From positions 17,007,915 through 17,071,914 of the forward strand of contig CAIIXF020000001.1 of NCBI GenBank assembly GCA_903813345.2: a stretch of 64,000 nucleotides of DNA, read 5' to 3'. Position numbers and translations under genes: made by a program. This DNA is from Owenia fusiformis. Its lineage: Eukaryota > Annelida > Polychaeta > Sabellida > Oweniidae. The stretch's first letter is position 1, and each line of letters starts with the position of its first letter. A model generated the notes under the pieces. It worked only from the letters and a program-made list of their open reading frames with translations. It ran no database searches and was not told where the DNA came from. Shown here one piece after another: positions 1-64,000 of this stretch.

Positions 1-546
1 ATCCAAGATATACAAATATCATTCATGTACATTATGAATATACTTTTCCATATATTATTGCACAATGGTCTCCCAATTTCTTATTTTTGCCGTTCTACTG
101 ACGAAATGAGGCAGTGAAATGGACTCTAGGCATATTAGGTTCGTTCAGTGCCACGCTCTTGAATCAGTTATAAACAGGGATAATCAACAGATACATGAGA
201 GGGTCAGGCATTTTTTGACTTGGAGACCTCGACTCGAGGAGTTTGCTGCATTTTCTTGTTACTACATTTTGATTTTCATGATTTTCATTTGATTTTGACT
301 CAGATTTTAGAAATGACTGAAAGATGATGATGCTTTGCAGGATCGGGACACATTGTGAACAAAATTGTGAAATGAAAAGTATACGATTGTTATAAAATAT
401 CAGTATATACATACCTTAGTTGCAATAAGTCGTGGATATTAAACGAAATGACTGAAATATTTTTTCGATTTTATTTTTCAAGAAAACTCTTCAAACTGGA
501 GGCTCAAAATCGAAAAGTAGGCGTGTCAAATGTCGTAAAACTGAAG
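1..546 (+). promoter_or_regulatory. Upstream region and probable 5' UTR of EIPR1
   Basis: No gene is seen in this stretch. It is AT-rich and lies directly upstream of the EIPR1 start codon at 547, so it must hold the 5' UTR and probably the core promoter of that gene. No convincing TATA box or initiator could be picked out by eye. The short minus-strand open frames here show no protein-like composition and were not called. Confidence 0.35.
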
Positions 547-3500
547 ATGGAAGATGATGCCCCTGTTATTTATGGACTTGAATTCCAGGTAATTTGCTTG
601 AAAACATTGTAATTTATGCAAATTTATATATTTTATATATTTATTAATATCCATGCAAAGTTTCAGTGAATGCGAGTCGAGAAACCATAGGCCTACAGAT
701 TTTCCAAAACTAAAAATCATTTACTAGATCTAGATTATTTTTCTTTTGGCAAAAAAAATTAAAAAAACACTTTCCTTTGACGAGTTGTAGCCCTACAGTT
801 ATAGTTAAACTCAAATACTTCTTCCATGTAAACTTTTTTTCGCGCAACTTTCCTTCACACTATTTCATTCAATTTGAACTGCTGTGTTTTGTCTTTTCAC
901 CAGTCAGCGATGATTATCCCCAAGTGAGTGTTCGGCGGTTGATGTTCGGCGGTTGACATTTAATAAATGGCAAGTGGTGACATTTTGCATGTTAATGCCT
1001 TAATAATTATGCTACGGGTGAACTCAATAGAAATATAATTAGGATAAAAAGCCGTAAAATTAAATCATGGTACTGCGTCTCCACCTCAACATGGATAAGC
1101 CGTTACAATCAGGTACGGTGGGGATCATAAAGAATTGCAAAAGCTATGAAAATTAATGCTGTCGCACATGTAATAAAGTCTTACCTCAGTGTATTCAGTG
1201 CTCTATTTTCTCCGTCTTAGTAAGTCCAAATATAGTGGAATTTGTGTCCCTAATGACAAATAAGAACTTCAAAAGTTGAATTGGATATTCACATGTTATG
1301 CCGACTCTTCAAATGTTGAGGTGATTTTGTCGCCCTATGGCGCCGGAACGGAGGATTGGCTCCCAGAATGCAACATGACACGTGCCAGCTTTCAAAATGC
1401 TGTTCCGCCATTTTGAAACCTGTCATGAGTAAATACGGTTATCTGATGTTGCATTCTGGGAGTCAACCGTCCTTGGATAACAAACATGGCGATTCATGAA
1501 AACATTCATTCGATTTGGTAGGGATTTATACATTATTTGCAGGTATGAAGCTTTGGATTCATTTATTGTGCTACTTTAGTGAACGGGAATTATTTTTCTA
1601 CCGCTTGGGAGAGTTTGAGACACGAAAATTGGAAATTAGCTCATTGTGACAACTTGTGAACGTTGAGTTTTATTTTTGTCCCCCACTGTATAACCCTGGG
1701 ACAGAATGAATACTTCATGGTGTCCCCGGGGGTTCACTCTTTATAAACCTTGACGGGTATCCTTGGATCACATGGGGTACATTTTTTTTGATATTTGGTA
1801 TGGCAATAGACACAAATTTTAGGATCTGGTATGAGAATGCCCCCCAATTTATGACTTTTGAGGTATGGTAGTGGACAGACCTTCTGGTATGAGACTGGTT
1901 GTGCCTCTCACTTGTGGTATGGAATTGGCCTAGTTGTTACACATATATGTATCCTTTATTTGAGGTTGTTTTGGATCTTTTTCGTCAAATATCTGCCTTC
2001 TCGGGGCTTTCGACATTTTGAATAGCCTTGGTATTATGTCTGGATATTTGGTATGTCAATGGTCCTATATTTGGACATTTGGTATGGCATTGGTCTTAAT
2101 ATATTTGGATATTTGGTATGACATTTGGACTTTTTTGGTTGGTTTGATTCTGTACATGTATCATTTTATGAAATAATTTCTTGGCTTATTTTGCAGGCTC
2201 GAGCATTGACTCCTCAGACAGCGGAGACAGAAGCAATACGGTTCTTGGTTGGGACACAATCATTGAGACATGTCAACCAGGTAACATTATTACATGGTAT
2301 TGGTTGAAATTTAGTTTTGCATGTGGGGCCTAGCCTTGTTGGGATTTTCAGTCGAAAAAACTGGAAGTTTTGATATTGCCCTTCTGCAATTTTAAACAAA
2401 AATGTATAATAATTTTTCCTGGAAGTTGTGCACTGGAGGCCATGAAGACAATCCTTATTTACATTGAACACACTAAAAAAGTTATAAGTTCCCTTGGAAT
2501 AAAAGCCCATGGGTATTATTTTGGTATACCGTATTCTCTATAATTAGCGCCCAGGTCAGTTTCCAAATTGAAATTTAAAAGGGTAAGATATTGAGAGATT
2601 CCAACAGGCACACACTACAAAAAATTTAGAAAAAAGGTTGCCAATAACCTTTTTAGTTGTTATTCCCTTTAAGGTTTAAATATTCTACAGTTCCTTTATT
2701 TCTTTCTCTGCATATATCATCAATTGATATCTTGTTGTGTTAACAATCAGAACTAATTGATTCAATTTTTCTTGAGACCACATTCAACATAAAAGTTGTA
2801 TGTGCGCTCATTGGAGCTGTGTGCTCATTAGAGAGAATATGGTATGTGCTTTCAATAGATGGCCTGTATGCTATACAGTATATATAGCAAGTGAGTTTTT
2901 ATTTTAGGGAATCTAGTAAAGCAAAGCCTCTATTTCTGAAAACTTCTCAATTTGAACACTTTTTTTGTTCCCATTTTTATATTTCCAAGAAAATACTTAC
3001 TAATCTGTACATTTTAGCTCATAAAATCTGGAAAATATTTTCTCAGTAATAGGAATAGATATAAGCCAGCTAATATGTGGATTTTCAAATCTTTCAGGTT
3101 CACCTCATAGACTTTGATGATGAGAACAACGTGATTAACAAGCATGTATTCCTTCATCCAGAGGGGGAGGTGTGGCACATCAGTGCATCTCCAATGGATA
3201 AGCAGATCATGGCCACATGTTATAACAAAGGTCAGCACAATTTGAATAGAACAAACAAAGTCAATACTAACCTATTCAGTATTTTTGATCATTATATTTT
3301 TTATCATTCAGAATGTTATATTTTTTCTGAAAATACCTCATTTTATTTATGACCCTAAATCATCCTAAATTAAAAATATATATTTATAACTTGCAAGGTC
3401 AATACTAAACAAGACAAGACAATTATAAGGGGTGCATTGACCTCTTATAATTTTTAACATTACTACAAGAGGTTTGATTTGCTGAAATTTTGAGTATCAA

Positions 3501-6500
3501 GTATTTTAAGTAAGTCATCAATTATTTTTGGAATGATTTTGGGTTGTTTTATTTTAGTTTTTGTCTGTTGCAGCTAGTGATAGTAAGACAGAGTTGAATG
3601 CTGCTATATGGCGTATACCCGACTCTGACGGCTCCCACCCTGAGGGCCCTGATGATGGGGCAAGTGCCCATACTCTGGAGGCTCTTTCACACCTTGACAA
3701 TGCTGACTATGGCGACATGAAATGGTAAGCATTCTGGCTATATCCAATTCAAAAGACTCTTAATTATTAATTGTATAAATGTTATATGTATCACGGGTCA
3801 GATTGTGAACTAAAACTGGGGAGCTCTGACTGTCATTTGCCTCGAGGGTTAGTTCGGATCAGAAAATCATTTGGTTCAGTTTTTTACGGAATATTAATGC
3901 AGACGGATGAGAAAGATATTGACGTCGTCCAGGTATCAGATTCAGCTGACACATTATTTCAACAATTTAATAAATACATTTGTGAAATTTCAAGACCTAT
4001 AACATGAGATTACAGTTAATAAATGGTAACCATACAGGCTAATTTTGTTTTTTTGGATCATGATACCCATGGCAGAATAAGATATTGCGATAATAACCGA
4101 ATACTAGTAACTGAATCGAAAACCAAACCGAGGGATTGAAAAACTTAACAGTACCAAATCGAAAATTTTGAAATCATCTGACCCCTTATATGTATAATAT
4201 ATTAGTTATTGTAATGTCATGTAGTTTGCCTGTTCTAAGAAAATCTGTCTGTCAACTTTCTAACATTAGGTGACAAAGAATTATTAGAGATGACCACTTT
4301 GTATATCAATGGATGTATTTTGTATGAATTGATAGATGGTGCCTTTTGATGATAGATGTCTTTTGTGTATTTTCGAATCAAATAAATGATTGAATCAATC
4401 GAGTACTGTTCCATTCAAAAGATGGCAGCAACAGTATGGTATAATTTTTAGATCATTCATTTTATTATTGAAGGTGAAATTGGTTCAATTTATCTAATGT
4501 GAGCGTCATGTAACTTGTGTTACACATGTACAATACAGCCTTGGTTTCTGATTTGTAGCTTGTTATGGAACCCTAGTAATGATGATAGCAATGTGATAAC
4601 TTTAGCCGATAGCCATATACTCATGTGGGACCTGAATGCAAGTGGCACCAATGCTACAGTAAGTTACTATCACTCTATATTTGACATATTCATTTATGAA
4701 TTCCATTTCTTCTTCAGAACAGTTTGGAGTTTTTTTCATGTAATGTACAGTAAAACCTGTCTAAGTGGAACATATTTGGTGCCTCTAAAAAGTGTTCCAC
4801 TTGGGACGTGTTCCACTTAAAGGCACACTATACTTAATTTAGAAGAAAAAATAAAAGAATTATCATTGAAACATGTTACTCACACACTTGCTCTAATATG
4901 ACACAAAGTTTGATTTGCTTTAATATTTGACCAAGAAAAAAATAACTCACAAAGAAAGAAGCATTTTAAACAAAGTACATGTTTTAAATTACTATTGATT
5001 TAAAAGATGGTGACACTTCTATAAAAATGAATGTATCATGTAATACAAACAACTTCGGCATCTTTCAATGACATTGATAAAAATTTGATATATGAAGCTT
5101 GACGGATCGAAAATATTTTTTGATAATTTATTGTAAGCTTTGATCTGGTTCATTTGAGCTGTTGTTGGTGTCAAATGAAAGATAAGGTTCTTATCAATAC
5201 ATTGGACATACTATGAAATTTAAATGTAAGTCTTTATTTTGCCCAAAAATGTTGAAAATTCTCAAAGTGGGCCTTTAAAGAGGTTCATCTAACATTAAGT
5301 CAGTTGGTCTTGGGACTCTGAAAAGTGCTCCACTTACAGAGATGTTCCACTTGTCACAGCACGATCTCTCAGTCATTCATCTATCTTCCCAGTAAATACA
5401 GTATTAGTTATGGCAAATAACAACTATTCGCTTCTTAATTGTTGTCATCTTGTGCGCTATGGAACCTGTATGCATCTGTCTGCCTGATTGTGTCTGTCTG
5501 TCTGTCCATCCGTCCGTCCATCTGTCCGTTCGTCTTGGCAGGTGGGCAGTAGTGTTCCAAACGGTAGTGAAAACTGGTGCCGGTATCACCGCAATTCGTT
5601 ACCGAATACTGCGGTTTTGGGTCTATGTTCGCGAATTCGTACATTTCTGTGACTGAGTTTAGATTTTGCCAAAGTTTTTGGTGGTGAATTTGGTCCCTTT
5701 CATACAAACACAGTTTATTGTCATGATTTATCAATGTCTTACCTGATTATCGATAATTTCTGCATTGAATTAAGACATCTACAGCCAGCTATTTAACGTA
5801 GTCATTCCTCAAATTGAAAAAAATATATTTTCATTTTTTGACAAGTTCTTCCGCTCGCCAGGTGGCGCACTTAATCTTGCAATTTCTGGTAAGTTTAATT
5901 GATTCTTTAGATATTCCGGTGTCCGGTACTGGAATTTCAGTGCCGACATTAGGCCAGAATGCCACCGTAACGGTACTTCCAGCAATACCGCAGATCACTA
6001 GCTGGGCAGTTGGTTGGGTGCAGGGTTAGACTATATCCTCTAGTCTGAAATTTTTTGAAATTTGGAATGAAAATATTCAGGCTATAGCCCACATATGTTA
6101 AAATGTGGGATTAAAAATTATTTGTTTACATAGGAAGTGCCATTCAAAATGGCCGACTGGGTAAATTAATTTGCATATTTGTTACTTCTCCTAGCTTTAT
6201 TTCCATTTGACAATATGCTGTGTTACTTTTTATAGCATTTAATTGTACCTTACTACTTAATTGAATTGTTATAATGCTTATTTTTTGGAAGTGAAGTTCC
6301 CTAAAATTGATAATCGTGTGCAGGAAATTTCCTGTTTTTTCCCACAGGAGAGACATAATGATCAATAGACTGAATTCTCAAGTAATTCAGTCTATTGGAT
6401 ATAGACTAGGTGCAGGGTGGGTGCCACATAAATCTTGTCATCAAAATTCCAGAAAACTGTTTACCTGTTCAACTTGACATGTTCACATTGCAAGAACAGA

Positions 6501-9500
6501 CTAGTGCCAAGACCAAATGGTGCCGACCAAATTACTTGGTGGCCATTTCAAATTTTTTTATAAAAAAGTATGATACTAATCTTGTTGATTAATCAAATAT
6601 ACATATATGTTCACAACTAAAATAAAATACAGTGTCAACATATGAGCAAATATCTAACAATTTGTTGATATTCTTTGAAACGATCATGTTATGAAAATGA
6701 CCACTTTTCTATGAGTGTATGCCTCAGATTTTCTCATTTTCTCACCAAAATTTCACAAGTAGTAGGAATTCTTTACAAGGTCAAACATAAGATAAATCAC
6801 ACTGCAATGATGTCTATTTATTACTCTCTCATATATAGCCATATAAATTATTGTATTCTTATCTGGGGAACAGCAACTAAAGCTGAGCTCTATTGTTTCA
6901 AATTCTGAAAGTACAAAAAACATTCTTAAGACTAATTACAAACAGTGTTAGAACAGACGATTCCTCTCTACAATTTAAGAAAATAAAGATACATGTACTT
7001 TAATAGGAGATATTCATAAGCTAAATGTTGGTATTTTTGTACTTAAATGTCTCAAACGACCTAAACAAGGGACACATTATAGATTCAATCTTAGAGCATG
7101 GGCTCTATCAGATTTAAATCAATTTAAATCCACATTTGGACAAAGGAGCATTAAATACATAGGACAAACAACATGGAATGAATTACCTGAAAGTTTTAAA
7201 CATCTGAATTCTAGAAATAAATTTAAGTCAGATTTGAAAAAGTATTACCTGGACAAGTATTAAATTGATCCGTATAACATTTAGCTATATGTGCTTATAT
7301 ATATATGTATATTTCTTTCTCTTCTATTACTTTTCTCCTAAGTTTCTATCTTTTAAAACAGTTTTATATCTTGTCATCTTGATTAATACAATCAATTAAT
7401 AATTTCAATTAATATAATCATATGTAACTATATACACCCGCATGGGTGTCAGTTGCCTGTACACTGAACATTGATATAATTGATGAATAAACAACTATGC
7501 AAACTGGAGGTGGATTCATCATCACAATGACTTACATTAAGTGTTATTGCTGAATTCATTATATAAATTGATGAATCACCTGAGTTAATTTGATATCTCT
7601 ATTATGTTCTCCCAGGAAACCCCACTTCCCTCCGAGTTAATTAATTCACACCTTTTATTGGGAGTCTATGGAATCACCCACTCATCAGTTTTATTGTGGT
7701 CCATGCTGGTGGTTAACCTCAGTGGCGTAGCATAGGTATTTTGACACAGATCTGCAATGATGTCTATTTATTAAAGGGTGATCCAGGTCAAACATACAGT
7801 TTAAATGCGTAATGATAGTCTTTCGTCCATTGACCCATATGTTCACAGTTTGATTTGCACAGATTATCATCATTGTGATGAGAGCAGAATAATAGCATTT
7901 GAAACAGGCCATTTCCTGCCACAATGCTTTAACTATAGCATTTAATTTTACAAATTGTAGAAAATGTGTTATTGATTACTCCTACCTAATAACATGATAA
8001 TCAGAAATTTAATCCTGTTCATTATATATACAACTTGTATAGTCATCACAATTGCAAGCAGGCTTAAACTAAATGATGGCATTGTGGGATCCACAGCCTT
8101 TACTATCCTTTTGGAATAGTTCAGAAAAGCGTTAGGTAAAGAGGGACTCTGATAAATCAGAATGAAATGGTGGCTATTTTACTCTTTACAGTGTGATATA
8201 TATATATATTTCTTTATTGCGACCATAATTGATCATCATAATATACATTATTTTATGTTAACATATATACAAACATTAAGGTGAACAATACAAGGTCGGG
8301 ATGATATTTACAAAATGGCGTTTGTTCGATGTTGGTACATCGCATACAAAGTGTTAACAATAAATATACAGTCATCCTGCTCATCTGGAGCGAAGATAAA
8401 GGGCAATACGCCATCCCCATATTTGTCAATAAGGGGTTTTAATAATAATCGACGACTCTTAAGTTCAGAACAATCCTTTATAAAATGAATTAATGTTTCA
8501 CACTCTCCACATAAAGGACACAATTTATTTTCTTTAGCTTCTGCATACCCAATGGCTTCCCCCACCAGAAGCCGTACCATAAACAGTGGCGTAGGAACAA
8601 TATACGCCAAACGCCAGTGCGTAGTGTTGAAAAATGAAAATAAAAAAGGCTTATTAATTTTCCTATGTTCTTCAGTGGTATTTTCTCATTGTGCATAAGT
8701 TGTAAAAGTAATCTCAAGCACCCTAGCCTAAAAAATGTTTTTTTGGATACCATATATTATGCTCGATGCTTCAATAATACTCTTTTGCAAGGTTTTTGTG
8801 CCTCTTTTATGTTTCCAATTTGGGCACAGATAAATGACACTTTTTGAGAAATGAAACTATAATATTGAATAAGTTTTAAGATATTGAAAGTTGCCTTGTT
8901 CCTCAAACTGTAGAAAATGCAAAGTAATCATTATTGCTCTGTTTGGTAAATAATCTTTGAACAGATTGAATTCCCTTTTCAACATAAAAATCAAGACACT
9001 ATTGACTATCTTATGAATTTTAAAAGTAAACTACAATTTCGCCAAATATTCGTGAGTCACGTTCTCTAATACGAATTTGAAAGAAGAAAGTTTTTTCTTC
9101 TACCTGATGACATGGATGAATGCCTTTGCAATTTTTTGCATGTTCCGAAATGCTTGGACAACATTTATCTATTTTCTTACCGAATCACTTATCTTGAAAT
9201 ATGAATGTTTAAGACAAAAACAACTTGAAATTGTTGATTATTCAATTTCGCTTTCCATTGATTTCAATGAGTTTTGGCGAGACATCCTATCCTTGAAAGT
9301 CAATAAAGTACAATTTCAGTTTTGGAAAAGCTATTATCTGGATTTTATTTCATTTGAAAGATTATTATTTAAGGAAATATAGCATTTTTGGCACCCCCTA
9401 AGTCATGTTTACCTCGATTTGGCATTTTTGGAGAGGGGGATATTTGGTCTTGCGATTAAGTGTTATAAAAAGGTTGCAGACATTTGGGTTAATTGTATCA

Positions 9501-12500
9501 TTGATCACGAATATGTTTCTCTAAATCGATTGATCATACTAGTTTCTCTAATCTGCATTGTCGTATTGCATGTGTACACGATGGAATCAGACAATTATAT
9601 CCATCTAAATTCAACTATTCAAAAATGGTTCAAATCTCTCAATGTTCAGGGTGTAACCAGTTTTTGATCAGGGAGGGGGGGATGCGATCGCCAAAACAAT
9701 TTCGGTTTTCATTCAGGGGGTTCCGATTGTGGCAACAACAAGCCAGAAATAAGATTTATTTGAATTTTACAAAATTGATTTCCTTCAAAATTGAGCTTGA
9801 AGCTTCAAATAAAAAGCATTTTAAAGCTCCGTTCTTCCCTTGATTTTATTTTAATTGGTTATGGGGGGATGCACCCATCGCACCCCCTTGGCTACGCCTA
9901 TGATGTTATCTGGAAAGTCGTCTTAATCGTTCAAGAAAAATAACATTTACATTAGAAAAGTGACAATGATCGTGTCAAGATTTAAGAAAGATTTTCCATG
10001 GTGATTTTATATAATGAAAACATTCGAACATTTTAAGCACATTAGAAAGGTTTTGCCATAAATTACGTTTTTCAAGCATAAAATAGGCGTTTTGATAAAG
10101 AAGATTTGACACAATATGTTTCATCTTATGGCGTAGTGTTGAATTTAAACCTTCCTACGCCCCTGATATATAACTGTGTGTTCTTGTTTTTCAATTCAAG
10201 CTTTCACGATCCACTGCTCTCGAAGGAAAGGGTCATCCTAAGTTTACATGTGGGAGATGGAATCCACATCACAATTCCACACAAATAGCAACAGCTAATG
10301 ACACAGCTATTAAAGGCTGGGATCTACGCACCATGCAGTAAGTCAAGGGTGTTCATATATACTTGACATACATGTTAAATGTTTTATCCAAATGTGAAGC
10401 GAGGGGACAACCTCCCATTGTACCAAGTAAAGATAAATTTTATTTTATTGGTCCACAACTTCACTAAATAACATCATATAGTCATTGCTGATTGGTCGAA
10501 AAATATTTATTGGTCATGTGCATTGACAAGAAACAAAATGGATGATTCATAATTTTGCACAAAATGAAAGTTGTGCACTGAAGAGGTAATGTCAAGGTCA
10601 ACTATGAATTATGCTTGCTTTCCTTCTCATCTTTTGAATGCACATCAGGAGTTTCACAAGAATTTCTCACAACAGGCTAAATAAATGAAAACAACAGGCA
10701 AAATTAATGGAAATCATAAATTTAACATGGAAAAGTTGAAAAGACCCTAAAAACAACAGGCCATTTTGTAAAACAACCGGTGAAATCGCCTGTTGCCTGC
10801 TGCTAATGAAACCCCTGCACAATAGGCAACCTGTATTGTGTATTTCTATTTCTACATCATTTCATAGTATCATGCACACGCTTGAGTTTTAAGAAGATCT
10901 TTTTGTAATAAGCATTTTGAGTTTAAAGCAAGTCTGTATGTTATGAGTAAGTAGGGAAATGGAATTTGAAATTGAAATGCTTTTTATATCCAGAAGGATA
11001 TGAAGCTGATTAGTATATTGTATTGAATGTACAATGTATGTAATATTACTACTAATAAAAAATAAAATGTTATTTTGTTGAGGTATGCAACGGATATTGA
11101 ATATTATATGTTGATAATGAATGTAAATTGAAATTACAGTTTTAGTTAGTAAAACAAGTTATGAAGAAGATGATTATTTGAATGCTGTAATCAGACGAAA
11201 TAAACCACTGCACTCAAATTACTAGTTCTGTCTCTCTAAATGCTCATTCTTAATACTTTCTTAATTAAACTCTAAATACACCTGCCCTTCCAGTCAAGTT
11301 TGTGGTTTATTTTCAGACAGGCATACCATATAGAGAATGCTCATAACCAAGTTGTAAGGGACTTGGATTTCAACCCCAATAAACAGTACTACCTAGCCAC
11401 GTGTGGGGATGATTGTAAAGCCAAATTCTGGGACATACGTAATACAAGCCAACCTGTGAAGACTCTTTCAGACCACTCGCACTGGTTAGTATTATAGGTG
11501 TCATTGGATACCTGATTGTGTTCTGACCCTCGGAATTAGGCTCACAGAATATGGAACAAAAATTCAACATTACAGTTCAGTTCTTGAAAAAGAAAATCTA
11601 TTTTTTCACAGCTTTTTGCCCTCAAATCGCCACAAAACAGCATTTTTCTTTCAAATTTCGCTACCAGATAGACCTAGACGTTCAACTTACTGTGACTCAG
11701 TAAAAATAATCTAATTCGGTCTGAAACCAAATGTTTAGAAATGACCGTTCAAGTTTTTTTTGTTCCGTGACACCTCTAGTCTGTAGCAAAACATGAGGCA
11801 GATGAAGTAACTGCCTCGCCAATACATTGTAGAAAATAGTTAATTCAGTTGAAACTGTGAAAATGAAGTCCTATGATGGTAATGTTTTCCCTTTTACTCA
11901 AATTTGCCTCACCAGTTTAATTTTGCCTCACAAATATTTTTAGATTGTATCTCAGCTTTTGCTATTATATAGGGCTCAGAAAATATTCAAGTAACACGAG
12001 GAGGAAGAACTGGATAGATTGTATTAAATACTTATTCATTTATTCAGTCTGAATTCCCTGATTATAAATCCTACTTGATTTGTATGAAATCATTCTGAAG
12101 TAAATTGCCATATTCTATTGAAATCAATGATATTGGTTTTTTTCTTCATCCTAGGTTCACACTAGTGGAACGTGGACCCATGGACCCTTGATAACCAATT
12201 ACATATTTGAATACATAAAGGGTGTCCCAGAACTCATGAGAATAGTTGTAATCACGTGGCAATAAAATCAAAAATATATCAGCTAAATGCTTGAAAACCA
12301 AGACACATGTTCCTCAACTTATAGGTTTATCCAATGAAGCAAGTTTCAAATAAATGGACCAATGCTGTATACCTCCCTCAGAAAATTATCATGAGTTCTG
12401 GGACACCCTGTTGTATTCCATTTTCTGCAACGTCTTAATGATACTGGGGGTCATTAACAGAAACTTCATAAAGTTACGAATTCGTAAATCAATTGTTGTA

Positions 12501-15500
12501 ACCATGGTAGAATGAGGTCACAGGAAGAGAACAACAATGGACTTTACAAATTCTTAACTTTATGAAGTTTCTGTTAATTGCCCCCTGGTTAACTTTTGGA
12601 AATTGTCGTTTCAGGATCTGGACAGTTCGTTATAATCATTTCCACGATCAACTTGTTCTCACCTCTAGTAGCGATAGTCGGGTGAATTTAACGAGCACTA
12701 TATCCATATCATCTGAACCATTTGGCCATCTGGTGGAGGATGATGACACTAATGAGGACAAAGATGATGAAAATGATGATCACAATAAGTAAATATAACA
12801 TTGATATTTTAGTTACATCAAATTTTGCTCTACCGGGTTGATTACTAGGGGTGAGACGACAACCCGATGAGTCGAGGACTCGCGGGTTTGGGGCTTCGAG
12901 TCGAGTCGAATTGAGTCGAAGTTGATGAATCGAATCATTTTCGAGTTGAGAAAAAAATTTGAAAAAATAAAAAAATTCAGAAAAATACTGTCAATATGCA
13001 TGTTTTTACTCGATATTGCGTTGTATATATAAGTTTCAATGACTTGGATATGCTTGTATTAAATTATTATATTGTATGTACACATAAATGAAAGAATATA
13101 TGTAATAAAATCAGAATAAACTTACGACGAATTGTGTTTGTTTATATTTCCGGCTTTCCACCATTGACGCATTAAAAATACGAACGGTCAAAAGCGATGT
13201 TGTTCGCACTTTCGCGACTTGAAACGGATTCGAAACTCGAATCGTCATTTTCTGACTCGAATCGGATTCGACTCGAATCGGATTTTTTCGACTCGTCTCA
13301 CCCCTATTGATTACACATAAGATCAGTTAACAGAAACTATACTGAAGTTACTCGTCTTCTTTTACTTTTTTCAACACAGTATTATAACTCTACAGGGGTT
13401 TCACTAGAATTTCTCACAAAAGGCTAAATAAATGAAAACAACAGGCAAAATTAATGGAAATCATAAATTTAACATGGAAAAGTTGAAATGTCCCTAAAAA
13501 CAACAGGTGATTTTGTGAAAACAATCAGTGAAAATCGCCTGTTGCCTGCTGCTAATGAAACCCCTGCCCTATGATGTCATTGATAAACTTTTTCTTGAAA
13601 CACGTCCTAACTCTTGATATTAAAAGACAATTAATTCATGTACATTAGCAGTTTTTTCAAGCCTCCAGAATTACAGAAAAGAAGGCTTATGTCTATGTCT
13701 ATTGATCGTGTATGTTACATATATTGAATTGAAAATGTTTTAGGGTTATTATTTAGGATGAGCAAGAATTACAACTATAAGCCTTTCAATGAGCCAAAAC
13801 TAATTATTTCTTTGTTATATATTTCTTTTATTGACAAAAGTATCAAAGCATGACACATAAGCCTACGTGTATGTACGCACAAACTAAGAAACTAATCTTA
13901 CTATACCTACAAACCATGAGATTCATGGATAAAATAAACTCTTCACATTGCTGTTACTACACTAAATATTTTTATGAATAAAAAATTCTGTATACAAAAA
14001 TTCACAATTAGCAAGTTAGGTAGTGATAACCAGCACTTAACCCATGCACGTCAGATCGAGGGAGTCAATATTCCTCAATTTTAGTGTTGATTTTACAGTA
14101 AGTTAAGTACAATATATAAAACTGTAATAGAAATATGATTTAATGTAAAAAAGGTTATACAGTTAGAGGGCAATAACAAAGCCAGAAATGTTGATATTTA
14201 AGAAACACATGTCAGCCATCTTGAAAATGACGGCCTTTACTCGCTATTTTATGACATTTGCTGTTACTTGAAAAGAAGTGGAGCGATTTTGTTGATATTT
14301 GAAATTAGTGAAATTTTGAAAATGGCCGCCATTTTTATGTGTGTTATTTTATGTTTTTTTTTATTTTACTATACTTAAAAAAACATGGAGCGATTTTGTT
14401 CATATTTGATATGTGAATACATTTAAGCATTGCACACTGTCTAATGACACTTTGGCTAGAAGGCGGCCATTTTGAAGTGGCCAGCATTTTTACCTGTGTT
14501 ATTTTACAATTTTTACAATAACTCAAAAGGTAATAGAGCAATTTTGTTCGTATTTGATACGTGAATACTCATAAGTATATTACACTTCCTTATGACAATT
14601 TGTCTGGTGAGCGACCATTTAATTCTTTGTGTGTTATTTAACGATTTTTGCTTTAAGTGAAAAAGTAGTACGATTTTGTAAAAATGGCAGCCATGGCTGT
14701 TCCATTGGATTTGCTATGCTTTGGCGCTGCGGTTATCTAGTCTTCCACTCTCCTTTATCCCAACATCAGGATTCTCTTGGTTCATCTTTCATTTCTTAAT
14801 TCTGGGTTGTTCACCCTCTTTTTGAGCAACAACAACAACCAATATATTGTTTATTATCATGAACAATAACAAAATGATTCTGTTTTGCAATATTTTGATT
14901 TATTATGAAAATCTTTTATAAGCAACTGACCTGTACACCCCCACAAAGTATTAACTTGTTTTTAGCTAGTTCGTCGCAAAATAACAACCCACTGTTGAGT
15001 TGTCTGAACTATAGCCTATTTCAAACTCCTACATTGTTGTCAACTTGCGCTGTTGGGCATGTGTATGTCTGTCTGTCTGTGCAAATGGATGCCACATAAA
15101 TTTTTTAACCAAAATTCCAGGAAAATCTGTTCAACTTGAAATTTTTAGAGATGCAATACCAAGCTGGTTGCAAGATCTGATTAAGTTTTGGGCTGGGTGA
15201 TAAAAAACATGGTATTTATCTTGTTTTTAATATGGAAAGCCTTATAATTAAAGTTCAATACTTTAATTTATGATTTTTGCTTGCGATGTTCTTGTATAAC
15301 AGACTGTAATAATCGCAATATTTTTTCAGGTCCCGTGAACCAAGTGTAGATGGCATCATTGTAACATATGAGGAACACGAAGACAGCGTTTATGCAGTAG
15401 AATGGAGTACCGCTGATCCATGGCTCTTTGCCTCATTAAGTTACGATGGACGTCTTGTTATAAACAGAGTGCCGCGAGCTGAGAAGTATAAGATTCTCCT

Positions 15501-15504
15501 GTGA
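547..15504 (+). CDS. EIPR1: EARP and GARP complex-interacting protein 1 (TSSC1-type WD40 protein), nine exons
   Basis: Coding exons are 547-588, 2197-2280, 3098-3230, 3574-3724, 4559-4658, 10201-10337, 11317-11484, 12615-12788 and 15330-15504. All junctions are GT-AG and the phases join without a break into 387 residues, the length I recall for human EIPR1. The protein starts [14 protein letters not shown] and ends [20 protein letters not shown], both very close to the vertebrate protein. Internal WD40 blocks include [39 protein letters not shown] and [17 protein letters not shown]. The family is a seven-bladed propeller that binds the EARP and GARP tethering complexes on endosomes and the trans-Golgi; it promotes endosomal recycling and dense-core-vesicle cargo sorting. 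An acidic Asp/Glu/Asn linker (exon 8) precedes the last repeat, and exon 4 has a divergent Asp/Gly/Pro loop. Intron 5 (4659-10200) is the longest and is packed with transposon debris. Confidence 0.96.
900..1010 (+). repeat. Dispersed repeat copy, GTTCGGCGG / GTGACATTTTGCATG family
   Basis: This block in EIPR1 intron 1 contains a doubled TTCGGCGGTTG and then TGGTGACATTTTGCATGTTA. The second motif recurs at about 25980-26035 in the same orientation and at about 59955-59990 in reverse complement, so it is a dispersed repeat rather than gene sequence. Confidence 0.6.
1347..1475. mobile_element. Short inverted-repeat (MITE-like) element
   Basis: GGCTCCCAGAATGCAACAT near 1358 is matched in inverted orientation by ATGTTGCATTCTGGGAGTC near 1446. 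The arms bracket about 70 bp. It lies in EIPR1 intron 1. No target-site duplication was identified. Confidence 0.55.
1700..2130. repeat. Degenerate TTTGGTATGGCAATGG tandem motif
   Basis: Variants of ATTTGGTATGGCATTGGTC recur irregularly across about 400 bp of EIPR1 intron 1, ending about 65 bp before exon 2. The left edge holds a CCCCGGGGGTTCACTC block that resembles one near 33374-33392. This is probably an old minisatellite-bearing transposon copy. Confidence 0.45.
4746..5362. mobile_element. TIR element, CAGTAAAACCTGT...GTGTTCCACTT family, copy 1
   Basis: The left end reads TACAGTAAAACCTGTCTAAG. Near the right end are GAGGTTCATCTAACATTAAG and GTCAGTTGGTCTTGGGACTC, which recur almost exactly in the short copy at 60309-60469. 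A TA dinucleotide precedes the CAGT terminus, as in Tc1/mariner/pogo-type elements. About 400 bp of unrelated AT-rich sequence sits between the two conserved ends. No transposase is visible. Confidence 0.55.
5486..5545. repeat. Tetranucleotide repeat (TCTG/TCCG)n
   Basis: An imperfect run of TCTG, TCCA and TCCG tetramers in EIPR1 intron 5. It makes open frames on both strands that are artefacts of the simple repeat. Confidence 0.7.
6405..6545 (+). repeat. Dispersed repeat, TGCCACATAAATCTT...CAAAATTCCAG family, copy 1
   Basis: The block carries GTGCCACATAAATCTTG, CAAAATTCCAG and CTGTTCAACTTGACATG in order. A diverged second copy lies at about 15085-15200 in EIPR1 intron 8. Confidence 0.5.
6675..7500 (+). 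pseudogene. 3' fragment of a non-LTR retrotransposon (reverse transcriptase C-terminal region)
   Basis: The conceptual product includes [20 protein letters not shown], then [17 protein letters not shown], the thumb-side region typical of CR1/Jockey-like LINE reverse transcriptases. In another frame at about 7110-7262 there follows [18 protein letters not shown] and a C-terminal [17 protein letters not shown] then a stop, typical of the end of such polyproteins. Frame changes separate the pieces, so it is dead. It lies sense to EIPR1 in intron 5. The 3' edge is uncertain; about 7500 is a guess based on an AATAAA-like tail. Confidence 0.7.
8200..8583 (-). pseudogene. LINE 3' fragment with CCHC-type zinc-binding C-terminus
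   Basis: Read on the minus strand, this encodes [16 protein letters not shown] followed by [17 protein letters not shown], a C-x2-C-x8-H-x4-C arrangement typical of the C-terminus of non-LTR retrotransposon polyproteins. The reading continues to [20 protein letters not shown]. The upstream part of the ORF is absent or out of frame, so this is a 5'-truncated dead copy. A (TA)n run at about 8200-8216 lies at what would be its 3' end, as expected for a LINE tail. Confidence 0.65.
8584..10165. mobile_element. Possible DNA-transposon copy with CAGTGGCGTAGGAA termini
   Basis: CAGTGGCGTAGGAA at 8584 is matched by TTCCTACGCCCCTG ending at 10165, a 13 of 14 inverted match. CGTAGTGTTGAA occurs near both ends. 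The left end abuts the LINE fragment, as if inserted into it. The interior has several open frames of 70-100 codons (for example 9077-9382) with no recognised domain, plus a GGCTACGCCTATG block near 9891 that may be a nested partial element. No clear target-site duplication was found, so the boundaries are tentative. Confidence 0.35.
10646..10817. mobile_element. MITE, CAGGGGTTTCA family, copy A
   Basis: This copy in EIPR1 intron 6 starts CAGGAGTTTCACAAGAATTT and ends TGAAACCCCTG, so the termini are short inverted repeats. The interior (including ATGAAAACAACAGGCAAAAT) is nearly the same as the copy at 13393-13566. Confidence 0.75.
12218..12411. mobile_element. MITE with AGGGTGTCCCAGAACTCATGA termini
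   Basis: GGGTGTCCCAGAACTCATGA at 12220 is the inverted match of TCATGAGTTCTGGGACACCC ending at 12409, about 190 bp apart in EIPR1 intron 7. No coding sequence lies inside. Confidence 0.8.
12446..12586. mobile_element. Palindromic MITE, GGGGGTCATTAACAGAAACTT family, copy 1
   Basis: The termini are GGTCATTAACAGAAACTTCA and AAGTTTCTGTTAATTGCCCC. Longer arms (AAAGTTACGAATTCGTAAA against TTTACAAATTCTTAACTTT) make the whole copy foldable. A near-identical copy lies at 62182-62312 in a Src-kinase intron. The right end is about 28 bp before EIPR1 exon 8, so it sits close to that splice acceptor. Confidence 0.8.
12846..13306. mobile_element. hAT-like MITE with TAGGGGTGAGACGA termini
   Basis: TAGGGGTGAGACGA at 12846 is matched by TCGTCTCACCCCTA ending at 13306. 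Sub-terminal sequence at both ends is rich in TCGAGTCGA/ACTCGAATCG repeats. The CTAGGGGTG-type end resembles hAT superfamily termini. It lies in EIPR1 intron 8 and has no transposase. Confidence 0.7.
13393..13566. mobile_element. MITE, CAGGGGTTTCA family, copy B
   Basis: Starts CAGGGGTTTCACTAGAATTT and ends TGAAACCCCTG in EIPR1 intron 8. It matches the copy at 10646-10817 over almost its full length. Confidence 0.78.
15085..15200 (+). repeat. Dispersed repeat, TGCCACATAAA...CAAAATTCCAGG family, copy 2
   Basis: GATGCCACATAAATTTTTTA, AAAATTCCAGGAAAATCTG and TTCAACTTGAAATTTT follow in the same order as in the copy at 6405-6545, with divergence. A (TGTC)n run precedes it. Confidence 0.45.
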
Positions 15505-15802
15505 GAGATTAATCAGACAATTGATTGATTCACATATGAGAAAAGCCGCAGTGCAATAGCTTTTACATTTAAGGTACACTCTAGGGTTTATGTCGTTATT
15601 AGCACCTGGAGTTAGAAAGCCATTATAAGTCCTTAGATAATGCATCCATCAAAACAGAGTAGCATAATTTGTCTACTTTGAAACATTAATATGCCATTCT
15701 CTATCCACATGAGTGAGGTACCTTATATGAGACCAAGGACATTCCAATGCATTCTATATAGGATTGATGTAAATAGCAATGTAGAAAGATTTAATTATAT
15801 GT

Positions 15803-15808
15803 AATAAA
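15803..15808 (+). terminator. Candidate EIPR1 polyadenylation signal
   Basis: AATAAA lies about 300 bases after the EIPR1 stop codon at 15502-15504. It is the first canonical signal noted downstream. The cleavage site itself cannot be seen. Confidence 0.5.
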
Positions 15809-16307
15809 TATATAAGAAAATTTAAGACCATAGTCATGGTTAAGTTGTAGTTGAAATGCTTTCCAATTTTTAAGAAAGGTATGCCTGCCATAATTATTTA
15901 GTTAAATAAGCATGTTGTTCAGTGAAATAATGGAATATTGAATACAGGGTGTCCACTTTATAAAAACGCCCCTCCCCCCCTTTAGCTTATTTATACCAAC
16001 ATCTCAGACTTGAATGTTATGTACCATTGTAAATTTCATCCAAAGTTATATTGAAATGGAAAATTTATTAAACAAGGAACGGATAATACTCATCTATTAA
16101 TATAAGAACTGTAAAACAATGATTTCAGTTTATTTTATTTCAAATTCTTAATATTCTTGAAGGTCAGGGTCATTATTTGTGCATAGGGAGTTTAAGCTTT
16201 CATTTAAAATCGAAAGGCCAACATATACGTATGACCAATCGCCCACACAAATGAGGTTGTGAAAAACATTGCAAGCTTAAACTCCCTAATGTCCTGCGCA
16301 TGTGGAA

Positions 16308-16492
16308 TGTCAAGGTCATCTGAAATGTCCAGCTCATCTGACATGAAAATGTCTTCTGAAATCAGAAAGTCAACTGAAATATCAGTCATTAAAAATGTCA
16401 GTGTCATCTGAAATGTCAAGGTCACCCAATGCCAAGGTCATCTGGAATGTCAAGGTCATCTCAAATACCAAGGTAATCTGAAATACAAGTCT
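16308..16492. repeat. Minisatellite, unit about 18 bp (AATGTCAAGGTCATCTGA)
   Basis: About ten degenerate copies of AATGTCAAGGTCATCTGA run through this stretch. On the minus strand they translate as a periodic TFQMTL-like peptide, which explains the open frames there. Confidence 0.75.
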
Positions 16493-17615
16493 GTTTGGGT
16501 AGGTGAGGGTTGTTTTCTTTTTATTTTGATTCAAGCATGAACATAATTGTATTGAGCAATCGGGTTTATCTGTCACTACCGAAAATGGGTGTTTGTGATG
16601 CCCCTTTGTAGTGTATTACTACTTTATGATGTCATCTGCAGGGTTCAATAAAAACATCGTCTGATTAATAGATATTACATTTTCCAGATTTTGATTAACA
16701 CTTACTAATTGTTTGTGTCGTTTCATGTGTTTTTGTACCACATGCCTAGCTATTTTGAAAGGTCGTCCAACGGTAGACAGATCTGACAGTGCTCCCCTAA
16801 ACAGTCTAGAATATTGCACAAACAATTTTTTCATCCTTTAGCTTGATTCTTGGCACACGTATTCCAACAATGTTACCATGGTTACTAAAGTAAACCTCCA
16901 AAAACTATCAAATCAATAATAGGAATTGATTTAAACTCGTCTAAACTCACAATGTCATACTGACTCATACTATACTGGTGACCAATTTAGTCACACATGT
17001 TTATTTTTGTACACAATAATTGCATTCGGTTCAGTAACAATGCTTTTTATTTTCCAAATTCATTAAACTGTTTGAGGTGACGTAAAAATCAATAGGCTAT
17101 AGAAAATGAAACCACGGAATGAAAATTGACAAATACATTCAGATAACTGAAATGGGATGAGAATGACAATAATATAACTAATAAGAGCCAGGAAATTGGG
17201 ACATGAATATAATTATTGTGATAATTCTGATTTCGTATTAGTTCTGATTTATTTTAAGAGCTTTTAGTCAAAGAAGATAATGACTACATACCTGTGAAAG
17301 GATGGGGAGCAATTAGATACACTATTACAATGATTAATTTATAGCGATATGGAAAGTATTTACAGTAAGAGGAAAGTCATCATGAGATTATATCAGTTGA
17401 AAGGTAAAACTTAGTAAGGTATTCTCTCCTTAGAGGGAACTCAAAGATATATTAAAGTTGGAATCAGAAGTTGTCAGAGAGATGACATAGCATACTGATG
17501 TAACAGATTACATAGCGATCCACTGTCACATACATGTAGCATTCTTTGGTCACATACATAACCTGAGACGTAACATAGCTTACATAAATATATATATGGG
17601 AGTAACCAACCAATC

Positions 17616-17810
17616 TAGCCCGTAGCCAGGGGGGGGGGGGGGGTTGGGGGGTTCGGGTGAACCTTTCAAAATCTTTCAAAATCATGCAGTTTTTCACCAT
17701 TCTGACTATTTTTTGAGTGTTTATTTTTGGCCAAATTTGCCAAAGTGAACCCCCTAGATTTTTTGGGAAAAGTGAACCCCCCCCCTTGGAAAATTCTGGC
17801 TACGGGCCTG
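17616..17810. mobile_element. MITE, GCCCGTAGCCAGG family, copy 1
   Basis: The termini are GCCCGTAGCCAGG (17618) and CTGGCTACGGGCCTG (ending 17810), with long G and C runs just inside and a GTGAACCCCCC block. CAAT occurs directly outside both ends, consistent with a 4-5 bp target-site duplication. A second copy lies at 36065-36250. Confidence 0.8.
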
Positions 17811-18128
17811 CAATGATACCATTTCAAATAAAGTATCTCAAAACTGCAAAAATTCAAAATATGCAATATGATTGTGTCAGGGTATCCAACCACCTCGCCT
17901 GTTATTTCTTTATAACAACTACTACCAGCCAGTTTCTATGTTGTCTACTCCCTTTTTAAAGTCAGGGAAAATTGTATTGGAGTTGGACAGACTAAATGCA
18001 CATCCCAACTTTGAAAATCTGAAAATCTGATCATATTTGTCTTGTAAACAGATATACATTGATCCTTTCATAAGATACCATAATTTGAGATAAATTCTGT
18101 TTTTTAATTCGCATATGTTTTATTTCAG

Positions 18129-19598
18129 CTTACTTGATTTACCTAACGCCCCTTGTTTTGTCGATGGTGTTGCTTTTCCACGTAGCTGGAATATTTCAGA
18201 TAAACATGCAGCGTCAGTTCAATCTAAAGCTTAGTGTTCCGGACTCTATGGACCATAAACTGAGAGCGCTAGAAGCAACGCGTATAAGAAAGGACATTAA
18301 CAACGTCTCTAATAATAATATCACCTCTAGGGATATTATCATGTTGCATTGGACACAATTTCACGGAAGGCCATATCCGATGAGACATAATGAAGATTTA
18401 CAGACTTGTTTTTACAAGAATTGCAAAATTGTGAGTGATAAGAGCCTATTCAACCAAAGTGATGTAGTTATATTTCACGTCCAGGATCTACCCGAGCTGT
18501 TAAAGCACAAGCACCCTCTACCCACATACCATCCCCCGCATCAGAAGTGGCTCCTGATGACCCAAGAACCGAAAACTCGTTCTGGGACTAGATTACCCCT
18601 GTTTAAATACCATTTAGATGGTCAAATAAACATAACCTCGAGTTATAGTTATGACGACGATATAACTATTCCATACGGTTGGACCGAACCCCTTCCCCGT
18701 CCAAACCAAACAGTCATAACACAGAAGATAATGGAAACTCGGACAATGTTAAAGCAGAAGAGGAAACTGATGGTTCAGCTGGTGAGCCACTGCAACACGT
18801 TCAGCCAGAGAGAGGACATGGTGAATGATATGAAGAAATACGTTAACGTGGACGTTTACGGGAAATGTGGGAGACCTTGTCGTGATGACGACCGTTGCTT
18901 AGAAGATTTAGGTATGTATACATATGCAAGATGGTCACTGATCCAAGGGGTTAAATATTGACAAAACAAAAAAACACACAGGGCAGTTTAGGACCATTAA
19001 AACCACGCTTAGGTAGCAACACAATAGAATGAACCGTGTTTTATTTTTGGCCATTATTTTTTCCAATCCCCAAGACTCATTGTTTATAATAATGATAAGC
19101 AATAATAAACAAATTATTCGCAATTTTGTCTTTCTAGGTCGTGTTTACAAATTCTACCTAGCGTTTGAAAATTCCGACTGTAAAGACTACATTACCGAGA
19201 AGGTGTGGGAGAACGCTTTCAAAAACAACATGGTTCCAGTTATCTTTGGCGAGATGACAGATTTCAAACGACTATTACCACCAAACTCCTACATAAATAT
19301 TAACACGTTTAGCTCATTCAAGGAACTCTCTGAATATCTTAACATGTTGGATCAAAACAACGACAAATATGAAAAATATTTTGAATGGAAATGGACAAAT
19401 AACATTCGTTTAAGAACGAAGTCATTAACACTATGTATGATATGTGATTACGTCAATCGTAACTTAGGTGTAAATCAAATTGCTAATTTGGACCACTGGT
19501 TTGATGTCTATCAACATTGCAAGGTATCCGATATTTCTGGACACAAAAACTGGACATTGACTTATCTACAGAATCACGATCATCCGTTTTCATCATGA
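18129..19598 (+). CDS. Alpha-1,3-fucosyltransferase, GT10 family (5' exon missing)
   Basis: Two exons are read: 18129-18911 and 19138-19598, joined through a GT-AG intron in phase 1. The product is a type II Golgi enzyme that transfers L-fucose from GDP-fucose to GlcNAc in alpha-1,3 linkage. A hydrophobic anchor (YLTPLVLSMVLLFHVAGIF) opens the first exon. A lumenal stem with several N-glycosylation sequons follows, then the donor-binding catalytic core with FYLAFENSDCKDYITEKVW, the hallmark GT10 motif, followed by NAFKNNMVPVIFG. The stop is TGA at 19596. The frame is open from a splice acceptor at 18127-18128 and the anchor begins before the first ATG (18164). An upstream exon with the cytoplasmic tail and true start codon is therefore likely; if 18164 is used, the protein has 402 residues. 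The acceptor subtype cannot be told from sequence. Confidence 0.92.
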
Positions 19599-20093
19599 TT
19601 CTATTACACAAGTTAAGGCTAGTATTTAGGTCATTTAGTCATTTACTTTGGATGCACCTCTTCTTACCTTAGCGTTATCAGACCAATCGTCCGTAAAGCA
19701 GTGGAATATATTGAAATTATTAGGTTTGCATGTGGTTTCTCTTGAAGGCCAATGGTTTGAATAGTAGATACCTCAATCACATTTGATCTACCGTCGTAGC
19801 TTCCCAAAATTGAGGAAAATATGCTGCATAAAATATAAGGATATGCAGTACGATATTTTCTATATCGATTTTGTGAAGCTATGGCCGCCGTTCGGTCGTC
19901 GTAGAGCAAATGTAACCGAGGCGTCTAGTATATAGAAATCTGTCCATCCAATCCGTTCCTTGTTCGGACGACAACGTGAATGGAGATTTAAACACGATGT
20001 TCATTGACTTCTTGCATTCATTTGCATTGTGTTTTTAATTGAAACGGTAATGGTCAAGCTTTGTATCTCATATGCGCTGGACAGTATCAGGCG

Positions 20094-20537
20094 AAGGTAA
20101 CGGCCGTTACCGTCGCATTTAAGTAGATGGCGGACGGTAATTGTCAATTTCGATATTTTTAGTTTTCATCGACGTAAAATGCTTTGATATTTAAACTAAA
20201 TCAACCTTGTGCGACATGAAAACTCTGGAGTATGATAAATTATTCATAAATCGTGCGTGGGCCCCAGACTTCAACGATTTCTGTCATTCACACTGTCATT
20301 TGTATAAACAAAATCCCAATCACCTTCCCTTCAGTGGTGGAAGATATAACTGTGGTACCTACGTATGGTTTATGAACAAATTATCATACTCCAGAGTTTC
20401 CATGTCACATTAGCCTGATCTAGTTCAAATATCAAACTATACCAACTATAAATGAGTTTAATTCGATGAAAACTAAACATATCGAAATCGACACTTTCCG
20501 TCCGCCATCTTTAATGCGAAGGTAACGGCCGTTACTT
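20094..20537. mobile_element. Palindromic MITE, GGTAACGGCCGTTAC family
   Basis: Long imperfect inverted arms bracket the copy. GAAGGTAACGGCCGTTACCG and GATGGCGGACGG on the left match the right arm reversed, and AACTCTGGAGTATGATAA continues the pairing inward. Arms are about 150 bp each, so almost the whole 444 bp can fold into a hairpin. No coding sequence is present. Confidence 0.85.
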
Positions 20538-21082
20538 GATCATGAACTGACCAGTGATGTGTTTCTAAGTTCAAAATAATGGCTACTTCTGTATTATAAT
20601 AATCATATCATAGTCAATACATTTTACAATTTGAAACGAATACTATCACTTTAAGATGCTAAAAGTAGTGTTTGCTTTAGCAATGCCATTGATTACTATT
20701 TTAAAAGGATTATTTCAAACGTATCAAGTTATTTACAGAATGAATTCTGTTTTGAAGTTGTCATACTAGTTATAACATTACACAGCCAATCCGCAACGGC
20801 ACCATGTCACAGTGCTGTTTCAACTACGATACCATACAGCACAATTTGATATATACCGTGCATACTCGGGCATCGTACTGGTACCTAATTTCAGAGTCCA
20901 GATTGGGAATGTAACATGAAAAAACGTCACGAAAAGTGTAAGTTCGAAAACACCAAGTCGTTGTTTGAGTGGCCCAGTGCCTATATTTCTATTATATTTT
21001 TTAAGATTCATAACAGCAGATGCAATTTGCAACCTCAGTAGAATCCGATACAAACATTATTGTCTTTAAATACTAGTATCAC

Positions 21083-21595
21083 TGTTCCACAACTAATTAC
21101 TTTGACGGAACGTCAATGTAACAAAATGGATGATCTTCCTGGATTCGAGTATTTTGTATTCTCGATTTAAACTTACGTATAAGTCATGTTGCGGATTATT
21201 ATTTGGCACAAAGTTAGACAACAAAGTCTAGCTTTTAGAAATGCTCTCGATTTGGAATTTGGTTTTTCAATAAAGCTGTAATTCATGCATTTAGACCATC
21301 GCCTTTGTTACATTGACTTTATTCGTCAAAGTAACATACATTGGTAATATAACAAACTTTCGTCAATGTAACAAAAGCGATGTGCTAAATATATGAATTG
21401 CAACTTCATTTGGAAAACAAATTCCAAATCGAAGAAACTTATTAAAACTAAACTATATTTTCTAGCTTTGCGACAAATTACAATCTGCAGCTTGATTTAT
21501 AAGTAGGTTTAAATCGAGAATAAAAAAACTTGTAACCAGGAAGTTCATCCATTTTGTAACATTGACGTTCCGTCAAAGTAACTAGTTGTGAAACA
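21083..21595. mobile_element. Palindromic MITE, TTACTTTGACGGAACGTCAA family
   Basis: The left arm TTACTTTGACGGAACGTCAA, followed by ACAAAATGGATGA, is matched in inverse by TCATCCATTTTGTAACATTG and ACGTTCCGTCAAAGTAA on the right. Inner pairs (AAATCGAGAATA and CTCGATTTAAAC) and a central TTACATTGACTTTATTCGTC block continue the symmetry. The element is about 513 bp and non-coding. Confidence 0.85.
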
Positions 21596-22038
21596 TTGAA
21601 TATTATGATTGAATGAATTTGCTCGCCTTGTAAATTAAGCGGCATAACAATTTTTAGATTTTACAAGAGATTAACAGTCACTAATCATTTTTTCAAAGCG
21701 CAATATTTACAGAAGAAAAGTTTGTATCAAAGTCACTATTGACGAATCAAGTTGTTCATTGTATCTATTTTTACAAAGATTAAGTTTCGATGTGATACGG
21801 GGAGGTGGATCGTATGTCGATAGAGTAAAATCCGAATGAAATATCATCCCAGATTGTTTCGCAAATTCTATCTTGCATGTCACCTTTAGTATAGATTTTT
21901 GTAAAAATAACATGCATTCAGCAATTTAAAACAATATAAATAATTACAAATTATAGATAACGATCTACAATCAATAGCCAGTCTCATATTTACATAAGCC
22001 AATCAGCGGCTTTGGAGTCCACCATCGATCTTTTCCCT

Positions 22039-23909
22039 TTATTTGATATTAATTTCATTGGGGACCTCGTTCTGTGGAATCATATTAAGGGATGGCTCGA
22101 AGTCTTGTTCGAAGTTGTGCATCTCTGAGACTTTTCTTGCGAGGCTCACACTGTGCAATTCGGGGCATTTCTTGACCCACATGGGGGGAATAGAGAGTCC
22201 AACTGCTACGTTAAACAGGCAAAGCTGATTCGCACACGTCATCAGATTGTCGGACTGGAGGAACAATAGAAAAGAAGATATTAAATCATTTTTATTTTCA
22301 ATTTTTAAGGTTACCGAACATTTCCTCGAGTTCATGAAATTAAAAAGTTTCTGCGCAGTGAATTTTTGGATTTGCTTGATTTGTATCTTAAAATTGCGCA
22401 AATATATTCAATTTGCTACACTCCCTTCAAAAGTTTGGCAACCCTAGCTCCTATTTGATATCATATCAAATCCTGATTACTTTTTCTCAATTACATCAGG
22501 TCGGAAATTGATGATGCTATTGACGAATTTTCTAAATCACCGAACACAAACAGGCTTAAAAATGCAGTCCGCTAAGGGTAGTCGGTTTACCAAACTTTTG
22601 GAGGGGGTGTTAATGTCTATATTATGCGAGTCAATATTGGCCTGTGCGTCAATCAAATCTAAACCTAAAAAATGAGCAATCAAACGAGCACAGTACAATA
22701 TCATATAGAAAACCATATTCATATTTTAGGTGGAAACATTTATACAGGGTTTCAATTAAGTCCCCCCCCCTTGCTACAGCTATAAACTTAATAGACGGTA
22801 CCTTGTGTGATATACCATTCGAAAGATCATCCAAAGCTATGTTTACTCACCAACTCTCAAGTTTTTTGGAAGAAATTTACCTATATTTTCATGATGTCCT
22901 TTATAGTTAACGTACCCTCCTTTAAGCAGCCTTTTGCGTCAAAATGACAAGGATATGACCTCAGAAATACGTCAAAAAGTTAATCTTTTCGCATTCCACT
23001 TGTTACAAAAGGGTTTTCACCACTCTCCTTGCACCTCTATTTTCTTCACATCTAACCCTATTCAGAAATTGGTTAAATTCATTGCCAAATACATATTTAG
23101 TCATCTTTTGGTCCTTTGACCTTTCTTATACCCGATTCTTAAAATCCTGCCAAATTGCCATGTTTCAAAGCCAAAGTTTCAAAGTCCCCTCGATAGATAC
23201 ATTGTGAAAAATTGTGAGATTGATTGACATGTGTCAGATATATGCCAATCAACGTAACTTTGGAAGACATTTCCAATGATATATCACACTTGGTACCAAA
23301 TATCTTGGTTTTGGCTATAGAGGGATGGGGACTTATTTGATTCTCTGTATATTTCAGATAAATTACAAAAATAACATGTAGCGTCAAAATATTAGAGGCC
23401 AAACATTTAATTAGCCAAACCACAATCCAAGATATACAAATGTATCTATAAAATATGAATGTGTTCCTCTATATAACACTGTGCTCCTTTGATTGCATAC
23501 TTTTCTGTTTACTGGTAACTGACGCACAGAAAATAAGTTCTATCGGCAACCAATACTTTAACTATTTTACTCCATTTTCTATGATATCAATATATAATTA
23601 TACCCGGCATTTTTAATGTCTTAGTTTAATTTAGAAAGTATTCGAATAATTTTGTTACATTTGTAACATTACTCATACTTATTTTGGGTAATATGATTTA
23701 TATAGCTAATAGCCGATTTAAAAAAAATCAAAAAATTAATTTTAAGTTTTACTCACCGAAAGATTTTGGCATGTGTAACAGGCCAACAAACATGTATCTA
23801 CGGGATCCATGAACTGTTTATAATGATAGAGCTCTTCTCCCAAAGATTTTCCGTTTCCAAGACCAACAACCATCATTAATATCTGACCAACAATTGTCCA
23901 CTTATTCAT
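22039..23909 (-). CDS. Small secreted six-cysteine protein (possible eclosion-hormone-type peptide precursor), two exons
   Basis: Exon 1 is 23909 down to 23757 (51 codons, phase 0, donor GTGAGT). Exon 2 is 22254 down to 22039 (acceptor CCTCCAG, TAA stop). The joined product is 122 residues. The N-terminus (MNKWTIVGQILMMVVGLG) is a good signal peptide and there is no other hydrophobic segment, so the protein should be secreted. Six cysteines follow with spacing C-x3-C-x2-C-x10-C-x4-C-x17-C, ending at VKKCPEL. A hydrophilic, Asn/Glu-rich tail follows and includes an RK pair that could be cleaved. The CLLACYTC spacing and the GLSIP stretch before the last Cys loosely recall eclosion-hormone-type neuropeptides, but the later spacing is longer. 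The family is not established. The 1.5-kb intron contains a 609-bp TIR element. A TATATATG-like sequence lies about 100 bases upstream of the ATG, near 24005. Confidence 0.65.
22742..23350. mobile_element. TIR element, ATACAGGGTTTCAATTAAGT family
   Basis: ATACAGGGTTTCAATTAAGT at 22742 is matched by ACTTATTTGATTCTCTGTAT ending at 23350. CCCC runs lie just inside the left end. It sits inside the single intron of the minus-strand six-cysteine gene. Short open frames inside show no recognised domain. Confidence 0.65.
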
Positions 23910-24710
23910 GTTGGAAGCTGTGTAGATGTTTTTTGGTAAGCGTTGATGAGCTACGATTGATGGTTCTCTGTATCACTTTTTAGGTCCTCGAATACTGCGA
24001 CATATATGCGTCTCTAGCTTCTTGTCACTGGGACAGAGTGTCGTAGTAACTTGTGGTTGCTTGTCGGCTGTATCATCTTTAGATCATCTAACATCTTCAT
24101 TTATAGGAGCTTGATGTGTTGATGGTGTAAATTAATGACGCATTTTGTTACTGAGTGACACAATAATATAGAAATATGAAATGCCCTGGGGCAATGATTA
24201 TGGAATAAGCTCTTTGTTAGTGCCGGTCACTATGGCGTCTTATTTTACCACGCACAGGAATTCAATATATTCGATTCGAACATGACTGTATTCACGCCTT
24301 CTATAAACTGTAAACAAAATTTCACCCGGGATATATTCGCGATCAATACCCCTGGTAATACGTGTAATGTGTGATGTCATAACGGTGGGTCGTAGAAATG
24401 GCGGACTATTATGAATATTCGAAACATTTCGGCGAGTTTTCATGTTCGAAGCGTAATATAGTCCCTCACTCCCTTCAATCGTTCAGGGTACATAAAATGT
24501 TTGTGCCTAGCCCTGCGGGGTGTATTCGATAATATTACCCCTGCTCTTCGGTCTATATTTCCTAATCAATTGTAACAGACCTATAAAATAATTAAAATCA
24601 TTTTCGACCCATGTCTAATCCAGATCTACTCCAAGGGGTAAAATTAGGAAATCAATCATGCACAACGGTATATGATTATGATGTCTAAACTTTGTGGTTA
24701 TGATGATCCC

Positions 24711-24860
24711 AACGAACGAAGTTCGATAGGGATAAAGTGAAGCCTTCCGTCCGTCAGTACGGTCCGTCCGTCCGCACGCCCATCAGGAAGATAACTCAAA
24801 TACTAGTGTACAGATTCTCTTCATATTTGCAACTCCACCGGGTAGCAGAGTTCAGACTGT
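24711..24860. repeat. CGTCCGTCCG-bearing dispersed repeat
   Basis: ATCCCAACGAACGAAGTTCG leads into CCGTCCGTCAGTACGG and a further GTCC tetramer run, then GGAAGATAACTCAAATACTA. This looks like one end of a dispersed transposon rather than simple sequence alone. No matching second end was found. Confidence 0.4.
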
Positions 24861-25904
24861 CATTTGTTGGATTTTGGCCATTTTCTCGGGATCAAAACAG
24901 GTGCATATGTTAGGCCAATGCATTATCTCCAGGAAAAGCAATCATAGAGATGATATAAAATAATTTTGACTTTGAGACAGGGAAGATGCAAACAACCCAT
25001 CCACATGTTTTTTCTGAAATGTTGTCCTGATTTTCAACCTCTTCCACCCCTGTTTTTCCAATTTTTGTTGCATCAATATTCAACAAAGAATTTTGATATT
25101 GCATCAAGGAGTTTCTATATAGCTTTGAAATCTCGCTAATTCTCGTGAAGAGATTTGCAAATTACACCTCCAATGACCTACTTTTCCAAGCATATTTGAA
25201 TTCAGTGAACAGTGAAACATTTTCTACAATAATAACTTTGATTTAGGTGTAGTTATCATCACTTTTCATCTCTTTTCAACTTAGTCTAGAAAAGTGTGGG
25301 CCTAATCTCCATTGATGCAATGTCAAAATTCTTTTAAACCTTGGTTTATTCGTTCGACAAGATTTTCATGATTTATCACAATATGTACATTAACAGGGTC
25401 ACCCCATAGTATGGCATTCGAGTTTTAAACAGATTCAACCAACTATTTTTGATAAATGATGAAATAAAGTGACTTTTAACATTGAAGCCTATGGCAGTCT
25501 GGCCCAGCCTGAACAAATACAAACAAGTGGTGACATCTATTTATTCAGCTATATAGCTACTCCCTTATTGGAAGTGTCAAGTAACAAAAAGGTTATTGAA
25601 GTTATTATTTTTCAAAAGAATAATTCCGCCATTTTACCTGTATATTAACCTTTATATGTGACCTTGGCCTGTTATTGTCAGATTCACCTTCAACGTCCAG
25701 TATCGTTAGCTGTACTATTCATTATGCTATTGACCTTTTACGAAACCTTACTTAAAATGAAACATCAAAGACCACAACAGTGAAATAGCATTTTCGAGCA
25801 GTTTGCAAACCAGGATGCGTCAACCATATGATTCAAAAGGTTTCAGATGCCCCAACTTGTGTTCTTAGTTAACCGCCTTTAAAATCGAAGATGGTATGCG
25901 TCAC

Positions 25905-26040
25905 CGAATTTGTCTTTTGTGACACCAGCACAAATGGTGACATCCAACTTTTTGTGAATGGTGTTCGGCACACGAGGGTTGTTGTTCGGCGTTCTGGGTC
26001 AAATGGCAGGTGGTGACATTTTGCATGTTAATGGCATGTT
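25905..26040 (+). repeat. Dispersed repeat, GTTCGGCG / GTGACATTTTGCATG family, copy 2
   Basis: The block carries ATGGTGACATCCAACTTTTT, then GTTCGGCG repeats, then GGTGGTGACATTTTGCATGT. The same motifs occur near 950-1000 and, reversed, near 59955-60045. Confidence 0.6.
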
Positions 26041-27107
26041 TTTCTCTTAAACCAATTATTGAAAACATTGTGTAAAAATACACGGTCCTTTATGTAATGT
26101 TGACTGATTGACAACACTTTAATACATTTTTTAATATATATTCTATAATTGTTTTTGTTTTTTAGTGCCATTGTTTTTTGTTCCTTTCTACCAATTCTTG
26201 AGAATGAAATAAAATGTCTTTCTGAGCCTTGTTGGAATTTAAATAGCATATACAGCCTTTTCGTAGACCTCTCAATATTATAGTTATTTGGAAATATATA
26301 GTTAAAAGGAAAATTTGGTCAGATTTAACAAAAAGTATTCAAAAAATTATAACAAAACCCCCAAAATAGATAAAAATTAAGATAAACCTTTTATTTCATT
26401 AACAAGATACTTTCAAAAAATCAACTTTCCTTTGTACAATTACAATATTGAGAGACCTAAACTCGTTGTTTATGTCGTTTTGTTCCAATGAGCTTCGGAG
26501 AGATGTTTCATTTTATTAGGAACATTATGATACCAAGAACAGAAGAAGTGTCTGATGTGTTTTCTAAAACAATATAGAGATAAGTATATATATATACATT
26601 TCAAATTATATTGTTACCATATATTCAAAAGATGACCATTAAATTGCCGGATGTGAAAATTTTTCAGAATCTTTTGATGAATGGTTTAATAAAGTTCATC
26701 ATATTGATACCAATCCTTTCGTCTTGATCTTATTGATGGAGCAAGATGGAGTCTAATTACTTAAAAATGTTATTCTACTTCTGATTTTTCATACCCGTCC
26801 CTAGATCCGAATTATACATTCTTGTGAAGCTAAAACAAATTTTTCATTAATATTTTGACATCACACAATTCATCTGGGTTATAACTGAGCACCCATGGAG
26901 GTATTGCTCCTATGCTATAACATTGGATTGTGTTGTATAATACAGATGTAAGAAACACATCATTAATATTAACAGAATCATTGAAAATGACACTCTTATC
27001 CATTCTAGGTCCGAGGATGTTTCAATTCCTTGCGTAGCTGCTATAGCAATGAAGCCCAATCTTGAAGACTGTTCTTATTAAAACGGAAATATTTTGCAAG
27101 GGTAAAG

Positions 27108-27233
27108 CACTAGCGGATCCAAGGGGGGGGGGGGGTATGGGACCCGCTCACCCCCCCGTTTTGTGGGCCCAGAAAAATTGTTTGGCCCAAATTATCAAAA
27201 ATGCCCCCTTGTTAGCTTCTGGATCCGCCAGTG
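27108..27233. mobile_element. MITE, CACTAGCGGATCC family
   Basis: CACTAGCGGATCC at 27108 pairs with GGATCCGCCAGTG ending at 27233, around a G-run/C-run core. A related half end (CCAGATCCGCCAGTGG) occurs near 56290. AAG lies directly outside both ends. Confidence 0.75.
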
Positions 27234-27765
27234 AAGGGTAAGGGTTCAAGGGTATTTCAATTCATTCCGTAGCTGCTGTATAGCAATGAAGCCCAATCTG
27301 GAAGGAAATATTTTCAGGAAGTTGGTTCTGTCATGTGCCAATTAATTCATCCAAAATTAATTTTGCGATTCTAAAATGATTTGATTGTATGTCATCGTGA
27401 GTGCTTCATTTAGCAACTCAATATTGTAATCAATGTCAGTTAATGCTGCCTTCTCAAATTAGATGGAGCACCAATTGAACGTAAATACATGGAAAGCACA
27501 CAAAAAAGAAATTAGATTATCTCTTTTTGTTTTTCTCTCTAGCTGTCTAGGAACGCACTGACAGGGATCACAATGGGGCATACTCCTTTCTGTTTCTGCC
27601 CCGATATCCAGATAGCATACCCAAGTATAAATTGATGAAATGAATCGCTGATTTCTTTATCTTAAACCATCTCTTACAATGATGCCAACTGACTTATATA
27701 ATTATAACATATAACATAAAGTCTGTGATGCCACAGCAGCTATTATCACAGGCTGGTATCGAAAG

Positions 27766-28337
27766 TTTTGTCCACTGTGACGGAGCATGTTATTTTTCAT
27801 AAAAACACTAAGAAAACAACACAATTTATTTTGAACTCAAATGTTTCGTTATACCAAAGAAAACTACTTACTCCATGCAATGGACATATCATTTTCGGGT
27901 AACGTTCACTTCTGTTTCAAGTCCAATAACGCTGGGAGGCAAAGCTACTGAAAATGGCGCCGGAGTATCATACTTCAAAATGTACCATTCCTTGTTTAAC
28001 TTATTAATGGCACGATATAGTGACACGATAATATTTACATAATATATTTTCAGCATAACTATGAAGGTATTAGTGATATGTTGATGTATTGGGTCTTTTT
28101 ATTTTTTTTATAAAAGATAATATTTAAATATTTTGTCCGGTGTGTCGGAGCAGTTACAAATGTGAACTGTAAAACTGCTCCGTCACAGCGGACAATTTTT
28201 TTGAAAACATTTGAAAACATGTAAATATTATCGTGTCACTATATCATGGCATTAAAAAGTAAAAAAAGAAATGGTACATCTTAGAGTTTGATTCTCTGGC
28301 GCCGTTTTCAATAGCTTTCCTAGCGTTATTGGACTAA
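27766..28337. mobile_element. Two interleaved inverted repeats (nested palindromic elements)
   Basis: One pair is TTTGTCCACTGTGACGGAGC (27766) against GCTCCGTCACAGCGGACAAT (about 28177-28196). A second pair is GTCCAATAACGCTGGGAGGC (27921) against AGCGTTATTGGAC (ending about 28334), with further matches around AATGGCGCCGGAG/CTGGCGCCGTTTT and GATATAGTGACACGATAATA. The pairs overlap, so either one palindrome inserted into another or a single element rearranged. Confidence 0.7.
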
Positions 28338-29774
28338 ATTATGTTTAAAAGATATTATTGTACCAGTGGTTTCTATGCTAAAATTTAAAATGCATTTTCT
28401 CTGAACCATTTTCATAACTTGAAGAGTTCATTTCTCGCTTATTTATGAACCGATTTTTAAAAAGAATTTCGGCAAAATACACCAGAGGATGAATGCATTG
28501 GTGTGAATTATCGCTTAAAGACAATGTGAGCTTTAAACGTTAGTTTGGAATAAATTCACAATTTTTCGAACAAAAAGTCCGACTTCAAAAACATTTTGAA
28601 ATTAAAAAAAAGTTCCACATATCACACTTAATAACATTGGGTATAGCCAAAGTGGTTAAAACAAAATGAAATAAAGTATAATAATTTCTCATAGTTATGT
28701 ATTCATATTTCATGAATTATATGTCAAGCGCATAAAATGTTATGCTATATTTAGGTACATCAATGATTTATCTAATACAAGGCCAATTCTGCTTTGAAAT
28801 TTAAGAATTATTTAGTTCATTCAACGTGAATTTTGTTACAGTACCTTACAAACTATGGTTCAAGATCTAGATGGCACCTCTCCTTTCTATATGTACACAT
28901 AGATTGACCGAGTTTCCTTCGATCCTGTTTTTGGACACCCTGTAGAAGGTTATGGTTTCTCATGATGGGAAAAGGATCATTTAAACAAAAGAATGAAATT
29001 CCTCCTTTGAAAAACACAGAGGGCACACATCCACCGCACCATACAAAACAGCTCTAACCCTAGAAATCGTCTCGCCACAGTACACAAAAGAACATGGCAT
29101 TATTTAGGAAATACCATAAATTGTTAGTAGACCCAAAACGGTAAGGTTGTGCAATTAATCAGCCTCGCATATCACAGGAATAAAGTAATATCGCTGATTT
29201 ACAGATCTGTGATATTACCCGAGCCAATGTTTTCGTTTTCTTTGCCAACAAAAGTATTCAATTCAATCATAGGCTAACAGCAATGAAACTTAATAGAGAC
29301 GTCATTATGATAAGTATAATTCAAACAGCAGGTTTCGTTGTAACCAGAGCGAGAGAAGCAGCGCCTCTGGGTCAAAGATGGATCGAGACAAATGATAGAT
29401 GACCGTCGAGCTACGGGAATCATCAGTAAAACCTGCTAGGGGTGTTAAGGTGTTGACTAAAACGCCTATCAAACTGTTGGATTCGAATGATTTATTATCA
29501 CACTTGTACCAAGTTTATAACTTATCTCTGTAATATAACTCTCCATTTCGTGATTCTATCATCACAGAGGCACGTGCCACAACCATTCTGTAATTAGTTA
29601 TTTGTGAAATTTATCAGTCATAAATTTCTTCTCGATATCAGGAAGAGCTAAATTCCAGCCCTCATATACGGACTATGGCATGTAACTTTGATATTTCAAG
29701 TTGAAAGAGTAGCGAGAACAGTGGTTTCTGGGACAGGGTTATTGATACATAGAGGTTATTTACGGGGAGGGATT

Positions 29775-29945
29775 CAATATGGGTTTTATTCCGAGGCCGG
29801 GACAATGTGATATTTCCCGAGGCCTCCGAGGGTCAGAGGGAAATATTATATTGTTACGAGGAACGAAGAATGGGATTGGGAGGTGAATACGATTTTCGTG
29901 AGCGGGATCAGGGACATTGCGATTTTTCCCGGGTGTTATCCACAG
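29775..29945. repeat. Diverged CCCGAGG hairpin repeat
   Basis: ATTTCCCGAGGCCTCCGAGG and neighbouring CCGAGGCCGGGACAATGTGA resemble the two better-preserved hairpins at 30105-30244 and 38581-38718, but the arms are decayed. Confidence 0.4.
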
Positions 29946-30104
29946 GGAAGTAGTAGTATCATGGAATAAACACAGGTCTTACAATAGGATTCTCAGTTCT
30001 AACAGATTTGCGGGACTCTACCTTCACCAGATGAAAGTTGAGTGAAAATAATGAATTTGTAAATATAAAGAAAGTAAGAATCATGAATATAATATATATA
30101 GAGA

Positions 30105-30244
30105 TTATCCTATATGAGGTTCAGGATATTGGGATTATCCCGAGGCAAATATAATATATCTGCCCGAGGGCCTCAGGTCCCGAGGGAAAATATATTATAT
30201 TGACCAAGGGATAATCCCAATATCCTGAACCGACTATAGGATAA
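30105..30244. mobile_element. Hairpin element with CCCGAGG core, copy 1
   Basis: TTATCCTATA at the left and TATAGGATAA at the right are the outer ends of near-perfect arms that include TTCAGGATATTGGGATTATC and its inverse. The loop carries CCCGAGGGCCTCAGGTCCCG. Almost the full 140 bp can pair. The same architecture occurs at 38581-38718 with different arm sequence. Confidence 0.8.
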
Positions 30245-30995
30245 TATGTTTATCCCATACCAATCTTGGTTATCTGGTTCACATTGTTCAATCGTAGAAA
30301 TATTTTAGAACATTCATGTCCAGTTTTGTTTTCTTGGCCGTGGGCGGATTTTCCTGTTCAGTCAAATATTCCCATATTTATTTTCTCGAATTTTTGATTG
30401 ATTAAGTGGATGCTCCTTTTTAAACCCTCAAACAGATCACGATTGTCTGTGTTTTCTCCATTGTCGTTTACAGTCATTACGCGAACGTTACAAATTATGA
30501 ACAAATATGCGAGCGGCGATTATGACGTAGCGGGACGTAAAGCTATATCTGCCCGCTGATGAAAATATAAGTTTTTACAAACCGGCTTTATGTACTCATT
30601 GTAACACGTTCAAGTAAAAGCAAATATTGTCTAATCAAAAATAAAATAATTAAAGCACATGGGGGCCTACGTTCATTAGTAAGTTAACATTTGACGTGTT
30701 TCTGTGATTAACACATTTGATTAACACTGAAATAAGAAAAATATGAAAGATGGCTTTTTGCATAAGTGTATTTGCATAACTGTGAGTTTCAGTTGATAGC
30801 TTCTTTATGCAATTGGTTTTTAGTGATCTTAAAAATAGTGAAACTTGAAAGGATTGGTCCCGCATGTGTTTCAGTTCATCATTACCTCAGGCCCTTATAT
30901 ATACCCTATATCTTATACCCACCCGAGTCCCTACCTCACAGGCCGGCGTTCATCACTAAAAGCATTATGTTTTTAGAAGTGTAGGGTAACCAATT

Positions 30996-33180
30996 ACCCA
31001 GCAAACAGTGACGTCCATGTAACGTCACTCATATGTGGTATATAAGTTCACTGGAGACGTTGTATATTTCCGTTATATAAACGTCAAAGCAACGTAAAAT
31101 TGTGACATTCAGCAAAACGTCGGTGGATGGTTAAAAAATGACGTTGTAGTAATGTGTTAGTAAAGTTCGAAATTTGTGCTGGTGTGAAAAACGTAACAAT
31201 GACGTTGAATTTTTACCAGTTTGGTTCATTTGCAACGTAATATAAACGGTAAAATTTAACGTTGTCGTAACGTTTTTTAAATGTGTAAAATATTTGTAAG
31301 TGCAGGAAACATTACAAAGACGTTGCAGTTCTCACCAAATTGTTTCATTTGCTACGTAATATAAACGGTAAAATTTGACGTTGTCGTAACGTGTTTTAAA
31401 TGTGAAAGATATTTGTAAGTGTAGAAAACGTTACAAAGACGTTGTGTTCTCACCAAATTTGGTACATTTGCTACGTAATGTAAACGGTAAAATTTGACGT
31501 TGTCGTAACGTGTTTTAAACGTGAAAGATATTTGTAAGTGTAGACAACGTTACAAAGACGTTGCACTTCTCACCAAATTGTTTCATTTGCTACGTAATAT
31601 AAACGGTAAAATTTGACGTTGTCGTAACGTGTTTTAAATGTGAAAGATATTTGTAAGTGTAGAAAACGTTACAAAGACGTTGTGTTCTCACCAAATTTGG
31701 TACATTTGCTACGTAATGTAAACGGTAAAATTTGACGTTTCGTAACGTGTTTTAAACGTGAAAGATATTTGTAAGTGTAGAAAACGTTACAAAGACGTTG
31801 CACTTCTCACCAAATTGTTTCATTTGCTACGTAATATAAACGGTAAAATTTAACGTTGTCGTAACGTTTTTTAAATGTGTAAAATATTTGTAAGTGCAGG
31901 AAACATTACAAAGACGTTGCAGTTCTCACCAAATTGTTTCATTTGCTACGTAATATAAACGGTAAAATTTGACGTTGTCGTAACGTGTTTTAAATGTGAA
32001 AGATATTTGTAAGTGTAGAAAACGTTACAAAGACGTTGTGTTCTCACCAAATTTGGTACATTTGCTACGTAATGTAAACGGTAAAATTTGACGTTGTCGT
32101 AACGTGTTTTAAACGTGAAAGATATTTGTAAGTGTAGAAAACGTTACAAAGACGTTGCACTTCTCACCAAATTGTTTCATTTGCTACGTAATATAAACGG
32201 TAAAATTTGATGTTGTCGTAACGTGTTCTAAATGTGAAAGATATTTGTAAGTGTAAAAAACGTTACAAAGACGTTGTGTTCTCACCAAATTTGGTACATT
32301 TGCTACGTAATGTAAACGGTAAAATTTGACGTTGTCGTAACGTGTTTTAAATGTGAAAGATATTTGTAAGTGTAGAAAACGTTACAAAGACGTTGCACTT
32401 CTCACCAAATTGTTTCATTTGCTACGTAATATAAACGGTAAAATTTGATGTCGTCGTAACGTGTTCTAAATGTGAAAGATATTTGTAAGTGTAAAAAACG
32501 TTACAAAGACGTTGCGTTGTCACCAAATTTGGTACATTTGCTACGTAATGTAAACGGTAAAATTTGACGTTGTCGTAACGTACGTGTTTTAAATGTGAAA
32601 GATATTTGTAAGTGTAGAAAACGTTACAAAGACGTTGCAGTTCTCACCAAATTGTTACATTTGCTACGTAATATAAACAGTAAAATTTGACGTTGTCGTA
32701 ACGTGTTTTAAATGTGAAAGATAATTGTAAGTCTAGGAAACGTTACAAAGTCCTTGTTTTCCCACCAAATTGGTTAATTTGCCACGTAGTGAAAATGGCT
32801 AATTGTAACGTTGTCAAAACATGGTTTGAATGTGAAAAATATTTGTAATTGTAAAACACGTTACAAAGACGTCATTTTCTGACCAAAATGGTTCATTTTC
32901 AACGTAGTGCAAACGGTTAATTTCAACGTTGTCGAAACGTGTTTTCAATTGAAATGTAAAAAAATATTTGTAAGTGCAGGAAACGTTACAAAAAGACGCT
33001 ATGTCCTCACGAAATTGGTTTATTTGCAACGTTGTCGAAACAGTTAATTTTGACGTTGACGAAACGAGGTTTAAACGTGAAAAATACATATACATGTATG
33101 TGAAAAAGAACGTGACAAAGACGTTGTGGTCTCAACAAATTCGTTTAATTTGTGACGTGAAGTAAATGTTAAATATATAA
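30996..33180. repeat. Left satellite array, about 119-bp unit, alternating A/B dimers
   Basis: CTCACCAAATT recurs at 31331, 31449, 31569, 31687, 31806, 31925, 32043, 32163, 32281 and 32401, with diverged copies before and after. Spacings mostly alternate between about 118 and 120 bp. Two monomer types alternate: one with TTTGGTACATTTGCTACG and TAATGTAAAC, the other with TTGTTTCATTTGCTACG and TAATATAAAC. The higher-order period is therefore about 238 bp. Each monomer contains AACGTTACAAAGACGTTG and GACGTTGTCGTAACGT. Units after about 32760 are increasingly degenerate. No coding sequence is present. Confidence 0.95.
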
Positions 33181-33568
33181 CGAATATACATGTATGCCTC
33201 GAGTTGTGGTAACTTTAAATACTGATCGGTGGAGGCACAGGCATATGTTGGCTCACACAGATGAACTTAACGTGGTAATTGAGAGTGAGAGTGGAAATAT
33301 GATGTAAAGAAAACGTTTCTCCGACGTAGTAATTTTGCCATGGGTTATTGCTGACAAAAGTCTGACGTTCTGTCCCGGGGGGTTCATTCCAATATACCTC
33401 TTAATACCTATGTGCCGCGCCAAAGACCCCCTTTTTGAGCATTTTTTCCATGTCAATTTTCTCTCAAAATTGGAAGTTTCCATGTATTATTCCTCTTAGA
33501 GTTATAAAATTCCATATTTTCTTCCTCTGAACTTCATAGATGTCCATGTCGACTTCCTCTGGAGCTTG

Positions 33569-33739
33569 CCGGTGTAAAAAAAATTATGGTCCCCTGGGGA
33601 TTATGGTCCCCTTTCTTAAAGGCCCTTACTGGCCCTGATTGTGGATACGATAATAAGGGAGAGTTGTATTTAGGTCACCATATAAATCAATGGAAAGTAG
33701 GACCATAATTTGATAGGACCTCCTACCCTTTTACACCGG
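33569..33739. mobile_element. MITE with CCGGTGTAAAA termini
   Basis: CCGGTGTAAAA at 33569 is matched by TTTTACACCGG ending at 33739, and ATTATGGTCC inside pairs with GGACCATAAT. About 170 bp, non-coding. Confidence 0.75.
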
Positions 33740-34484
33740 GACTAAAGTTTGCAAATTATCGGTAAATTGACTAAAACTCCACTCTTCCGGCGATTTGTCA
33801 GACCTCGGGACAAAAATTTTAGTCCCTTTCAACAAGGGCGAGCGTTACAAACGGAAAGTACATCGTTCGCAAATTTGATGTATTTCTCGTTCGGCTTTTT
33901 ATCGTATTCTGTTCTATCAACCAATAGAAATAGAGGAATTCCCGCGTCGAAATCAACATGGAGGACAGTTCCAAGTTCAAGAATATTGCTGCTTAAAAGC
34001 AACTTGGGAGCCGTACTGCCAGCTTTCGAAGGTAAGAATGATGCATGCATGTTACACAATCACCAAAGGTTAAAATGAAAGCATTCCATGGCCGGTACTT
34101 GCAGCGAGAACACAAATAATCTCATGTGAAAGTTGGGATCGTTTCAATTTTCATAATTTCTGATATTTGAATCGATGTTATTGATTTTCAATTTCATCAC
34201 GATTTTCAATCATAATTCCTGGTTCATAATTTTCGTTAGGTCAATTACAAGGGGTCCAGGGGTCAATTAACCATCAGCGACTTTCAAGTCAAATCCGGTC
34301 CCTGGGATCTGGCGCAGAGGTGTTGATTGGATGGTGAAGTGGGCAAATTGTTTATGCAGTTATCTTAATCTTGATGGTGATCTCTGTTAGATCTACCTTT
34401 TTCAAAGAATAGACATTGCCGGGGGAGTCAGTGATTGCCATCTTTAGCCTGATAGATAATCATGATGGCAGAAATACAGAAATA

Positions 34485-34747
34485 CACAAACATGTATCAG
34501 TTTCATATGCTTTAGAAAATGTACATGTTTGCGAACAAATAGTTCAGAAGACAACAGAATCGTCGATTTAATTCCTCACTTAAGTTACACAAACGGTTCG
34601 GGTTAAAAGTGCAGATCTTAACTGTTTTTCGAAAAACCGTTTATGTAACTTAGTGAGGAATTAAATTGACGATTCTATTGTCTTCTGAACTATTTTTCGC
34701 AAACATGTTCATTTTCTAAAACATATGATGCTGATACATGTTTGTGA
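34485..34747. mobile_element. Palindromic MITE with CACAAACATGTATCAG ends
   Basis: CACAAACATGTATCAG at 34485 pairs with CTGATACATGTTTGTG ending at 34747. The arms continue inward through AGTTCAGAAGACAACAGAAT/ATTCTATTGTCTTCTGAACT and AATTCCTCACTTAAGTTACA and its inverse. The 263 bp are almost entirely self-complementary around a short spacer near 34610. Confidence 0.88.
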
Positions 34748-35120
34748 GAAAAAATGTTGTGGGGATTCTGCCTACAATGCGTGAAATAAGGAAAAAAGAA
34801 AAATCGTACCTTCGACGTTCCGACATTTTGTTACCAAAATGAACCGTTTCGGTAACCAGTGTAATCGAGCGGATCACCAGTGAATAGATAGCATACTATA
34901 TTAAGGGAGTTCTTTAATTTTTTTGAAAATAACATGGCAGAGAAGCATTGAAATATGAGGTCACAGATATGATAGCTAAACTACAAAACAAACTAAAATA
35001 AACAAAAGAACATGTATAAATGTTTCTATTTTTACATGTTCTGTTTCAATGTGGTCCTTTAATTGCTTATTTTTTAGATTCAGAGAAGTTCCAAACATTC
35101 AAAATTTTACTGTAATCTCA

Positions 35121-35282
35121 TCTACTCTACGACCCCCACTTAGATTTGTAAAAAACATAAGTGGGGGTAACCAAACTCGTCTGGCCCTGTTATCCACTCC
35201 CTGATTCTGAAATGTCGAGACCAACAACGTCAGGCGTAGATAACTGGGCCATACGGGTTTTTGTTAAAGTGGGGGTAGAATG
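35121..35282. mobile_element. MITE with TCTACNNCCCCCACTT arms
   Basis: CTACGACCCCCACTT and TGGCCCTGTTATCCAC on the left match AAAGTGGGGGTAGAA and AGATAACTGGGCCA on the right in inverted order. A secondary AAGTGGGGGTAA lies inside the left arm. About 160 bp, non-coding. Confidence 0.6.
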
Positions 35283-35384
35283 CGATAAATCGCATGATGT
35301 ATGGTCTCTCTAAAATTCTCTTATTTTTAACATGGGAAATCGTCACTTCAGCAAATTCACATGTCATTTATTTATGTTCCAAAA

Positions 35385-35850
35385 TTCACCCTATGCAGAC
35401 AGAGCCTGTGGGAAATATTGGGTGCGGAGCAAATGAGCGGAGGGTGCGGAGCTAACGGTCATTTTTGAATTTAAATTTGGGATATTTCTGAAACTAAGCA
35501 GTTTTGGGACTTCAAATATACCAAGATATGTGTATTTGACACCAAATATCAATACAATTGTGAAAATAGTAGCGCAATTCATTCTGTAGCGACGCAGTGT
35601 GCCTTAAACCTTTCCCAGACCTATATATTTTGAAATTATGCTTTTAATACTGAGTCCCCAGCATTCATAAAAAATGGTGTTCAAGGTACACTATCTATAC
35701 AAATTATTTTTGCATCTTGGAAGCCAGGCAGTATCTGTGTGCTTTTATAAAAATTCGGAAATGTTTTTCAGATATGAGCCCCCTCTAAATATTGGGTGCG
35801 GAGGAGCTCCATAAACGTACCTGCCTTCCTCTGTCTGCATAGGGTGAAAT
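35385..35850. mobile_element. MITE with TTCACCCTATGCAGACAGAG termini
   Basis: TTCACCCTATGCAGACAGAG at 35385 is matched exactly by CTCTGTCTGCATAGGGTGAA near 35829-35848. ATATTGGGTGCGGAG occurs near both ends in the same orientation. The 465-bp copy has no transposase. Confidence 0.85.
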
Positions 35851-36064
35851 TTATTTAGGCTAGTATTAATATGTATATAACATATGCCTGGCAAAATTTT
35901 GTGAATTTAATTTAAAATCAAACATTATCCATTATGATTTAGGTTCGCCTTTGACAGTTTTTGATGTGGAAATGTGTCTGTTATTAAGCATACACCCTTT
36001 ACCAATTTACGGAGACTGAAAGGTCAACCTGAAACTTCAACCTTCCTTGAAATTGTATGATTAT

Positions 36065-36250
36065 CAGGCCCGTAGCCAGGGGGGGGGGGGGGTTCGCAGG
36101 GTTCGGGCGAACCCCCCCCCCCCTGGCCAAAAATTCTTTCAAAATCATGCAGTTTTCACCATTTTGAGCACTTCTCAAGTGATTTTGTCCATATTTGGGC
36201 CAAAATTGTCAAATGTGAACCCCCCTTGGCAAATCCTGGCTACGGGCCTG
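36065..36250. mobile_element. MITE, GCCCGTAGCCAGG family, copy 2
   Basis: CAGGCCCGTAGCCAGG at 36065 pairs with CCTGGCTACGGGCCTG ending at 36250. ATTAT lies directly outside both ends, a convincing 5-bp target-site duplication. Internal GGTTCGGGCGAACCCCCC and ATTTTGAGCAC-type sequence match the copy at 17616-17810. Confidence 0.85.
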
Positions 36251-36404
36251 ATTATTGATATTTATATTTTTTAATCGAAATGGTGTTTGTTATAAGCACA
36301 CGACTGAAAAGTGTATTTCATCTTCAGCAAATCTGAAATTAAGCTTTGTTTTTATTGATCGAATTCAATGAAAGTTAATTTCTTTTAAGTTAAGTTAACT
36401 TTTA

Positions 36405-37075
36405 TCAGCCTTTAAAAAAACTACTATTGTCATCTGTTTTTCCATCTTAGTGTACAATAGTTCTCTACTCTGTTTTCAGAAGTAGGAGATGAACCAGATT
36501 TTTGTAGCTTTCATCCATGATAACCCTGAGACCTTGTTGGTTGTGTTTAGATGATGGTGTTTCATACTAACAGCTAATCAGGTATATTATTTCATCGTTT
36601 GATTTAATTAACTTGCATCATTTGTGGCTCTTTGCTTCAGAAAGTATTCATTTATATTTAATGCAGTTATTATTTAACTTTCACAGTTTCACAGCAAATG
36701 AGATACTGTAAATTGCTTTAATTTGGTGCTATTTAATTTGGCGCCCTGTGCAAATTTTAAAAGTATGACTGCTATATAATTAAGTTCTTTTAAAAGGTTT
36801 GAACTTAATCCTGATTGACACAATTTTATAACATCTCAGTAGATTTACTCATCATATTCACAATTTAAAGGTCTTATCTTAATCAATACAATTTGAAATA
36901 AAAGTATAAAATAAAGTAACAGTCTTTTAAAGTACTACTATTGTCCTCTATTTTCCCATCTACCTATTCTGTTTTCAGGATTGTTGTAGCCTTCACCCAT
37001 GATAACCCTGAGATGATTTTGGCTGTGTTGAGATGAGTGGTGTTATGCTAATCAGGTAGGCCTATATTATTTCTA
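36405..37075 (+). repeat. Diverged tandem duplication of a 160-bp segment
   Basis: ACTACTATTGTCATCTGTTT, CTGTTTTCAG, ACCCATGATAACCCTGAGA-like sequence and GCTAATCAGGTA appear in the same order twice, at about 36420-36585 and about 36930-37058. Each copy looks like a small exon, with a TTTTCAG acceptor and a CAG-GTA donor, but both hold stop codons. They could be non-coding RNA exons or transposon debris. Confidence 0.5.
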
Positions 37076-37984
37076 GAGGTGTCACACTGACCCGAAGTTG
37101 ACCTGCCATATTTTATCTCAGAAAGTTAAGAGTCATTCTCAGGTATCTACTTTCCTACCGTTCCAACATTTCAAATTATTATCCAATAGAATATTTTAAT
37201 AAATAGATCTCTAGTTAAATCATTGGATGAAGATTATGAGAGTCAACGAAGGAATGTTTTGGCTATATGATTCTACTGTAGAAATACAAAAGGATAGTAC
37301 AAAAAGCTACTAGGGATCTATAAACAGATGAGCATAGGGATTGTTTTACCCCAGAGTAGTCCCAAAAAGTCTCCTGAGACAAAGATCAGATCTGGTGGAA
37401 GAAAGATTACACCCTCAGGTGCATTTTCAGATAACCAACTAATAAAATGTTTATACTACAAGTCTCTAAAATATTTCAGACAAACTAGCAGTACAAGCAG
37501 AATGGAACATTTGACGGTTTGGAAGTTAGGCAGTCTAGAGTCCTCTGAGCTTGGGGAGTTGCGAGGAAAGTGACTTCGGTAAGTCCAGGTTAATCTATTA
37601 TTCATTATAGAAGTATTTTATATATATTAAGTTTACAGCAGAATCAAATCTAGCAAGATCCTTGTCATTCTATTCTAAAAATATAAAGTGCAGACTTTAC
37701 TTCAGGAATACTAGAGTATTTTACCAAAGAATTTTACAATTATGTATTTTATTTTATATATATGGCTTCCATATTTATATTTGGAAGAATTAAAAAATTT
37801 TCCCGATTTTCGCACTTTTAATCCTCAATAACTTACTGATTTACAACACATTGTAGACCTTTGAGACATATTGTATCTGAGATTGTAAAGAATAGATCGC
37901 TAGCTCAATTTTGGTTGAAAATGACACTGCAAAATATACAGAGTGGGTATGGGTATACAGGTTACATTTCATACTTTTCAATAG

Positions 37985-38112
37985 ATTGATTTTTTCCAGG
38001 AAAATGTCCAAAAACAAGCAGAAATGGCAATGTGTTAAACATGCAACCAGGGAAACAACGACTGAGCTGTACAAGTCATTTGAAAAAACATTTGGAAAGT
38101 GATGAGGACCAA
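37985..38112 (+). pseudogene. Possible decayed BED-type zinc-finger fragment
   Basis: In one frame the sequence reads SCTSHLKKHLESDED then a stop, which resembles the second half of a BED zinc finger (TSxLxxHLxxxH), a domain common in hAT-type transposases. The Cys pair expected upstream (CxxC) appears only in a different frame, so the piece is frame-broken. It may be the relic of the transposase of a nested or host element. Low confidence. Confidence 0.25.
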
Positions 38113-38580
38113 TGAGAGCTCATGCTTTCAAGGAAAAATGAACACTTAGCATAAACAATATCTGTTCCGAGAAGCAAGCCAGTTTGAATTAAATTTTTAT
38201 CTCTATGACAAGTAACGGGACAGTACTTTTAAGATTGCATAGATATAATGGCTTCATATCTGAAACATGCAATTTTTCTAGATTTATTCCCAACTTAAAA
38301 TGGTCATTATTGCTTTTTGAAAATCAATACCATGTTAACTAATAGAGCATTTGTTCAAGCTCAAATTAGAATATTTATTCATTCCCGTTCAGAAAAATAA
38401 CAATATAACCCCTAAACAGTTAGGCTATAGATAATTACATTCATAGTAATGGTCTGGGCACAATCTCGGAAATGAAATATCGAAATATCATCAAAGGTTA
38501 ATCCCATACTTAGTAGTGTTATAGGTAAATAACATGCGGGAATATAATTGATATCTGAGTTGAGCGGGAGATATATAAGG

Positions 38581-38718
38581 GTTATGTACTGGGAGGTTTT
38601 GGATACAGGTTTTATCCCAAGGGAAATATGTGTATATCCCGAGGGACCGCAGGGACCAAGGGATATACACATATTTCCCGAGGGATAAACCCTGTATCCA
38701 AAACCGACCGTACATAAC
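38581..38718. mobile_element. Hairpin element with CCCGAGGG core, copy 2
   Basis: GTTATGTACTGGGAGGTTTT at the left and GACCGTACATAAC at the right end near-perfect arms through TTGGATACAGG/CCTGTATCCAA and GGAAATATGTGTATATCCC and its inverse. The loop is a GAGGGACCGCAGGGACCAAGG-like core. The design matches the hairpin at 30105-30244. Confidence 0.82.
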
Positions 38719-39399
38719 AGATGTATTTCATACCTACTGATGTTCTTGGTACGTCATATACCTTATAAAGTTCCAAAATTCAAAAATATACTTAAGATAC
38801 ACATTTTCTTGGTGTTTTAAAGTGGTTTTTAAGTTTCTGAGATTATCAAACTCATATAGCCTAACTCATATTTTGAAAAATAAAATTTGAAAAAAATGTG
38901 AAAATCTTTTTTTTAAAAATGTGAAAAAAAAGTTGGGGAAAAATGGGAAATTTCAATGCATATTTAATTCTCATAATCTACTAAGTATAGGATAAATCAG
39001 TTATTAAATGCTCGATTTTTGATACAGTGTATATCCCTCAGTAAATACAATATAGTCACGATTTATTAGTTAAAATATGCCTAATTCAATTTTAAGACAA
39101 GCCAGAACAGCAAATCTCCCCTGCCCCTTAACCGTTTAGGGGTTAATAAAATACTTAATAAAACTTATTAACGATAGGATAGATTTTTGATAGATAACAT
39201 ACGAGACTGTAATTATATTTAAGTTCAATTCTGTGTGTCAATATTCTCTATTTGGATGCTCAAAAAAGTTCTTGTGTATTAACTCATTAATTATTGGAAA
39301 AACAATATACATTTGTTAATAAGTCAAAGCATAAGTTAGTTGTGTTTTACCTTCACATGTGAAAATGTTAGGCTTAGTGTGTTATATATAATTTTACTG

Positions 39400-42275
39400 A
39401 ACATCGGTGTCTACATCTTCCTGTACAGGAACTTTAAATTATGTTCATGTAATGATTCATTTAACTGGACGTTAGTCATTACTATCACTATATCTTGTTG
39501 ATGGCATAATTAAGGTTACTAGAACATTCCTTGCATGTGTTGTCCTAACTTGATGTAACCAGAAGTTATGAATTTGCCATGTATGTGACAAGCACGTTAC
39601 AGTCTCTTTATTTTGGCAAAGTCGTTGTTAAGGTTGGTACTACATTCCTGGCTCGTGATATCTAAGTCGAACGTAACTTGTATACTCATTTATGCTTGTC
39701 CACACTTTCCTTTGCCTACAACGTTCTATAGTTAATGTTACCAGAACTTTAACTTGGCCACGTATATGTGACGTTGCATTAGCACGTCACAGTCTGTTAT
39801 TTTATTTTTGCAGTCATTGTTAAGGTTGCTACTACATTCCTAGCACATGATATTTAAGTAAAATGTAACGTTGTATAAACATCTGTGCGAGTCCAGACCT
39901 TCCTGTGCCTACATCGGTCCAAGACAAACGTTACCAGAACTTTAAACTGGCCAGGTATATGTTACGTTGCATAAGCACATTACAGTTTCACTATTTTTGC
40001 GAAATCATTGTTAAGGTTGGTTCTACATTCCTGGCACGTAATATTTAAGTCAAATGTAACGTTCTTTAAACATCTGTGCGAGTCCACACCTTCCTGTACC
40101 TACAACGTTCCATAATTAACGTACCAGAACTTAAAACTGGCCACGTATATGTGACGTTGCAGAAGCACATTACAGTCTCGTTATTTTTGCGAAGTTATCG
40201 TTTAGGTTGGTTCTACGTTCCTGGCACGTGATATTTAAGTCAAATGTAACGTTCTTTGAACATCTGTGCGAGTCCACAACTTCCTGTACCTACAACGTTC
40301 CATAATTAACGTATCAGAAATTTAGATTGGCCACGTATTTATGACGTAATGTAAGTACGTTACATTTTCGTTATTTTGGCGAAGTCATCGTTTAGGTTGG
40401 TTCCACGTTCCTGGCACGTGATATTTAAGTCAAATATAACGTTCTTTAAACATCTGTGCGAGTCCACACCTTCCTGTACCTACAACGTTCCATATTAACG
40501 TTACCAGAAATTTAGATTGGCCACGTATATATGACGTAATGTAAGTACGTTACATTTTCGTTATTTTGGTGACGTAATTGTTAAGGTCGCTACTACGTTC
40601 CTGACACGTGATATTTAAGTCAAATGTAACGTTCTTTAAACATCTATGCGAGTCCACACCTTCCTGTACCTACAACGTTCCATATCAACGTTACCAGAAA
40701 TTTAGATTGGCCACGTATATATGACGTAATGTAAGTACGTTACATTTTCGTTATTTTGGTGACGTAATTGTTAAGGTCGCTACTACGTTCCTGACACGTG
40801 ATATTTAAGTCAAAAGTAACGTTCTTTAAACATCTATGCGAGTCCACACCTTCCTGTACCTACAACGTTCCATATCAACGTTACCAGAAATTTAGATTGG
40901 CCACGTATATATGACGTAATGTAAGTACGTTACAGTTTCGTTATTTTGGCAACATAATTGTTAAGGTCGCTACTACGTTCCTGACACGTGATATTTAAGT
41001 CAAATGTAACGTTCTTTAAACATCTGTGCGAGTCCACAACTTCCTGTACCTACAACGTTCCATATCAACGTTACCAGAAATTTAGATTGGCCACGTATTT
41101 ATGACGTAATGTAAGTACGTTACATTTTCGTTATTTTGGCGAAGTCATCGTTTAGGTTGGTTCTACGCTCCTGGCACGTGATATTTAAGTCAAATGTAAC
41201 GTTCTTTAAACATCTGTGCGAGTCCACACCTTCCTGTACCTACAACGTTCCATATCAATGTTACCAGAAATTTAGATTGGCCACGTATTTATGACGTAAT
41301 GTAAGTACGTTACATTTTCGTTATTTTGGTGACGTTATTGTTAAGGTCGCTACTACGTTCCTGACACGTGATATTTAAGTCAAATGTAACGTTCTTTAAA
41401 CATCTATGCGAGTCCACACCTTCCTGTACCTACAACGTTCCATATCAACGTTACCAGAAATTTAGATTGGCCACGTATATATGACGTAATGTAAGTACGT
41501 TACAGTTTCGTTATTTTGGCAACGTTATTGTTAAGGTCGCTACTACGTTCCTGACACGTGATATTTAAGTCAAATGTAACGTTCTTTAAACATCTGTGCG
41601 AGTCCACACCTTCCTGTACCTACAACGTTCCATTTCAACGTTACCAGAAATTTAGATTGGCCACGTATTTATGACGTAATGTAAGTACGTTACTTTTTCG
41701 TTATTTTGGTGACGTAATTGTTAAGGTCGCTACTACGTTCCTGACACGTGATATTTAAGTCAAATGTAACGTTCTTTAAACATCTATGCGAGTCCACACC
41801 TTCCTGTACCTACAACGTTCCATATCAACGTTACCAGAAATTTAGATTGGCCACGTATATATGACGTAATGTAAGTACGTTACAGTTTCGTTATTTTGGC
41901 GACGTAATTGTTAAGGTCGCTACTACGTTCCTGACACGTGATATTTAAGTCAAATGTAACGTTCTTTAAACATCTGTGCGAGTCCACACCTTCCTGTACC
42001 TACAACGTTCCATATCAACGTTACCAGAAATTTAGATTGGCCACGTATATATGACGTAATGTAAGTACGTTACAGTTTCCTTATTTTGGCGACGTAATTG
42101 TTAAGGTCGCTACTACGTTCCTGACACGTGATATTTAAGTCAAATGTAACGTTCTTTAAACATCTGTGCGAGTCCACACCTTCCTGTACCTACAACGTTC
42201 CATATTTAACGTTGCTACAACTTGAGACATATATTCTGACGACGTTATCACAACGTAAAATTGTTAGCTGGGTAC
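39400..42275. repeat. Right satellite array, 190-bp unit
   Basis: CATCTGTGCG or CATCTATGCG recurs exactly every 190 bp at 40071, 40261, 40451, 40641, 40831, 41021, 41211, 41401, 41591, 41781, 41971 and 42161. More degenerate copies reach back to about 39400. Each unit carries GTAACGTTCTTTAAACATC, ACAACGTTCCATATCAACGT, ATGACGTAATGTAAGTACGT and GACACGTGATATTTAAG. The E-box CACGTG and a CRE-like TGACGTAA are therefore present once per unit. Copies are nearly identical at the right and decay to the left. No obvious homology to the left-array monomer exists beyond the shared ACGT richness. Confidence 0.95.
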
Positions 42276-45200
42276 TGGGTATAATTGAGCTATTGGGTAT
42301 CGGCACTAATACAAACGTGTGTTAGTTTAAGCTCGACATAGATCCGAGTATTTATGAAAGAAGTCTGGGTTGCGATCTCCAGTTGTCGGCAATGTTGATC
42401 TAAGTGTTCGCCCTTTAGATTCCATATGGCACCATTCCGCTAAACGCAATCCAAATGCTCTGTTTGGTAAATTAAACAACCTATCGTTTCAAGACGATTC
42501 TGGCTTGGTATTTATGTGAAAAATACTTATCAGGTATCATCCACACGCATGTTAGGTTAATTTTATCACACCTATAAAGACCATTTAGAAATGATATCGG
42601 CTCCCTCCTGGAAGTAAATGGAAAAACATTATGTTAACCCCTAACAGTTCCGTTCCAAATACATAACACCGGTTACATAAAACCCGGTATAAACCACACA
42701 AACTTGGGCAACAGTGGGGTCTTATGCTTTTAAGAGAGTTCACCTTACTCCGTAATTATCAAATCTAATTGGACGATCCTTCCTGATGTGCCAGTGTGCG
42801 TCCTATCATCATTAGAAAGTTTTGAATTAATGGATCATTCAGAAACCAACTCGGTCCAGTGGTCACATTTTAGTCCAGCAACAGTATCCCAACGTCTGTC
42901 AACATATCATGATCGTAGTTCCCATAGAAACAGCACACATGGTGAAACCACAATAAGGGCAATAAAAGGGCACGCCCCATCTTTTATATACACGTTAGTA
43001 GACATTACCAAAAGGGTACCACCAAAAGTAAGCCATCCAATACAGAAGTGAGGCCCACCACTAGGATGTTTCGGAATGCCCCTAATTTGTACATACTCGT
43101 CAATTTCAACTCAAATGTAAGCAGGAAGTAAATAAAAACCAAGATAACACTCCACCCCTACATATTACCCATATCAAGGCTCACTGCGTACGTGCCTTGA
43201 ATCTCTGGTCACACACAACCATCTCTGAGCTCATTAAGTTGCCATTTCAAACCCAGTGGATTTTTTGTCTGTTTGTAAGTATCAATAACCGAGATGAACA
43301 CTAATCTAGTTTGTTGTTTCTATTACACCCAGGTTCTACATACCTCACACTAAGCACAACCTCGTAAGTTGACTCGATAGTTTGGTCTAAGAAAAACATT
43401 GCATTTCCCGATGACTACCAATATACTTCAAAATCACTGGATTTTGTTTAACACAGCAGTAATGTATTTAATTTGAACGAAATCTGATCGGCTATTTACT
43501 TGTATTCCCATCGAGTTCAAAGGCATATCTTTTAAAAGCCCCTCTGAGTCGGGGGATCAGTATAATGTTTATAGAAACAAGATACAGCCTACTCGATTTG
43601 CTCCTTGCGGCGCGTGGATCTCGAGCCTCGATCCTTACAGTATAGGCCTATATAGAAAGTTGATGAAAGAAATGTTCCATTAGCCTTCTTTATAACTCTA
43701 AAACAACATGTATGGTTAGAAGAATATGGATCAAATAGCAGGTATCATACACTGTGGTATTAAACATACTTGACATGCATCACACGAAAATAATTCACAT
43801 TTCAAAATACTTTTTCAAAGTAAAAGTTCTTAATTCGAATTACGTCTCCTATCTTGATATCTGAACGTAGACTATACAATTAGTGGTATAGATGTCTTTG
43901 GAACATGTTAGAAAAAGAGATTCGACACTTAAGTGAGAAACAATTTTGGTTGTTGTGTTACTTGAAGTTTGACATTTTGGAAGTGGAGCACATAAATGAA
44001 TTCAAAGTTGACAACAAATTAAAAATTGTTTTGGAAAAAATAATGTCACTTTGATACTATGATTGTATTTAGTACTTTCGACCTAATTAAAAGTCGGGAA
44101 TGATTTAATTTTTATTCCATTAAAGAAGTATCTAAATTGATGGCGGAACAGTTTTAGCACCCTAACGAGACTTACTTGACATGTCATGTAAGCGTCCGGA
44201 TCCCGGTTCGCGCAATTGTTTTAACTTGAACTTCAATAAAGCACTGTCTTGTATTCATGACGTCACTAATGATCATCAAAGTAACAACATCGTAGCCTTA
44301 GCTTGACCATACCATTACCATGTACATTTTTAATAGAATATGTCAATGTTCAAATATCAAATCGTTGTTCAATGTGAATTATTAGATTATGTCAATACCA
44401 TATTTAGTAAAAAGTTTTGATTTCATACAAAAACAGATTTCCGAAAATACTTCAATATTAAAAGGTCAATTTTCTCAAATGCAACAGGATAATCTTTGAA
44501 ATATATGAGTAAAATATAAATTCCATTTTGGACTTTCATTGAATTGATTGGACCCCCGTATAGTCTTCTGTGGTCTGAATCTGTGTGGGAGAGTTTTGAC
44601 ATGTATGTTATCCCAAGTTGATAACACTATACTCAAATACTTATTTTACAAATTGTCAATTTTTTGAATATCCCGTTCCGCCAAGTTTGAGGATCACACA
44701 AAATCAGAACAGATCAAGTGAAAGTCGGCAAACTGTGACACTGTTTAAAATAGGAAATGCTTCAGTTCATAAGTTTTGACTATTAAGTTAACACACAAGT
44801 AATAAACACAGAAACACTATTCAGTCGGGTATATTGGGTTAAAACGTAATCAAATAAGAATACTAACGTCTGTGAATTTATTTTCATAAAGAAACGTGAA
44901 TATGTTTAACTACCTTTTCCAACTGTTTATGTGATCAAATGGTATCTCGATTCCAAAAGCGCCATGGAGAAGATAAAAAGGTTGAAAGGCCATTTCGTGA
45001 AAATGTTTATCTATACCTCCTTGTTCAATGATTTCATGCTTGCAATAGAATTTATTTATTTTTTTAAAGTAATATTTCTCAAGTTTCTTAAAAATGCATA
45101 AAACCTGGGTGATTTGGAACTTTTTAACATCATCATAAAATGTTTGCCTTTGCACTATACAGAACTAATTTTGGTTTTATAGCAATATTGAGTTATTGTG

Positions 45201-46239
45201 AAATTTCTGTACTGTTTATTTTACCTCTTTTAAAAGAGAACTTCATATTCATAGGGCACTTGGGTCTGACACCCCATACAAATTTGCTTTCTGATCGCAG
45301 AACTTTGCGAATCAAAACCTATTTCAATTTATCAAGCACAAAGGTGCATACATCGGTTCAAGAAAAGTATTCCGTTGACAGGAAGGCTAGGAATTGAGTC
45401 ATTAAACGTATCACTTAGCGAGGCCTGCAAATAGCAGTTCCACTGTCAGCGCTCATCAAGTCAAGTGTTGTTCAACCTAATTAATGAGCAACAAGTTCGG
45501 ATCACATTTCACAACATTATCGTACCCCTTAGTAGTTTAAGATAAGAAAAAATTATTAGGTGTAAAAAAGTTTAGAGGTGCTACATTTGGTAAAGTCATG
45601 ATCATAAATTACTGTCAAGTTCTATTTGATACACAGAAACTTGGTAGAATCGGCGTTTTGTTTGTGGTCATTTTTGTTTTGAGGTTAGGTTGTTTTCAAT
45701 GTTGAATGTGGACAACCTATGTACGCATCTTTAGGCTCTTATGTTTCCGAGCTTTTTGGAATTTGGATTAAGTTAAAAGGCAGTAAAAATTACAAAACAC
45801 CAATAATAAGAAAATTACCAGTGACAATCATAAAGAGAGCAAATAAGTATTTTTCAGTGATCTTCTAAAAACATCTGCATATAGTAAAATATATCAAGCA
45901 CAAGGAATGCCTAGAGTTAACTAGCAAAAAGTTAACTTGTTAATGTTAAGTTGAATTCGTGAAAGTATTTCACTTTTATATTTTAACTGTCTCAGTTTTA
46001 ACAGTAAAATCGTCACATATTAGTTAATGTATGTCAGATGTTACATTTTGATATTTCTATAACTAATCCCAACCATCCAAATAGATCAACAAATGAATAA
46101 ATAAACAATTACTGAATCTGAAGAGAAAATGAAACTCACCCCGAAGGGAATCTGATCTAAAATGAGCCCACCCTGTATATCCATTACAGCCCCTTCCGAC
46201 CAATCAGGAATGCGAATGTTAATTCAGGCAACATTTTGG
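42276..46239. other. Intergenic region upstream of the DMRT gene
   Basis: No gene, RNA or clear transposon was recognised. Open frames at 42788-43051 and 45140-45397 lack protein-like features. Regulatory DNA for the DMRT gene may lie here but cannot be seen by eye. Confidence 0.45.
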
Positions 46240-46437
46240 TAAGAAAAGTTGGGCGGGCCAACGGCTAAGTTATAACATCGGGTGAAACATCTGAAGTAAA
46301 TTTGTCCCGGGATCATTATTGAGTTGGATTTCCACTGAGATCATTACGGACGTTGCTGTAGAGAAAGAGCTAGAAAGCAGATTTAACAAGAGCTCCTCGA
46401 CTGGACCAGAGCAACAGGTTTAAGAGACGTCAAGTAG
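46240..46437 (+). other. Possible 5' non-coding exon of the DMRT gene
   Basis: A locally less AT-rich stretch (GGGCGGGCCAACGG near 46251, TGTCCCGGGATCA near 46303) runs to GACGTCAAGTAG followed by GTGAGTGAC, a strong splice donor at 46438. The first coding exon of the DMRT gene has an acceptor at 47480-47481, so this could be its leader exon. There is no transcript evidence, and the upstream boundary is arbitrary. Confidence 0.3.
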
Positions 46438-47484
46438 GTGAGTGACAATAGCAGGGATAAAGGCTTTTTATAAAGTCGTTAGTTCCATTCTTGTAGAGTG
46501 TAGCCTGTGAAAAATGAAGGATTAATAGCGTTGCTCTTTTGTAGGAATACAAATAATACAGAAATAAAAAATCGTTCACTTTGAAAATATAATTTGGACA
46601 GCACTGTCACAGATGACCCTTGTAAATATGATACTCATAGATAAATCACAAGACCGACTGTCAATTTCAATTTTAGAATCTTTCTGGTTTTATTATACTC
46701 CATTTAAAGCTCGGCAGGATGAAAAGTCAATCTTTATTCCGAATTAATTGTAATTCTGACACTCATCACGTCTCGTTCTTACCGTGGACCTGGACATGGG
46801 ATTCAAAAAGTAGAGAATACAATATTGGTAATGAATGAGTCAATGATTTCGGTGTTATTTTTTATACTAAACATTAATCTGTTTCCAAAAATTCGATGGA
46901 TGTTTTTTCGAACGGAGGTTTTTAAAATTTCATGATATCAGTTCAAGATGTGTACCTCATGGTTAGGAGGATATCGTTTTTATCCAGTTGTCAGAGTGAA
47001 ATGAACGATACAGTATATATAAGAAAATAGAGGTTATTTAATAGGAAGATGTCTTTATAGAGAGACACAATATAAGATTTCCCAAAGAGATCAAGCATAA
47101 TATCATATTATGGAGGTATAAATTCCATAATCTCAGATCATGATATTCACTACAAGGAATATTAGACATCCCGTTTATATTATCTCTGTTATTACATAAA
47201 ACATCTTAATCAATAAAACAATTTTTTAAATGTCGAAACTAAAAATGATTATTTTTACCCGAAAAATAAATTTGAGAAAAAACTATTTTGCATATACTTT
47301 ATATATTATTTTGTATATACCTGGATGAAATGGTGAATGCGAATCTTTGAAAAATATTCATTTCGGGAAGAAATTGTATCATAATAGGATACAACTTAAA
47401 ATTAAAGACAGTATTATGGCAATTTTACAGTTTGTGATCAACAGTATGTTGAACAGTTTAAATTTTGCGATCGCATTACAGGAT

Positions 47485-50400
47485 ATGACAGACAGACTTA
47501 CTCAAAAATCTACAAACACCACTCAAGCTTCAACATCTAACATTAAGATGGGAAAGATGTCAAGCAAACGACTTCTTCGGACCCCGAAATGCGCACGCTG
47601 TCGGAATCACGGTGTGGTGTCGTGTCTAAAAGGCCACAAGCGTCATTGCCGATGGAAAGACTGTCAGTGCACCAATTGTCTGTTGGTGGTTGAGCGACAG
47701 AGAGTTATGGCTGCACAGGTGTCCCTTCGCAGGTATGGCTTTGCATATTATATCATTATTATTGTTGTTTCGTACAACATATATCTGACAATTCAGCAGT
47801 AATATTACATACATTTAATACACTATTCGTACAGTTTGATATCCTTTTGGATATATAAAGCATTTAATTACAATAGTAGTTTGTTATGAAATAATGCATT
47901 CAGAAAATTAGACATCTAGTCCATTTCTAAGTTGTTATGATCGAAGTAAACGGATGTCCTGTTGAATGTGATATTCCAATATTGCCTACGATGTATCAAA
48001 CGTGGGTGGTTCTTCATTTACATCATTAACATGTTCAGTAAATGGTGTCAGTTCAACTTCATGATTTGTTCACGGAATGTTTCTCGCGTTGTGCCACACT
48101 GTAATTTCTTGTTTACCACTGCCTCCAAACAGCAGCAACTAATTTTTCATCATCATGTGGAATGTTCGGACAGCCGTCATACTTCATATGGGTGGGATAA
48201 AGCTCAACCACAATATGGGATAATTTTCATATCCAACATGGCATCTTGTCACTTTGTCACGTTGTAGCAAACTGTGAGCGTTATGATTGGTATCTGTTTT
48301 GACATCACTTGAACCACAAAATAATCTGACACTTGGCTTTTCTAGATAACAGTAGCAATGGTTTGAAAAAGATACAGTTTTGACGCTTTTTTGACGCTTT
48401 AAAAAAAAAAGTTTGTCTGTTTTTCCGTGAGCATTACAACACCTCAAAGTCTAGACAGTAATTTGTAATTTGTTTTTACGCACGCATTGTTAAATTACTG
48501 ACGCATGCATTACATCACCGTAAAGCGGAATAATAAAGGAATACTATTCAATTAATAAGAAAACATAATTGCTGCCTGGACCCTAACATGTCACCCAGGC
48601 TCATGGTTTTTTACTTTCACTTTGTCTTTCAGGTTTAAAATTATGATATTAAATATGAGGCTAGGAGGTTGTTTTTTTATTTTATTTTTTCATGAATTAT
48701 AATCTTAAAATATGAGTCTAGGAGGCATTCTATTTTAAATATCTATTTATTAAAAATATGCCGAGGAGGTGCCGTATGTGGCATTGTGGATCGGTATCTG
48801 CATTCCTTCTCAGGGAACAATATGTTTGTTCAAATTATTGTTATTTAATCAAATGTATTTCCTATAGCATCTTGTTGTGATCCTACTGGTTGCACACGTT
48901 GATATATACCAACTTCTGCTTTAACAACAATCAATCCGAAATCTCATATTGCCGTAAAGGAACAATAACATTGGTCACTTGTTTGAACATTTTTTCCCAC
49001 TAAAAAGTAAATTTTTGAAGACATTTTGTGAGCCCCAAAAGTTATAACCTGCATTTTTGTATCAAGAATCATAATTTGTTAATTACAATGTATATATTCA
49101 AACACAATAGAAGGGATTCGTGTGAAATCCTAATTTCACATTAACAGAATGGAAATATCTATTTTTCTGTCATACCTTGAAAATCGAACCATTATAAGTC
49201 CGAACTGTTGTACTTTTTAGAAAATAGGCATGGAGTGAATTGATGAGAACAACAAGTAATTGAAAAAGTTGTGACATTTTTTTTAAACTTTCAACTCTTC
49301 TATCCCTCATTCTCTCATATCTGTAGCTTGTACATGTAGTCATATTTTCAATTTCAGACAGCAATCAACTGAGACGACTCCCCAAGACCAATCAACTGCC
49401 CGAGCGAAAGTAAAGAACGCGGCCGCCATTCTGCAACAGAGAAAGGCCCTGCAACGGAACTTGCGCAACCTTCAGCAACACACCCTCTCCCGACAAATAC
49501 TCCAAAGTAAGAACATAAATAGACTACGAGCGTATATCATATAGTAACATGTATTGCATTAATAAGCACTTACATAACATTGTTGAAATATTATATTATG
49601 GAAAAACTGGCACAGACAATATTGCAAATTAAGTACTGCATATCTATACTCTTTAGATAGTCATGATTATGTGTATTCATATGAAGATATTTTAGATGCT
49701 CTAGATATCATCTGAGCATATCAATAAAGAAATAACTTAGGGCCACCGATTCTATTTCCACACGTATCCATTTTAAGATTTCAATCTCTACAAATTTTGA
49801 TTTTGCACAATTGGCAACATTTAAAACTAAACAAAACAAACTTGATACCAAATCAGTGATAATTCAAATGGCCGCGTTGAATGTGTATATTTTTGTGCCA
49901 ATTGATATTTAACTGCTCTTTCATTACATTTTCACTATTTGTATTTATGATGTCTATTTCCTAACAAATCAAAAATGAATCTTATTGAAAAAACTTCATA
50001 AAGTCCAACGAATTTCCCCGACTTGTACTTTTATCAAGCACTTTTGAACCACAGGAAGAAGAGTTGTTTCATATTGTTGGATGTCAAAGAATGAAGAGGA
50101 TGTTTTAATTAGCAATAATTTGTCTTTATAGACTACCAGACAAGACTGCACACACTTCCGCCCCCAGAGGCACTGCGATCCGTGCTTCCTATAATCAGCG
50201 AGAGGATGCGCAAACGACGGGCATTCGCGGACAAGGACGTAGAGAAGGCAATGATGGAACGAGAAAGACAAACTATGATAACCGATAAAAAGTCGTCTGC
50301 ACCGTCCCAGGATTCCCAGTTGTATCCAATCGTGTCGACGCTTAAAGCAATGCGATCGCGTCAAAACGAGATGGTTGGAGCGCCCAAGGAGTTTTTACAC

Positions 50401-50925
50401 AAACTGTTCCCCACACATAATCCTAATGTACTGGAGCTAGTTTGGCAGGGATGTGGGGGCGATATGGAGAAAGCGATCGAACAGATTGTTTCCACCACGC
50501 GCCAAGCAGCTGGGCAATCAAGCGTGAATATGGGAAGGCAAGGGATGCCTTATACATGCCCAAATATGGCAATTAAGCTCCAATATCAAACGTTACACAA
50601 GAAAGACACCAATAAAACTGCATTCGACTCCCCCACACATCCAGCCTTTGGCGGCCTACCTTTACATTTAGTCTACCGCCAATACGAACTCTACATGGCG
50701 CAAATGGCAGCGTCTGTCACAGCACGTGCACGCGGCATGGCCCAAACTCAACCAATACCTACAGAACTATCTAGTCCAAAACAATCACTAGCAGCTAAAG
50801 ATATTTTATCAGAGAAATCTGCTTTCAAATCAGTTACAAAAGGACACACTTCAGATGGGAAATCACCGAAGACAAAATCCAATCCATCCATCTCCTTTTC
50901 AGTGGATTCTATCATGAACTCATGA
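47485..50925 (+). CDS. DMRT2: DM-domain transcription factor, DMRT2-type with DMA domain
   Basis: Coding exons are 47485-47732, 49358-49506 and 50132-50925, with GT-AG introns and matching phases, giving 396 residues. Residues 33-86 are a DM domain with all zinc ligands ([20 protein letters not shown], then DCQCTNC, then the [16 protein letters not shown] recognition tail). The [10 protein letters not shown] and [12 protein letters not shown] wording is that of DMRT2. Residues 155-176 ([14 protein letters not shown]) match a second DMRT2 hallmark. Residues 216-253 ([20 protein letters not shown] then [16 protein letters not shown]) form a DMA domain, normally seen in DMRTA and DMRT3 proteins. 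DM proteins bind DNA in the minor groove; DMRT2 members act in somite, muscle or sex-related programmes in other animals. The start at 47485 follows a splice acceptor; the frame stays open to an ATG at 47347, so an unspliced start adding 46 residues is possible. Confidence 0.9.
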
Positions 50926-53405
50926 CAAAAGGATTAGTAAATTGCTCTTAAAATACAGTTTGTATAAATAAATAGTTTTAACAAAATTAATTTAATAAAT
51001 TATTTTAAAAATGAATCTTTGTGGTTGATATCTATTCTCTATAAATTAGTAGACACTAGGCTTGAGGCTTTTGGTGGGTAATTTTGGCGATAACAATTTT
51101 GAATGGGAATAATTTCAATTTTGATTTTTTAAATCAATTCATTATATCCTTTCATAGTTAGTTATCCATGACATAATAAAGTCATGTGTTGAAGCGAAAA
51201 ATATTAGCCAGTTTACACAGTAAAGAACAGCATGCCCAAAACCTAATCAGATTTATGTGGTGCCCACCCAGATGTACGCACGCCCAATTAGCACAAGACT
51301 ACAAGGACAATATAGGACTTTATATAGCACACGAAATTCTTCAACAGTATCATGTAATGTGTTTGGTCAAATTGGGTCAAAGGACAAGTCTCGGTTTGGA
51401 GAACAGTCTCCTGGGCCAATAATTTTTTATGAAAAATATAGAAATATCACCCAAATTAAATTATGGATATCCAAAAGAGGACATTGAAATCTGCAATATG
51501 TAAAAATATCAAAATTGCCCAAAGCAGGCGTAACGTGCAGTAGACTGATGAACTTCGTTCTCCAAATCGATACTAGTCTTTGTTTCAATAATGCCTTACC
51601 CCCGAAATTTGGAAATACCTCTGAACATAACAAAACCAAGTCTTGACATTATTAAAATCTATTTACAAGAATTCACAAGTCACAGTTACATGTAGTCAGA
51701 GATAAAATACAGCTTTAACCACAAAAACTAAAAAATAGCTAAGAATACATGTACAAGATATGGACATCAGCAACGAGGTTGTAGCGCTTACCAAATATGA
51801 AACTGCATCAACCGCATGTTCTAGTTTTAAATACCCTAAGTGATCAATGTTGTCCATTGCATAGTACATATAATATGCTGGGTCCTAGGTAAACTTGATT
51901 TTGAATTGAACTTCAGAAAGCAGAATTTAACTTTTGTGTATTTTTCATAATAATGTTTCCTTTATACAAATACAAGATCAGAACTTTTGAGCTTGCATAT
52001 ATCTGTACCGATAAAAGCTCAATTAAAAAAGTCGCCATTATAATAATTATATACATGCACATGAATGGCTATATAGCTACTTATAAGTGGTTATATGTGC
52101 TACTAGATTACTACTCATATATGCTGTACGCACATTACATGCTACTCTGTTTATCATTTTTATTTACAGATAATCAATATCATAACAAAACAAATTTTAA
52201 TGTCTAGAAAATCTATAATTGCTTTGATTTGATAAAGTCTATAAACTGAATGAAAATTTACATATTTTTGGCCAATAGTAATATTTTTATGTCAGCTCTC
52301 TAATTTCTAAAATTCACAATGGCGAGGCAAATGTAAATAGGTGAGGCAAATTTAGGCCAAATGAGGTATTTTATTACCTTTGGACTTTTCAATATTTCAT
52401 TAAAATTTTGGTGTGGCAATGGCCTCGCGTGCCTCGTGTCTGGCTATCATACAATCTTTAACACTTCTACTTGTATTTAGCATCATATGATTGAAATATC
52501 TACAAAAAACTGAATAAAATATAGACGATGGCAATCATTTTGATTGTAAAATTCTGATTAATTTTAATAAGCATCAACAGTGTTGTCATTATTTTAGAAT
52601 TCAGTCATACACTGCTTTCCATCAAGCTATTTTATATCAACTTTATTACAAACGGCTCAAATCGAACCACCTACTCAATACTGATAGAGGAACACGAAGC
52701 ATTCAGACATTCACAAGAAAAACACAATTAACTTTTAGCAGTTTTTTTCATGATTTAACAGTGCTTGCATGTGATGATTTCATCACATGGCAATGATATA
52801 TCCTTGTGGTGATAATCTCCTTTTTCATAATACGATCACTTCAAATATTGAGGAAATTCAATCGTGAAATGTGTCACGATTTTCTCGTTGATAATAATTG
52901 AAGTCATAATAACCTATTGGTGTTTCTTCAATAAAGTACGACTAATACCATCATAAAAGTGCACATTTTCTCAACTGAAGTTCCTTAATATAGGACCATC
53001 CAAATAAACATTACTGGTACAGTACAGTGTCATTGTGTGTGTTTTGTCCGCATAGCGGCACAACATACATGTACAATCAACGCTCACATTAAACTGATTT
53101 GTGTGAAGCAGAGCTCAGTAACCACGTCTTCTCTGATCAAACTGTTCTTGATTAAAATACAACTTGGCATACAACTTTCCATTTAGGCAAAAACAATGAA
53201 CAAAGCAAGCGATTTCTATCCAGTTTTCATGTGAATTCCATGCTTGTTCATGGGCAAACTACTCTTCCACCTTATTTTTCATTTTTAGTGATTTTTATAT
53301 ATTTATACTCGTACACCCCTCAACACAATCCTCAAATACTTAAAATGAACTGTAAGATCGCAAGATGACGTGAATTCCAGCACTGATAGCCTAAAGCAGT
53401 AGTCA
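50926..53405. other. Region between convergent DMRT and Src-kinase genes
   Basis: This holds the DMRT 3' UTR at the left (AATAAA at 50967) and the 3' UTR of the minus-strand kinase gene at the right. Nothing else was recognised; short open frames such as 51186-51422 and 51953-52207 look random. Confidence 0.5.
50967..50972 (+). terminator. Candidate DMRT polyadenylation signal
   Basis: AATAAA lies about 40 bases after the DMRT stop codon; a second AATAAA occurs near 50996. Either would give a very short 3' UTR, so more distal signals may be used instead. Confidence 0.4.
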
Positions 53406-63828
<10,423 letters not shown>

Positions 63829-64000
63829 TTTCGGGTACACAAAATTCACAAACACTTCATTAATTTAACTTCATTTAATTCGCACTTCCATATGTTATAT
63901 ATGATGGGCTATTGACTCTTAAATCCACATAAAATATGCCGTTTTTGTCCCCGAAGTTTTTTTAGACCAGGAAGTGTTTTTGGTCAATCAAAAATGGCGG
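63829..64000 (-). promoter_or_regulatory. 5' UTR / promoter-proximal region of the Src-type kinase gene
   Basis: This lies directly upstream of the kinase start codon. An in-frame ATG 27 bases upstream (63855) would add nine residues and hide the myristoylation Gly, so it is unlikely to be the main start. At the window edge AAAAATGGCGG (63990-64000) resembles a YY1-type core-promoter motif. The transcription start cannot be placed. Confidence 0.35.

Follow-up and report, generated by a model that had tools for sequence, protein, structure and literature searches.

Analysis of a 64,000-nucleotide stretch of DNA (the window) points to a two-exon gene on the minus strand, situated between the fucosyltransferase and DMRT-type genes of the window, which would encode a small, secreted six-cysteine protein. 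For a claim made from sequence the gene model (two exons, secreted product, six cysteines) is well supported and the gene is probably real, while the similarity of its product to the eclosion hormone (EH), the trigger of moulting in insects, is suggestive. The features of the gene are the following:

23757..23909, minus strand: coding part of exon 1 (51 residues), with the ATG, a signal-peptide-like start, an N-terminal stretch and cysteines 1–3
22255..23756, minus strand: intron, phase 0, 1502 bp, GTGAGT...CCTCCAG, with nested inverted repeats inside (transposon-like)
22039..22254, minus strand: coding part of exon 2 (71 residues), with cysteines 4–6, an RK pair, a cysteine-free tail and the stop TAA
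24098..24105, minus strand: TATA-box-like TATAAATG upstream of exon 1, a tentative promoter (motif match only)
22038..22043, minus strand: AATAAA hexamer resembling a polyadenylation signal and overlapping the stop codon, tentative (motif match only)

Joined in phase 0 the two exons give 122 residues, and the coordinates, the reading frame and the splice motifs (donor GTGAGT, acceptor CCTCCAG) all agree with those proposed in the initial annotation. Neither exon contains an internal stop or a frame break and both splice sites are intact. Scored with approximate splice matrices, both sites rank high, the donor (TCG/GTGAGT) among the best 0.57% of 7240 GT sites and the acceptor (CCTCCAG) among the best 0.40% of 6232 AG sites. 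In the 10 kb that follow the donor in the 3' direction, phase-0 frames of 25 aa or longer begin behind three acceptors scoring 3 bits or more (71, 27 and 29 aa), and the one at 22254 has the best score of the three and is the sole one to open more than 30 aa. Upstream of exon 1 the frame of the ATG is closed by a stop codon, with 21 codons between the two and no further ATG there. The TATAAA motif, starting at 24105 and thereby ~200 bases upstream of the ATG, and the AATAAA motif are compatible with a gene but are weak signs of one.

The cysteines are located at residues 40, 44, 47, 58, 63 and 81, three on each side of the exon junction, and the translation of the joined exons reproduces the spacing reported earlier, C-x3-C-x2-C-x10-C-x4-C-x17-C. 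A hydrophobic stretch at the N-terminus is followed by cleavage sites compatible with the -3,-1 rule, for example after Gly20, and the proposed signal peptide (residues 1–20) is in agreement with this, as a rule-of-thumb reading based on hydrophobicity and the -3,-1 residues only. Dibasic pairs occur at residues 91–92 (RK) and, just before the last cysteine, at residues 79–80 (KK), and the tail of 41 residues after cysteine 6 is free of cysteines.

How readily such a model arises by chance was addressed with a search demanding a hydrophobic start, at least three cysteines per exon and splice thresholds 2.5 bits below the observed sites, criteria that were chosen post hoc with the candidate already in view. 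This search gave one model in the real window, the candidate itself, and none in 60 windows simulated with an order-3 Markov model. When the splice thresholds were relaxed and the cysteine rule was eased (two or more in exon 1 and 6–10 in total), 5 of 40 simulated windows held at least one model, and with loose thresholds the number rose to 32 of 40, with a mean of 1.5 models per window; the real window gave a single model in both cases. Since simulated windows yield models once the thresholds are loosened, the case for the gene hangs on how strong the splice sites are. A codon-usage score, derived from just 989 codons of the fucosyltransferase, DM/DMA and SH3 frames of the window, in which some non-coding ends may be included, suggests that exon 2 looks coding-like and that exon 1 is neutral; among stop-free control stretches of equal length, which overlapped in both cases, 2.0% of 254 equalled the score of exon 2 and 43% of 921 that of exon 1.

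The similarity to EH was studied using three insect references (Drosophila, Manduca and Bombyx) which, as a positive control, matched the Pfam Eclosion family (PF04736) with E values of 3.5e-35 to 6.4e-33. Neither the whole candidate protein nor its cysteine core matched any Pfam family, Eclosion included, in searches with E up to 10, where the HMMER filters drop most matches above ~0.1. As the EH controls are recognised and the candidate goes unreported, the Eclosion model works yet does not reach the candidate.

When comparing the sequences directly, the candidate was found to have D-x4-C-x3-C-x2-C, a fourth cysteine followed by A, and G-x2-I-P ahead of the sixth in common with all three insect EHs. 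In a MAFFT alignment of the mature candidate, D15, C20, C24, C27, C38, A39, G50, I53, P54, C61 and S66 are identical in the three EHs, as are P85, L87 and N88, although the latter are aligned across a long gap, and the fifth cysteines are out of register by one; the mature candidate is 33, 27 and 25% identical to the three EHs. As to the last loops, described in the initial annotation as too long to fit EH closely, the later spacing is 10, 4, 17 in the candidate versus 12, 3, 10 in the insect references.

Several tests of this similarity were made, and the result for Drosophila EH is the best among them: of 2000 full shuffles 0.05%, and of 2000 cysteine-fixed ones 0.65%, attained its local alignment score. 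For Manduca EH 1.3% of the full and 10.5% of 2000 cysteine-fixed shuffles were as good, and for Bombyx EH 9.4% and 41% (the latter again of 2000). An HMM built from the three EHs gave the candidate 5.4 bits, a score equalled by 121 of 2000 cysteine-fixed shuffles; of 2000 full shuffles 1927 received a score, which in 12 cases was as high. hhalign returned a probability of 4%, with results as good in 45/300 cysteine-fixed and 7/300 full shuffles. Scores anchored on the cysteines were matched by 11 of 3000 shuffles for Drosophila, 697 of 3000 for Manduca and 432 of 3000 for Bombyx; for the mean of the three EHs the count was 112/3000, or 110/3000 when shuffling was done within the loops. The similarity is thus borderline, suggestive at most, and is owed chiefly to a single reference, Drosophila. 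Of the resemblance to EH noted initially, the C-x3-C-x2-C block and the G-x2-I-P stretch stand as traits common to insect EHs, whereas the shuffle statistics leave it borderline; the comparisons with EH profiles, proposed at the same time, speak against it, with Pfam Eclosion unreported, a low hhalign probability and the cysteine-fixed shuffle counts given above for the HMM and hhalign. The candidate is not classed as an EH here, its later cysteine spacing departing from that of the arthropod hormones and Pfam recognition, by which these are defined, being lacking.

Searches for homologues were carried out in viral, bacterial/archaeal and phage collections, which are little informative on animals. 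The candidate protein had no homologue in viral contigs, where an alignment of the candidate together with EH gave 44 pattern-matching stretches of which none was confirmed, and no homologue in phage records. Four pattern-matching stretches were found in bacterial and archaeal genomes and one of them (L001, in a metagenome-assembled genome of Enterobacterales) passed tblastn; it was rejected as a chance match, with an internal stop and situated, in a different frame, where a 604-aa reading frame begins that, judged by eye, looks like an aspartyl-tRNA synthetase. Among solved structures each search with the candidate gave one unrelated match (E about 0.7) and the EH profile gave only one, also unrelated (E 0.88). 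No Rfam family was found at gathering thresholds within positions 17000–27000 of the window, and, at E up to 0.01, no Pfam family in exon 2 read unspliced, in one frame of the intron or in four further frames of the window. When the 64-kb window was searched for a second copy with tblastn, only the two exons and five matches with E from 0.18 to 7, taken as noise, were recovered.

Compared with known systems, insect EH (PF04736) resembles the candidate in being secreted, in having six cysteines in a short domain and in the D-x4 preceding C-x3-C-x2-C, and differs from it in that the candidate has loops of 10, 4 and 17, a 41-residue tail after cysteine 6 and no report by Pfam Eclosion. Arthropod ITP/CHH are, like the predicted product, secreted hormones of ~70 residues with six cysteines; their first loop, of about 15 residues, would not fit C-x3-C-x2-C. 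Some relatedness of ITP/CHH to EH is noted in a passage of an oyster survey (PMC8398477), and two shrimp EHs are described as having the same cysteine spacing, 3, 2, 12, 3, 10 (PMC11641175). Outside arthropods, EH-type peptides are described together with receptor guanylyl cyclases in echinoderms (PMC5627052), and peptides of this type keeping the six cysteines, again along with such cyclases, in lophotrochozoans, namely molluscs, annelids, nemerteans and phoronids (PMC6660194); a confirmed match would therefore make the candidate a divergent member of a known family. In the descriptions given, EH-type precursors of lophotrochozoans and echinoderms are short like the candidate, have a signal peptide and contain six-cysteine peptides (PMC8398477, PMC5627052, PMC4772807). 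The oyster precursor of Cragi-EH1/2, with transcripts chiefly in female gonad, mantle and digestive gland, is described as containing two EH units that are 24% identical to each other and have six cysteines in common (PMC8398477), in contrast to the single six-cysteine domain and C-terminal tail of the candidate. The starfish precursors Arnp11 and Arnp15a/b, with six-cysteine peptides of 47–57 residues, are described as carrying an N-terminal spacer with a dibasic site (PMC4772807) where the candidate has its tail at the C-terminus. Among the matches listed in the literature no EH intron position was found that could serve for a test of homology. The whitnin/PKYMDT precursor was considered as a relative on account of a loose likeness to HYKQFMD and was rejected, being described as a 114-residue precursor of short peptides, one of which, ERYM, has two cysteines, with no six-cysteine domain (PMC3434067).

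A real and divergent EH-type gene is the explanation we put foremost, tentatively and at somewhat less than an even chance. The two-exon gene would then give rise to a small peptide prohormone which the signal peptide (about residues 1–20) would direct into the secretory pathway; the six cysteines (residues 40–81) would form three disulphides in a compact peptide of ~70 residues, and the cysteine-free tail might be freed at the RK pair (residues 91–92). As a best guess from the published biology of EH, the peptide might act on a receptor guanylyl cyclase. The main rival accepts the gene and its secreted six-cysteine product and takes the latter to be something else, an unnamed lineage-specific hormone, an antimicrobial peptide or other, with C-x3-C-x2-C acquired by convergence. 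Cysteine-rich secreted peptides restricted to molluscs or to oyster are indeed described in the oyster survey (PMC8398477), and this rival is favoured by the candidate having no Pfam family, no relative among solved structures, later loops unlike those of EH and a similarity to EH coming mainly from a single reference. Against it stand D-x4-C, C-A and G-x2-I-P, which are common with EH besides the cysteines, and we hold this rival to be a serious possibility that falls short of an even chance. That the product represents a new six-cysteine peptide hormone family or a long-loop sub-branch of EH, peculiar to this animal lineage, with a mature peptide of ~70 residues cut from the tail at RK, seems rather unlikely.

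The lesser rival is that there is no gene, the two open frames being unrelated and their joining through splice-like motifs fortuitous. A repeat-rich intron, an exon 1 of neutral codon score and the comparable models obtained from simulated windows under the looser and loosest thresholds speak for such a joining. Against it are a coding-like exon 2 behind the only good acceptor nearby, the even split of the cysteines, three per exon, and the lack of any model in the 60 windows simulated under strict thresholds; we regard it as improbable. Much less probable again is a decayed gene copy, or a model lacking a further exon, a reading that draws on the transposon-like repeats of the intron and on the AATAAA over the stop codon, with which the 3' UTR would be very short, and that is opposed by intact splice sites and exons free of stops and frame breaks.

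When analysing the intron, inverted repeats with TATACAGGG-like ends were identified at 22741–23351 (31 nt long with 81% complementarity, separated by 549 nt), nested in larger inverted-repeat arms at 22642–23529 that are 72–79% complementary; the inner element is presumably a degenerate non-autonomous element of mariner type within an older repeat. Elsewhere in the window tandem arrays are located at 31188–33086 (119 bp, 15.9 copies, 87% matches), at 39590–42213 (190 bp, 13.8 copies, 92% matches) and at 53695–53947 (20-bp unit, 12.6 copies, also scored at a period of 121 bp). The fucosyltransferase (GT10) gene is found on the plus strand in frames 18089–18961 and 19017–19598, between which its C-terminal domain is split, and the DMRTA-type gene, also on the plus strand, is spread over two frames ~2.3 kb apart (47329–47802 and 50119–50925), one with a DM domain and the other with a DMA motif. 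A frame containing SH3 at 63409–63864 on the minus strand starts with MGNCLRK and, from the MGNC start and the SH3 match, we take its N-terminus to be like that of a Src-family kinase. By its gene content the window is animal nuclear DNA.

EH-type peptides outside arthropods have been identified largely by their cysteines, and a divergent candidate would help to reveal the features that unite the family as well as the role of an ecdysis hormone in animals that do not moult. If not an EH, the product would add to the small secreted peptides that stay unannotated because gene finders overlook them. The gene would at most add a divergent member to a known family or one more family of small secreted peptides.
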